Part shown: positions 1 through 47,460 of the stretch, piece by piece | How positions within the stretch are numbered: the stretch's first letter is position 1 | Layout: every line of letters starts with the position of its first letter | Assembly: GCA_004525935.1 (NCBI GenBank) | Contig: SPBP01000001.1 | Location: 1 to 47,460, forward strand | Reading direction: 5' to 3' | Length of the DNA: 47,460 nt | Origin: Lentisphaerales bacterium | GTDB taxonomy: Bacteria > Verrucomicrobiota > Kiritimatiellia > SPBP01 | The notes under the pieces: model-generated | What the model was told of the DNA's origin: nothing | The model's database searches: none | The model's input: the letters and a program-made list of their open reading frames with translations, nothing else | Made by a program: the position numbers and the translations under genes

Positions 1-422
1 AGGTGAGACCGTCGCCGCAACGTGGGCCGCTGGTGCACAGGCCCAGGCCTGCGTCTACCCCGCGGTTGAACGCAAATGATATCAGGCAAGCGCTCGAGCT
101 GCCGCCGGCCACGCCGGGTCGAGCAGGACCTGTTGATGAGCTTGATACGACATACAGGCGTATTATCGAGGAAGTCTTCTATCGGTCGTGGCGCCAGCCG
201 AGCTATGCAGATGCAGGAAATGCGACGGCGTCAGCCTCAATACAGCTTGGCTCCAGTGGGTTGGTCACAGGGCGAAAGCTCTCCCGACCGTCGGGCAATG
301 CGGTGCTGGATGCGTCCGTGCTGAAGGCGCTGGATTCGGTTGCACGCATCCCCGGACTATCGCGTTCTTATATTGAGCAGCATCCGACGGTGGAACTGGT
401 ATTCAGCGTCGAAAAGGAGTAA
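1..422 (+). CDS. TolA/TonB-type energy transducer, C-terminal part (5' end outside window)
   Basis: The open frame runs in from the left edge and stops with TAA at 420-422; positions 1-2 are the end of a codon, so the true start is outside. The last ~80 residues look like the C-terminal domain shared by TolA and TonB: a helix with YRRIIEEVFYRSW, then 'S..G' strands and the LDASVLKALDSV helix typical of TonB_C proteins. The preceding part is rich in Pro and Arg, as in the periplasm-spanning arm. tolB follows after 7 nt and pal after that, so TolA of the Tol-Pal outer-membrane constriction system is the best call. A generic TonB cannot be excluded from this fragment alone. Confidence 0.72.
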   Translation, partial: VRPSPQRGPLVHRPRPASTPRLNANDIRQALELPPATPGRAGPVDELDTTYRRIIEEVFYRSWRQPSYADAGNATASASIQLGSSGLVTGRKLSRPSGNAVLDASVLKALDSVARIPGLSRSYIEQHPTVELVFSVEKE

Positions 423-429
423 GAAAAGA

Positions 430-1665
430 ATGATGAATAAGAGATCCGGATTTCTTCTGATGTGCGCGGTTGCGGCTATGCTCATGGCTGGAATCGCGTG
501 CGACGGCCAGGCAGAGACGATCGCCATTCGGAAACGGGGAGCACAGAAGTCGCTGATCAATATTGCGGGCCTGACAGTGGATGAGAGCCGCTTCTCAGCA
601 GCGTGCCGGGCGGTGCTCACGGCGGATCTTGAACGCTCCGGATGGTTTACTGTTTCCCCTCCTGACACCGCGGCTTTTGCGGTGGTCGGTAATTTCGGCG
701 AAATGGACGGTAATGTTTTCGGGCGGTGTGTCGTTACGGATCGGACGAAAGACAAGGTTGTGCTGAAAGAGTCGTTCCGCAGACCAGTGAATGAGTTCCG
801 TAAACTGGCTCACGAACTTGCGGATGCAATAGTCTTTGCGGCGCGTGGAGTGCCGGGCATAGCATCATCAAGAATCGCGATGATCGGAACGCTTTCGGAA
901 GCAAAGGAAATCTATGTGTGTGACTCTGACGGACACAATATGACCCGGGTTACTCACGATCGGTCGATCAGCGTGTCGCCACGATGGAACCCGAATGGAC
1001 ATGAAATTGTCTACACGTCGTTCAGAACGTCTTTTCCCTACATCTACGCAATTGATGTGCGAACCGATCCGCCTAAGCGTACTCAGTTGACGAAATTCCC
1101 CGGTCTTAACATGTCAGCAGCTATTTCGCCGGACAGCAGGGAAATGGCTCTGTCTCTCTCAAAGGACGGCAACCCTGACCTGTACAGGATGCGGCTCGGG
1201 TCAACCGACTTGACCCGACTGACCCGAACCCCGAACGCAGCCGAAGCAAGCCCCTCCTGGTCCCCCGACGGGAAATACCTCGTGTTTGTCTCGGACACGC
1301 CCGGCCGGCCACACTTGTATATCTGCGACAGAAACGGGGACAGCCTACGACGGATAACTTTTGAGGGCAGCGAGAATGTGGCTCCCGCATGGAGCGCCGG
1401 AGGAACGATTGCCTATGCAAGTCGACGCGAGGGGCGTTACCAGATCTGTCTTATTGATCCCGACTCGGGAGAGGAAATCTGTCTAACGCGCGACAATGCG
1501 GACCACGAAGATCCGACGTGGGCGCCTGACGGCAGGCACATCGCATACGTGAGAACGCAGAACTACCGCTCTGATGTGTATATTCTTGACACAATGGGAG
1601 ATGCTGAAATACGTTTGACGCCTGACAAGGGGGACTGGTATTCGCCGTCGTGGTCGGCGCGATAA
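430..1665 (+). CDS. tolB: Tol-Pal system beta-propeller protein TolB
   Basis: Periplasmic TolB binds Pal and links it to TolA. The ATG at 430 is chosen because AAGGAG lies at 414-419 and because a signal peptide follows directly (MMNKRSGF, then a hydrophobic stretch to about residue 20). An upstream in-frame start at 340 would overlap the previous gene by 83 nt. The N-terminal half is the TolB_N domain. From about residue 165 there are five or six PD40/WD40-like blades, each with a 'SPxWSPDG..IAY.S' pattern (for example SPSWSPDGKYLVF and DPTWAPDGRHIAY). The length of 411 aa is normal for the family. It sits between tolA and pal in the usual operon order. Confidence 0.93.
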   Translation: MMNKRSGFLLMCAVAAMLMAGIACDGQAETIAIRKRGAQKSLINIAGLTVDESRFSAACRAVLTADLERSGWFTVSPPDTAAFAVVGNFGEMDGNVFGRCVVTDRTKDKVVLKESFRRPVNEFRKLAHELADAIVFAARGVPGIASSRIAMIGTLSEAKEIYVCDSDGHNMTRVTHDRSISVSPRWNPNGHEIVYTSFRTSFPYIYAIDVRTDPPKRTQLTKFPGLNMSAAISPDSREMALSLSKDGNPDLYRMRLGSTDLTRLTRTPNAAEASPSWSPDGKYLVFVSDTPGRPHLYICDRNGDSLRRITFEGSENVAPAWSAGGTIAYASRREGRYQICLIDPDSGEEICLTRDNADHEDPTWAPDGRHIAYVRTQNYRSDVYILDTMGDAEIRLTPDKGDWYSPSWSAR

Positions 1666-1689
1666 CCGTGTTCCGTGCTGGGAGGTAAC

Positions 1690-2202
1690 ATGTCTACTGG
1701 TAGATGGTGTGCGGTTGTCGTAATCGTGTGTAGTTGTGCCGTGTTGGCGGCGGGCTGCAGAACGAAGGGTAGTATGCCCGGCGATGACCTGCCGCCGGTT
1801 GATGTGCTTGAGGGAAACTTTGAACTGGAGAGTGCATGGGACAATCCGGGCACCCTCGACGAGAAGGCCATGTTCGAAAGCGTTAACTTCGATTTTGACA
1901 GTTCACAGATCGCGCCTGGCGAACGATCGAAGATCGAGCAGGTGGCCGATTACATGAGACGGAACCCAGGGACAAGGACGGTTCTTGAGGGTCACTGCGA
2001 TGAACGGGGCAGCCGGGAATACAACCTGGCTCTTGGCGAGAGGAGAGCTCTGGCTACACGAGCGTACCTGATCGGACTCAGCATCGACAGCTCCCGGACA
2101 ACAACGAAGAGTTATGGAGAAGAACAGCCTCTGGATCCGGGACACACGGAATCAAGCTGGCGCGCAAACCGCAGGGTTGAATTCGCCGTTTATCGCCGCT
2201 AG
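1690..2202 (+). CDS. pal: Peptidoglycan-associated lipoprotein Pal (OmpA-like)
   Basis: Outer-membrane lipoprotein anchoring the membrane to peptidoglycan. The ATG at 1690 has GGAGGT at 1681-1686 and opens a lipoprotein signal peptide with lipobox LAAGC (Cys at about residue 23). A GTG at 1675 would start upstream of the ribosome site and is not used. The C-terminal ~110 residues are an OmpA domain: NFDFDSS, then the peptidoglycan-binding segment EGHCDERGSREYN, LGERRA, and the final ANRRVEF. It ends with TAG, showing that TAG works as a normal stop here. It is the last gene of the tol-pal run. Confidence 0.95.
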   Translation: MSTGRWCAVVVIVCSCAVLAAGCRTKGSMPGDDLPPVDVLEGNFELESAWDNPGTLDEKAMFESVNFDFDSSQIAPGERSKIEQVADYMRRNPGTRTVLEGHCDERGSREYNLALGERRALATRAYLIGLSIDSSRTTTKSYGEEQPLDPGHTESSWRANRRVEFAVYRR

Positions 2203-2266
2203 CAGTGAAACGGGCCCTGCGTCGACCGTGGTGATTCTGCACAGGTTTCATCAATTGTAGACCACA

Positions 2267-2599
2267 ATGATTACTCTGTTTCCTCCAATGGGTCTTCTGG
2301 GCGCCTCACCGGGATTTTCAGAGATTTTGATCGTCTTCATTGCCGTATTGGTTCTGTTCGGCCCCAGGCAACTGCCCAAACTTGCACGAAGACTAGGCAA
2401 GTTGTGCGAGGATCTCCGATCCGCGTCTCAGGACTTTCGTGACCAGATAATGGACATCGATGCCGAGAGCAGTTCTGAAGCAGGTAGGCTCTCTGCCACG
2501 GTTCCCAGTGCTGAGGGTGCGGATGGGAAAGACTCCCAACCTGGCGGAACACGCGAAGCCGAGCACGATCATGAAGGGGAACATACGATTGAAGGCTGA
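2267..2599 (+). CDS. tatA: Sec-independent protein translocase subunit TatA/TatB
   Basis: Small single-span subunit of the twin-arginine translocase, which exports folded proteins. An N-terminal membrane helix (SEILIVFIAVLVLF) is followed by the FGP hinge (FGPRQLPKL) and an amphipathic helix. The tail from about residue 65 is acidic and low-complexity. At 110 aa it is longer than many TatA proteins, and with only one copy seen it may act as both TatA and TatB. Start: ATG 2267 is the first in frame. ATG 2288 (MGLLG) is an alternative; neither has a clear ribosome site. tatC overlaps its 3' end. Confidence 0.88.
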   Translation: MITLFPPMGLLGASPGFSEILIVFIAVLVLFGPRQLPKLARRLGKLCEDLRSASQDFRDQIMDIDAESSSEAGRLSATVPSAEGADGKDSQPGGTREAEHDHEGEHTIEG

Positions 2600-3347
2600 T
2601 GTAGGCGCGGAAAAGCCGTTGCTGTCACATCTGGAGGACCTTCGGACCGTCCTGATCCGGTGTTTTGCAGCGCTTGCAGTGGGAATGTTGGCAGCAATCC
2701 CGCTTTGCCGCTCGATCTTCAACATCCTGAAGTTGCCGTTGATCCGAGCCGGCAGGAACCCTGATGTGTTTCTGATCCCGTTTGAGGTCACGGGCGGTTT
2801 CAGCGTGGCAATGCGGATAGTGTTCTGGAGCGGTCTTCTTTTCAGCCTGCCGTTCATCGCAGTCTTCTCAGCAACGTTCGTGTTTCCGGGCCTGACCCCT
2901 AAGGAGCGCCGAATCGTGGTGCGGGCCTCGGCCTTCGCGGTGGCTCTGTTTGTCGTGGGTGCTGCTCTGGGCTATTTTGGAACACTGCCCCTGGCCCTGA
3001 ACGTCATGTTCGGAGTCAGCGAATGGATCGGTTTCAGTGCCGGTCCGGTGTATGTGAGAAACTATGTGACTTTCTGCCTGCACCTGATGCTTGGCTTCGG
3101 ACTGGCGTTCGAACTTCCGGTGCTTCTTATAGCACTTGCTCGAACGGGCGTGCTGCATGCGGCCCAACTCAGAGCTGTGCGTCCCCATGTGATGGTGGGT
3201 CTGCTCGTCCTGGCAATGCTCCTTACGCCGCCGGACATCTTCACTCAACTGATGATGGCCCTGCCCCTGATCCTGCTTTATGAGGTGTCCATCGGCATTA
3301 TTGCCGTGAGTGAACGGCGGAAGCCTGGCGGCTCTGGGCTTGCCTGA
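2571..3347 (+). CDS. tatC: Sec-independent protein translocase subunit TatC
   Basis: Polytopic receptor of the Tat system that binds RR signal peptides. Hallmarks are the N-terminal LSHLEDLR, about six membrane helices, the FGLAFELPVL motif and the late LTPPD..TQ..MALP...LYE segment. The reading frame is open upstream to 2460, inside tatA. ATG 2571 (MKGNIRL) gives a 29-nt overlap with tatA. A TTG at 2589 preceded by AAGGGGA (2574-2580) is an equally reasonable start. The overlap implies translational coupling. Confidence 0.92.
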   Translation: MKGNIRLKADVGAEKPLLSHLEDLRTVLIRCFAALAVGMLAAIPLCRSIFNILKLPLIRAGRNPDVFLIPFEVTGGFSVAMRIVFWSGLLFSLPFIAVFSATFVFPGLTPKERRIVVRASAFAVALFVVGAALGYFGTLPLALNVMFGVSEWIGFSAGPVYVRNYVTFCLHLMLGFGLAFELPVLLIALARTGVLHAAQLRAVRPHVMVGLLVLAMLLTPPDIFTQLMMALPLILLYEVSIGIIAVSERRKPGGSGLA

Positions 3348-3421
3348 CGCGCACAGATGCAGCATTATTGCCCGGCATGCACGTCGGCAAAAGAACGTGT
3401 CGCCAACAATCGGGAGGTGTC

Positions 3422-5014
3422 ATGCAAGAGAACGATATGTTGTTTCTTGGGCTGGACTCCAGCACTCAGAGCCTGAAGGCGATCGTCATGGACCAGGGCC
3501 TCAAGGTTGTTTACACGGCTTCCGTTAACTTTGACACAGACCTGCCTGAATTCGGAACTGAGGGAGGCGTCCACCACGGACCGGACGGACTGACCGTGAC
3601 CTCGCCCACAATCATGTGGGTTGCCGCACTTGATCTGCTCCTGAAGAAGATGGCTGAGGACCGTTTTGATTTCGCGAAGGTGGCGGCCGTTTCGGGGTCG
3701 GGACAGCAACACGGCAGTGTCTATCTGAAGAAGGGTGGAATCAAAGCACTGAACGGCTTGACTGCCGGCAACTCACTGCGCAGCCAACTCGAAGAGTGCT
3801 TCTCGATACCCGATTCGCCGATATGGATGGATTCAAGTACGGGACAGCAGTGCAAGATGCTTGAGTCTGCGCTTGGCGGCGCGCAGGCTGTGGCAGACTT
3901 AACGGGTTCCCGAGCTTACGAGCGTTTCACAGGCAACCAGATTGCGAAGATGTTCCAGACAAAAAGGCAAGGCTACGAAGACTCGGAGAGAATCCTGCTT
4001 GTGAGTTCTTTCATGGCTTCGTTGCTTGTCGGCGACTATGTGCCGATCGATGCCAGCGACGGATCCGGCATGAACTTGATGGACCTGCGTTCGAAAACAT
4101 GGAATCGGCAGGCTATTGATGCAACCGCTCCGGGACTCGAACAGAAACTCGGCCAGATAGTTCCTTCACATTCCGTCGCTGGCCCCATTCACAGCTACTA
4201 CAGGGATCTGTGCGGCTTCACGCGAGACTGCCTTGTCATCTGCTTTTCGGGTGACAATCCCAACAGCCTCGCAGGTCTGCGACTGCAACGTGCCGGTGAT
4301 ATTGCCATCAGTCTCGGCACTAGTGATACGATGTTCGGATCCTTGGCATCACCTACCCCTTCCGCGTCCGAGGGCCATATCTTCGCAAATCCGGTGGACC
4401 CGAACGGCTACATGGCGATGGTGTGCCAGAAGAATGGGTCGTTGACAAGGGAACGCGTCCGCGATGAGTTTGCCGGTGGAACGTGGGATGCGTTCGACAA
4501 GGCTCTGGCCAGAACCCCGGCCGGCAACAACGGGAACGTGGGCTTCTACATTGACGAACCGGAAATCACGCCCCCTCTCCTGCAAACCGGTGTTTTTCGT
4601 TTTGACGCCAGCGGAACAAGACTCGATAGCTTTGCACCCGACCTTGACGCGCGCGCAGTTGTCGAAAGCCAATTTCTATCTCTGCTCGTCCACGGCTCAA
4701 ACATAGGTCTGAAACCAGCGGGGATTCTTGCCACCGGCGGGGCCTCAACAAACAAGTCGATCACGACAATAATGTCCAATGTTTTCGGGGTCCCGGTCTA
4801 TGCCGGAGAGCAGCCTGATTCTGCAGCTCTTGGTGCGTGTTACCGGGCACTGCACGGCTGGCAATGCAATGCGGCGCAGGCATTCGTTCCGTTTGCGGAC
4901 ACCGTCAAGGGAGCTCCCAAAATCCAGCAGGTTGCCACCCCGAATGCGGCCGCACATGCGGCGTATTCGGCCATGCTGGACCACTATCGTGCACTAGAAG
5001 GATCGCTCGTCTGA
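3422..5014 (+). CDS. xylB: Xylulokinase, FGGY family, long (animal-like) type
   Basis: ATP-dependent phosphorylation of D-xylulose to xylulose 5-phosphate. Start ATG 3422 is set by GGGAGGTG at 3412-3419. The N-terminal ATPase motif is FLGLDSSTQSLKAIV; further signatures are SGSGQQHGSVY, PIWMDSSTGQQC, YERFTGNQIAK, SDGSGMNLMDL, FSGDNPNSLAGL, SLGTSDTMFGS and ILATGGAST. The 530 aa length and these blocks match, from memory, the XYLB type found in animals more closely than the ~490 aa E. coli XylB. The same strand carries tatC upstream and a DUF4380-like gene 20 nt downstream. Its pathway partner xylA is ~37 kb away and carries a nonsense codon. Confidence 0.9.
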   Translation: MQENDMLFLGLDSSTQSLKAIVMDQGLKVVYTASVNFDTDLPEFGTEGGVHHGPDGLTVTSPTIMWVAALDLLLKKMAEDRFDFAKVAAVSGSGQQHGSVYLKKGGIKALNGLTAGNSLRSQLEECFSIPDSPIWMDSSTGQQCKMLESALGGAQAVADLTGSRAYERFTGNQIAKMFQTKRQGYEDSERILLVSSFMASLLVGDYVPIDASDGSGMNLMDLRSKTWNRQAIDATAPGLEQKLGQIVPSHSVAGPIHSYYRDLCGFTRDCLVICFSGDNPNSLAGLRLQRAGDIAISLGTSDTMFGSLASPTPSASEGHIFANPVDPNGYMAMVCQKNGSLTRERVRDEFAGGTWDAFDKALARTPAGNNGNVGFYIDEPEITPPLLQTGVFRFDASGTRLDSFAPDLDARAVVESQFLSLLVHGSNIGLKPAGILATGGASTNKSITTIMSNVFGVPVYAGEQPDSAALGACYRALHGWQCNAAQAFVPFADTVKGAPKIQQVATPNAAAHAAYSAMLDHYRALEGSLV

Positions 5015-5034
5015 CACAGGAAAGAGGAAACCAA

Positions 5035-5931
5035 ATGGAAACTGAACGGATCAAGTATAACGGCTGGCAAAACTGCATGCGTTTGAGCAATAAGGAAGTA
5101 GAACTGATTGTGACCGCGGACGTCGGCCCGCGCATAATCCGATTTGCCTTCGTCGGGGAGAGAAACGTTCTCGGTGAAATCGCAGATCAGGCGGGCGGCA
5201 CAGGCGAAACCGAGTGGATGATTCGCGGCGGACACAGACTGTGGATTGCGCCCGAGGAGAAGCCCAAAAGCTACGAGCTGGACAACACTGCCATATCGAT
5301 TGAAGAGATCCCATGTGGAATCCGAACAACCCAGGAGCCCGGGAACCTGACACATGTGGAAAAGAGCATGGAAATCAATCTCGCTTCCGACACCAACGAT
5401 GTCACGCTGAAGCATGTCCTGACAAATCGAGGAAAGACGTCGATTACGCTTGCCCCATGGGCGCTGACAGTCATGGCGCTACGGGGCACGGCTATCATTC
5501 CAATGCCCAAGCATGTCCCTCATACAGACCGCCTTACACACAACCAGGAATGGAGCCTGTGGGGATATACAGACCTGAGCGACCCGCGGTGGAAGCTTGG
5601 TCCAAAGTATATCATGTTCCGTCAGGACCCGACGAAGGGGCCGAACAAGCTGGGCATAGCACATAGAGAAGGATGGGTGGCCTACCTCCTTGATGAGTTT
5701 GCGTTCATCAAGCGGTATGTCCACGTTGAGCGGGCACAGTATCCTGACGGTGGCGTGAGTTTTGAGACGTTCTCAAACGAGGAGATCCTTGAACTGGAGT
5801 CTATCGGCCCGCTTACGACACTCAAGCACGGGCAGTCCGTTCGCCATGAAGAGCGATGGTCACTCCACAGACACATTCCGGTGTGCGGTACCGAAGCGGA
5901 AATCGATTCCCACGTTCTGCCCTTGGCGTAG
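5035..5931 (+). CDS. DUF4380-like protein, probable galactose-mutarotase fold
   Basis: ATG 5035 has AAAGAGGAAA just upstream. The 298 aa product has no signal peptide and reads as a mostly beta protein. The opening (KYNGWQNCMRL, then VTADVGPRIIRF) is the kind of start seen in DUF4380 and aldose-1-epimerase-like sugar-binding domains, followed by a 'GGHRLWIAPEE' block that resembles the substrate-site strand of that fold. It lies 20 nt behind xylB on the same strand, so a role in pentose or other sugar metabolism is plausible. That role is inference; no catalytic residue could be assigned with confidence. It ends with TAG and faces dapL end to end 7 nt away. Confidence 0.72.
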   Translation: METERIKYNGWQNCMRLSNKEVELIVTADVGPRIIRFAFVGERNVLGEIADQAGGTGETEWMIRGGHRLWIAPEEKPKSYELDNTAISIEEIPCGIRTTQEPGNLTHVEKSMEINLASDTNDVTLKHVLTNRGKTSITLAPWALTVMALRGTAIIPMPKHVPHTDRLTHNQEWSLWGYTDLSDPRWKLGPKYIMFRQDPTKGPNKLGIAHREGWVAYLLDEFAFIKRYVHVERAQYPDGGVSFETFSNEEILELESIGPLTTLKHGQSVRHEERWSLHRHIPVCGTEAEIDSHVLPLA

Positions 5932-5938
5932 AGTCTCT

Positions 5939-7162
5939 CTAGAATCTGAAATCGGCAGAGGCAAGCCGATTGCCGAGCTCGCTCATGACTCTAATGTCGT
6001 CATCCGGTCCATCGGATTCAAACGTTGCCGAGAAACGAAGATATGCTCCCGCGTCATCCCAGGGCACTGTCGATACTGAGTGCTCGAGTATAAGGTGCTG
6101 AGACGCTTCCGCCGCGTTGGCGAACTTCTGCGAACCGGCCGCAACAGGCGCCGCAACATATAGGTAGAATGTGCCACCGGGCATCCGGGCATCGAAACCG
6201 GCGGCCCTGAGCACTTTGACAAGTTTGATAAGCCGACCTTCGTAGTGCGCGCGAATATCGTCGGCCAGGGACCTATCCGCAATTCCGGTGCAAGCCGCAA
6301 TTTGAATGGCCTTGAACTGCCCCGAATCGATATTGTCCTTGACTTGGGCATAGGCATCAACGAGGCGGGCGGAGCCCGCGACGAACCCGAGACGCCAACC
6401 TGTCATGTTGTAGCTCTTGCTCATCGAATGCAGCTCGAGGGCCACTTCCATGCCGCCGGGACGACTTAGAATCGAGAGTGGCTGAGTGTTATAGGTGAGC
6501 GTCGCATAAGCAGCATCTTGTATCACAAGAATCTCGTTGGCCTCGGCAAAGGCAATTAACCGGTCAAAAAACGCAGCTGTCGCTACGGCACCGGTCGGAT
6601 TGTTGGGGTAATTCACGTAGAACAGCTTTGCGCTTCGTGCCGCATCGCCATCGATCGCATCCAGATCCGGTAGAAACCCATTTTGCACACGAAGCGGCAC
6701 ATTCTGGACTTTTCCACCCAGATAGCGCGCATGCGTCCCGAGCACTGGATAGCCTGGAACCGTCACAAGAACCGTGTCACCCGGATTAACGAAACATAGC
6801 GGCAACATCGCCAGCGCTGGCTTGGAGCCAATGCTGTGGACTATTTCAGTGGCTGGATCAAGATCGGCAACCCCGAAGAAGGCGGACATATATCGCGCGG
6901 CTGCCTCCTTGAATTCCCCGATCCCATTGTCAGAATATCCACGATTGTCAGGATTATCGACCGCTTCCTTCAAAGCTTCGCGGATAGGCAACGGGGCAAC
7001 TTGATCGGGTTCGCCCACTCCGAAATCCAGCAACTCCACATTCGGACGCGCTTTTCTTGCCGCCGCTTTTGCGCGCTTGATCCGTTCGAACTTGTATATC
7101 TCCGTTGATGTCCCGAACAATCTGCCGCCTATGCGGTCGGCGAACACTTTCTGAAAGTCCAT
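5939..7162 (-). CDS. dapL: LL-diaminopimelate aminotransferase-like PLP enzyme
   Basis: Fold-type I aminotransferase. DapL converts tetrahydrodipicolinate directly to LL-diaminopimelate for lysine and peptidoglycan. The PLP lysine is K249 in SMSKSYNMTGWRLGF. Other landmarks are FGVGEPDQ, GYSDNGI.EFKEAAA, YVNYPNNPTGA and the C-terminal LRFSATFE. The 407 aa length and the YSDN.G.EFK block fit the DapL group better than aspartate or alanine aminotransferases, but related class I enzymes are close. GGGGGAG precedes the start ATG. It is transcribed towards the DUF4380-like gene and follows the acyltransferase on the same strand. Confidence 0.8.
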   Translation of the reverse strand: MDFQKVFADRIGGRLFGTSTEIYKFERIKRAKAAARKARPNVELLDFGVGEPDQVAPLPIREALKEAVDNPDNRGYSDNGIGEFKEAAARYMSAFFGVADLDPATEIVHSIGSKPALAMLPLCFVNPGDTVLVTVPGYPVLGTHARYLGGKVQNVPLRVQNGFLPDLDAIDGDAARSAKLFYVNYPNNPTGAVATAAFFDRLIAFAEANEILVIQDAAYATLTYNTQPLSILSRPGGMEVALELHSMSKSYNMTGWRLGFVAGSARLVDAYAQVKDNIDSGQFKAIQIAACTGIADRSLADDIRAHYEGRLIKLVKVLRAAGFDARMPGGTFYLYVAAPVAAGSQKFANAAEASQHLILEHSVSTVPWDDAGAYLRFSATFESDGPDDDIRVMSELGNRLASADFRF

Positions 7163-7252
7163 AGCTTCTCCCCCTGCGATCTATTGGCTGTCTGATTCTC
7201 GTGTTTGAGAGTATTTCCGGATGAACCTTTTCTCCTGACAAGGCCTCGCTTC

Positions 7253-8236
7253 TCAAGGATTGGGCGCAATTGGTTCGGTTAGCTCCCCCTCTCGATCACT
7301 TTCTGGTGACGGCGGGACATACGGATCTAGAATCCAGCGCTTGTTGAACCAGAACCACTGCTCCGGCTGTTCTCTTATGGCTGCCTCGATCTGATTGAAT
7401 ACGAGCTGCGTCATCCTTTGCCAATCCTGTTGCTTGTCCATGGTCAAATCAGGCCATACGGGATCGAGACAACGCATGCGGTGATGTGTCCAGCTCAGCC
7501 TCGTGCAGACTGCTGGAAAGATCGGAGACCGCGTCTGCCTGGCAAAAAGACCCATGCCCCCGACAACGTTCGCCTCCTTGCCAAAGAACCTGACACTAAC
7601 GCCTTCTGTTCGCATACGGACATCGGGCATAAAACCCAGGATTTCGCCGTTCTTCAGCCTGCGAATTACACTCTTGAGCAATGCCGAGCCCCTCTGCACA
7701 GTCGGAATGCCGGTACTCCCACGCAGTCTGTTAAGGTAGCGATCGACAATGGGGTTCTTCTGCTTGCCCGTAACGAAGAATATAGGCAGCCCGGAGAGTT
7801 GGGCAACAATGCCTGCAATCTCCCACGACCCCATGTGCGGGCACGCCAGGATCGCTCCAGTCCCGGTCGCAACATGCTTCGCAAGCATCTCGGAGCTCTG
7901 CTCATAATCCAGAACATGCCTCCGCATCCAATTCACAGTGACCGACGGAATACGGATCATGTCGACGGCGCAGAAGACGAAGTTCCTTAACGACATCCAC
8001 GCAATGCGGCGCATCTCCCGATGTGTATATTGATCTCCGAAGACTTCGGTTAGTCGGGTGATCGCCTGCCGAAGCCTGAATCGGAACACGTGGAAGGCGA
8101 TTACTGCCATGATCCAGCCGACTCCCAACGCCAGTCGGTAGGGCAGAATTCGGAACAGACCAACGCATGCCCGGAGAAACAGGTATTCGACCACATGCCT
8201 GGCTCTGTGTTTCATGGCAAGCCTGTTGTTCCTCAC
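7253..8236 (-). CDS. Lipid A biosynthesis acyltransferase (LpxL/HtrB family)
   Basis: Inner-membrane enzyme that adds a secondary acyl chain to lipid A. The catalytic HX4E motif is seen in CPHMGSWE; other family blocks are GSALLKSVIRRLKNGEILGFMPD, VRFFGKEANVVGG, and near the end EQWFWFNKRW, typical of the LpxL/LpxM C-terminus. An N-terminal hydrophobic helix (about 25-45) provides the membrane anchor. Start: GTG 8236 as given, or ATG 8215 (MKHRAR) with AGG 8 nt upstream. The gene follows the DUF362 gene after 22 nt, so the two are probably cotranscribed. Which acyl chain it uses cannot be told from the sequence. Confidence 0.88.
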   Translation of the reverse strand: MRNNRLAMKHRARHVVEYLFLRACVGLFRILPYRLALGVGWIMAVIAFHVFRFRLRQAITRLTEVFGDQYTHREMRRIAWMSLRNFVFCAVDMIRIPSVTVNWMRRHVLDYEQSSEMLAKHVATGTGAILACPHMGSWEIAGIVAQLSGLPIFFVTGKQKNPIVDRYLNRLRGSTGIPTVQRGSALLKSVIRRLKNGEILGFMPDVRMRTEGVSVRFFGKEANVVGGMGLFARQTRSPIFPAVCTRLSWTHHRMRCLDPVWPDLTMDKQQDWQRMTQLVFNQIEAAIREQPEQWFWFNKRWILDPYVPPSPESDREGELTEPIAPNP

Positions 8237-8258
8237 ACCTCGGTCGGATCACAACGCT

Positions 8259-9392
8259 TCAGGGGAACCGGCCCCCTCTGATTGCTCGGAGGACCGGGCT
8301 CTGCTGCATCTCCACCGCCTGCTCCGGACAGGTTTCGTGGCAGCAGCAACACCCTATGCACTTGTTCGCTTGTATCAAGGCTGCAGTGTGCCCCACTATT
8401 CGCAGCACCTGAACTGGACACGCTCGTACGCACATGCCACATGCAATGCATTTGTCTGAAAACGACGGTCGAATCCAGAGATAATGCCTCAACACTCTCA
8501 CGAGCCCGCCTGGAATCACAGCACCTATCAAGGTGCTGGGCGCCTTGAATCTCGGCGGCGCGACATCCTCAACACGTGCTCCGATCACTTCTATCTCATC
8601 AACACGTGCTTCACCCGCTCCCAGTTTTGCCGATTCTGCGAGGTAGTGAACATTCTTCGCATTTATTCCCAAGATGCGACATAACACCGTATCAAGCGCA
8701 ACACCGTCGACCGACGCGGCGAGAATGCCCAACTTTACCGGTCTGCCACCGGATGGCCCCTCTCCTTCCATGCCGACTATTCCGTCGGCTATCGCGAGGC
8801 CCGGTCTGACCTTGGAATAAAGCGCTGCAAGAAGGCGTCCAAATTCTCGTGGCGTTGGATAACTCTTGTGAAGCCCCGTCTTCTGAAAACCTGGTATGGT
8901 GCCATAGGTGTTCTTCACCGCACCCGTGAGAATCGTCAGGAGATGAGTCTTGACCTTCGGCAGGTTTATTACGAGATCGGCATTCAACACAGGACTGGCT
9001 ACCGAAAATGAGAACCCGTCCACAGTAAAAGGAATCGACCCTTCCTTCTCCAGACATAACAGGGGGACGTCTTCCTCCCGGCACATGGCAAGAAAGCCAG
9101 TCTTCTCCCACACACTTTCTATCTTCATGACGTTGGCCGGGCTATCCGCGACAACCGGTTTGCCGCCAAGTTCCTTGACCATTCTTATCAGGCCGCGCAC
9201 AAGCTCTGGATGAGTTGTAACTGCCTTCTCGGGTTCACGGGCGGTCAAGAGATTCGGCTTCAGAAGCACCGTCTGGCCACTCTTGACGAACGACTTGAGT
9301 CCACCCAGATGTTGAAGCAGCCTTGGCAGAGCGACTCCGATGGTCTTTCGGCTGTAGTCATCAGCCGCAACAAGAGCAACCCTGGTCTTCAT
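8259..9392 (-). CDS. DUF362 domain protein with two 4Fe-4S ferredoxin motifs
   Basis: Residues ~1-290 form a DUF362 domain: LLKPNLLTAREPEKAVTTHP, ADSPAN, then INLPKVKTHLLTILTGAVKN and later IADGIVGMEGEGPSGG. The C-terminal ~60 residues hold two [4Fe-4S] clusters, CIACGMCVRACP and CIGCCCCHETCP; the second has extra adjacent cysteines. DUF362-ferredoxin proteins are common in anaerobes and their substrate is not established, so no reaction is claimed. It suggests low-potential electron transfer in the cytoplasm. ATG 9392 is the first start. The tRNA gene begins 82 nt upstream on the other strand. Confidence 0.85.
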   Translation of the reverse strand: MKTRVALVAADDYSRKTIGVALPRLLQHLGGLKSFVKSGQTVLLKPNLLTAREPEKAVTTHPELVRGLIRMVKELGGKPVVADSPANVMKIESVWEKTGFLAMCREEDVPLLCLEKEGSIPFTVDGFSFSVASPVLNADLVINLPKVKTHLLTILTGAVKNTYGTIPGFQKTGLHKSYPTPREFGRLLAALYSKVRPGLAIADGIVGMEGEGPSGGRPVKLGILAASVDGVALDTVLCRILGINAKNVHYLAESAKLGAGEARVDEIEVIGARVEDVAPPRFKAPSTLIGAVIPGGLVRVLRHYLWIRPSFSDKCIACGMCVRACPVQVLRIVGHTAALIQANKCIGCCCCHETCPEQAVEMQQSPVLRAIRGGRFP

Positions 9393-9424
9393 TCCGAATC
9401 TCCGAACATTGAACTCTCAAACTG

Positions 9425-9453
9425 TTGCGCCCGCCCAGATGCTTTGCTAGCCT
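9425..9453 (+). promoter_or_regulatory. Possible sigma-70 promoter for the tRNA gene
   Basis: A -35-like TTGCGC (9425-9430), a 17-nt spacer and a -10-like TAGCCT (9448-9453) would place the start near 9460, about 15 nt before the tRNA 5' end. Both boxes deviate from consensus, so this is tentative. Confidence 0.35.
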
Positions 9454-9474
9454 GTACGCAATCAGATGCAGTCC

Positions 9475-9548
9475 GGGCCCGTAGCTCAGTTGGTCAGAGC
9501 GACGGACTCATAATCCGTTGGTCGTAGGTTCGAGTCCTACCGGGCCCA
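9475..9548 (+). tRNA. tRNA with anticodon CAT, probably tRNA-Ile2 (lysidine type)
   Basis: A complete cloverleaf of 74 nt: acceptor GGGCCCG/CGGGCCC, D stem GCTC/GAGC, anticodon stem ACGGA/TCCGT around loop CTCATAA, and T stem GTAGG/CCTAC with loop TTCGAGT. The discriminator base is A and the CCA end is not encoded (next bases CAA). The CAT anticodon could be elongator Met or Ile2. The consecutive acceptor pairs C4-G69 and C5-G68, known TilS recognition pairs in E. coli tRNA-Ile2, favour Ile2. An initiator tRNA is unlikely because a normal 1-72 pair is present. Confidence 0.93.
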
Positions 9549-11886
9549 CAACGCTACCTGACTCGTCGGGCAGTAGAGCTCTTGACGGATGTTGTTTCAT
9601 TGTCTCTTCCCTGCCGAGAACGGCCAAGTCTAAAGTGGCCCACCGAGCTAGAACGTTTTCCTCGGCGTCTTCGCCGTGCCCCACGGACATCTTAGAACAG
9701 AGCTGATCGAAACAGGATTCTGCTGTGAGACTTTCCCCTCTCATCCACGCCACTATTCCGAGCGCGTAGGTCATGTAGTCTCCGCCAGTCTCCCGGTCCG
9801 ATTCGGAATACGCGGCGATCATCTGCTTCTCGGGCAACTTGCGAGTCAGGTAGTCGCCAATTGGACCCCAGAATGTCCGCCCGTGCTGTCCAATCCTGTT
9901 CCACCTGTCCTGTGCGGCCCCGCGGTCACGGCGATATCGCCAGCAGGTGGCGCCGGCGAAAAACGCGGCTTTGTCACGGTCGAATGAGCTGGAGCTCGGC
10001 TTCTCGACGATTTCGTCGTAGAGACGAATGACTTCGTCGTAATCTCCGATCCTTTCTGCCACAGCGGCCTGGAGGAAGATGACGCTGGTGGGGCAGTTGA
10101 CATAAGAATGCATCTGCTCAAGTGCAAGCCTAGCCATCTCCCAATCATTCCGAGCAACATGCAGCCCATAGAGAATGTGAAGGGCTTTCAGGGAATTGGG
10201 CCAATGCAGCAAAGCCTCGCTAACAAGCCCTAATGCATCGTCAAGTCTCTTCTCCGCGATGGCACATTGCGCCAACCCCAGCAGCGCCTCCGGGTTCCTG
10301 GGTTCACGGCAATACGACTCCACAAAACACGCCTTGGCCTTTTCGACGGATCCGCTTCGCAGGTTAATAGTGCCCATCGGAAGCAGAGGGTCGGGATCGT
10401 CGGGGTCCTCCACCATGGCCTGAATGAAGGCATTCATTGCGCCCTTCATATCGTGCTGAGCATGTCGTTTCATGCCGATAAAGAACCAATGTTTTACCAC
10501 GTTCCGGGAACGAAGTTCCGTATGGTCTGGTGTTATCACTAGGGCGGCGAACAAGCCGGCCGCAACGAGCAAGAACAGCTTCCGGCAATTTCGTTCCCGC
10601 AGGTATTCCACGAAGCTCAGAACGTAGTATCCTGAAAACGGCAAGAGCGCAACTACCAGGGGGAGTCTGAATCGCGACGCCACCTGGAACGGAAACAAAG
10701 CCACAAAATAGGCTACAGCGAATATTGTGAGGAATCCCGGTTTCCTCTGGCGCTGCAGTAATGACAAGAGCAGGCCGACCGCGGCGGTGCTCCCAAGGAA
10801 GGCAAAGCCGGGCCAGATGGGAAGACGGAGGAGGCCCGACATCTTCTTGAAGCGATAGATGTCTATTTCCTGGCTTATTTCGAAGGCCCCAATGCTCATA
10901 AGAAGCTTCTTTGCCTGCAGAACCAGCCATTCGCCAGGTCTTGTCCGGATGGTCTGTACGGTTCTATGAATCCAGTATTTTTCTTTCTCGGCAACGAGAG
11001 TCTTGCCTGCCAACAAAGGTTCACGAATGAGATTCTTCCACTCCGTCCCAAGCGGCACAATCAGCCCCCCGTAGTCGGGGTTGTTCCCCATGTAAAGACA
11101 GCTGCCGGCTTGTGTTCGAAGAATGGGCGTTCCGGCAATGCGCCAATTCCAAGCTGCTATCGGCACAGACAACAACAACGCCGGCAAAAGAAACAGGAGC
11201 AGACGGTATACCACGGTTTTGAGAGCACCGCCTGTTGAAATGGCGGCGGAGTCGGTCCTCTTACTCGCCAGATCCCAGATGATCCACAGTGCCATCGCTG
11301 GCAGACAAACCAGCATGTTTGCCCTGACAAGGCTGGACAAACCCACAAACAGCCCCGCCCCGAGCAACCACGGCAGGCGACCGCGATCTGTGTAGATGGC
11401 AAAGCAGAGAAAGCAGAGACTTAGCGTCAGCACCGCAAAATTCTCGGCGTAGAATGTCGCTTCGAAGAGAATGAATGGCCAATAAGATGCCGCCAGGAAA
11501 GCGCTCACAAGGCCGATTCTTCTGCTCCACACTATCTCGGCCATCTTCCCAATGGCAACAGCCTGCAGGGCGCCCAAGACGTGGAACGCGAGGAATATGA
11601 TTTCCGGTCTGGGTCCGAAGAGAAAGAACCACGCCGCGAGGTAGAGAGGATACATCGGCGTATAGTTGCTCGGTTCCCACCACACCATGTTGCCGGCCGC
11701 AATCTGCTGCGCCCAACTGACATAAACGTGAGCGTCGGCTATAGGGTAGTCGAAGAGTTCATTGCAGTGTGACGCCTGCAGAAAATAGGCTGCCCTCAAT
11801 ACCAGCGCAAAGAGGAAGATGTGCAAATATGATATTCGACTGATTAGTGACAACCGCTTTTCCAAGAGTCGGCCTCGACAAGCCAT
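9508..11886 (-). CDS. Polytopic glycosyltransferase (GT39/PMT-like) fused to a TPR domain
   Basis: The first ~470 residues form a membrane protein with about ten hydrophobic helices, the early acidic loop (DYPIADAHVYVSWAQQIA), and a YTPMYPLY motif in the first large loop, as in lipid-linked-sugar-dependent glycosyltransferases of the GT39/DUF2723 kind. From ~residue 480 the chain becomes soluble with tetratricopeptide-like helix pairs (NPEALLGLAQCAIAEKRLDDALGLVSEALLHWP). It probably moves sugars to a lipid or protein on the periplasmic side, with the TPR part binding a partner; substrate unknown. The last residues (GLEPTTNGL) are translated from the antisense strand of the tRNA gene, and the stop lies inside that gene. 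Confidence 0.75.
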   Translation of the reverse strand: MACRGRLLEKRLSLISRISYLHIFLFALVLRAAYFLQASHCNELFDYPIADAHVYVSWAQQIAAGNMVWWEPSNYTPMYPLYLAAWFFLFGPRPEIIFLAFHVLGALQAVAIGKMAEIVWSRRIGLVSAFLAASYWPFILFEATFYAENFAVLTLSLCFLCFAIYTDRGRLPWLLGAGLFVGLSSLVRANMLVCLPAMALWIIWDLASKRTDSAAISTGGALKTVVYRLLLFLLPALLLSVPIAAWNWRIAGTPILRTQAGSCLYMGNNPDYGGLIVPLGTEWKNLIREPLLAGKTLVAEKEKYWIHRTVQTIRTRPGEWLVLQAKKLLMSIGAFEISQEIDIYRFKKMSGLLRLPIWPGFAFLGSTAAVGLLLSLLQRQRKPGFLTIFAVAYFVALFPFQVASRFRLPLVVALLPFSGYYVLSFVEYLRERNCRKLFLLVAAGLFAALVITPDHTELRSRNVVKHWFFIGMKRHAQHDMKGAMNAFIQAMVEDPDDPDPLLPMGTINLRSGSVEKAKACFVESYCREPRNPEALLGLAQCAIAEKRLDDALGLVSEALLHWPNSLKALHILYGLHVARNDWEMARLALEQMHSYVNCPTSVIFLQAAVAERIGDYDEVIRLYDEIVEKPSSSSFDRDKAAFFAGATCWRYRRDRGAAQDRWNRIGQHGRTFWGPIGDYLTRKLPEKQMIAAYSESDRETGGDYMTYALGIVAWMRGESLTAESCFDQLCSKMSVGHGEDAEENVLARWATLDLAVLGREETMKQHPSRALLPDESGSVVGPVGLEPTTNGL

Positions 11887-12077
11887 TTCGTCGGGTACTG
11901 TCCATCGCGTTCCGCGCTTACAGCCGCAGCTGTATCTCCGCTGTGGTGTTGATAGGATTCCGGAGCCGAAAAAGCAACAACATACTTGTCTTATTGCCCT
12001 TTCATAGGATAACTTAAATCAGGTTGTGTCGCATACGGGGCCCGATTTACTTCAGGTCTGCCGCTCGGGAGATTGGT

Positions 12078-13142
12078 ATGCCTAGATCCAAGAAGATGCC
12101 CGAGACTCCCCGGCTCACGCCGGAGAAGACAGCAGAAGTCGTAAGCGCTGTTCGTGCTTTGTGTGTGATCTTCAACACCAGCTTGACATATGATACCCAC
12201 CACCAGGTGTTCAGAAACGCCGTGGAGGAGCGCATGCCCCTTTTTGGAGCAGCTTTAGAGGGGACCTCGGGGATTCCGCTCTACTTTATTGACGGACATG
12301 TGCAACTGGGGTCTTTATCTCTGGAACCGGGGTCATCGCTGTTTCAAAAGCTGTCCGAACGATTTCTGCTCGCAGGAATATCCGGCATCTCGATCCATCC
12401 CGGAGTGTCAGCCAAAGATCTCATTAGACTCGTGGAACTCGTGGTGTCACATGCCAATGAGATAGCAAAGCACGGTTTGCAGCAACTACTCGCAAAGGCC
12501 GGCATACAAACGATAGTTGAGCACAGGGCAAAAACGCAGGATGTGCGCCCTGTTTCGAGCAGACGCAAGTCGACATCGAACCAGCAAGGCACACAGGGAG
12601 ATGTTCGGGCCGAGCATGCAATCCCGAGCACGTGGGACGTGGGTGCTTCGGAAGCCAACAGGGTCTTCACCCTCGAGAATTATGACGCGTCCTACACAAC
12701 AAAAACGTTTCGAGATTTCGTAAGCGGGGCCATTGGAGCGCTGTCCAGGAAAGAGGCCGACTTCCGGGAGGTCGCCGACATCATATCGACGGAGTTTCAG
12801 CACAGAATCAACGAGAAGCTCGAAGTGGTACAACGAGAGCACGAACGGAAGGTGCGCCTCGTAACAAGTATGCGCGACCTTGTTTTGCATGAACTTGAGG
12901 TGATGCATCTTGCGGCACTTATTATCGATTCACATCTCAATGTGCTGGCCTGCAACCAGACCGGCAGGGAAATCCTTGGCAATGCCACCAGGCTCGAAAC
13001 GGGCACCTCGCTGGAGTCGTTCATCGGTTCCCAGGTTGAAAGACAGGTCATCGACATCAACGGCATCAGCCATGAAGCACATCTACTGACGTCGGTTCTG
13101 CGCGAGACCGGAGAGAAGATAATGCTGGTGTCACTGGAGTAA
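12078..13142 (+). CDS. Uncharacterised cytoplasmic protein with C-terminal PAS-like domain
   Basis: ATG 12078 is preceded by GGGAGA at 12067-12072; an upstream in-frame start at 12024 lacks one. The 354 aa product has no signal peptide. The first ~140 residues are a conserved-looking alpha/beta region (IFNTSLTYDTHHQVF, GISGISIHPGVSAKDLIRLVELV) that resembles domains accompanying HD or sensor proteins, but I do not recognise it firmly. A polar linker follows, then an amphipathic helix (~250-280), and the last ~90 residues read as a PAS fold (AALIIDSHLNVLACNQTGREILG). It lies 6 nt before the hybrid kinase on the same strand and is likely a partner or input for it. Confidence 0.6.
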   Translation: MPRSKKMPETPRLTPEKTAEVVSAVRALCVIFNTSLTYDTHHQVFRNAVEERMPLFGAALEGTSGIPLYFIDGHVQLGSLSLEPGSSLFQKLSERFLLAGISGISIHPGVSAKDLIRLVELVVSHANEIAKHGLQQLLAKAGIQTIVEHRAKTQDVRPVSSRRKSTSNQQGTQGDVRAEHAIPSTWDVGASEANRVFTLENYDASYTTKTFRDFVSGAIGALSRKEADFREVADIISTEFQHRINEKLEVVQREHERKVRLVTSMRDLVLHELEVMHLAALIIDSHLNVLACNQTGREILGNATRLETGTSLESFIGSQVERQVIDINGISHEAHLLTSVLRETGEKIMLVSLE

Positions 13143-13148
13143 CTGAGC

Positions 13149-15284
13149 ATGGCAAAGAAGCACGAACGTTCGATTACTGCTGCCCCGAGTGTAGCGGTGA
13201 TCACCATAACGCCGGACACTCGCGATGCGTCCGTGGTGCGCCGCGAGGAAATCAACAGGATGCTTGTCGAGACGACTGCTTCCAACTCCAGGACGGACCT
13301 AACGTACAGGCCATTGATAGATTGCATACTGGACGGAGTCCTGATAGCTCAAGAAGATGGGGTCATCACGAACACCAACGAGAGCGCATGTTCCCTCCTC
13401 CAGTTTTCAGAGCCGGAGATGGAGAAGCTTACGGTTCCTCAACTCATATCGGGCGCGGACGCATCACTCATGGGGAAGATTGTCAAGCGGCTGGCCGACG
13501 AGCGTCACGTCTGCATCGAAGGCTACATGCCGAGGAAAGACGACACGATGTTTCCGGCGGAGATAGTAGCAACGACCGTGAAGTACGGAGAGGAATTGCT
13601 CTACTGCTTCTTTGTTCGCGACGTGAGCCGCCGAAAGAAGGCAGAAGAGTCTCTCAGTTCAGTGACCAGAAGCATCATGCGGGCAAAGCGCGTAGAGACC
13701 GCAGGCACCATCGCCGGGCAAATCGCTCATGACTTCAATAACCTGCTCACTCCTCTTCTTGCATACCCGGAGTTAATCAAGAGGGACCTTCCCGAAGGAT
13801 GTCGCAGCAAGAATCTCCTTGATGTGATAGAGAAGACTTCCGAGGACATGCTGCGAATCACCCAACAGCTCCTTGATCTGTCGAGACGAGGCCAGCATTC
13901 GCAGAACATCTTCAACGTTAACGATGTTGCCGACAGGGTTGTGTCGCTGCTTCGCGAAAGCGGCACTTTTACGGATGTCGATCTTGCCGCCGATCTGGCG
14001 CCGGACCTGCTGCCAATCAAGGGAGCGGCTGAGCAGATGTTACGTGTTGTTCAGAACCTCTGCCAGAATGCGATAGACGCGGTGGAACAGTCGGGGCGCG
14101 TGGAAGTCAGAACCGGCAATGTATACGTTGACAGGCAGGCGGGTTACTACAACAAGATTCCTATCGGAGAATATGTGAGGCTGACTGTATCCGACAATGG
14201 TCCCGGCATACCGGACAACATAAGGGACAACATATTCGATCCTTTCTTCACGACGAGAAGGGCATCAAAGAGAAGAGGGTCCGGCCTCGGATTGAGCGTC
14301 GTACACGGCATTGTGAGGGACCACGATGGCCTGATAGACATTGAGACGGCGCCAGGCAAGGGCACATCGTTTCATTTGTATTTTCCGATCTGCCGAGATG
14401 AGGAAGAGACACCTGATGCTGGGCCAGCCAAGATACCTCCTGAGAGGATTCAGTCCGTGCTCGTGGTTGACGATGATGCCCAGCAGCGCGAGATAGTCGC
14501 CGGTCTTTTCGGACGTCTTGGATCTCAGGTCTGGTCGGTACCTTCGGGAGAGCGGGCAGTGCAGTTCATCGCCGAATGTGCCACAATGGGAACCAACGAA
14601 CAAAGCAAGCAACGCGAGGCGCGCCTTCCCGACATAGTGGTCATGGATGTCATAATGGATCCTGGCATGGACGGAAACGAGGCGTGCAAGAGAATTCTTG
14701 AGTTGCATCCGGAACAGAAGGTCATCATGGTATCGGGCTATCCTCCGCGTGAGGCAGAACGCGGATCACAAGCGGTGGGCGCGATAACATACCTGGCCAA
14801 ACCCCTTACTCTCGAGAAGATCGAGTATGCGTTGAGCCAACTTGAAGGGGAGAGGAAGCCGATAGCCGCACAAACCGGTCTGACCCCATGTACCGCCGGC
14901 GGCATTCTCATAGTTGACGATGAAGAAGGGATTCGACGGTTATTCAGCATGATACTCTCAACTGCGTTCATGAACGCAAAAGTCGATCTTGCAGCTAATG
15001 GTCTTGAGGCAGTGGAAGCATTCAAGACGGGACATCATGCGGTTATTCTGATGGACCTCCGTATGCCGGTCATGAACGGCATGGCTGCTTTCGTAGAGAT
15101 TTGCGAGCACTGCAAGAAGAGCAGCTGGTCGATGCCCGCCGTTGTCTTCTGCACGGGGTTTGCACCATCTTCGGACGTAAAAGCCATTGTCAGCGGTGAC
15201 GGGATGCACTGCCTGCTGACAAAACCTGTCGGCGGCGATGATCTTGTTGCCGCGGTCCGCGAACGTATTCTGGCCCGCAGATGA
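13149..15284 (+). CDS. Hybrid histidine kinase: PAS-HisKA-HATPase-REC-REC
   Basis: A soluble 711 aa hybrid kinase. PAS occupies ~52-165 (ending CFFVRDVSRRKKAEE). The H box has H194 (GQIAHDFNNLL). The ATPase is intact: N box QNLCQNAIDAV, G1 DNGPGIP, F box FDPFFTTR, G2 GSGLGLS. Two receivers follow: REC1 with VVDDD and acceptor D500 (VVMDVIMDP), then REC2 with IVDDEE and acceptor D636 (ILMDLRMPVMNG). The 'GxIAHDFNN' type H box belongs to the HisKA subgroup common in PAS hybrids. No DNA-binding output is present, so phosphoryl transfer to an external regulator is expected. Its TGA overlaps the panC start (ATGA), implying coupling. Confidence 0.92.
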   Translation: MAKKHERSITAAPSVAVITITPDTRDASVVRREEINRMLVETTASNSRTDLTYRPLIDCILDGVLIAQEDGVITNTNESACSLLQFSEPEMEKLTVPQLISGADASLMGKIVKRLADERHVCIEGYMPRKDDTMFPAEIVATTVKYGEELLYCFFVRDVSRRKKAEESLSSVTRSIMRAKRVETAGTIAGQIAHDFNNLLTPLLAYPELIKRDLPEGCRSKNLLDVIEKTSEDMLRITQQLLDLSRRGQHSQNIFNVNDVADRVVSLLRESGTFTDVDLAADLAPDLLPIKGAAEQMLRVVQNLCQNAIDAVEQSGRVEVRTGNVYVDRQAGYYNKIPIGEYVRLTVSDNGPGIPDNIRDNIFDPFFTTRRASKRRGSGLGLSVVHGIVRDHDGLIDIETAPGKGTSFHLYFPICRDEEETPDAGPAKIPPERIQSVLVVDDDAQQREIVAGLFGRLGSQVWSVPSGERAVQFIAECATMGTNEQSKQREARLPDIVVMDVIMDPGMDGNEACKRILELHPEQKVIMVSGYPPREAERGSQAVGAITYLAKPLTLEKIEYALSQLEGERKPIAAQTGLTPCTAGGILIVDDEEGIRRLFSMILSTAFMNAKVDLAANGLEAVEAFKTGHHAVILMDLRMPVMNGMAAFVEICEHCKKSSWSMPAVVFCTGFAPSSDVKAIVSGDGMHCLLTKPVGGDDLVAAVRERILARR

Positions 15285-16168
15285 AGACCGTCACGTCTCC
15301 AGCGGCAATGCAGCAGCTATCGCTGAAGTTCCGCGAAGAAGCAAAAACCATCGCCCTGGTCCCAACAATGGGATGTCTCCACGCCGGCCATCTCTCCCTC
15401 GTGCATACAGCTCGTGCCACAGCCGATATTCTGGTGGTGAGCGTCTTCGTCAATCCCATGCAATTCGGGCCCGGCGAAGACCTGGATGCGTATCCACGCG
15501 ATTCCGACAAGGACAAGCAGCTCTGTGAAGACGCGGGCGTTGACATTTTCTTCTTTCCGTCCAACGACGCCATGTATCCAATTGGGCACAGCTCTTTCGT
15601 CGAGGAAACAGTACTATCCCGGGAATTGTGCGGACGGCTACGTCCCGGACATTTCCGCGGAGTGACGACAATCGTGGCCAAACTACTGAACATTGTGTTA
15701 CCCCACAGGGCCTTCTTTGGTCAGAAGGACGCCCAACAGGCTCTTGTCGTGAGGAAGCTTGTTTCGGACCTGAGTTTCCCTGTTGAAATTGTAACGTGCC
15801 CGACAGTGCGAGACACCGACGGACTTGCCCTCAGTTCACGAAACAAGTATATGTCCACCGAGGAACGGAATGCTGCGCTCTGTGTTCCCGGGGCACTCGA
15901 AGTTGCGGAACAGGCGATTCGCAGCGGCACTTCCGACGCACGCATGATCAGCAGCGCAATGCAAGAAGCCCTGAAACGCACTCCGGGAGTCAAGGTGGAC
16001 TACGTTGAGGTCGTCGATCCGTCAACGCTGGAACCGATCGTGGCCATAAGCGGTCCGGCACTCGTTGCCGTCGCAGTGAGGATAGGGCGCACACGCCTGA
16101 TAGACAACAGGCTTATTGGCGGCCCTGATGTTGAACCGCCAACCCCCTGGCTTCCACCATCCCCTTGA
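15281..16168 (+). CDS. panC: Pantothenate synthetase
   Basis: Condenses pantoate and beta-alanine with ATP in coenzyme A synthesis. All family landmarks are present: LVPTMGCLHAGHLSLV (HIGH-like), VSVFVNPMQFGPGEDLDAYPR, LCGRLRPGHFRGVTTIV, AFFGQKDAQQ, VRDTDGLALSSRNKYMS. The start overlaps the stop of the hybrid kinase by 4 nt, an unusual neighbour for a vitamin gene. The 295 aa product is slightly longer than the usual ~280 because the last ~15 residues, rich in Pro, extend past the normal end. This extension overlaps the 3' end of the convergent kinase-like gene by 56 nt. Confidence 0.96.
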   Translation: MKTVTSPAAMQQLSLKFREEAKTIALVPTMGCLHAGHLSLVHTARATADILVVSVFVNPMQFGPGEDLDAYPRDSDKDKQLCEDAGVDIFFFPSNDAMYPIGHSSFVEETVLSRELCGRLRPGHFRGVTTIVAKLLNIVLPHRAFFGQKDAQQALVVRKLVSDLSFPVEIVTCPTVRDTDGLALSSRNKYMSTEERNAALCVPGALEVAEQAIRSGTSDARMISSAMQEALKRTPGVKVDYVEVVDPSTLEPIVAISGPALVAVAVRIGRTRLIDNRLIGGPDVEPPTPWLPPSP

Positions 16169-17807
16169 TGATCTTCGCTGGATTTGCTCTTCTCGACAGG
16201 AATACCACGTCAGTCATGATGTCCTGTGGCTCGATTTCCGGATCTTCGCACAATACGACCAACCCGGTCTTTGGGCAGAGCTTCATGATCGCTCTGAGCA
16301 ATCCGTCTGATTCATCGCCAAGCAGGTTCTTGTCTATGACTATGGACTGGAGGCCATGTCCCTTTTCAATTCTAGCCAAGGCCGACATCACGTTATCAAC
16401 GCGCTCGACGCTGACATTCATTCCCCTGAGTTCCTCTTCGACATAGTCGTGCTCCCGAGTATCCCTGGCCAGAAGCACCTGCCAATGTGAGACGTACGAG
16501 CGCAATTCGTCAGGCAGCGCTTCCCCAGAAGAATCCTCCAACTCAACAGTACCGTATGGCAGCACCATCCTGTAAATATGTGATCTGTCGGAGCCGAAGA
16601 ACACATCCAGCGATCCTCCGGCCTGCTCCAACAGGGATCTGACCACAGACTGGATCACTCCGGCGTCCTCAGAATCCGTTTCGTTGCTGTAATCCATGGT
16701 TACATCTCTCCCCGTCCCGGTTGAGGCGGACACGAGAATTACAGCCGCATACTCATCCCCAACATCCATAAGGAAGTCCTTCCTTGGTCTGCCGGAAACG
16801 ATCCGCAACACGCCGGGCGACGACAGAGCGTCCGTAGCAACCAATGCGGTATTGAGTACCATCTGTTCCACTTCGACGCCTGTAAACGCGATCGGTGGAC
16901 AATCTTCATCGGCGACTACTTCGATGGTCCAGGCCGGCGAGAGGCCCACGCGTGCCAGATTGCTGGCCCTTCTGACATGATCCGCAAGTGCCGCGGTCGA
17001 CTTGCCGGCCGACTTCAAACGGCTGAATTCCAGAAGATGTCTGGCAAGTACCGCCCCTTTCCCGGCCTCGCTTGCGATTTCTTCAACAGATCGTCTCATT
17101 TCAGGAGACCCGGGCTTCAATCGAGACAGCAACGCCGAGTGCCCGGATATGCCACTCAGAATAGTGGTGAAATCGTGGGCTACGCCGCGGGCAATCCTGC
17201 CAATCAGTTCCAGTCTTGCCATCTGCTGCTCTCGCATCTCACGCAATGTCATTTTGGTGACATCGCTGATGAGCACCAACACGATGCCTCCTTCGGTCTG
17301 GGACCTGAATCTCAGCGTCCGTTTGCCACCGACGTCGAACATCTCCTTCTGTAACTCATTTGGCCCACCAAGGTCCAGAAGGAGACTCACGTCCCCTTCG
17401 GACAACATAGGAAACATTTCGCGAAGCGACACTTGACGGACAGCATCTACTTCTGCTATTCGCCTCGAAGCCGGATTCGCCCCGGTCACTTTGCCCTTCT
17501 TGTCCACAACAATCAGCCCGTCATTCAGGTAGTCCATCTGTTCCACGATCTGACCAACACGGAATCGGCTTTCTGCTTCTGCCGAGAATTGAATTGCCCA
17601 GAGCCCGAAAGCCCCGGAGATGAACATGAAGCCTATGGTCAACGCCCAAACCTTAAAGCTCGCAACGTCGAGGACCTCTTTGTAGGCTTCATCCGTGATG
17701 TTGTGGTACAGGTAATCGATCGTGGTCCATGCGGCCAGTGAGGCAATCGTGAAGAGGAATATCAGAAGGAAAACATAGTGCCATACGGCTCTTGGCAACG
17801 GTCTCAT
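16113..17807 (-). CDS. Membrane histidine-kinase-like protein with degraded ATPase and receiver-like domains
   Basis: Two membrane helices (~10-30 and ~53-73), then a PAS-like region (MDYLNDGLIVVDKKGKVTGANPA), then a clear H box with H211 (RIARGVAHDFTTIL). The following domain keeps the outline of a HATPase (EVEQMVLNTALVATDAL as an N-box-like helix), but the G1 DxGxG is replaced by SASTGTGRD and the G2 GLGL by DAGVIQSVV. The C-terminal ~110 residues look like a receiver with IDKNLLGDE at the acceptor strand but no N-terminal acidic pair (LLARDTRE). It is probably not an active kinase; a phosphatase or scaffold role is possible. It sits between panC and the pilus locus. Confidence 0.75.
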   Translation of the reverse strand: MRPLPRAVWHYVFLLIFLFTIASLAAWTTIDYLYHNITDEAYKEVLDVASFKVWALTIGFMFISGAFGLWAIQFSAEAESRFRVGQIVEQMDYLNDGLIVVDKKGKVTGANPASRRIAEVDAVRQVSLREMFPMLSEGDVSLLLDLGGPNELQKEMFDVGGKRTLRFRSQTEGGIVLVLISDVTKMTLREMREQQMARLELIGRIARGVAHDFTTILSGISGHSALLSRLKPGSPEMRRSVEEIASEAGKGAVLARHLLEFSRLKSAGKSTAALADHVRRASNLARVGLSPAWTIEVVADEDCPPIAFTGVEVEQMVLNTALVATDALSSPGVLRIVSGRPRKDFLMDVGDEYAAVILVSASTGTGRDVTMDYSNETDSEDAGVIQSVVRSLLEQAGGSLDVFFGSDRSHIYRMVLPYGTVELEDSSGEALPDELRSYVSHWQVLLARDTREHDYVEEELRGMNVSVERVDNVMSALARIEKGHGLQSIVIDKNLLGDESDGLLRAIMKLCPKTGLVVLCEDPEIEPQDIMTDVVFLSRRANPAKIIKGMVEARGLAVQHQGRQ

Positions 17808-18068
17808 TGTTCTGCCTCTGACTCAGTTCCGGGGCCGCATTTTCGTTCGGCCAGCCTCGTCTGCCGACTCTTCGTCAACCGCCGGCTCAGGGCTTCGTCC
17901 AAATGATACCCGAGAAGCACCACAAGAATGCGTCGACGACTCGATCAGTTCCGGGAAAGACGCGGCGTGATACGCACACAACAGCTTTCACTCTGTGCTT
18001 GCCCCTGCTGACGCTCTATGCGGGCAAGCTACTAGCCCGACGACAGCATTGCGCCCGTGACAAAGGGG

Positions 18069-19982
18069 CTATCGGGCACGCTTGAGCAGGTACTTTCTCC
18101 GCCTCTCGACTTCTTCCTTGCGCTGCTTGGCCGCCGCCCGCATGGCGGCGAGTTCCTGCTGAAATTCTTCCTTCCTCTGCATACTGCGAATAAGCTGCCG
18201 GTGAACAAGTTCCGAGTCCCCGGGTAGACCAGTGTTGTCGGTAATGTTCTCGGGCGACGCCAGACCAACCGTCACAAATATGATTGTTTCACGCTGTGCC
18301 TGCCGCTCAGATTTGTGTGAGAACAGATACTTCCCAATAAGCGGGATGTCTCCCAGCAGTGGGACCTTCTTCACATCCTCAACATCCTCCGTTTCGGTCA
18401 GGCCGCCGATGGCAGCAGTTCTGCCGCTTTCGAGATGGAACAGTGTCTTTATCTTCTTCTGCGACACAATCGGGTACGTCTGCCCACTCGGCGCGGTTTC
18501 AAAACCGGCGGAACGCGTAAGTACAGGCTCTATCATCACCGTGATATTGCTTGCCGTATTGACCGTGGGAGTAACGTTCAGTTCGACGCCGAATTTCACT
18601 TCGTCGCCCGCGTTATAGATAATTGTCGGGGCGGAGCCTTCAGTGCCGGGAGTGACCGATGCAACAAACGGCCTTCTAACTTCACCAATATGAATCAGCG
18701 CCTCCTCACCGTTGGCGACAATGATCTTCGGGTTCGAAATGATACTGATCCCATCCTTGCCCTTTAAAGCGCTCAGAATCAAGCTGAAGTCGAACGGGCT
18801 GAGCACGGCGGTCCGAACATCCGAAAGCGACTTACTGACCGTCTCGCCCATCGTGAACGAAACGTCACGCCCCCTGGCAATATCGTCACTTATTGTCCGC
18901 ACCGGAATATCCGTTGGACTTGTGGTAGTAGCATCCCCGCCCTCGGACGTTGTTGTACTGGCCGGCGTTTGGGAAATCCGCTCTCCTTCTATGTCGTACA
19001 GCTCGCTCACCGTATCTGCGGATGTCCGTCCGTCCGTCTGCCCAAAAGTCCCGGCCCTATTTTGGCTCTCCGCGTAGCTTTCCTGCTGCCGCAGGAGACC
19101 GAAACTGCCAGCAATACTATAACCTTGAAGCATGGTCCAGTTGATGCCCATGTTCTTTATTGCGACATCGTTCAATTCCATGAACTTGGACTCTATGTAG
19201 ACCTGTCTGCGAGGAATGTCGATTATGGTGATCAGGTCCTTCATCTGCAAAAGATTGGCTTTCGTGCTGTGGACAATCATTGCATTCCGCGACGGGTAGC
19301 TGGACATTCGACCCCGGCCATCCAGCGTAGCCTTCACCGCCTCGATAACATCTGGCACCGAAGCATATTGGAGGAAGAACGTTTCGATAAAGAGCGGGTC
19401 CGGAGCGCCGGCAGCCTTTGCCCTGATTGTATAGACGCCCGAAGCGCCCACGTCATGGAGCATCAGCCCCTTTTCCGCCAAAATTGCCTCCAGCGCCGGC
19501 TGCCACGGCACGCCCTGAAGATGAACACTCACCGTGCCTTGAAGGTTGGTGCCCGAAGTGATGATATTCACATCCGCAATTCTCGTGAAGATCTTCACGA
19601 CTTTCTCGAGTTCCACGTCTTCCAGGCTGAGATAGATCAGGTCGCTCTGCAACTCCGGAACTAGTGTGTCATCCGCCCCTACATCGGGGAGTGCCTCTGT
19701 GGCAAGCGGCAACGTCACCGAACCAAAGTCAGCACCGTTACCATTCTTGCCATTCCCGTTGGACGCCGGAATCAGTGCCGGTTCGAGTGCTTCACTAGAA
19801 ACAGGTTCTGTCGCCGTTACGATCCGCGGGGGGGCTGTGCCGCCCTGCTCTTCAACAACAGCGGGCGGCTCCGACACATCAACTACATCCTCGGGAGCGC
19901 CCATGGCCGCAATAAGGCTTATGCCCACTATCAGGACAACACCGGCGAGGAATACGCTTGGCACAACCATCTTGTCTCTCAT
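18069..19982 (-). CDS. Type IV pilus / type II secretion secretin (PilQ/GspD-like)
   Basis: Outer-membrane ring through which a pilus or substrate passes. An N-terminal hydrophobic helix (FLAGVVLIVGISLIAAMGA) serves as signal or anchor. After a Pro/Gly-rich linker comes an N0-type domain (SLEDVELEKVVKIFTRIADVNI...), then an N1 domain (FFLQYASVPDVIEAVKATLDGRG), then the secretin core with ISIISNPKIIVANGEEA, the gate region, and the signature KVPLLGDIPLIGKYLFSHKS. A basic coiled tail of ~55 residues follows (EEFQQELAAMRAAAKQRKEE). ATG 19982 is preferred (GGGGAGGCGAG upstream) over the in-frame ATG 20012. It is last in the pilM-N-O-P order, the position of pilQ. Confidence 0.88.
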   Translation of the reverse strand: MRDKMVVPSVFLAGVVLIVGISLIAAMGAPEDVVDVSEPPAVVEEQGGTAPPRIVTATEPVSSEALEPALIPASNGNGKNGNGADFGSVTLPLATEALPDVGADDTLVPELQSDLIYLSLEDVELEKVVKIFTRIADVNIITSGTNLQGTVSVHLQGVPWQPALEAILAEKGLMLHDVGASGVYTIRAKAAGAPDPLFIETFFLQYASVPDVIEAVKATLDGRGRMSSYPSRNAMIVHSTKANLLQMKDLITIIDIPRRQVYIESKFMELNDVAIKNMGINWTMLQGYSIAGSFGLLRQQESYAESQNRAGTFGQTDGRTSADTVSELYDIEGERISQTPASTTTSEGGDATTTSPTDIPVRTISDDIARGRDVSFTMGETVSKSLSDVRTAVLSPFDFSLILSALKGKDGISIISNPKIIVANGEEALIHIGEVRRPFVASVTPGTEGSAPTIIYNAGDEVKFGVELNVTPTVNTASNITVMIEPVLTRSAGFETAPSGQTYPIVSQKKIKTLFHLESGRTAAIGGLTETEDVEDVKKVPLLGDIPLIGKYLFSHKSERQAQRETIIFVTVGLASPENITDNTGLPGDSELVHRQLIRSMQRKEEFQQELAAMRAAAKQRKEEVERRRKYLLKRAR

Positions 19983-20054
19983 TTCGCTATCTCGCCTCCC
20001 CGTAAGCAGCATCAGTATAGTTCATATCCGTTATTCGTTCTAGGCTCCGTCTCA

Positions 20055-20474
20055 TTATTCCGTGGTCTCCTCCGCGGGCTGCGCGATAACGCAGAACGAC
20101 TGATCGCCGGTAGAGTCGGTCAGAATCACGACGTTGTCACCCAATGTTTCCCGCCGATATATGACGACCGCTCCGCTGTCCTCGATAATAGATCCCAGCG
20201 AGACATCATGGACATCCCACGAGTATGGGGCGATACCGCCGCCTGCGCTAAGCTTTGCCTGCTGCCCGTCGTAGGTCATGGTCTTACCCGACGGCGATAC
20301 GGTGAGGGATACTCGGTCTAGGTCGGGTCTAGAGAGAGATTCGTACTCATTCTCATCGAAGTAGCCCTGAAGCTCACTCGTATCCAGGCTCCGCTCGCAC
20401 GCACCAAGAACAAGAACCGACAGCAGGGCAAGAACGACGACAGCCGCACAAGCCCGGTTCCATAAGAGTCTCAT
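20055..20474 (-). CDS. Small lipoprotein in the pilus operon, Ig-like fold possible
   Basis: A 139 aa protein with a lipoprotein signal peptide ending in VLGAC (Cys ~25). The mature part starts with an acidic stretch, then has a repeated-strand pattern (VSLTVSPSGKTMTYDGQQAKLSAGGGIAPYSW...), which resembles bacterial Ig-like modules. I do not recognise a named family. It lies between the PilP-like gene and the secretin with short gaps (64 and 72 nt), so it is likely made with them. A role as a secretin-associated lipoprotein (pilotin-like) is a guess from position alone. Confidence 0.75.
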   Translation of the reverse strand: MRLLWNRACAAVVVLALLSVLVLGACERSLDTSELQGYFDENEYESLSRPDLDRVSLTVSPSGKTMTYDGQQAKLSAGGGIAPYSWDVHDVSLGSIIEDSGAVVIYRRETLGDNVVILTDSTGDQSFCVIAQPAEETTE

Positions 20475-20538
20475 TGTACCATTCCTCCGCCTAGCTCTAA
20501 CGTATTGACTACAATAACCGCTTGGCTTCTTCTTACAA

Positions 20539-21132
20539 CTACTTTCCTGTACGGCGAACCGAAAGTCTATCGAATTTTATGGAATCCTTGCTGGTTATCG
20601 ATGCAATTCTCCACCTGTACAGTTTTTGACCAAAAGTCACGGAAATGGTCTCCCCTGCTTGGACGATTTGCTCGTTGATCAGCGCCACGAAGGTGCCGCC
20701 AGGGCCCTCCACTATCCCCTGGATCACAATCTGTTTCTCGGCCCCCTGCCAGTCCGGCTTGCCGAGATTCTCGGGACGCTTTACCTCAGGCGATACGGCT
20801 TGGCCGCTGTCTCCGCCATCTTTCAAGACTTCCTGAACATGATTAATCGGCCAGAACGGATCCCGTCGTCGTCTGGCCTTGTACCGCCTCTGGGGCGGTG
20901 GCTGCGTGGCTACCTCGGTCACCGCCAGGCTCTCTTCTTCCACGTTCGGCTGATCGCCAGGGATCGGCTGCATCCCAGGTGCCACCATGCCGGGCTCCTC
21001 CATGTGCTCAAAGCCCGGGGGGGCTCCGTGACCAGCTTCTTCCGGGGGAAACATGATGTCTGGCGCCTGCCCCATTGCACAGCACGCCGATAGAGCGACC
21101 ACCGCACCCACCACCGCCGAAATGCCTCTCAC
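20539..21132 (-). CDS. PilP/GspC-like pilus assembly protein
   Basis: A 197 aa exported protein: an N-terminal hydrophobic stretch, a long Pro/Gly/Glu-rich linker (~25-75), a basic patch with RRRRDPFWPI, and a C-terminal beta domain (KQIVIQGIVEGPGGTFVALINEQIVQAGETISV). The 'RDPFWP' segment followed by a small beta domain with ALIN.Q.V..GE is the pattern of PilP and GspC homology-region proteins that connect the inner-membrane PilN/O complex to the secretin. It follows pilO by 9 nt. Sequence conservation in this family is low, so position in the operon adds much of the support. Confidence 0.78.
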   Translation of the reverse strand: MRGISAVVGAVVALSACCAMGQAPDIMFPPEEAGHGAPPGFEHMEEPGMVAPGMQPIPGDQPNVEEESLAVTEVATQPPPQRRYKARRRRDPFWPINHVQEVLKDGGDSGQAVSPEVKRPENLGKPDWQGAEKQIVIQGIVEGPGGTFVALINEQIVQAGETISVTFGQKLYRWRIASITSKDSIKFDRLSVRRTGK

Positions 21133-21141
21133 GAGAATCTC

Positions 21142-21840
21142 CTAATCGCCGTCGTCTGCTGCTGTGTCCGCATCTTGTTCCATGTCTTCGTCTTCCATTT
21201 CAAAGTCTTCATCCATGGACGTGTCTTCCACGAAATTTGTGACAATGTCAGGATTCTCCCAAATCGGCCACTGCACCCTGAAGCCGATAGAATGCCTTTC
21301 GGAGTCTCCCCCCTGTTCCGATATTGCTATGCCGGACACAAATACATATGGGTTGTTCGTTTCGATAGCGCCGATGAGATCAACCACATCCTCGTAACCG
21401 CCGAATCCTGACAGCTGGACACTGTATATTCTGAATACTCTTCTGGTTTTCGTATCCCTGGCAGGCAGGGTCAATTGGCCTATCTCGCTTATCTGGGGAT
21501 CGTCTATGCCCTCTTCGACGGCAAGCCTGCGAAGGAAGTCCTGAACATTGAGGAAATAGTTGCCGAACTGAGCCTTAAGGACGTACGACTCGCTGAATTT
21601 CCTGATGGCCGCCTTTACGTCCGCACTCTTCCGCTGAATGCCCCTGGCCTTTTCAATCTCGTCGTTAGCCTTCGTGAATTTTTCTTCCAGCGCGGAGATC
21701 TGGCCTCTGGTGTCCTTCTGGGACTTCGAAAGCTTCAATATAATCTGGAACAGGCCGAATATGACGCCCACAGCGACAATGGCGCCCAGAATAAGAATCT
21801 GGAGTCGTTCTCTTTTACCTGCCGGCAGTTTCACTGACAA
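21142..21840 (-). CDS. pilO: PilO-like inner-membrane alignment protein
   Basis: A 232 aa bitopic protein: a short basic N-terminus, one membrane helix (ILILGAIVAVGVIFGLFQIIL), then a coiled coil (~40-80, KSQKDTRGQISALEEKFTKANDEIEKA), then a ferredoxin-like periplasmic domain (VQLSGFGGYEDVVDLIGAIETNNPYVFVSGI). This layout matches PilO, which pairs with PilN. The acidic C-terminal tail (from ~205, Asp/Glu rich) is unusual. Its start overlaps the end of pilN by 26 nt. Confidence 0.82.
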   Translation of the reverse strand: MSVKLPAGKRERLQILILGAIVAVGVIFGLFQIILKLSKSQKDTRGQISALEEKFTKANDEIEKARGIQRKSADVKAAIRKFSESYVLKAQFGNYFLNVQDFLRRLAVEEGIDDPQISEIGQLTLPARDTKTRRVFRIYSVQLSGFGGYEDVVDLIGAIETNNPYVFVSGIAISEQGGDSERHSIGFRVQWPIWENPDIVTNFVEDTSMDEDFEMEDEDMEQDADTAADDGD

Positions 21841-22456
21841 ATTCCCTCGGTTTGAACTTCACGCCAATTGCAAAAACGCGGTGATGGGGCTCCGCATCAG
21901 GCGCCGGATCCTTCGTAAATGAGCCCGGTCTCACCTCCGCGGACTCGACCACCTCCACAAAACCTGGTGAGCGGAGGAGTCGCCGCTCCAGATTGCTCAC
22001 ATCCTGTCTGGGCGCCGTCCCCCTCGCCCTGCCTGCGATATCCATGGAAAAGAGCAGGGCCGCCGTATCATCCACCAATTGGAGTGATTCGCCGATTCTC
22101 AGAGCAGTAAGCTGAATAGTGTCCGGGACGATTTGTTGAAATGCATCAAGCTGTTCCCGCCAACTCATCCGGCATGCGCGCCAACCCTCGATCTCGTCAA
22201 ATATGGCCTTATCGTTTCTGAACGCCGTCTGGTATTTCTGCACTTTCTGGTGCTGCTTTTCGGTCTTAGCCCACTCCGTCTGCAGCGCGCCCAATTCTTT
22301 CTTTGCCTGCTGGGCCCTTATGAACAGAACCACAATGACAACCGCAACAATCGACGCGGCTGCCCCGCCGACAATACGTGCAAGAAACTTGAGGCTGACC
22401 GGGCTGGTACTCCTGCGCTCGGTTTCAAGCAATACGTCTACGCGAAGATTATTCAT
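21815..22456 (-). CDS. pilN: PilN-like inner-membrane alignment protein
   Basis: A 213 aa bitopic protein that starts with a short cytoplasmic segment (MNNLRVDVLLE), close to the PilN 'INLLP' peptide position that binds PilM. One membrane helix follows at ~27-48, a coiled coil (LQTEWAKTEKQHQKVQKYQ), and a periplasmic domain with the expected 'IVPDTIQLTALRI' strand. The gene lies between pilM and pilO with overlaps or gaps under 30 nt, the standard order. Confidence 0.82.
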   Translation of the reverse strand: MNNLRVDVLLETERRSTSPVSLKFLARIVGGAAASIVAVVIVVLFIRAQQAKKELGALQTEWAKTEKQHQKVQKYQTAFRNDKAIFDEIEGWRACRMSWREQLDAFQQIVPDTIQLTALRIGESLQLVDDTAALLFSMDIAGRARGTAPRQDVSNLERRLLRSPGFVEVVESAEVRPGSFTKDPAPDAEPHHRVFAIGVKFKPREFVSETAGR

Positions 22457-22465
22457 GTCCGATCC

Positions 22466-23524
22466 CTATGTCTCCTGAAGCGTCGCGATGGCCGCACCCA
22501 AAGCTGCTGCAAAACGATCCTCACTCCCCTGATACTGCTCTGGAATGCTTCCGGCATCCGCGGCGACGGCGTCGAACGGATTCCACGAGTTCACATCAAA
22601 GCCAAGCGCGGACTTCATTTCCAGCAGCAAGTCGCGCGACCTTGTAACCCCACCGCACGCAAACACCTTGCTCACGTGGCAATTCTCTCGCCGTTCAACA
22701 AAATCGCGTGAGATAATGACTTGTTTTGTCACGCTATTCAGAGTTTCGCCCACCTGTTGAGAAACGTCGAAAGATCCGTCGCAGAGAATCCCTTCGGCCG
22801 TAGCGCGGTCAATTCCAAGCGACTTCTGTACGCTCTCCAGAATGGCGTTCGACCCGAAATCAAACTTGCGGATCAGCAACGGTACGCCACCGCGAAATAT
22901 CGCGAAATAGCTCACCTTGGCACCAAACTCCAGCAATCCGCAGGCTTCGTCGGAAGGCTCTGCGCCGGGACCGGCCAGAAACGCTGTCATCGTAGCAAGG
23001 CCCGACACTTCGATAGAAAACGGAGCCGGCAATCCGATTGGAATAAGGCTGCAAGCCGCGGCAGCGGTAATATCGGGAACGGCTACAGCAAGAACGCGCG
23101 ACTCAGCCTTCCCGTGACCTTCGGTGACTATCTTGTATCCGATCCTGTACTGTTCGGCATCCTCAAGCCCCATGCTCTCGACGATTCGTGACTCTACCTC
23201 CTCTGCGAGATTGCCTCCGTGGGCCGGAAAATTCAGCAATTTCACAACGGAGTTCTCGCCTGACAGAGCCAGAGACGCATGTTTGCTCTGAAACTCTTTC
23301 GGCAATTCAAGTGCCGGTATCTCTCCGGCCGCGTCCTGCCCCAACTCCGGGAGGCGGACGGCAGGCAATATGTCCGCTGCCACGACGGAAATTTGCTCCC
23401 CGATCTTCTTGAGCCTGACCGCTTTGACCCCGGAACTGGCAAGATCAAGGCCCAGCACATCGACGGGCCTGCGTTTGAGTCGCCCGACCATCGCCTTGAT
23501 CTGAGATAAGTCCACCGCAGCCAT
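22466..23524 (-). CDS. pilM: PilM-like actin-fold pilus assembly ATPase
   Basis: A 352 aa soluble protein with the FtsA/actin fold used by PilM, which sits on the cytoplasmic side of the pilus and binds PilN. Landmarks are VLGLDLASSGVKAVRLKK near the start (phosphate-1 loop), VLAVAVPD, LEFGAKVSYFAIFRGG (phosphate-2) and VFACGGVTRSRDL (adenosine motif). The C-terminus (RFAAALGAAIA) also fits. It is first in the minus-strand pil operon. No Shine-Dalgarno is visible before the ATG. Upstream, 228 nt separate it from the divergent pilB gene. Confidence 0.88.
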   Translation of the reverse strand: MAAVDLSQIKAMVGRLKRRPVDVLGLDLASSGVKAVRLKKIGEQISVVAADILPAVRLPELGQDAAGEIPALELPKEFQSKHASLALSGENSVVKLLNFPAHGGNLAEEVESRIVESMGLEDAEQYRIGYKIVTEGHGKAESRVLAVAVPDITAAAACSLIPIGLPAPFSIEVSGLATMTAFLAGPGAEPSDEACGLLEFGAKVSYFAIFRGGVPLLIRKFDFGSNAILESVQKSLGIDRATAEGILCDGSFDVSQQVGETLNSVTKQVIISRDFVERRENCHVSKVFACGGVTRSRDLLLEMKSALGFDVNSWNPFDAVAADAGSIPEQYQGSEDRFAAALGAAIATLQET

Positions 23525-23617
23525 AGTGCTTCAATTATTATCCGCTCTTTGCTGTCCTGTAAAGCACTTCTCGATCACAATTGCGTCGTTCCCAACTTCC
23601 ATGGCTCCTGCCCGCAG

Positions 23618-23662
23618 GCAAAATCATCGCGACCAGGAATGACTGAGTCGCGATGATTTTGC
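23618..23662. promoter_or_regulatory. Perfect 16-bp inverted repeat between divergent pilM and pilB
   Basis: GCAAAATCATCGCGAC (23618-23633) and its exact reverse complement (23647-23662) are separated by 13 nt. The dyad lies 90 nt from the pilB start and 94 nt from the pilM start. No T-tract follows on either strand, so it is not a standard terminator. It may be an operator for a dimeric regulator controlling both pil operons, or a leader-RNA hairpin. Apart from this dyad the 228-nt gap shows only weak promoter-like boxes. Confidence 0.7.
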
Positions 23663-23752
23663 TGGCAACACGCAGTGAGCACATGCATAATAGCGGAGAA
23701 TTAGAATATTCGGGGCAGACGACGTGTATTCTTCTTCGCGGGGGTTATTTCC

Positions 23753-25489
23753 ATGGCCGCCAAGAAGGGCTATAGCGAAGCAATCGGCAATATCCTCATG
23801 AAGAAGGGGATAATTAACCGTGAACAGCTTGATGCGGCGGGCGAAGACGCAAAAGGTGCGGGCATTCTTCTCGAAAAGCATCTGGTTACGAAGAGAATTG
23901 TGCCTCCGGCAGAGATGACCCTGGCCATCTCTGAGTATCTCAGAATGACTCCAATCCGGCTGGCCCATTTCACTCCCGACGATCAACTGGTCAAGCTCAT
24001 ACCCCGCGATATTCTTCTCAGGCACCTGGCCTTCCCGGTATCCCGTTGCGGAGGCAGCCTGACAATAGCTCTCGGAGATGCGTTCGATATGTTTGCACTC
24101 GACGAACTGCACACGCTTACGGGCCTCGAGGTGACTCCGTTGGTGGCCTCAGAGCAGGAAATAGCCGAAGCGCTTGAGAGGTTCTTCCCCGACGAGTCGA
24201 CTGGAACCGGAATAGAGGATATTCTCAAGGATGCCGACTCAGACCTGGAAATCGGGCATGAACCGGCGCAAGACGACGATGACAACCAGAACATTGAGAT
24301 GATGATCGAAAGCGCCGAGGGCGCACCGGTCGTACGCATGGTCAATGTGATTCTCCTGGAAGCCCTCAGGACCGGAGCAAGCGACATTCACCTGGAGCCG
24401 CAGGAGAAGGCGATCCGACTACGTTACCGCATTGACGGTTCTCTCCTGGAGAGTCCGAGCCCGCCCAAGAACCTTCAGGGAGCCGTGCTTTCCCGCATGA
24501 AGCTCATGTCCGGAATGGACATCGCGGAACGCAGGATTCCCCAAGACGGTCGCATCAAGATAAGGGCATTGGGCAAGGAAGTGGATCTTCGCGTCAATAC
24601 GTTACCTACGATCTTCGGGGAAAAAGTGGTGATGCGTATTCTCGACAGATCATCTCTTATGCCGAATCTTGCAGCGCTCGGGTTGGATGAAACCGCATAT
24701 CGCACCATGAAACACGCTATCTCCCAGCCGCACGGCATACTTCTCGTTACCGGTCCCACGGGCAGTGGAAAGACAACAACACTTTATTCCTGCTTGCAGG
24801 AGCTCAACAAACCGGAAGTCAATATCGTCACCTGTGAAGACCCGGTCGAGTATCAGCTTGAGGGAATCAACCAGGTGCAGATCAATTCGTTCGTGGGCCT
24901 GACTTTTGCCTCCGCCCTTCGATCCGTGCTGAGGCAGAGCCCCGACATCATTCTGGTGGGTGAAACACGCGACAGCGAAACGGCCGAAATCGGTGTCAAG
25001 GCGGCACTGACGGGGCACCTGGTTCTGAGCACTCTCCACACCAATGACGCTCCTGGAGCAATTACCCGCATGATCGACATGGGTGTCGAACCGTCGCTGC
25101 TCGCCTCGTCTCTGATTCTCGCCCAGGCACAGCGGTTGGTCAGGAAGCTTTGCGCCGCATGCAAGACTAAGATTAAATCCCTCCCTCTCAAGAAACTGAA
25201 GTTGTACGGAATAGATCCCAAGATCTTTGACGGTTGCACCGTGTATGAAGCCAAAGGTTGTCCCAAATGCCATGGTGGCGGCTTCAAGGGCCGACTGGCC
25301 ATCATGGAAGTGCTACGAATCGACAAGGAGATCAGAAGGGGCATCCTGAAGGGCATCAGCTCCAGGGAAATAGCTGGAATGGCCGCGAAGAAAGGGATGA
25401 TCATGCTGAGGGATATTGGCCTGCTCAAGGCGAGAGAAGGCATCACAAGCATTGACGCCGCCCTGGAAGTCACCGGCGGGAGCGAGTGA
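23753..25489 (+). CDS. pilB: PilB/GspE-type assembly ATPase (first tandem copy)
   Basis: Cytoplasmic hexameric ATPase that drives pilin polymerisation. Residues ~1-145 are the GspE N-terminal (MshEN-like) domain. The core has an ASDIHLEPQ block at ~209, Walker A GPTGSGKT (334-341), Asp box TCEDPVEYQL, Walker B DIILVGETRD, and His box STLHTND. A zinc site is formed by C467, C470, C503 and C506 (CAAC...CPKC), typical of PilB/GspE rather than PilT. ATG 23753 begins the frame. The second copy starts 12 nt after this one ends. Confidence 0.94.
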   Translation: MAAKKGYSEAIGNILMKKGIINREQLDAAGEDAKGAGILLEKHLVTKRIVPPAEMTLAISEYLRMTPIRLAHFTPDDQLVKLIPRDILLRHLAFPVSRCGGSLTIALGDAFDMFALDELHTLTGLEVTPLVASEQEIAEALERFFPDESTGTGIEDILKDADSDLEIGHEPAQDDDDNQNIEMMIESAEGAPVVRMVNVILLEALRTGASDIHLEPQEKAIRLRYRIDGSLLESPSPPKNLQGAVLSRMKLMSGMDIAERRIPQDGRIKIRALGKEVDLRVNTLPTIFGEKVVMRILDRSSLMPNLAALGLDETAYRTMKHAISQPHGILLVTGPTGSGKTTTLYSCLQELNKPEVNIVTCEDPVEYQLEGINQVQINSFVGLTFASALRSVLRQSPDIILVGETRDSETAEIGVKAALTGHLVLSTLHTNDAPGAITRMIDMGVEPSLLASSLILAQAQRLVRKLCAACKTKIKSLPLKKLKLYGIDPKIFDGCTVYEAKGCPKCHGGGFKGRLAIMEVLRIDKEIRRGILKGISSREIAGMAAKKGMIMLRDIGLLKAREGITSIDAALEVTGGSE

Positions 25490-25501
25490 GGTTACGGTCA
25501 T

Positions 25502-27223
25502 ATGGCTGATAGTTCTCAACTGGGCAAACTGTCGAGCATACTGCTGAAACGCGGTTCCATCGACACAGAGACGTTGAAATCCGCCGATGAACAGGCAACG
25601 GCAACGGGGGTCACTCTTGAGAGATACCTCCTGGCCAACGACCTCATACCTGATGATCAGGTCACTCTTGCCATTTCGGAGTACCTCGGCATCCCCCCCA
25701 TGTCTCTTGCCCATTTCGCGTTCGACGAGCAGCTCGCGGAACTCGTTCCGATTGATGTTCTGGCCCGATTCAAAGCCATACCGGTGGCACGGCTCGGCAA
25801 GATGCTGACCGTTGCGATGGGCGACCCATTTGACATCACGGCCATTGACGAGTTGCATATCATTACCGGTCTGGAAATAGCGCCGGTGGCCGCCTCCGAA
25901 GATGACATCGCAAGAATCCTGCAACGTTCGAGGGCCCAGGATGCGGACCAGCTTGATATGGAAGACATAATGAAGGGCGTAGACAGCGAGCTCGAAGTCG
26001 GAACGCAAGAAGAAGGCGACGTGCAGAGCCTCGAGGATATGAGGGACGGTGCCCAGGAGGGACCCGTCATCCGCATGGTCAACATGATTCTCATCGAATC
26101 CGTGAGACTTGCCGCAAACGACATTCACATCGAACCCCAGGAGGACTATGTCCGTCTCCGATACCGTGTGGACGGGGTCCTCATCGAGCGGCCCAACCTG
26201 CCCAAGAGTATTCAATCGGCGCTCATTTCGAGGGTAAAGATCATGGCCGACCTCGACATTGGGGAGCATCGAATACCCCAGGATGGCCGGTTCCGAATCA
26301 AGACGCTGGGCAAGGCCATCGACGTGCGAGTCAGCGTGTTGCCCACGATCCACGGCGGCAAGGTGGTCATGAGAACGCTCGACAGCAGTTCTCTCTTCCC
26401 GAGCCTCGCCGCTCTCGAACTGGAGGAACGCGCCCACAATGCTCTCGCCTACGCGATTGAACAGCCGCACGGCATTATCCTGGTAACCGGACCAACCGGC
26501 AGCGGCAAAACCACGACGCTCTACTCCTGCATCCAGGAACTCAACAAGACTGATGTGAACCTCGTAACGTGCGAGGATCCCGTCGAGTTCCAGCTTCCCG
26601 GCATCATCCAGGTCAAGATAAGCGAAGGCACTGGCTGTACCTTTGCCGCAGCGCTTCGAGCCATTCTCCGACAGGACCCCGACATTGTTCTTATTGGTGA
26701 AATCCGTGACGCAGAGAGCTGCGAGATAGCTATCAAGGCGGCGCTTACGGGCCATCTGGTTCTTACCACTTTGCACGCCAACGACGCGGCCGGAACTATA
26801 ACCCGTCTGCTTGATATGGGTATGGAACCATTCTTGCTTGCCTCTTCGATCATTTTGACCCAAGCTCAGCGGTTGTATCGGAGGCTCTGTCCCGTCTGCA
26901 AAGTTCCGGTCGAACCTGATCTGCGATTCCTGGAAGACAACGCTGTGGATCCGGCAACGCTCAGCGGTTTCACTTTATACGGTCCGAAGGGCTGCCCAAA
27001 ATGCAACAACATTGGCTTCAAAGGGCGGGCGGCCATCATGGAGGTGCTGCCGATCGACGACGAAATCAGGGCAGCAATTGTTCAGCAGCTTATGGCCGAC
27101 GAAATCAGGGAAAAGGCCATTGAGAAGGGGATGATTCCTCTCCAGACCGCCGGTCTGGAAAGAGTCAAGTCCGGCGACACAAGTTTAGAAACAGCTCTAC
27201 GGGTAACAGGCGGCGGCGAATAG
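25502..27223 (+). CDS. PilB/GspE-type assembly ATPase (second tandem copy)
   Basis: A 573 aa paralog of the preceding gene, with the same domains: an MshEN-like N-terminus, NDIHIEPQ at ~207, Walker A GPTGSGKT (330-337), TCEDPVEFQL, DIVLIGEIRD, TTLHAND, and zinc cysteines CPVC...CPKC. All catalytic motifs are intact in both copies, so neither looks like a dead duplicate. The two differ throughout, so the duplication is old. It could power a second pilus type or form mixed hexamers. It is followed after 30 nt by a PAS/DHp protein on the same strand. Confidence 0.93.
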   Translation: MADSSQLGKLSSILLKRGSIDTETLKSADEQATATGVTLERYLLANDLIPDDQVTLAISEYLGIPPMSLAHFAFDEQLAELVPIDVLARFKAIPVARLGKMLTVAMGDPFDITAIDELHIITGLEIAPVAASEDDIARILQRSRAQDADQLDMEDIMKGVDSELEVGTQEEGDVQSLEDMRDGAQEGPVIRMVNMILIESVRLAANDIHIEPQEDYVRLRYRVDGVLIERPNLPKSIQSALISRVKIMADLDIGEHRIPQDGRFRIKTLGKAIDVRVSVLPTIHGGKVVMRTLDSSSLFPSLAALELEERAHNALAYAIEQPHGIILVTGPTGSGKTTTLYSCIQELNKTDVNLVTCEDPVEFQLPGIIQVKISEGTGCTFAAALRAILRQDPDIVLIGEIRDAESCEIAIKAALTGHLVLTTLHANDAAGTITRLLDMGMEPFLLASSIILTQAQRLYRRLCPVCKVPVEPDLRFLEDNAVDPATLSGFTLYGPKGCPKCNNIGFKGRAAIMEVLPIDDEIRAAIVQQLMADEIREKAIEKGMIPLQTAGLERVKSGDTSLETALRVTGGGE

Positions 27224-27253
27224 CAAGCGAGCGGCATTGAAGGAGTCAGAACA

Positions 27254-28456
27254 GTGCAGGATCCAGGCCAAGGCGGACAGCAAGAACGGTTATCTCGTAC
27301 GATGCGCATCGACATCGCACCGGATGCCTTGACCGAGGCCGTTCCGACAGCGCCTGCCGCCAAGTCCAAACGCATCATCACAAGGCGAGCAAGAAGCCGA
27401 ATCGACGAAAAACTGAGCTCAACCGACGAGCAAATCCAAACGCAGATTGGGAGTGATGATTTCCAGGAACTCCTCCAGAGCGTCTACGATGCCGCGCTTA
27501 TAACCGATATGACCGGGAGGATTGTCGACGGCAACGTCCGCGCCATCCAGTTCTTTCTCTACGAAACTGACGAACTTCTTAAGCTGAGCATTCTCGATAT
27601 TGTCTCCGGCTCCGACGAGTCCCTTGTCACAAAGATCAGGGAGAATCTTGTAGAGCGTTTCGTACTCATCGAAGCCTGTTACTGTGCCCGCAAGAACGGA
27701 ACTTTCTTCCCAGCCGAAATCGCGGTAAACCAGTTGCCGTTATCCGGCCAGGATTTCCTGTGTTTCTTCGTCCGGGACGTGACCCTGCGCAGGCAAGCCG
27801 AAGAGAAACTACGTGTCGAGCACAACGCCATTCAGAACTCGCGAAGCGGCATTCTCATTACCGATCTGGACGCCAAGATTGTCTATACGAACCCCGCCGT
27901 TTCCGCGATGTGGAGTCACGAAGACCCCGCAGACTTCGTCGGCCGCCATGTGTCTTCCCTGTGGGAGCCGCAGGCTCAGGATGCCAACCTGCTTCAATCG
28001 GTTATCGACGAAGATGGAACCTGGATACGCGAATTCGTGGCCACCAGGGCCGACGGGTCTCAGTTCTCCGTGCAGGTCACCGCCGCCTGCAACACCGATG
28101 CCGACGGCGAGCTTACCGGCATGGTCTTTTCCCTGGTCGATTTCAGCGATCGAAAACGCGCCGACGAAGCCGAGCGCGATGCGGAACGTCGTCGCGTAAT
28201 GCTCGAGAGTCTTGGTGCAGCGTGTCATCATCTCGGGCAACCTGCGACAGTTCTGCTCGCAAATCTTGGGATAATGAAACGTCACTCCACCAAAACCGAC
28301 GAGAAGGTCCAGGAACTGGTTGGGTCCTGCCTCGAGGCAGCCGAATCCCTCGCCGCCACCCTCCACAAGCTCAATGCGACGAATGAATACCGCACAACTC
28401 CATACCTTGACGGCAGAACCGCATCCGGCAAAGAAAGCCGAATTCTCGACATCTAA
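27254..28456 (+). CDS. Two-PAS sensor with histidine-kinase-like DHp helix but no ATPase domain
   Basis: GTG 27254 has AGGAG at 27241-27245. The first PAS covers ~70-190 (ALITDMTGRIVDGN ... FLCFFVRDVTLRRQAEEKL), and the second ~195-310 (GILITDLDAKIVYTNPA ... SLVDFSDRKRADEAE). The last ~90 residues read as a dimerisation helix pair with an H-box-like SLGAACHHLGQPATVLLANL. The protein then ends at 400 aa with no N, G1 or G2 boxes, so it cannot autophosphorylate by itself. The first PAS resembles the PAS of the hybrid kinase at 13149-15284. Located right behind the two ATPases, it may signal pilus state or be phosphorylated in trans. Confidence 0.8.
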   Translation: MQDPGQGGQQERLSRTMRIDIAPDALTEAVPTAPAAKSKRIITRRARSRIDEKLSSTDEQIQTQIGSDDFQELLQSVYDAALITDMTGRIVDGNVRAIQFFLYETDELLKLSILDIVSGSDESLVTKIRENLVERFVLIEACYCARKNGTFFPAEIAVNQLPLSGQDFLCFFVRDVTLRRQAEEKLRVEHNAIQNSRSGILITDLDAKIVYTNPAVSAMWSHEDPADFVGRHVSSLWEPQAQDANLLQSVIDEDGTWIREFVATRADGSQFSVQVTAACNTDADGELTGMVFSLVDFSDRKRADEAERDAERRRVMLESLGAACHHLGQPATVLLANLGIMKRHSTKTDEKVQELVGSCLEAAESLAATLHKLNATNEYRTTPYLDGRTASGKESRILDI

Positions 28457-28509
28457 GCCTCCACTCAAAGCCGCTTTTTGCAGCCGCATCCCTATCCCTG
28501 AAAACAACA

Positions 28510-28535
28510 GGGCCGCACTTTTGAAGGTGCGGCCC
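28510..28535. terminator. Bidirectional rho-independent terminator
   Basis: A 9-bp perfect GC-rich stem, GGGCCGCAC (28510-28518) with GTGCGGCCC (28527-28535), and an 8-nt loop. On the plus strand it is followed by CGTCTTCTT; on the minus strand by TGTTGTTTT. It lies between the convergent PAS protein and pilin genes and can serve both. Confidence 0.85.
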
Positions 28536-28560
28536 CGTCTTCTTATCCTTCAGCAGCGAA

Positions 28561-28944
28561 CTAGCTGCCCATCTTGTAATCCAGATCATGCGTTAAGTCG
28601 GTAACGATCAAACACGTAGGATCTACACCTACGGCACTGATACCGTACGAGTTACTGAAGACCCTGTCAACACCCGTCGCTGTCGGGCAGTAACACTTGT
28701 TCGTGATATCCTTCACGTACAGCGCTACATTACCCCAACTCAGGATGTCACCATTATCGCCACCGTATTCCAGCACGTATGTATCCTTGCCGCCATCAAT
28801 CTGGCGAAGGTTGTTGATACATGCATTTCGACGGGCACTGTTCCGTGCCTTCATGAACGCCGGAATAGCGATCGCGGCCAACAGGCCGATAATCGCCACC
28901 ACGATCATGATCTCTACCAGTGTGAAACCTTTTTTGCGCCTCAT
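28561..28944 (-). CDS. Type IV pilin / type II pseudopilin major subunit
   Basis: ATG 28944 (GAGGAGG just upstream) gives a 127 aa prepilin. The leader MRRKKG is short and basic, then cleavage before FTLVEIMIVVAIIGLLAAIAIPAF, with Glu at +5, the classical class III signal. The mature part has a small C-terminal domain with NACINNLRQIDGGKDTYVLEYG, a helix common in short PulG/PilA-like pilins of this kind. Two cysteines (CYC) and one later Cys could form a disulfide loop. The frame stays open upstream to 29040, but that stretch lacks a ribosome site. A strong terminator follows. No prepilin peptidase gene is in the window. Confidence 0.93.
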   Translation of the reverse strand: MRRKKGFTLVEIMIVVAIIGLLAAIAIPAFMKARNSARRNACINNLRQIDGGKDTYVLEYGGDNGDILSWGNVALYVKDITNKCYCPTATGVDRVFSNSYGISAVGVDPTCLIVTDLTHDLDYKMGS

Positions 28945-29105
28945 CTTCTCGCCTCCTCTCGTCTGTTGTTTCTCTTTCATCGTTTGCCTCTTTCTTCCTG
29001 CTCTCATCTCAACCACGCATCCCAAGGGAGCAGTATCCATGCCAACCCGTCGCTAGAGGTATCCCCTTTCGGACTTAAGATTCCCGAGCCTCTCATTTTT
29101 CGGGC

Positions 29106-29134
29106 ATTATCTAATATCTAATACTTTACTGCAA
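29106..29134 (-). promoter_or_regulatory. Probable sigma-70 promoter of the pilin gene
   Basis: On the minus strand, TTGCAG (29134-29129) and GATAAT (29111-29106) are separated by exactly 17 nt in an AT-rich stretch. The predicted start near 29099 leaves a ~155-nt leader before the pilin ATG. The rest of the leader shows no clear structure. Confidence 0.5.
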
Positions 29135-29177
29135 ATGATGCACTCAACAGATCAAGTCAATAAGCCAGCTATCATGG

Positions 29178-29230
29178 TTCGCATGTATGATAATGTGCGA
29201 AACTGCGAAAATATGCCGCAAAGCTGCGAA
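29178..29230. repeat. Cluster of TGCGAA sites upstream of the pilin promoter
   Basis: Four TGCGAA hexamers occur in 53 bp: inverted at 29178-29183 and direct at 29196-29201, 29204-29209 and 29225-29230, with a related CCGCAAA between the last two. They lie 45-95 bp upstream of the predicted -35 box and just beyond the stop of the regulator gene. This could be an activator-binding region. Confidence 0.5.
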
Positions 29231-29250
29231 GGGGTTAAAAAGCGCGCTGT

Positions 29251-30654
29251 TCAGGAGGCAGGGGTGTTGCCTGCCTCGGATCCCTTGTCGGGAAGCTTCC
29301 TGTAAAGTGTTGCAAGGCTTATATCGAGCGCTTTGGCGGCCTTAACCTTGTCGCCCTTCGCATGTTTAAGCATCTGATCAACATATTCCTTCTCTTTGCT
29401 GCGCAGGAAGAGCTTCAGCGATTTCCCACGGTACTCATCATCCGTTGCTGCCACCCCGCTGCCTCTGGACTCAGCAGCTCCAGTCGCGCTGACAATATCT
29501 TCAGGAAGGTTATCGGTCGTGACAGTCGCCTCTTTCATAACGGAAACTGCGTGTTTTAGCGCATTCTCAAGCTGGCGGACGTTCCCGGGCCAGCCATAAC
29601 GCATAAGCACTTCACGAACTTTCGGTTCCAGCGACGGCAGTTCCTGCTCGCCGGCGAGATCTCTAAGGAGAATGTGGTATACAAGCGGGAGAATGTCGTC
29701 CTTCCGGTCCCGAAGCGGCTTGATTTCGATGGGAATGACGTTGATTCGTGCATAGAGGTCGGGACGAAACGTCCCTTCCTGGATCAGCCGCTGAAGATTA
29801 ACGTTCGTGCTGGCCAGGAGACGCGCATCAATCTCCGTTGCGCGCTTGCCCCCTATCCTGGTGACCGCACGATCAGACAATACTCTCATTAACTTCTCCT
29901 GCAGGCCCATAGGCATAGCCCCGATGTCTGCCAGAAACACCGTGCCACCCGCTGCCGTTTCGAAGGCCCCTTCCTTCCCCGACGACTCGCCTTCCATTGC
30001 CCCGGGGGCATAGCCGAACAATTCGGCCTCGAGCAGGCTCTCCGGCAATGAGCCACAGTTGATTTGAACAAACCCCTTCTCTTTTCTCCCGCTCTGACGA
30101 TGAATCGTCCCCGCTATCAGAGATCTCCCCGTCCCACTCTCTCCGCAGATCAGAACCGTCGCGTCTGTCATCGCAACGTGTTCGACCATCTGGCACACGT
30201 TGCGCATTGCGCTGCTCTCGGCAACAATGCTCTCGAACCTGAAAAGGGCACCCACCTGCGCCTTAAGATCAATGTTTTCTGAAAGCGCACGCTTATACTC
30301 CAACGCCCGCTCTATCGTAATGAGAAGTTCGTCGATTTTGAACGGCTTCGTGACATAATCGTACGCCCCCATCTTCAGCGCCTCTACCGCCGTTTCTATC
30401 GATCCGAACGCCGTCATCATTACGACAGCCATAGAAGGGGCGTTGTCGTGAGCCATCCTCAGCAGCTCCATGCCTGAAACCGGGCTCATTCGGATATCCG
30501 ACAACATAAGGTCAAACTCCTCAGACTTGAGAATCTCGACAGCCTCCTCGCCGTTCTGGAACGTTGTTACAGTGTAACCCTCGACACTCAGCAACGTCTT
30601 AAGAACACTGAGAATACTGGCCTCGTCATCAACGAGAAGGATTTTGGCGCTCAT
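29251..30654 (-). CDS. NtrC-family response regulator with degenerate AAA+ domain
   Basis: A 467 aa regulator. The receiver (1-120) is intact, with VDDE, acceptor D53 (MLSDIRMSP) and K103. The central domain aligns with sigma-54 activators but has lost key motifs. Walker A is GESGTGRS (171-178), with Arg in place of the catalytic Lys. The GAFTGA loop is GAMEGE (218-223). Walker B is TVFLADI in place of LFLDEI. The arginine-finger region (FRPDLYARINV) and the GWPGNVRQLENAL segment remain. A Fis-type helix-turn-helix closes the protein (KAAKALDISLATLYRKL). It probably binds DNA without opening sigma-54 promoters by ATP hydrolysis. The pilin gene lies downstream on the same strand. Confidence 0.85.
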   Translation of the reverse strand: MSAKILLVDDEASILSVLKTLLSVEGYTVTTFQNGEEAVEILKSEEFDLMLSDIRMSPVSGMELLRMAHDNAPSMAVVMMTAFGSIETAVEALKMGAYDYVTKPFKIDELLITIERALEYKRALSENIDLKAQVGALFRFESIVAESSAMRNVCQMVEHVAMTDATVLICGESGTGRSLIAGTIHRQSGRKEKGFVQINCGSLPESLLEAELFGYAPGAMEGESSGKEGAFETAAGGTVFLADIGAMPMGLQEKLMRVLSDRAVTRIGGKRATEIDARLLASTNVNLQRLIQEGTFRPDLYARINVIPIEIKPLRDRKDDILPLVYHILLRDLAGEQELPSLEPKVREVLMRYGWPGNVRQLENALKHAVSVMKEATVTTDNLPEDIVSATGAAESRGSGVAATDDEYRGKSLKLFLRSKEKEYVDQMLKHAKGDKVKAAKALDISLATLYRKLPDKGSEAGNTPAS

Positions 30655-31133
30655 GCAAGGACACCTTCCATAAACCTCGAAAATACGCTTCGGTGTCTTC
30701 CCTGTAAAGGGCGATCTTTCTCATTTTCAATAAACACCTGTGATTGTGCGGGTACAGTAAGGCACCATCCCACCTTCGATGGCCTCAGGGAAATGAGGTC
30801 CGTTCGGTTATGGGATATTGAGAGTTTCAAGGTCAACTGGCGAGGGACAGGTAGCAAGCAGTATCCGCCGAACATGAGGAATATGTCCGGCGACAATCCG
30901 GTCTATTCGGTATGGAAGAAGCTGCAGAGCTCCAGACTATCCCTGATCTTCAGTGCTGTGCGCCGAAGAATCAGCCCCGCGGCCGAAGGTTGCACTCAGG
31001 TTCGCAGAACACCTGACAAGTGTGCCACAAGGAGCGCTAATGGAGCGCGTCGATGCGGAGGACATACGTCTGTGACATCCAATGACCCTCAATGGACGCC
31101 ACTGCGCACTTTGGAGGGTCGGCTTCGGCAACA
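30655..31133. other. 479-nt gap between regulator and pilC with no convincing gene
   Basis: Open frames here (for example 30793-31137 on the plus strand, ~114 codons) have no recognisable domain or ribosome site. Small dyads are present, TCAGGT...ACCTGA near 31000 and GACCCTC...GAGGGTC at 31084-31120, neither with a T-tract. The regulator promoter must lie in the left part, but no clear boxes were found. Confidence 0.5.
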
Positions 31134-32309
31134 TTAAGATGTAACGAGTTCACCCATCTTGAAGATCGGGAGAAACATACAAACCACGATGCCACCGATG
31201 ACCACGCCCAGGAATACCATCAGCAGAGGCTCAATCAGGGCCGTAAGGCCGCTCAACATGGCATCGACTTCCTCTTCATAGAAGACGGCAATGCTATCCA
31301 TCATCTCATCAATCTTACCCGTCTTCTCGCCGGCCGCCATCATATGCACCAGAATCGGGGTAAAACTCCATTCCTTGGCCAAGGCATTCGACAGCGGCTC
31401 GCCTTTCTCGACAATTTCATGGCCGCGAGCAATGGCCGCCTCGACAACCTTGTTCCCGGTCGCGCCCGAGACAATATCCAGAGCCGTTAGAATTGGAACA
31501 CCACTATGTATGAGCTGCGAAAATGTACGCGCAAATCGAGCCATGGCAACCTTCTGAACCAACCCGCCAACTACCGGGAACTTGAGCGCCATCTTGTCCA
31601 GCATCAGTTGTCCGCTCTTCGTCTTCTTCCACTTCTTGATGCCCACGGTGATCAACGCCAGTGCACCAAAGGTGACAAGGAAATTGTCCCGTATGAAATC
31701 GCTGATTGCGCAAAGAACCTTTGTCGGGGTCGGCAGGTCGCCACCGAACTGCTCGAACATATCCTTAAACACCGGCACGATGAATATCATCATCAGCACT
31801 GCGATTATTCCGGCGATGCACATGACGGCAACCGGATAACTCATGGCAGACTTGACTTTCCTGCGGAGGCGCGCGCTATTTTCGAGGAAATCGGCGATAC
31901 GAGCCATTGTCTCGGCAAGTTGCCCTCCGGACTCGCCACCACGAACCATATTTATGTAGAGTTCGTCGAAAATACTTGGAAACACCTTCAACGCCTCTGA
32001 AAAAGCCAGTCCATTCTCAATGCCCTGCTTCACCTGTCCGACGACCATCTTGAAATTGGCGTTTGCTATCTGGGAACGCAGCCCTTCGAGGGATGCGACG
32101 ATCGGCATACCTGCAGCGAGCATGGCCGCCAGCTGACGAGAAAAAGCGGGCAGCTCCTTCTTGATGATCACTTTTGCGCCCGGAATCTTCTTCCGCCGAC
32201 CACTGGCCTTGGCCGTGGCCGTGGCCCTCTTCGGCGAAGCAAGCGAGGGTGCAGATGAAGTTGCAGCGCCTCGAGACGCAGCCGCGCCTCCTCTTATAAC
32301 TGGGCTCAT
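31134..32309 (-). CDS. pilC: PilC/GspF inner-membrane platform protein
   Basis: Platform protein under the pilus that couples the ATPase to pilin. ATG 32309 (AGGGAGA upstream) is preferred over the in-frame start at 32351. After a ~45-residue Ala/Ser/Lys-rich N-terminus come two homologous T2SSF domains. The first has FSRQLAAMLAAGMPIVASLEGL and MVRGGESGGQLAETMARIADFLE; the second has FARTFSQLIHSGVPILTALDIV and HMMAAGEKTGKIDEMMDSIAVFYEEEV. Three membrane helices are visible (~155-175, ~205-225 and the C-terminal MVFLGVVIGGIVVCMFLPIF). It is separated from the ATPases by the pilin and regulator genes. Confidence 0.93.
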   Translation of the reverse strand: MSPVIRGGAAASRGAATSSAPSLASPKRATATAKASGRRKKIPGAKVIIKKELPAFSRQLAAMLAAGMPIVASLEGLRSQIANANFKMVVGQVKQGIENGLAFSEALKVFPSIFDELYINMVRGGESGGQLAETMARIADFLENSARLRRKVKSAMSYPVAVMCIAGIIAVLMMIFIVPVFKDMFEQFGGDLPTPTKVLCAISDFIRDNFLVTFGALALITVGIKKWKKTKSGQLMLDKMALKFPVVGGLVQKVAMARFARTFSQLIHSGVPILTALDIVSGATGNKVVEAAIARGHEIVEKGEPLSNALAKEWSFTPILVHMMAAGEKTGKIDEMMDSIAVFYEEEVDAMLSGLTALIEPLLMVFLGVVIGGIVVCMFLPIFKMGELVTS

Positions 32310-32394
32310 ACAAGATTCTCCCTGACCACAACTGCACCGCACGGCAGTCACTTACCTGCTCAGAATTTTGTCAGCCTGCTCCGTGATAGGCGAG

Positions 32395-32423
32395 CATAAT
32401 CCGTTCCTTTTTTGGGCTGTCAA
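32395..32423 (-). promoter_or_regulatory. Probable sigma-70 promoter of pilC
   Basis: On the minus strand a perfect TTGACA (32423-32418) and ATTATG (32400-32395) are spaced by 17 nt. The expected start is near 32388, leaving a ~79-nt leader. Confidence 0.5.
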
Positions 32424-32472
32424 CACAGTATCTTCGCAGAATGCATGCATCCTGCCGTTTTTCGTTTCTTTG

Positions 32473-32502
32473 TTGACTCCACGAGATAATCCGGCCTATA
32501 TA
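32473..32502 (+). promoter_or_regulatory. Probable sigma-70 promoter of the GspE_N-domain gene
   Basis: TTGACT (32473-32478) and TATATA (32497-32502) with an 18-nt spacer. The start is predicted near 32509, 36 nt before the ATG at 32545. It is divergent from the pilC promoter about 50 nt away. Confidence 0.55.
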
Positions 32503-32544
32503 GCAAGCATGGAATTCGTGCGGTTTTCTTAGGGGTGCGAAACG

Positions 32545-33453
32545 ATGGCTGCAAAGCAGAAAGGCAAAGACCAAGAAGCTGAGGTGTGGAGCGCGATCGC
32601 TGCGTTCGAGCAGATTCTCGAAGCCATCCCCAACGATCGCACCTCGCTTGAGACTCTTGCCCACGCTTACGAGCAGATCGGGGACCTAACTCGCGCCAAG
32701 GACTACCTGGTGCGGCTTGCGGATGCGGTAATATCCGAATCCGACTCAGAAACTGCCGAAGAAATCAGGGCGAAGTTGGCCAATCTGGCCGCGGACGATA
32801 CGGATGCGCAGGCGGCGCTCAGCCGCATAGACACATTTCTTGCTTCGGCCCCTCAACCCACACCAAAGGCGAGCGAACCGAGCCAGAAGATCACCGCGGA
32901 GCCATCACTGTCGGAACAGGCTCCCTCAACCTCCCAGAAGATTGCCACGGAACTGGGCTCTTTCAACATAGCCAACGAGTTGCCGTTCGCCTGGAAACTC
33001 CTTCAGTCGAACGAGATAACCCAGGAAGAGTATTCAAAGCTCGTTCAAGATCTAACCGAAATGTCCCGTTCCGACGCAGCCGTCACGGTATCCGTCCTTC
33101 ATGTTCTCAATGACAGAGGTTTCAAGAATCTATACAAAGTTATCGCTTCCGTGGCAAAGGACTGCCGGACTCCACCCGTTTCGCTCGCCAACTTCGAACT
33201 TCAATCGAGCGCGTTTGCACTTCTCCCGCTGGACTACATGATCAAGCGCGGCGTCATACCGTTCGACCTCATAGGCAACGATGTCCTGAGCGTGATAATG
33301 AATCCTTATGACAAGGAATTGATGAAGGAGGTCGAAGCTGCAACCGAAAGAACATGCCACTTCTTTGTCACTGCACCCGCGGAATTCGACGCGGCAATCG
33401 ACCGGATAAGGAATTATGCAGTTGCCGGGGGTGACGAGCCTGGCTCCGAATAG
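32545..33453 (+). CDS. Stand-alone GspE N-terminal (MshEN-like) domain protein with TPR-like start
   Basis: A 302 aa soluble protein. Residues ~12-90 contain TPR-like helices (AFEQILEAIPNDRTSLETLAHAYEQIGDLTRAKDYL). A Pro/Ser/Gln-rich linker (~105-140) is followed by a C-terminal part (~150-295) that resembles the N-terminal domain of the PilB ATPases: PPVSLANFELQSSAFALLPLDYMIKRGVIPF, NDVLSVIMNPYDKELMKEVE, then a final alpha/beta segment. No Walker motifs or ATPase core follow. Such a domain could compete with or bridge to the pilus ATPases, or bind a nucleotide ligand. An AGGGG precedes the ATG. It ends with TAG 6 nt from the convergent gspB. Confidence 0.75.
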   Translation: MAAKQKGKDQEAEVWSAIAAFEQILEAIPNDRTSLETLAHAYEQIGDLTRAKDYLVRLADAVISESDSETAEEIRAKLANLAADDTDAQAALSRIDTFLASAPQPTPKASEPSQKITAEPSLSEQAPSTSQKIATELGSFNIANELPFAWKLLQSNEITQEEYSKLVQDLTEMSRSDAAVTVSVLHVLNDRGFKNLYKVIASVAKDCRTPPVSLANFELQSSAFALLPLDYMIKRGVIPFDLIGNDVLSVIMNPYDKELMKEVEAATERTCHFFVTAPAEFDAAIDRIRNYAVAGGDEPGSE

Positions 33454-33459
33454 CGGTTC

Positions 33460-34299
33460 TCAGTCGGTAATCTCGCCGGGCCTCATGGTTCTTCTTTCGC
33501 CCTTATACTCCAGCACAACGTAGTCCGGCCCAACCGTAACAACCTCCACCTCGTCGATCGACTCGCCCGCTGCAACGAGCTCACCATTAATGATGGCAAT
33601 ACCACGCGGTGGTTTCATAAGAACCCCCTTCACGCTCAAAACCGGCCACAGAACGGGTTCTTTGGCCGCTTTCACCTCGGGTGGAGAACCGGCCGGTGTC
33701 GTCGGACCAGGCCCTGCAGGTGTGCCCGTCACCAGGTTCACCTCAGGCTTGTCGGGCACAACCGTAACATTTGCAGCAGGCCTGGGTTTAGGGACAGCAG
33801 GTGCTGGTGACGAAGATGTGCTGTCCGCCGTCGGGGCGTCCGGTCCTCCCGCAGAAGTATTCTCCGCTGAATCCGGCGCTGGCGGCGGGACGCCGGGCCG
33901 TGCCATGTTCTTGAATGCCGATGCAGCGAGCCAGATGATTGCGCCCAGTGTCAAGACGATCACAGAAACGACGCCCACTATGATCAGTACGGTCTTGTTC
34001 TTCTTTGGGCCGGATGCCGCCTTGCCATCAGGCGGAACAGGCGGAGGACCTCCAACTTCTCCTTCAAAGTCATCGGGGAGAGGAGGCGGTTCGACTCCGT
34101 CCAGGGGAGGTGGTTCGGCTATGACGTCTTCAGGAGTCACCGCGGACAACGCGTCGGTCTCCAGCTTGGGAGCTTTCAGCTTCAGGCCTTTGCCCTGGTC
34201 TGCCGACGACGCGGCGGCCGCATCCCCGCCCGCCTTGACTGCCTTCCCGCCTCCAGAATCTTCCTGCTGACGCTTCAGCGCTTCCTGTATGAGACTCAC
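33460..34299 (-). CDS. GspB-like protein (type II secretion accessory)
   Basis: A 279 aa bitopic protein with the N-terminal signature MSLIQEALKRQQ of GspB-like proteins, a Pro-rich cytoplasmic linker (EPPPLDGVEPPPLPDDF), one membrane helix (TVLIIVGVVSVIVLTLGAIIWLAA), a second Pro/Ala-rich periplasmic linker, and a C-terminal ~60 aa domain (WPVLSVKGVLMKPPRGIAIINGELVAAGE). The GTG start overlaps the TGA of gspA (GTGA). In other bacteria GspA-GspB help insert the secretin through peptidoglycan, which fits the secretin in this locus. Confidence 0.82.
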   Translation of the reverse strand: MSLIQEALKRQQEDSGGGKAVKAGGDAAAASSADQGKGLKLKAPKLETDALSAVTPEDVIAEPPPLDGVEPPPLPDDFEGEVGGPPPVPPDGKAASGPKKNKTVLIIVGVVSVIVLTLGAIIWLAASAFKNMARPGVPPPAPDSAENTSAGGPDAPTADSTSSSPAPAVPKPRPAANVTVVPDKPEVNLVTGTPAGPGPTTPAGSPPEVKAAKEPVLWPVLSVKGVLMKPPRGIAIINGELVAAGESIDEVEVVTVGPDYVVLEYKGERRTMRPGEITD

Positions 34300-35105
34300 C
34301 GGGGACCCTCCAGCTGAGCAATCGCCTTCTTCACCTGGCTCGCTCCTATTGTTAGCGTCCTGTCAACATAACCTGCGAGAAGAACGTTATCACAGACCGC
34401 ATTCACCAAGCGTGGCGTCCCCTGGCTGTACTTGTGAATCAGCTTCACCGCCGAGCTATCGAACACCACTCTCCCGTCTGAGCCGGCGACTCTCAGGCGG
34501 TGGTCTATATATATCACGGCCTGCTCCCGAGTCAAGGGAGAGATATGATATCGCACTGTTATACGCTGACGCAACTGGCGCAGGCTGGGACTGGCCAAAC
34601 GTTGCTTCAATTCCGGCTGTCCGACCAGAACTATTTGAATAAGCTTGTGTTGATCCGTCTCAAGATTGGAAAGGAGCCGGATCTGTTCCATAACTCGGGG
34701 TGAGAGATCCTGGGCCTCATCAATAATCAAAGCAACGTTAACATCCTCCTTATTCATCCGCAGCAAGAATTCATTCAGCGTCTCTATGTAGGTCAACCGG
34801 TCTCGACCTTTCACCTCGAGCCCGAAATCATTCAACATCGCGCGCATCAACTGGGTCTCGCTCAGGCAGGGATTCAGAATCAGCGCAGTCTGAACATCTT
34901 CGCTCAGCCCCGACAGCACGGCCCTGCAAATGGTCGTCTTCCCGCATCCCACCTCGCCGGTCAGCTGTATGAACCCTTTCCTTTGCTCAATGCCGTAGAT
35001 AACATGGCTGTAGGCTTCCCTATGTTGTGGTGAAAAGAAGAGATATCGAGGATCCGGCGTAACGCTGAACGGATATTCCTTAAGCCCATAGAATTCCAGA
35101 TACAT
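34296..35105 (-). CDS. GspA/ExeA-like AAA+ ATPase
   Basis: ATG 35105 (GGGGAG upstream) opens MYLEFYGLKEYPFSVTPDPRYLFFS, the hallmark of ExeA/GspA proteins. The in-frame start at 35144 lacks this support. Walker A is TGEVGCGKTT, Walker B LIIDEAQDLS, with sensor VLVGQPELKQRL and the arginine region LRQLRQRITVRYH. At 269 aa it holds only the cytoplasmic AAA+ module and lacks the C-terminal peptidoglycan-binding domain of full ExeA. It is coupled to gspB and probably works on secretin assembly. Confidence 0.88.
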   Translation of the reverse strand: MYLEFYGLKEYPFSVTPDPRYLFFSPQHREAYSHVIYGIEQRKGFIQLTGEVGCGKTTICRAVLSGLSEDVQTALILNPCLSETQLMRAMLNDFGLEVKGRDRLTYIETLNEFLLRMNKEDVNVALIIDEAQDLSPRVMEQIRLLSNLETDQHKLIQIVLVGQPELKQRLASPSLRQLRQRITVRYHISPLTREQAVIYIDHRLRVAGSDGRVVFDSSAVKLIHKYSQGTPRLVNAVCDNVLLAGYVDRTLTIGASQVKKAIAQLEGPR

Positions 35106-35181
35106 TGCCTTCTCCCCGAAGAAACCGACACACAGTATCACCATGCCGGGCAGCTCCGTCCACTACGAAGTTGCTTCCCCT

Positions 35182-36084
35182 TTATTCATGCCGATGACCC
35201 GCATGTTCATCGGATGAAGATCCTTCGCCCCCCTCACCGACATGGTCGTCCTCTTCGCAAAAGAGATAGTATTCCATGACCTTTATGACCTCCCATCTTG
35301 CCCGGGCCAATACCCGAACATCATCGCCCCTGGAGATGGCGGCTATTTGATCCCTGAAAGGACGCGACTTATCCGGAAATAGTGAAACCAGGTTCCTCAG
35401 AATCTGCAGCGTCTGCTCCGCGTTTCCCTGGAGTCCAGAAAGAACGGCGCGAGTTCCAAGTATCTCCCGCAGGTCCTGGCGTGCCTCCTCATCGTCGGGG
35501 CCCTTCTCGCCGGGCCATAGCATCAGGGCCGTGTCGTACGCTCTCCCTGCTTCCTCCTTGGCGTCGCCCTTGGCAAAGAAACGGCCCTTTCCAAGGTAGA
35601 CAAGATACGATTCCGGGTTATTCATCTGCGCTTCCTGGAGAACCCTGAGCGCCGCACCGATGTCGCCAGACTTACCCAGCCAATAGGAAGCTATGAGGTA
35701 GTTCTCAACGTTGTGTGGCTCAAGCATCACTGCAAGGCGAAGCCAGGGCATGATCTCGCGGACCTCCCGACCTTCGAGATGCCGGTGGCCGGCTGGAGAA
35801 ATAGACCGTGCAATGACCTGGTAGTAGTGGTCTTCGAAAGCCTTGTCCCTCTGATGGGACCTGCCCCTGTGAAAGGTTTCGTCGGCCGTTTCCACGAAGT
35901 CATCGGCAAGAAGGCCCGATGCGCGACCCAGAACTCGGCCAGCCAGAGTCGGGCCAGTGCCGAACCACATCCCCGGCATATTCACAATACGAATTGCCGC
36001 CAGACTGCCAAGCGCCCAGAGCACGAACACGCCGACAAGCGGACCACCGCATCGCCGGAAGAAGACCGGTACGACGGACTTCAC
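35182..36084 (-). CDS. Membrane-anchored TPR protein
   Basis: GTG 36084 overlaps the TGA of the upstream permease gene (GTGA) and has GGGAG 8 nt before it; a longer frame to 36195 would lie inside the permease. The 300 aa product has one N-terminal membrane helix (GVFVLWALGSLAAIRIV) and then TPR-like helices (MPWLRLAVMLEPHNVENYLIASYWLGKSGDIGAALRVL...). The C-terminus is acidic and ends in a His-rich tail (HAGHRHE). It is likely cotranscribed with the ABC transporter, and it may link that transporter to a periplasmic or cytoplasmic partner; no specific role is recognised. Confidence 0.72.
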   Translation of the reverse strand: MKSVVPVFFRRCGGPLVGVFVLWALGSLAAIRIVNMPGMWFGTGPTLAGRVLGRASGLLADDFVETADETFHRGRSHQRDKAFEDHYYQVIARSISPAGHRHLEGREVREIMPWLRLAVMLEPHNVENYLIASYWLGKSGDIGAALRVLQEAQMNNPESYLVYLGKGRFFAKGDAKEEAGRAYDTALMLWPGEKGPDDEEARQDLREILGTRAVLSGLQGNAEQTLQILRNLVSLFPDKSRPFRDQIAAISRGDDVRVLARARWEVIKVMEYYLFCEEDDHVGEGGEGSSSDEHAGHRHE

Positions 36085-36869
36085 GACATTGCTCCCCTCG
36101 AGAACTTCTTCCTGACATAACCCAGCCACGCCAGAAGGAGGAAGACAACCGTCATGTAAAGACCGTAGCACAACACCAGACATACAGGCCCCCATGGCGC
36201 CGCACTGTTCTCATAGACCAACCGCTGACGCATGTCAAAGAGCTCAAAATGCGGCAGGAATGCATAGAGGCCGAGCAGCGCCGTCGCTCGCATTCCCTCA
36301 ACGCGAACAAGAAGATCAGGGACCCTCGGAACCACTACAAAAGCCGCTCCTGTAAGCGCGAATGCGAAAGTCATTGCTGCATCGGCATTCATCCTGGTCG
36401 AGAGCGCCAGGGAAATGGCGGCGACCATTCCAAGCGCGACGGCATGCAGCAGGTATCCCTGCAGCAGCACACCACCCGCAAAATGTTCGCCCCTCAAGCC
36501 GACAACACCCGCAATGAGTGCGTAAAAGCAGAAAGTTGCCGCACACGCAATGCTCCACGCACCCAGCCATTTGCCCAGGACCAATTCCAGTCTTGCAACG
36601 GGTTTTGCCAGAAGCGAATAAACCGTGCCCTGTTTCTCTTCCGTGGGCAACTCGCGTGCGGAAATGGTAACCGATAGAATCCACCCGAAGAGCCAGGTGA
36701 ACAGCAGCCCCAGATCCTTGACATATCCCGCAATCCCGCCCAGCCCGAAAACGTCAACGGAAAGCAGCGCCATCAGCACAACTGCAAGAAGGACCAGCAG
36801 CACATACACATCCTTCTTCCGAAGCATCTCAAGCCACACCACGCAAGCTATCGTACCAATTCTTCTCAT
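36081..36869 (-). CDS. ABC-2 type transporter permease
   Basis: A 262 aa membrane protein with about six helices and the ABC-2/NosY-like opening (CVVWLEMLRKKDVYVLLVLLAVVLMALL). The cytoplasmic segment ISARELPTEEKQGTVYSLLAKPVARLELVLGKWLGAW is the characteristic coupling region of this family. It is 39 nt after its ATPase gene. The substrate is unknown; such pairs act in export or in release of lipids, proteins or drugs. Confidence 0.87.
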   Translation of the reverse strand: MRRIGTIACVVWLEMLRKKDVYVLLVLLAVVLMALLSVDVFGLGGIAGYVKDLGLLFTWLFGWILSVTISARELPTEEKQGTVYSLLAKPVARLELVLGKWLGAWSIACAATFCFYALIAGVVGLRGEHFAGGVLLQGYLLHAVALGMVAAISLALSTRMNADAAMTFAFALTGAAFVVVPRVPDLLVRVEGMRATALLGLYAFLPHFELFDMRQRLVYENSAAPWGPVCLVLCYGLYMTVVFLLLAWLGYVRKKFSRGAMS

Positions 36870-36908
36870 TCTCTCACTCGTCTCGTCGCGCAGAATGCTG
36901 TTCTTGCC

Positions 36909-37634
36909 TCATTCTGCCATTACCCGCAGGAAGTACTTCTCGAGGCTTTCGCCATTCTGAACCAGGTCCAAGACTTTCCCTTCGGCAACCAGTTTCCCAT
37001 TTGAAATCATGACAATATGATCGCAAACCAGCTCAACTTCAGACAGCTCGTGAGACGAAAAGAAGACCGTCTTGCCGGTCTCCCGTAAATCAGAAATCAG
37101 GCTCCTGACCTTCATTCGACCCAACGGATCGAGTCCGCCCGTCGGCTCATCAAGGATTACAAGCTCGGGATCGTTGATGAGCGCCTGTGCCAACCCGATT
37201 CTCTGCATCATGCCTCTCGAATAGGTGCCGATGCGCCGATCAGCCGCGTGCGCAAGGTCCAGCTTCGCAAGCAGGTCGTCAATGCGCCGTCTGAGCAGTC
37301 TCCGTTCCATCAGGAACAGTCTGCCTGCCATACCAAGAAGCTCCCGGCCCGTCAGGAACCTGTAAGTCTCCGGATGCTCCGGGAGGTAGCCGATTCGTTG
37401 CCTCGCTATTCTGCCGCCCACGTCGCAACCGAGAACGCGGGCTGAGCCCGAAGTGGGCTCTATGAAACCCAGCAGAACATGGATAGCCGTGGTCTTGCCC
37501 GCCCCGTTCGGACCCAGGAAGCCGACAACACTACCGGTGGGAACCGTAAGGCTTAGTCCCTGCAAGGCTTCCACATGTTTCCCGCGGGCATAGTACCGAA
37601 CGAACAGATCGCTGATTGCTATAGCATCTTTCAT
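36909..37634 (-). CDS. ABC transporter ATP-binding protein
   Basis: A 241 aa nucleotide-binding subunit: Walker A GPNGAGKTT, Q-loop GYLPEHPE, ABC signature YSRGMMQRIGLAQAL (the usual LSGGQ is replaced by YSRGM, common in the ABC-2 CcmA group), Walker B LVILDEPTGGLDP, and switch His in FFSSHELSEVE. It is the first gene of the ATPase-permease-TPR set and probably energises the neighbouring permease. Confidence 0.93.
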   Translation of the reverse strand: MKDAIAISDLFVRYYARGKHVEALQGLSLTVPTGSVVGFLGPNGAGKTTAIHVLLGFIEPTSGSARVLGCDVGGRIARQRIGYLPEHPETYRFLTGRELLGMAGRLFLMERRLLRRRIDDLLAKLDLAHAADRRIGTYSRGMMQRIGLAQALINDPELVILDEPTGGLDPLGRMKVRSLISDLRETGKTVFFSSHELSEVELVCDHIVMISNGKLVAEGKVLDLVQNGESLEKYFLRVMAE

Positions 37635-37785
37635 TTGATGCCTCGCATTCTATCCCCGTCGACTCATGAGTTCAACGAGTTCCTGAATCGACATCATTTT
37701 CGCCACACGCTGCATGTCGTCGCGCTTAAAGGCAATATACCGTGTTATTCTGAAAGAGTCGGCCACATATTCTGCTGTAACTATT

Positions 37786-39039
37786 TCAACCCCGCCTCAG
37801 AAGCGCGCTATACCCGCCATCCGTGTCCGTGTCGGGCGGAAACAACAGTGATTCCCGCACAATACTGAAATCAGGTCGCTTCCGGATCCACGATGTCACC
37901 TGTTTCTCATTCTCCTCCCGCTCGAGGCTACAGGTTGAATAAACGATGCGCCCCCCCGGTCTCAGCAGGGCTGCAAGTCCGTCAAGAATGGATCTTTGCG
38001 TATCCATCAGATCCGAAAGCCGCTTCGCCGAGAATCGCCATCGCGCCTCGGCCCGTCTTCTCAAGGTGCCCGTATTCGTGCAGGGAACATCCGCGAGAAT
38101 GGCGTCGAACGTACGACCACCCAGCAAACGGGAGGCCGCGCCGGCATTACCCCGCCGAATCTCCATGAAGTCCATTCTTGCCCGATCCCTGTTCTTGCGC
38201 AGTAAATCGAGCCTGCCGTCTACAAGGTCCATTGCCACGAGTGCGCCCTTCCCTTGCATGAGTTCGCCGATAAAGATTGCCTTTCCTCCTGGTGCGGCAC
38301 ATGCGTCAAGCACGGTTTCTCCCGGCTGCGGATCCAGCATCTGCACGGGCGCCAGGGTGGAGGGATCCTGAACACAGAACAAGCCCTCGGCGTATCCAGG
38401 CACGTCTTCGACCCGCACACCCGGAGGCAGAACAATGCAACGTTCGGGCGCGAACGGGTGCGGAACTACAGCCATGTCGTGCTGCTCCAACTCGCTGCGG
38501 AAGCTCCCCATATCCGTTCGCAAGAGGTTTATCCGTATCACTGTTCGCGGTCGCTCGTTGTTCCAACGGCAAAGGCGGGTGGCCTGTCGCAGACCCTTCG
38601 TGGACACCCACCGGTCCACGAGAAGATCCGGATGTGACTCCCTCACCCCCAGCGATGCCGCCACCAGCTCTCGTTCAATCAAGGCCTTCTCGCGCAATGC
38701 CCGGCGCAGGACCGCGTTCACAAAGCCACCCCGCGCATCGCCCAGGACCGCTTTCGCCGCAGTCACCGTCTCATTCACAGCCGCGTATTCTTCGACATTC
38801 GACATGAACCAGGTCTGGCACAGCCCTATCATCAGGAACGGAAGTGTGGCCGGATCCGGCTGTCGGCGCGAACAACGCGCAGCTATCCATTCCAGCGTGC
38901 GCCGTCCTTTCACAACACCGTAGACCATTTCCGTAACAAACGCCCGGTCGGCTGCAACGGGATCGAGAAGGCGCTCCACAAACCCTCCATCACTCAGCCA
39001 TTTCGAAACAACCCCGGCCGCAACAGCTCTCGAGTTCAT
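37786..39039 (-). CDS. rsmB: 16S rRNA m5C967 methyltransferase RsmB-like
   Basis: A 417 aa Fmu/NOL1/Sun family enzyme. The N-terminal NusB-like RNA-binding region (RAFVTEMVYGVVKGRRTLEWI, and NAVLRRALREK) is followed by the SAM-binding motif DACAAPGGKAIFIGEL, the Cys motif ADVPCTNTGTLRRR and the second cysteine YSTCSLEREENE, which is the methyl acceptor/nucleophile arrangement of m5C enzymes. ATG 39039 overlaps the stop of rlmN by 4 nt. The pairing of two rRNA methylases suggests a ribosome-maturation operon. Confidence 0.91.
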   Translation of the reverse strand: MNSRAVAAGVVSKWLSDGGFVERLLDPVAADRAFVTEMVYGVVKGRRTLEWIAARCSRRQPDPATLPFLMIGLCQTWFMSNVEEYAAVNETVTAAKAVLGDARGGFVNAVLRRALREKALIERELVAASLGVRESHPDLLVDRWVSTKGLRQATRLCRWNNERPRTVIRINLLRTDMGSFRSELEQHDMAVVPHPFAPERCIVLPPGVRVEDVPGYAEGLFCVQDPSTLAPVQMLDPQPGETVLDACAAPGGKAIFIGELMQGKGALVAMDLVDGRLDLLRKNRDRARMDFMEIRRGNAGAASRLLGGRTFDAILADVPCTNTGTLRRRAEARWRFSAKRLSDLMDTQRSILDGLAALLRPGGRIVYSTCSLEREENEKQVTSWIRKRPDFSIVRESLLFPPDTDTDGGYSALLRRG

Positions 39040-40103
39040 GATGGCATCTCCGCTGCTGGTCCAGGAATCCCCTCACCACGTTCTCCGCTCCGCAACTGGC
39101 CACAGGCCGCGTCGAGCGAAGCTCCCCGGGATCTCCGCACGGTAACATTTATTCCCGCCCTACCCAGGACGCCGGCAAAGGCATCGCACGTTTCCTCATC
39201 CGAAGCAGAACAGCCATACTCCACAACCGTGCTGAGTGGTATCAGATTCACGCGGCATTGAAGCGGGCGAAGAAGCCGCGCCAGAGCCTCGGAGTGCTCA
39301 CGAGAATCGTTGGTTCCCGCGATCATTACATATTCAAACGTAATTATCCGGCCAGTCTTCCTCGAATACGCCTCGCAGGCCCCAATAAGTTCGTGTAACG
39401 GATACTTACGATTGACCGGCATCATCTCACTCCGGAGTGCATCATCGGGCGCGTGAAGAGACACCGAGAGTTCCACCTGGATCCCTTCCTCAGACAAACG
39501 CGTAATACCCGGGATTATGCCACAAGTGCTGATTGTGATCCTGCGGGCACCTATCCTGAGGCCCTCCCCGTCGTTAAGGATCCGCACCGAGCGCAGAACC
39601 GACTCATAATTGTCGAGCGGTTCCCCAATTCCCATGTAGACAACGTGCGTGGGCAGTCTGCCTGCGGATTCCGCCGCCGCAAGAACCTGCTCAACAATTT
39701 CACCGGTCTCGAGATTCCGCCGGATTCCGACTCGTCCACTCGCGCAGAACCTGCATCCGTACCTGCAACCCGCCTGGCTCGACACACATACAGTGAGCCG
39801 CCGCTTTGCAGGAATAATGGCGAACTCAACTGATTCCCCATCCCGGAACGCCGCCAGAATCTTCTGGGTACCTCCCTGTTCCCCCAGAGTTCTCTGGGGA
39901 ACCAGCGAATTCAACAGGAAACATTCGGCAAGCCTCAAACGCAACCCTTCCGGCAAGTTCTTCATGTTACACCAGTCCGACACCCGTTTCACGTATAGCC
40001 AATGCCATATCTGTGCCGCGCGAAACGACGATTCACCAGCAGTTCGACACCAGGAGTCGAGGTCCCCGAGCGTCAAGTCGTGAATTAGTTTCCTCGTTTC
40101 CAT
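39036..40103 (-). CDS. rlmN: Dual-specificity 23S rRNA/tRNA (adenine-C2) methyltransferase RlmN
   Basis: A 355 aa radical SAM enzyme that methylates A2503 of 23S rRNA and A37 of some tRNAs. The CxxxCxxC cluster motif is C113-C117-C120 (AGCRYGCRFC). The two catalytic cysteines are also present: C106 just upstream (TVCVSSQ) and one in the C-terminal DAACGQL. VVYMGIGEPLDNYE and RRITISTCGIIPGI are further family blocks. The 355 aa length is normal. It is cotranscribed with rsmB by a 4-nt overlap. Confidence 0.95.
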   Translation of the reverse strand: METRKLIHDLTLGDLDSWCRTAGESSFRAAQIWHWLYVKRVSDWCNMKNLPEGLRLRLAECFLLNSLVPQRTLGEQGGTQKILAAFRDGESVEFAIIPAKRRLTVCVSSQAGCRYGCRFCASGRVGIRRNLETGEIVEQVLAAAESAGRLPTHVVYMGIGEPLDNYESVLRSVRILNDGEGLRIGARRITISTCGIIPGITRLSEEGIQVELSVSLHAPDDALRSEMMPVNRKYPLHELIGACEAYSRKTGRIITFEYVMIAGTNDSREHSEALARLLRPLQCRVNLIPLSTVVEYGCSASDEETCDAFAGVLGRAGINVTVRRSRGASLDAACGQLRSGERGEGIPGPAAEMPS

Positions 40104-40178
40104 ATTGCGCCTGTCGAATACCTTCAGGTTAACAGCATTGCAGGGAACGTCGGACCGGCCGGCCGGAGTGCCGCATCA

Positions 40179-41264
40179 TCATTTCCGCAGAATAGAACTG
40201 TTCAAATCGTCGCCGCGGCTCGCGGCTTCGTAAAATCTCTTCTCGGGAAAGATTTCCGCCGTATATTTCGCAAGCGTCACAATCGTCGGACCATAACCCT
40301 TCGAATACATGTGCCGCTCCAACTCGTATCCGACCTCGCCGGCGGACCGAAATCTTTCTGCCGGCGAACGGGCAAGACATCGCATAAGAATATCCACGAG
40401 TTCCTGAGGAACTCCTTGTCTGAAACCTTCCACCGGAGGAATCTCGCCATTGACAATGCCATCAATCGCATCCGACTCACTGTCTCGCTCAAAAATGCGT
40501 TCGCCCGTAAGCAATTCATAGAAGACCACGCCCAGAGAGAAGATATCACTCTTCTTGTCCGTGTCCTTATAAGTTGCCTGTTCCGGCGACATGTAGGGAA
40601 TCTTGCCGACCATCATGCAGTCGTTGAGCTTGTCCGCAACAATCCGGCGGGCCTTCGCCACCCCGAAATCGGTCAGTTTCACTTCGCCTTCATTGGTTAC
40701 CATGATGTTTCTCGGCGACACATCGCGATGCACTATGTCGAGCCTCTCCCCGTTTTCATCGGTCTTACTATGCGCATACTCGAGACCGCGGCATATCCTG
40801 CTGGCTATGTATGACACCAGCTCGACGGGCACGGTCCGGTCCAGCTCCTGATGTCTAGCCATGAACTGTTCCAGGTCAATTCCGTCGATGTACTCCATTG
40901 CAATAAAGTAACCGTCGTCCGAACGACCGAGTTGGTACATCTGAACTATGTTCTGATGGACTAGTCCGGCGACCAGCTTTGCCTCGCCGATGAACATCGA
41001 CACAAACTCCTCATCCTCGGAGATCTCAGGCAAGAGCAGCTTGATCGCCACGGTCTTTACGAAGCCCACTGCACCATGCTGCTCAGCCTCGTATATGGAA
41101 CCCATGCCGCCCGTCGCAATCTGACGCTTCAACTCATATCTTGTAGTCGTCGTTATCACTGATCCGGGCCGGAACCCAGTCACGCGACCGCTCGAGGATG
41201 CACTCTGCACCGTAATACATTGCGATCGACTCTTACGTTTTGCGTTCTTCTCAGTCACATGCAC
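40179..41264 (-). CDS. Ser/Thr protein kinase (Hanks type)
   Basis: A soluble 361 aa kinase. The Gly-rich loop is RQIATGGMGSIYEA; Lys is in TVAIKLLLPE; the catalytic loop HRDVSPRNIM keeps Asp and Asn; DFGVAK follows. The C-terminal ~50 residues are not kinase and show no membrane helix. Start codon: GTG 41264 as given, or GTG 41258, which has AGAGG 8 nt upstream. It follows ispH after 9 nt, so a shared transcript is likely. PknB-type PASTA repeats are absent. Target proteins are unknown. Confidence 0.9.
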   Translation of the reverse strand: MHVTEKNAKRKSRSQCITVQSASSSGRVTGFRPGSVITTTTRYELKRQIATGGMGSIYEAEQHGAVGFVKTVAIKLLLPEISEDEEFVSMFIGEAKLVAGLVHQNIVQMYQLGRSDDGYFIAMEYIDGIDLEQFMARHQELDRTVPVELVSYIASRICRGLEYAHSKTDENGERLDIVHRDVSPRNIMVTNEGEVKLTDFGVAKARRIVADKLNDCMMVGKIPYMSPEQATYKDTDKKSDIFSLGVVFYELLTGERIFERDSESDAIDGIVNGEIPPVEGFRQGVPQELVDILMRCLARSPAERFRSAGEVGYELERHMYSKGYGPTIVTLAKYTAEIFPEKRFYEAASRGDDLNSSILRK

Positions 41265-41273
41265 CGCCTCTGA

Positions 41274-42122
41274 TCACGTCCGGACCCCGACTTCTGCCAG
41301 ATAATCAACTACCTCGCGGGTAATGTGATCCGGGGTTGACGCCCCCGCCCCGACCCCCGCTGTCCTGGCATGCCGGAACCATCTCGGATCTATTTCCGCC
41401 TTCGATTTAACCCTGTACGTCCTGGGATTGAGCGACTTCGAAATCTGATACAGCCTTCTGGTATTCGCGCTCGTCTTTGAGCCAATGATGATCATTACGT
41501 CGTTGCGGAGCGGCATGGAAGCCATCTCTCTTTGCTTGGATCGCGTTGGGCTGCAGATCGTGTTATGGAACTTCAGATCCGGCACACGTTTCTTCAATTC
41601 CTCGACAATTCGCATAACATGGCTCAGCGCCTGGGTTGACTGCACTACAACGCCCGCCTTCCCGAGTCGGCGCAGCGTCTTTCCCCTGGCATCTCGGATC
41701 CCGCTAACCACGATTGCCCGCTTCTTCAGTTGCCCCACGATCCCCTTCACTTCGTCGTGCTCGCTATCGCCGATAACGATCACCCTGCGTCCTACCCGCT
41801 CGAGTTCCAGGGCAAGCCGGTGAATCTGCTTCACCATCGGGCAGGTCGCATCAATGATGCGATACCCCCTTCGCCTTGCGTCGCAAATCTTCCTGGCCGG
41901 CACACCGTGTGCGCATATCAGCAGCGATTTCCCCCTGCCGTCACCGAGGCGCATGATGCTCCGAACGCCCGCTTCGGCAATGTCGCTCAGAACGCTCTCG
42001 TTGTGCACTATCTCGCCCAGCATATGCACGGGGCCACCGCGATCGATCGTCGCACGCGCAATCTTCAGCGCGCGCTTGACGCCCGAACAAAACCCCGCCG
42101 AATCTGCCACGCTAACCTGCAT
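41274..42122 (-). CDS. ispH: 4-hydroxy-3-methylbut-2-enyl diphosphate reductase IspH
   Basis: Last step of the MEP isoprenoid pathway, giving IPP and DMAPP; an Fe-S enzyme. ATG 42122 (MQVSVADSAGFC) gives the family-typical ~10 residues before the first cluster cysteine; a TTG 12 nt earlier is possible. Three cluster cysteines are present: C12 in GFCSGVKRAL, one in IDATCPMVKQI, and one in NTICSPTRSKQ. His and Glu in ICAHGVP and SEHDEVKG also match. The 282 aa length is normal. It lies between the interrupted xylA and the Ser/Thr kinase. Confidence 0.93.
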   Translation of the reverse strand: MQVSVADSAGFCSGVKRALKIARATIDRGGPVHMLGEIVHNESVLSDIAEAGVRSIMRLGDGRGKSLLICAHGVPARKICDARRRGYRIIDATCPMVKQIHRLALELERVGRRVIVIGDSEHDEVKGIVGQLKKRAIVVSGIRDARGKTLRRLGKAGVVVQSTQALSHVMRIVEELKKRVPDLKFHNTICSPTRSKQREMASMPLRNDVMIIIGSKTSANTRRLYQISKSLNPRTYRVKSKAEIDPRWFRHARTAGVGAGASTPDHITREVVDYLAEVGVRT

Positions 42123-42155
42123 AACCACCAGCAAATCCCTGCACTTAAAACCTGC

Positions 42156-43475
42156 TCAGCTGCCGAAAAGATACTGATTCAAGATATTCTCCAGCACTTC
42201 CTGCTTGCCGCTTCTCTGTTCCGGCTCGCCGTTCCTGAGTGTGAATGCTTCCAATTCCTTCAGATTCGTCTTCCCGGCTTCGATCTTCCGTCCTATTCCC
42301 TTGTCATAGGAGGAATATCGTTTTGCCACGAAATGGGAGAGCGCGCCGTCCTTCTTCAACCTGGCCGCGATCTTCAGGCCTAACGCGAAGGAATCCATCC
42401 CCCCGATATGTGCTGCGAACAGGTCTTCCGGATCAGTAGATCCTCTGCGCACTTTCGCGTCGAAGTTCAGACCACCGGAGCCCAACCCCCCCTGTTCCAA
42501 TATCACTCCCATCGCCATCGCCGTCGAATACACATCTGCTGGGAATTGATCCGTATCCCAGCCGAGCAGGAGATCACCACGATTCGCGTCCACGCTACCC
42601 AGCAACCCGTTCATTGACGCAACCAGCAGTTCGTGCTCGAACGTGTGGCCGGCCAGGGTGGCATGATTCGCCTCGATGTTGAGCTTGAAGTGCTTCTCCA
42701 GCCCATACTGCCGCAGGAAGCTGATAACCGTTGCCGCATCGAAATCATACTGATGCTTCGTCGGCTCTTTCGGCTTAGGTTCAATCAGAAACTGGGCCTT
42801 GAACCCTATCTACCGGGCATAATCCACGGCCATTCGCAGAAACATGGCAAGGTGATCCAGTTCCCTCTTCATGTCCGTATTGAGCAGTGTTTCGTATCCT
42901 TCGCGCCCCCCCCAGAACACGTAGTTCTTCGCGCCCAGTTCCAGGCCGGCCTCCAGCATCTTCTTCACCTGTGCGGCAGCATAGGCGAAAACTCGGGCGT
43001 CCGGGTTCGTCGCCGCGCCATGCGCAAACCGGGGATGACTGAACATATTCGAGGTGTTCCACAGCAGTTTCACCCCGGCATCTCGCTGCAAGCTCTTAGC
43101 AAGTGCGATGATCTTGTCCAGCCGCTTGTTCGTCTCCGCAAGGGTCTCCGCCTCGGGCGCAATATCTCGATCATGGAAGCAGTAGTAGTCGACACCAAGT
43201 TTCGTGAAGAACTCGAACGCAGCCCTCATGGTTGCCTCGGCAACCTTCATAGGATCGCTCGACGTACACCATGAGCGGATGTAAGTCGGCGCACCGAAGG
43301 GATCCTGACCCGTTCCCTTGAAAGTATGCCAGAATGCCACCGAGGCGCGAAGATGCTGCCTCATGGTCTTGCCGGCAATCTTCTCATCGGGGTTATACCA
43401 CTTGAACGAGAGGTGGTCCTTCGATTTGGGTCCCTTGAACCTGATCTTATTGATTCCCGGAAAGAACTGTGCCAT
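42156..43475 (-). pseudogene. xylA: Xylose isomerase interrupted by one in-frame TAG
   Basis: Interconverts D-xylose and D-xylulose. ATG 43475 with AAGGGGAGAG upstream opens a class II XylA of 439 codons. The N-terminal half ends at a TAG (42812-42810, codon 222) right after MAVDYAR. The same frame then continues without any shift through [40 protein letters not shown] and the normal C-terminus, stopping with TGA at 42156. Family members have a sense codon (Lys, Glu or Ser) at that place. H101 (CFHDRD) and E232 (IEPKP), known active-site positions, are otherwise present. The truncated 221 aa product would lack most metal ligands. It is a recent nonsense mutation, a sequencing/assembly error, or readthrough. 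Confidence 0.88.
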
Positions 43476-43537
43476 GACTCTCCCCTTTTATTGATGTGCC
43501 GTCCGCTCAAGCCGGACAACTGAGCAGATACCAGACT

Positions 43538-44191
43538 CTACTTAAAGATACCAGTCCAATTTTGGCCATCCCCGAGCAGGACCATCATTGGGATGGTAAC
43601 GATAATCATGAGGATTACTGCAAAAGCTCGAATGTATAGAAGACCGAAGATTATCAGGAACCCGAACCGGCCGATCGCCGCATAGCCACGTGCCAACCGT
43701 TGAGGCAGAAGAGCGGCAACAATGTGCGATCCGTCCAGCGGCGGTATCGGCACCATGTTGAATACGCACAGGAGCAGATTGATAAAACATCCCCATATCA
43801 GGAATAGCCAAAGCGGTGTGCCTGCTGCAGGCTGGAGGATCCGGAACAATGCCGCCATCACAACGGCAATGAGAACGTTCGTAGTGACGCCGGCGAGACT
43901 GACCACTACTCCGTCCCTCTTCGGATTTCGGAAATAGCGCGGATCGACCGGAACGGGCTTGGCCCAACCGAAAACCACGCCGCTACCGGACGACACCAGG
44001 AGCAACGGCAAAATTATGGTCCCCATGATATCTATGTGAGGAATGGGGTTCAGGGTGAGCCTGTTTGCGTTCTTCGCGGTGGGATCACCCAGAAGATAGG
44101 CCGCATATCCGTGCGCGACCTCATGCATGATAATGGAGAATGCCAGCACAAGAAGCTTCAGGGCAGCCTCTACCGCCTCGTTCATGATCAC
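43538..44191 (-). CDS. Site-2 protease family (M50) membrane metalloprotease
   Basis: A 217 aa multi-span protein with the zinc motif HEVAH (H23-E24...H27) in the first helix and the second ligand motif NMVPIPPLDGSHI, the hallmarks of the small M50B group. No PDZ or CBS domain is fused. The AKNANRLTLNPIPHIDIMGT segment after the first helix is a conserved signature of this subfamily. The frame starts at 44191 or at ATG 44185. Cleavage of membrane-bound regulators is the family role; the substrate here is unknown. It is divergent from hldE1. Confidence 0.9.
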   Translation of the reverse strand: MIMNEAVEAALKLLVLAFSIIMHEVAHGYAAYLLGDPTAKNANRLTLNPIPHIDIMGTIILPLLLVSSGSGVVFGWAKPVPVDPRYFRNPKRDGVVVSLAGVTTNVLIAVVMAALFRILQPAAGTPLWLFLIWGCFINLLLCVFNMVPIPPLDGSHIVAALLPQRLARGYAAIGRFGFLIIFGLLYIRAFAVILMIIVTIPMMVLLGDGQNWTGIFK

Positions 44192-44224
44192 GCTCCCATC
44201 CTCACTGCCGGACTCCTCGAGGTG

Positions 44225-44253
44225 TTGACGGACACCGATATAGAACGTATTGT
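44225..44253 (+). promoter_or_regulatory. Probable sigma-70 promoter of hldE1-gmhB
   Basis: TTGACG (44225-44230) and TATTGT (44248-44253) with a 17-nt spacer. The expected start is near 44260, next to the palindrome at 44261-44276. Confidence 0.55.
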
Positions 44254-44260
44254 ACGAGAC

Positions 44261-44276
44261 TGTGTAAAGTTACACA
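44261..44276. promoter_or_regulatory. Palindrome at the hldE1 start: possible operator or leader hairpin
   Basis: TGTGTAA and its exact complement TTACACA are separated by two bases (TGTGTAAAGTTACACA), ending 6 nt before the ATG. It occupies the place of a Shine-Dalgarno, and no other ribosome site is visible. It could bind a dimeric repressor at the transcription start or fold in the leader RNA. Confidence 0.55.
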
Positions 44277-44282
44277 AACCGA

Positions 44283-45263
44283 ATGAAAGCATTATTGCAC
44301 AGATTCGCCGAATTGAAGGCGCTTGTCGTGGGCGACATCATGCTCGACCATTACGTCTGGGGCGACGCAACCCGCATCTCTCCCGAGGCGCCCGTCCCCG
44401 TTGTTGAAATCGACAGGGACTCATACACTGCCGGCGGCGCCGCGAACGTGGCTTTCAATGCGCGATCACTCGGCGCAGATGTCGAGATCGTCGGTCTGGT
44501 CGGTGACGATGAAGCCGGCAAACGGCTCCAGGCTCTGTTCGACATCAACAAAGTTCGATTCCGCCCCGCTTCATTTGTCGCGCGTGGGATAACGACAATC
44601 CAGAAGACCAGAGTCATGGTGCAGCGCCAGCAACTCTGCAGGCTCGACCGCGAGGCCGGACCGAGTTCCTATTCTCTTTCCGACAATGAGCGGATAAAGA
44701 ACATTCTCTCGGCCATACCCGACGCTGATGTCGTCATTCTGGCCGACTACGCCAAGGGGGCGCTGGACAGTGCACTCGTCACCAAGGTCTTGGAAACGGC
44801 GCGAGCCTCGAAACGGCTCGTCTCACTCGATCCGAAACCCGGTCATCGGCTGGACTTTCGTGGTGTCGACCTGGTCACGCCGAACCGCAAGGAAGCCATC
44901 ATGCTGGCTGGGCTCGAGGTTGGCCGCCACGACCCCTTCCCGGCGGAAGCAGTCTGTTCAGTTATATGGAAGAAGTACCAGCCTCGTTACCTGGTCGTTA
45001 CCATGGGCGAGGAAGGAATGCTTCTCAGCGAGAACGGAAAGATCACGCACAGCATCCCGACCGTCGCAAGGGAAGTCTTCGACGTCTCAGGCGCCGGCGA
45101 CACAACCAACGCCGCGTTGTCCCTTGCCCTCGCAGCGGGTGCCAGCCTTGTGGATGCTGCACACCTTGCCAACGCCGCCTCGGGTGTGGTCATAGGCAAG
45201 CTTGGAACAGCCACGGTAACACCTGACGAAATCCTCGCCGTTGCGCGCGAACACCAGCAATGA
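44283..45263 (+). CDS. hldE1: D-glycero-beta-D-manno-heptose-7-phosphate kinase (HldE/RfaE domain I)
   Basis: PfkB-type sugar kinase that phosphorylates heptose 7-phosphate at C1 for LPS core heptose. Signatures are VVGDIMLDHYVWGDATRISPEAPVPVV near the N-terminus, AGGAANVAFN, DPKPGHRLDFRGVDLVTPN, and the catalytic DVSGAGDTTNAAL with the base Asp. At 326 aa it is domain I only; the nucleotidyltransferase domain II of E. coli HldE is absent and must be encoded elsewhere. The gene overlaps gmhB by 4 nt, matching the next pathway step. Confidence 0.92.
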   Translation: MKALLHRFAELKALVVGDIMLDHYVWGDATRISPEAPVPVVEIDRDSYTAGGAANVAFNARSLGADVEIVGLVGDDEAGKRLQALFDINKVRFRPASFVARGITTIQKTRVMVQRQQLCRLDREAGPSSYSLSDNERIKNILSAIPDADVVILADYAKGALDSALVTKVLETARASKRLVSLDPKPGHRLDFRGVDLVTPNRKEAIMLAGLEVGRHDPFPAEAVCSVIWKKYQPRYLVVTMGEEGMLLSENGKITHSIPTVAREVFDVSGAGDTTNAALSLALAAGASLVDAAHLANAASGVVIGKLGTATVTPDEILAVAREHQQ

Positions 45264-45790
45264 ACAAGGCTCTATTTCTAGACAGGGATGGAACCCTCAT
45301 CTACGACAGGAACTACCTGTCAACGCCCGACGAGGTCGAATTGATTCCAGGTGTAAGCGAAGGGCTGAGCATTGCCCTCCAGATGAAGTGCCGCCTGTTT
45401 CTCTTCACCAACCAGTCAGGGGTCGGACGCAACTACTTCTCGATGGACGACGTCAACCGTATTCACGAGAGAATGGAGCAGCTTATCGGGTTGAGAATCC
45501 CCCTGTTCGACGACGTATGCATTGCCGTCGAAACACCTGATGACCCGCAGGTCTATCGGAAGCCATCCCCAAAATTCATTTTGGAAATGATCGGCAAGCA
45601 TCATCTCGATCCTACGCAATGCTACATGGTCGGCGACACCCAATCGGATATCCTCTCGGCCGTCAATGCCGGCATAACCCCCATTGCCGTCATGACAGGC
45701 AAGGGGGATGATCCTCACATCTTTCCCGAAGTTGCACGGCACAATGTGAGAGTCTTCCCGGATCTGCGTGCCTTCACCTCACAACTGTAG
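45260..45790 (+). CDS. gmhB: D,D-heptose 1,7-bisphosphate phosphatase-like HAD protein
   Basis: HAD phosphatase of the HisB-N/GmhB group, removing the C7 phosphate after the HldE kinase. Motif I is FLDRDGTLIYDRNYL, motif II LFTNQSG, motif III KPSP (Lys) and motif IV VGDTQSDI. The usual GmhB zinc loop with its Cys/His residues is replaced by a short AVETPDDPQVYRKPSP with no Cys, so this is the zinc-free variety. ATG overlaps the TGA of hldE1. The 104 nt that follow hold no clear terminator or gene. Confidence 0.87.
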   Translation: MNKALFLDRDGTLIYDRNYLSTPDEVELIPGVSEGLSIALQMKCRLFLFTNQSGVGRNYFSMDDVNRIHERMEQLIGLRIPLFDDVCIAVETPDDPQVYRKPSPKFILEMIGKHHLDPTQCYMVGDTQSDILSAVNAGITPIAVMTGKGDDPHIFPEVARHNVRVFPDLRAFTSQL

Positions 45791-45894
45791 CCTGCAACGG
45801 CATCGCATCGTGAGCGCCGGAGCGACCCGGGAACCCGAAGGAAAAGCCCTGCCGCCGTAACTTACAAGTTCGCCCGGCAAGAGCCTGACGCTGC

Positions 45895-47040
45895 TCAGTC
45901 CTCGTACTTAAGATTGCCGTAGGTGTCCAGAAATCGCTTCCGCCCGAGAAAGATCATCTTGTCACTCGTCGATTCCTGCTGGAGCCTTATAAGAATGCTG
46001 AAAACAGCATAGCGCAGCTCCTCGTATGACTGGAATCGCTCTTCGTGATTCCGCCGCACCATTCGATCCACCAGTTCTATAAGGTCTTGATCGAACCCGC
46101 GCATTCTGGACTGGGCCTGGATACGCAGTTTCATCGTGTGCGCCCTGACAACCGTTCTGATTTCTGTTCTGCTGAAGAACGTGCTTCCGAGCAGCGCATA
46201 GTAGAGCACCATTCCCAGTGAATAGATGTCGCTCTTCAGGTCTTCCGCCCTCCTGAAATATCGTTCCGGCGGCATATACAGCGCACTGCCCACAATCGGG
46301 CCATCGACATTCGGCTCCTTCGACTGTTCAATAGACTGGCAGAGACCGTAATCGATCAGGACAGCAACCCCGCTTTCCGTGATGATGATGTTCTCCGGTT
46401 TCACGTCCCGGTACAGGTAACCCTCGTTGTAGATGTGCTCCAGCGCTCCCACTACGTCCAGGGTCATGTACATGCCCTCTTCGGCAGGAATCCGGCCTTC
46501 ACGCGTAATCATATATTCAGTCAGTCGTGTTCCGGCGATATACTCCATTATCATGAAAGCATTGTTTTCCAGACAGCCGAACGCATAGGTTGTCGCTATG
46601 TTCGGATGCCTCTCGAATGAGTAGGCTATTTCGGCCTCTTCGAGAAAAATCTCCATCATTTCGGTGGTGATCGTCTCTGATCGTTGCAGCACCTTTATTG
46701 CCGCCATCTTGTCCGGATCGTCCCTGTACCGGCCCAGGTACACCGAACCGAACCCGCCTGCCGCCAACGGATGGACCACCCACCATCCTTCGACCTCGAT
46801 CGGGATAAAGATCATGTGTCCGCACTTCGGACATTTTTCAAGGGACAGAGGGGGATAAGCCTTGTACTCAACGCGGGAACTGCACTTCTCACACCGGAGG
46901 AAACCATGTTCGTAGTCGCGTAAAAGCGATTCAAGCTGGCTTCTCTCGCTGAGGAAAATCTTGCTTAAGTGAAGTGCGCTCAGGACATCTTCCTGTCTGG
47001 TTACCCGCTGTGTTCGGCCCAGCTGTGTTCGGCTGGACAA
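45895..47040 (-). CDS. Ser/Thr protein kinase with N-terminal zinc ribbon
   Basis: A 381 aa kinase. Residues ~49-75 form a zinc ribbon (CEKC...CPKCG). The kinase core starts at ~85 with HPLAAGGFGSVYLG, Lys in AAIKVLQR, the catalytic loop YRDVKPENI (Tyr for the usual His), and LIDYGLC (DYG for DFG). The APE region is MPPERYF. No membrane helix. The only upstream start is a TTG at 47040, and the first codons include a 12-bp direct repeat (47007-47018 and 47022-47033, period 15), so the true N-terminus may have been altered by the adjacent decayed insertion element. Gene direction is toward gmhB. Confidence 0.82.
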   Translation of the reverse strand: MSSRTQLGRTQRVTRQEDVLSALHLSKIFLSERSQLESLLRDYEHGFLRCEKCSSRVEYKAYPPLSLEKCPKCGHMIFIPIEVEGWWVVHPLAAGGFGSVYLGRYRDDPDKMAAIKVLQRSETITTEMMEIFLEEAEIAYSFERHPNIATTYAFGCLENNAFMIMEYIAGTRLTEYMITREGRIPAEEGMYMTLDVVGALEHIYNEGYLYRDVKPENIIITESGVAVLIDYGLCQSIEQSKEPNVDGPIVGSALYMPPERYFRRAEDLKSDIYSLGMVLYYALLGSTFFSRTEIRTVVRAHTMKLRIQAQSRMRGFDQDLIELVDRMVRRNHEERFQSYEELRYAVFSILIRLQQESTSDKMIFLGRKRFLDTYGNLKYED

Positions 47041-47104
47041 GACACTTTAGAACGACCAGTCCGGAAAGGCAAAAGGAAACTTCGGAGAAGGCACGTATAG
47101 CAGT

Positions 47105-47330
47105 CCCGCCGGGGCCAACCACAGGCAGACCGTTTGTCTTGTGCAATGAGTATTGGCCCAGCTGGCAGAGGCATCCTGACCGAGCTATCTGTCTACCCCG
47201 CAGCAGAAACTGCCGGAACCCCATCACGTGCTTGATGATACCGAACACCGGTTCGCTGGTCTATCTTCTGCGCGCATACAGTACTTTGCCTTCGTCGGTC
47301 TGCATTCACAAGGCGTGTTCTCATGCACAC
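47105..47330 (-). mobile_element. Decayed IS1182-type transposase fragment
   Basis: On the minus strand, in one frame, the DNA reads DEGKVLYARRR, then a TAG, then TSEPVFGIIKHVMGFRQFLLRG, which matches the C-terminal end of IS1182-like transposases ('..LYAxRK.TVEPVFG.IK...GFR.FLLRG'). A TGA lies just upstream of this stretch, and the frame is lost after LRG, where the family has 'V.GEW.L....N'. It is a fossil without function. It borders the 5' end of the zinc-ribbon kinase. Confidence 0.75.
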
Positions 47331-47359
47331 AGTCTACTAGTGTAGTGTCCTGTAAATAG

Positions 47360-47460
47360 CTAGCCATTTGAAGTTTGCCGTGTTTTTCGCCGTCTTGGTT
47401 GGGTGCAGCCCGGTTTGATCGTCTCCAACTTTTCGCGTGCGCGGGCGAGTTTCTCGACGA
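47360..47460 (-). CDS. C-terminal end of an unidentified protein, possibly a transposase (runs off window)
   Basis: From the right edge the minus strand is open for ~33 codons (VEKLARAREKLETIKPGCTQPRRRK...), ending with TAG at 47362-47360. The basic Arg/Lys-rich tail and the position beside a decayed IS suggest a transposase or IS-encoded protein. The next bases on that strand (TTTACAGGACACTACA) could be an element end. The identity is uncertain because only the tail is visible. Confidence 0.4.
   Translation of the reverse strand, partial: VEKLARAREKLETIKPGCTQPRRRKTRQTSNG

Follow-up and report, generated by a model that had tools for sequence, protein, structure and literature searches.

The window, i.e. 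the whole analysed stretch of 47,460 nucleotides from a Lentisphaerales bacterium, carries a type IV pilus cluster with two pilB/GspE-like ATPase genes (23753-27223, plus strand), a pilC-like gene (T2SSF; 31134-32351, minus strand) and a type IV pilin-like gene (N_methyl; 28561-28944, minus strand). Between pilC, which lies upstream and serves as synteny anchor, and the pilin gene we find the coding sequence of an NtrC-type response regulator with altered ATPase motifs, here termed P0001 (29251-30654, minus strand), an uninterrupted open reading frame of 467 amino acids. Gene order splits the relatives of this regulator into two groups, a pilus-linked one, which includes P0001 by its position between pilC and pilin, and a proC-linked one, to which L002, the intact paralogue described below, belongs. 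The orthologues that share the pilB-pilC-regulator-pilin order have every motif preserved. Judged by gene order and sequence, P0001 is the syntenic orthologue of the pilus-linked sigma-54-type response regulator. The gap between pilC and the regulator (30655-31133) spans about 480 bases compared to about 50-170 in most syntenic relatives, and is also long at locus L144. Besides, the neighbourhood contains a PAS-domain protein (27254-28456, plus strand) in which Pfam found no kinase ATPase domain; homologues of similar length at the loci L137 and L146 also lack this domain, one of them having a weak HisKA match. Finally, a MshEN-domain protein without a secretion ATPase domain (32545-33453, plus strand) is divergent from the pilus genes and occurs in several related loci.

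P0001 has the bEBP architecture of receiver, Sigma54_activat and Fis HTH domains, with Pfam matches to Response_reg (residues 5-114), Sigma54_activat (143-310), AAA_lid_14 (315-394) and HTH_8 (417-454), all above the cut-offs. Within the receiver (30313-30642) the acceptor D53 as well as T81 and K103 are intact, and the Fis-type HTH (29293-29406) carries the recognition helix SLATLYRKL. The AAA+ core (residues 143-310; 29725-30228), on the other hand, has lost the canonical residues of i) Walker A, which reads GESGTGRS (residues 171-178; 30121-30144; K177R, E178S), ii) Walker B, where LADIG replaces LDEIG (29920-29934; D242A, E243D) within the stretch VFLADIG (residues 239-245), and iii) the sigma-54 contact loop, where GAMEGE replaces GAFTGA (residues 218-223; 29986-30003). 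The trans-acting arginine-finger motif RxDxxxR is retained as RPDLYAR (29746-29766, like all these features on the minus strand) with R297, D299 and R303, and N199, N284 and R360 are also kept. The reading frame, Pfam domains and motifs thus agree with the original prediction, which had described an NtrC-like regulator adjoining the pilin gene with three altered ATPase hallmarks, intact receiver and Fis-type DNA-binding domains and an unchanged arginine-finger region. Given these replacements, P0001 itself can very probably neither hydrolyse ATP nor contact sigma-54. The AAA+ fold is nevertheless predicted to be retained: the structure model has a mean pLDDT of 81.8 and a pTM of 0.54 with linkers of low confidence, its best Foldseek matches include NtrX, NtrC1 and FleQ, and the matches of the AAA+ domain reach a target-normalised TM of about 0.9, a model which is silent on oligomers.

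For a comparison with orthologues, we searched for P0001 in its own genome and in 56 others of the same class, 57 in total, among which its own genome alone represents the order. The column counts rest on 34 orthologues, of which 33 come from other families of the class and one is L002, an intact paralogue of the same genome; this set pools the pilus-linked and the proC-linked groups, which a tree does not separate cleanly. The class orthologues are about 50-60% identical to P0001, and all those read have intact or nearly intact motifs, with GAFTDA and GSFSGA among the variants. K177, E178, F220, A223, D242 and E243 are kept in 34/34 orthologues, and all six are replaced in P0001 (K177R, E178S, F220M, A223E, D242A, E243D); column 221 is T in 33 orthologues and S in one, with T221E in P0001. 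By sequence, these changes are more than chance variation. Altogether, P0001 differs at 19 of the 103 columns that are invariant in the 34 orthologues, while in a leave-one-out comparison every other orthologue differs at no more than four. These differences fall into the AAA+ core (17/56) and the lid (2/17), and there are none in the receiver (0/16), the linker (0/2) and the C-terminal region (0/12), together 0/30 (core versus these three regions, Fisher p = 0.0004). The mean identities show the same pattern: between P0001 and the orthologues they amount to 60.8% in the receiver and 53.1% in the C-terminal region, close to the 63.7% and 54.3% among the orthologues themselves, and to 54.6% versus 73.7% in the AAA+ domain.

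The confinement of the changes to one domain argues against plain decay, and with 0/30 invariant columns lost outside AAA+ and lid we rejected the idea that P0001 is a simple pseudogene. The constrained receiver and DNA-binding region rather point to a working regulator and not to junk, although this constraint is read from distant orthologues and the altered state is seen in one genome only. The motif changes are not shared by these orthologues, all 34 of which keep the motifs. The original prediction had held that intact motifs in close orthologues would indicate a decaying allele; the orthologues do keep the motifs, though they come from other families at the moderate identity given above, but the conclusion of a decaying allele does not follow because none of the invariant columns in receiver and DNA-binding region is lost.

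Upstream of the pilin gene, 85 bases before its ATG, lies a sigma-54 type -24/-12 promoter, TGGCATGGATACTGCT (29029-29044, minus strand). Using a PWM built from the sites of 13 relatives with the window left out, this site scores 19.8, the next best one -1.8, and none of 3000 shuffles reaches 19.8; the PWM leans to the sigma-54 consensus since its 13 sites were picked by consensus score. Sigma-54 sites upstream of pilin are present in most relatives having a pilin gene within 1500 bases after the regulator, and the distance of the promoter is 66-117 bases in 10 of the 13 PWM loci and larger in three. A linked array of four TTCGCA/TGCGAA sites, 139-186 bases upstream of the promoter (29178-29230, minus strand), forms a candidate enhancer, with 4 sites of the TTCGCA type in the window versus 0.34 expected. 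Among all 6-mers upstream of the promoters of 15 loci including the window, TTCTCA ranks first and TTCGCA third in over-representation. Both its place and its relatives support the sigma-54 site of the window. The sigma-70-like pilin promoter of the original prediction did not hold up: apart from the strong sigma-54 site, the sigma-70-like site at 29135-29106 belongs to 2 matches in the scanned stretch versus 1.6 +/- 1.3 expected, i.e. chance level, and was rejected as the promoter. Genome-wide, the sigma-54 pattern gives 15 matches versus 10 for a reversed control, so that single matches elsewhere mean little; three of them share contigs with other bEBP genes (L213, L216 and L224 on contigs C3, C43 and C289).

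The genome encodes an intact rpoN (open frame, 482 amino acids), the presence of which had been raised as a check, and ten further bEBP-like genes above 100 bits besides P0001. One of these, L002, has intact motifs and is alone among the other bEBPs of the genome in carrying the recognition helix SLATLYRKL, as would be looked for in a hetero-oligomeric bEBP pair. It is located on another contig adjoining proC, and no pilus machinery gene was recognised beside it, which speaks against a joint role with P0001. A second, more degenerate bEBP-like paralogue of 381 amino acids, L011 (also L140; G000:C313:17264-18409), has GERGTGRG as Walker A and a changed Walker B, and lacks GAFTGA, RxDxxxR and the HTH. 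At otherwise invariant columns, L011 and P0001 have six identical replacements in common (K177R, A183T, A202S, S210A, A282S, E361Q), and L011 groups with P0001 in trees with a support of 96/97 with the motifs and 82/85 with the motifs masked, albeit on a long branch. Both probably descend from a common degenerate ancestor, though this falls short of proof because some of the shared replacements are of common kinds; if it holds, the degenerate state outlasted a duplication. Taken together, one part of the proposed selection for a non-hydrolysing, sigma-54-independent regulator stands, as ATPase activity and sigma-54 contact are very probably lost while the ends are constrained. That control has left sigma-54 is unsupported, because rpoN is intact, the -24/-12 element and the upstream sites of pilin are kept, and the intact L002 shares the recognition helix.

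Similar cases were sought with the DNA pattern GGNGARWSNGGNACNGGNMGN, a Walker A with R or S replacing K, which gave hits in 67 out of the 346 genomes of the class. Reading the 66 matches retrieved outside the window revealed no bEBP frame, and every match left unread carries TGN (C, W or stop) in the third codon. The pattern misses an arginine spelled CGN at position 3, the case of L011, along with other variants, so that its coverage is incomplete. VfmH, considered as a degenerate bEBP, was rejected as it keeps its ATPase motifs. Literature searches on pseudo-ATPase response regulators and on sigma-54 control of pilin in Verrucomicrobiota or Kiritimatiellota yielded nothing useful.

A lost motor together with retained receiver and DNA-binding ends and a retained sigma-54 pilin promoter suggests that P0001 modulates its intact sister. 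We give an even chance to the reading that P0001, itself ATPase-dead, modulates L002 at the pilin enhancer, be it as a subunit or as a competitor; here we infer enhancer binding, mixed oligomers, the sign of the effect and its dependence on D53. P0001, gated by phosphorylation of D53, would still bind the pilin enhancer and act there on L002, either by joining the L002 ring as a subunit or by competing for the sites. Inside a ring, it would offer its arginine fingers while lacking its own active site. Pilin transcription would then depend on ATP hydrolysis by L002, and P0001 would tune it, more probably as a brake. The more specific version, in which a receiver subunit naturally dead for ATPase and sigma-54 contact has become the phosphorylation-gated partner of an intact paralogue and two-component input reaches the sigma-54 pilin promoter via a mixed ring, is only tentatively proposed. 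In PspF, ATPase activity returns when Walker B (cis) variants are combined with R-finger (trans) variants (PMC3419264), and, by our own assignment of positions in the PspF numbering of that study, P0001 has lost the cis site (K177, E178, D242, E243) and kept the trans residues (R297, D299, R303). However, P0001 additionally has the Walker A change from K to R, whereas the complementation used Walker B variants. Given 17/56 changes in the core, the probability of keeping the three trans residues by chance is near 0.33 (calculated by hand), so that they support the partnership weakly. Paralogous bEBPs are known to form hetero-oligomers (PMC9542535, PMC4145663). If a mixed ring existed, it would show how a duplicated activator can lose catalysis and evolve to regulate its sister, and would provide a natural test of which ring subunits must hydrolyse ATP.

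The combination of a constrained receiver and HTH with a relaxed AAA+ domain would also result if P0001 were a DNA-binding-only response regulator without any link to L002. RegA and PrrA consist of a receiver plus a Fis HTH, and in a protein of their style the AAA+ domain, the fold of which is still predicted, might persist as a spacer or dimerisation scaffold. Since the sigma-54 promoter and the candidate enhancer are retained beside P0001 and an intact paralogue has the same recognition helix, we regard this as improbable. Slow decay is a doubtful explanation as well: L002 might have taken over the ATPase function with P0001 on its way out and its two ends merely changing more slowly, and this would fit motifs that all orthologues keep and that are lost in the P0001 lineage only, as well as the further degradation of L011 up to the loss of the HTH. 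Against it speak the intact reading frame, the absence of changes at invariant columns outside AAA+ and lid, receiver and C-terminal identities within the range of the orthologues, and, should L011 and P0001 go back to one degenerate ancestor, a state that has outlived a duplication.

Unlikely, but deserving serious attention, is the possibility that P0001, once phosphorylated, binds the upstream sites and, at a nearby sigma-70 promoter, either recruits the housekeeping polymerase or blocks it. NtrC of Caulobacter and Rhodobacter, devoid of GAFTGA, acts at sigma-70 promoters (PMC10274813), the receiver and DNA-binding region of P0001 are constrained, and a sigma-70-like site does exist near the pilin gene. 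This match is at chance level, however, in contrast to the sigma-54 promoter with its conserved position and sequence. Moreover, NtrC of Caulobacter reportedly requires ATP binding and hydrolysis (PMC10274813), which are probably absent in P0001. The reading that we prefer is an action of P0001 on L002, as subunit or competitor.

In comparison with known systems, P0001 resembles the PilR/NtrC sigma-54 activators in its domain order of receiver, AAA+, lid and Fis HTH, and its PilR/NtrC class orthologues share 50-59% identity and the pilus synteny. Among solved structures, which also include FleQ and LuxO, NtrC1 and NtrX are closest in sequence and fold. Unlike these activators, P0001 carries replacements of Walker A K, of Walker B DE and of GAFTGA. 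HrpR/HrpS, FleQ/FleT and VnfA1-3 are paralogous bEBPs that act together at sigma-54 promoters (PMC9542535, PMC4145663, PMC7057263); the consulted portions of these reports name no naturally ATPase-dead receiver-type partner, and HrpR and HrpS are described there as keeping all characteristic motifs, in contrast to P0001. Whereas bEBPs without GAFTGA are known, one which also lacks Walker A and B beside a sigma-54 promoter is not described in these three reports and PMC10274813 as far as consulted. Like NtrC of Caulobacter and Rhodobacter capsulatus (PMC10274813), P0001, as judged from its sequence, has lost GAFTGA and kept receiver and DNA binding. However, those proteins have the loop deleted and work at sigma-70 promoters (PMC10274813), while P0001 has a substituted loop, additional changes in Walker A and B and a neighbouring promoter of the sigma-54 type. 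VpsR of Vibrio cholerae, for which a similar chain exists in the PDB, is another bEBP without GAFTGA (cited in PMC10274813) and reportedly acts at sigma-70 promoters without the need of phosphorylation; P0001 differs from it by keeping the acceptor D53 together with the receiver T and K, and by its neighbouring promoter of the sigma-54 type.
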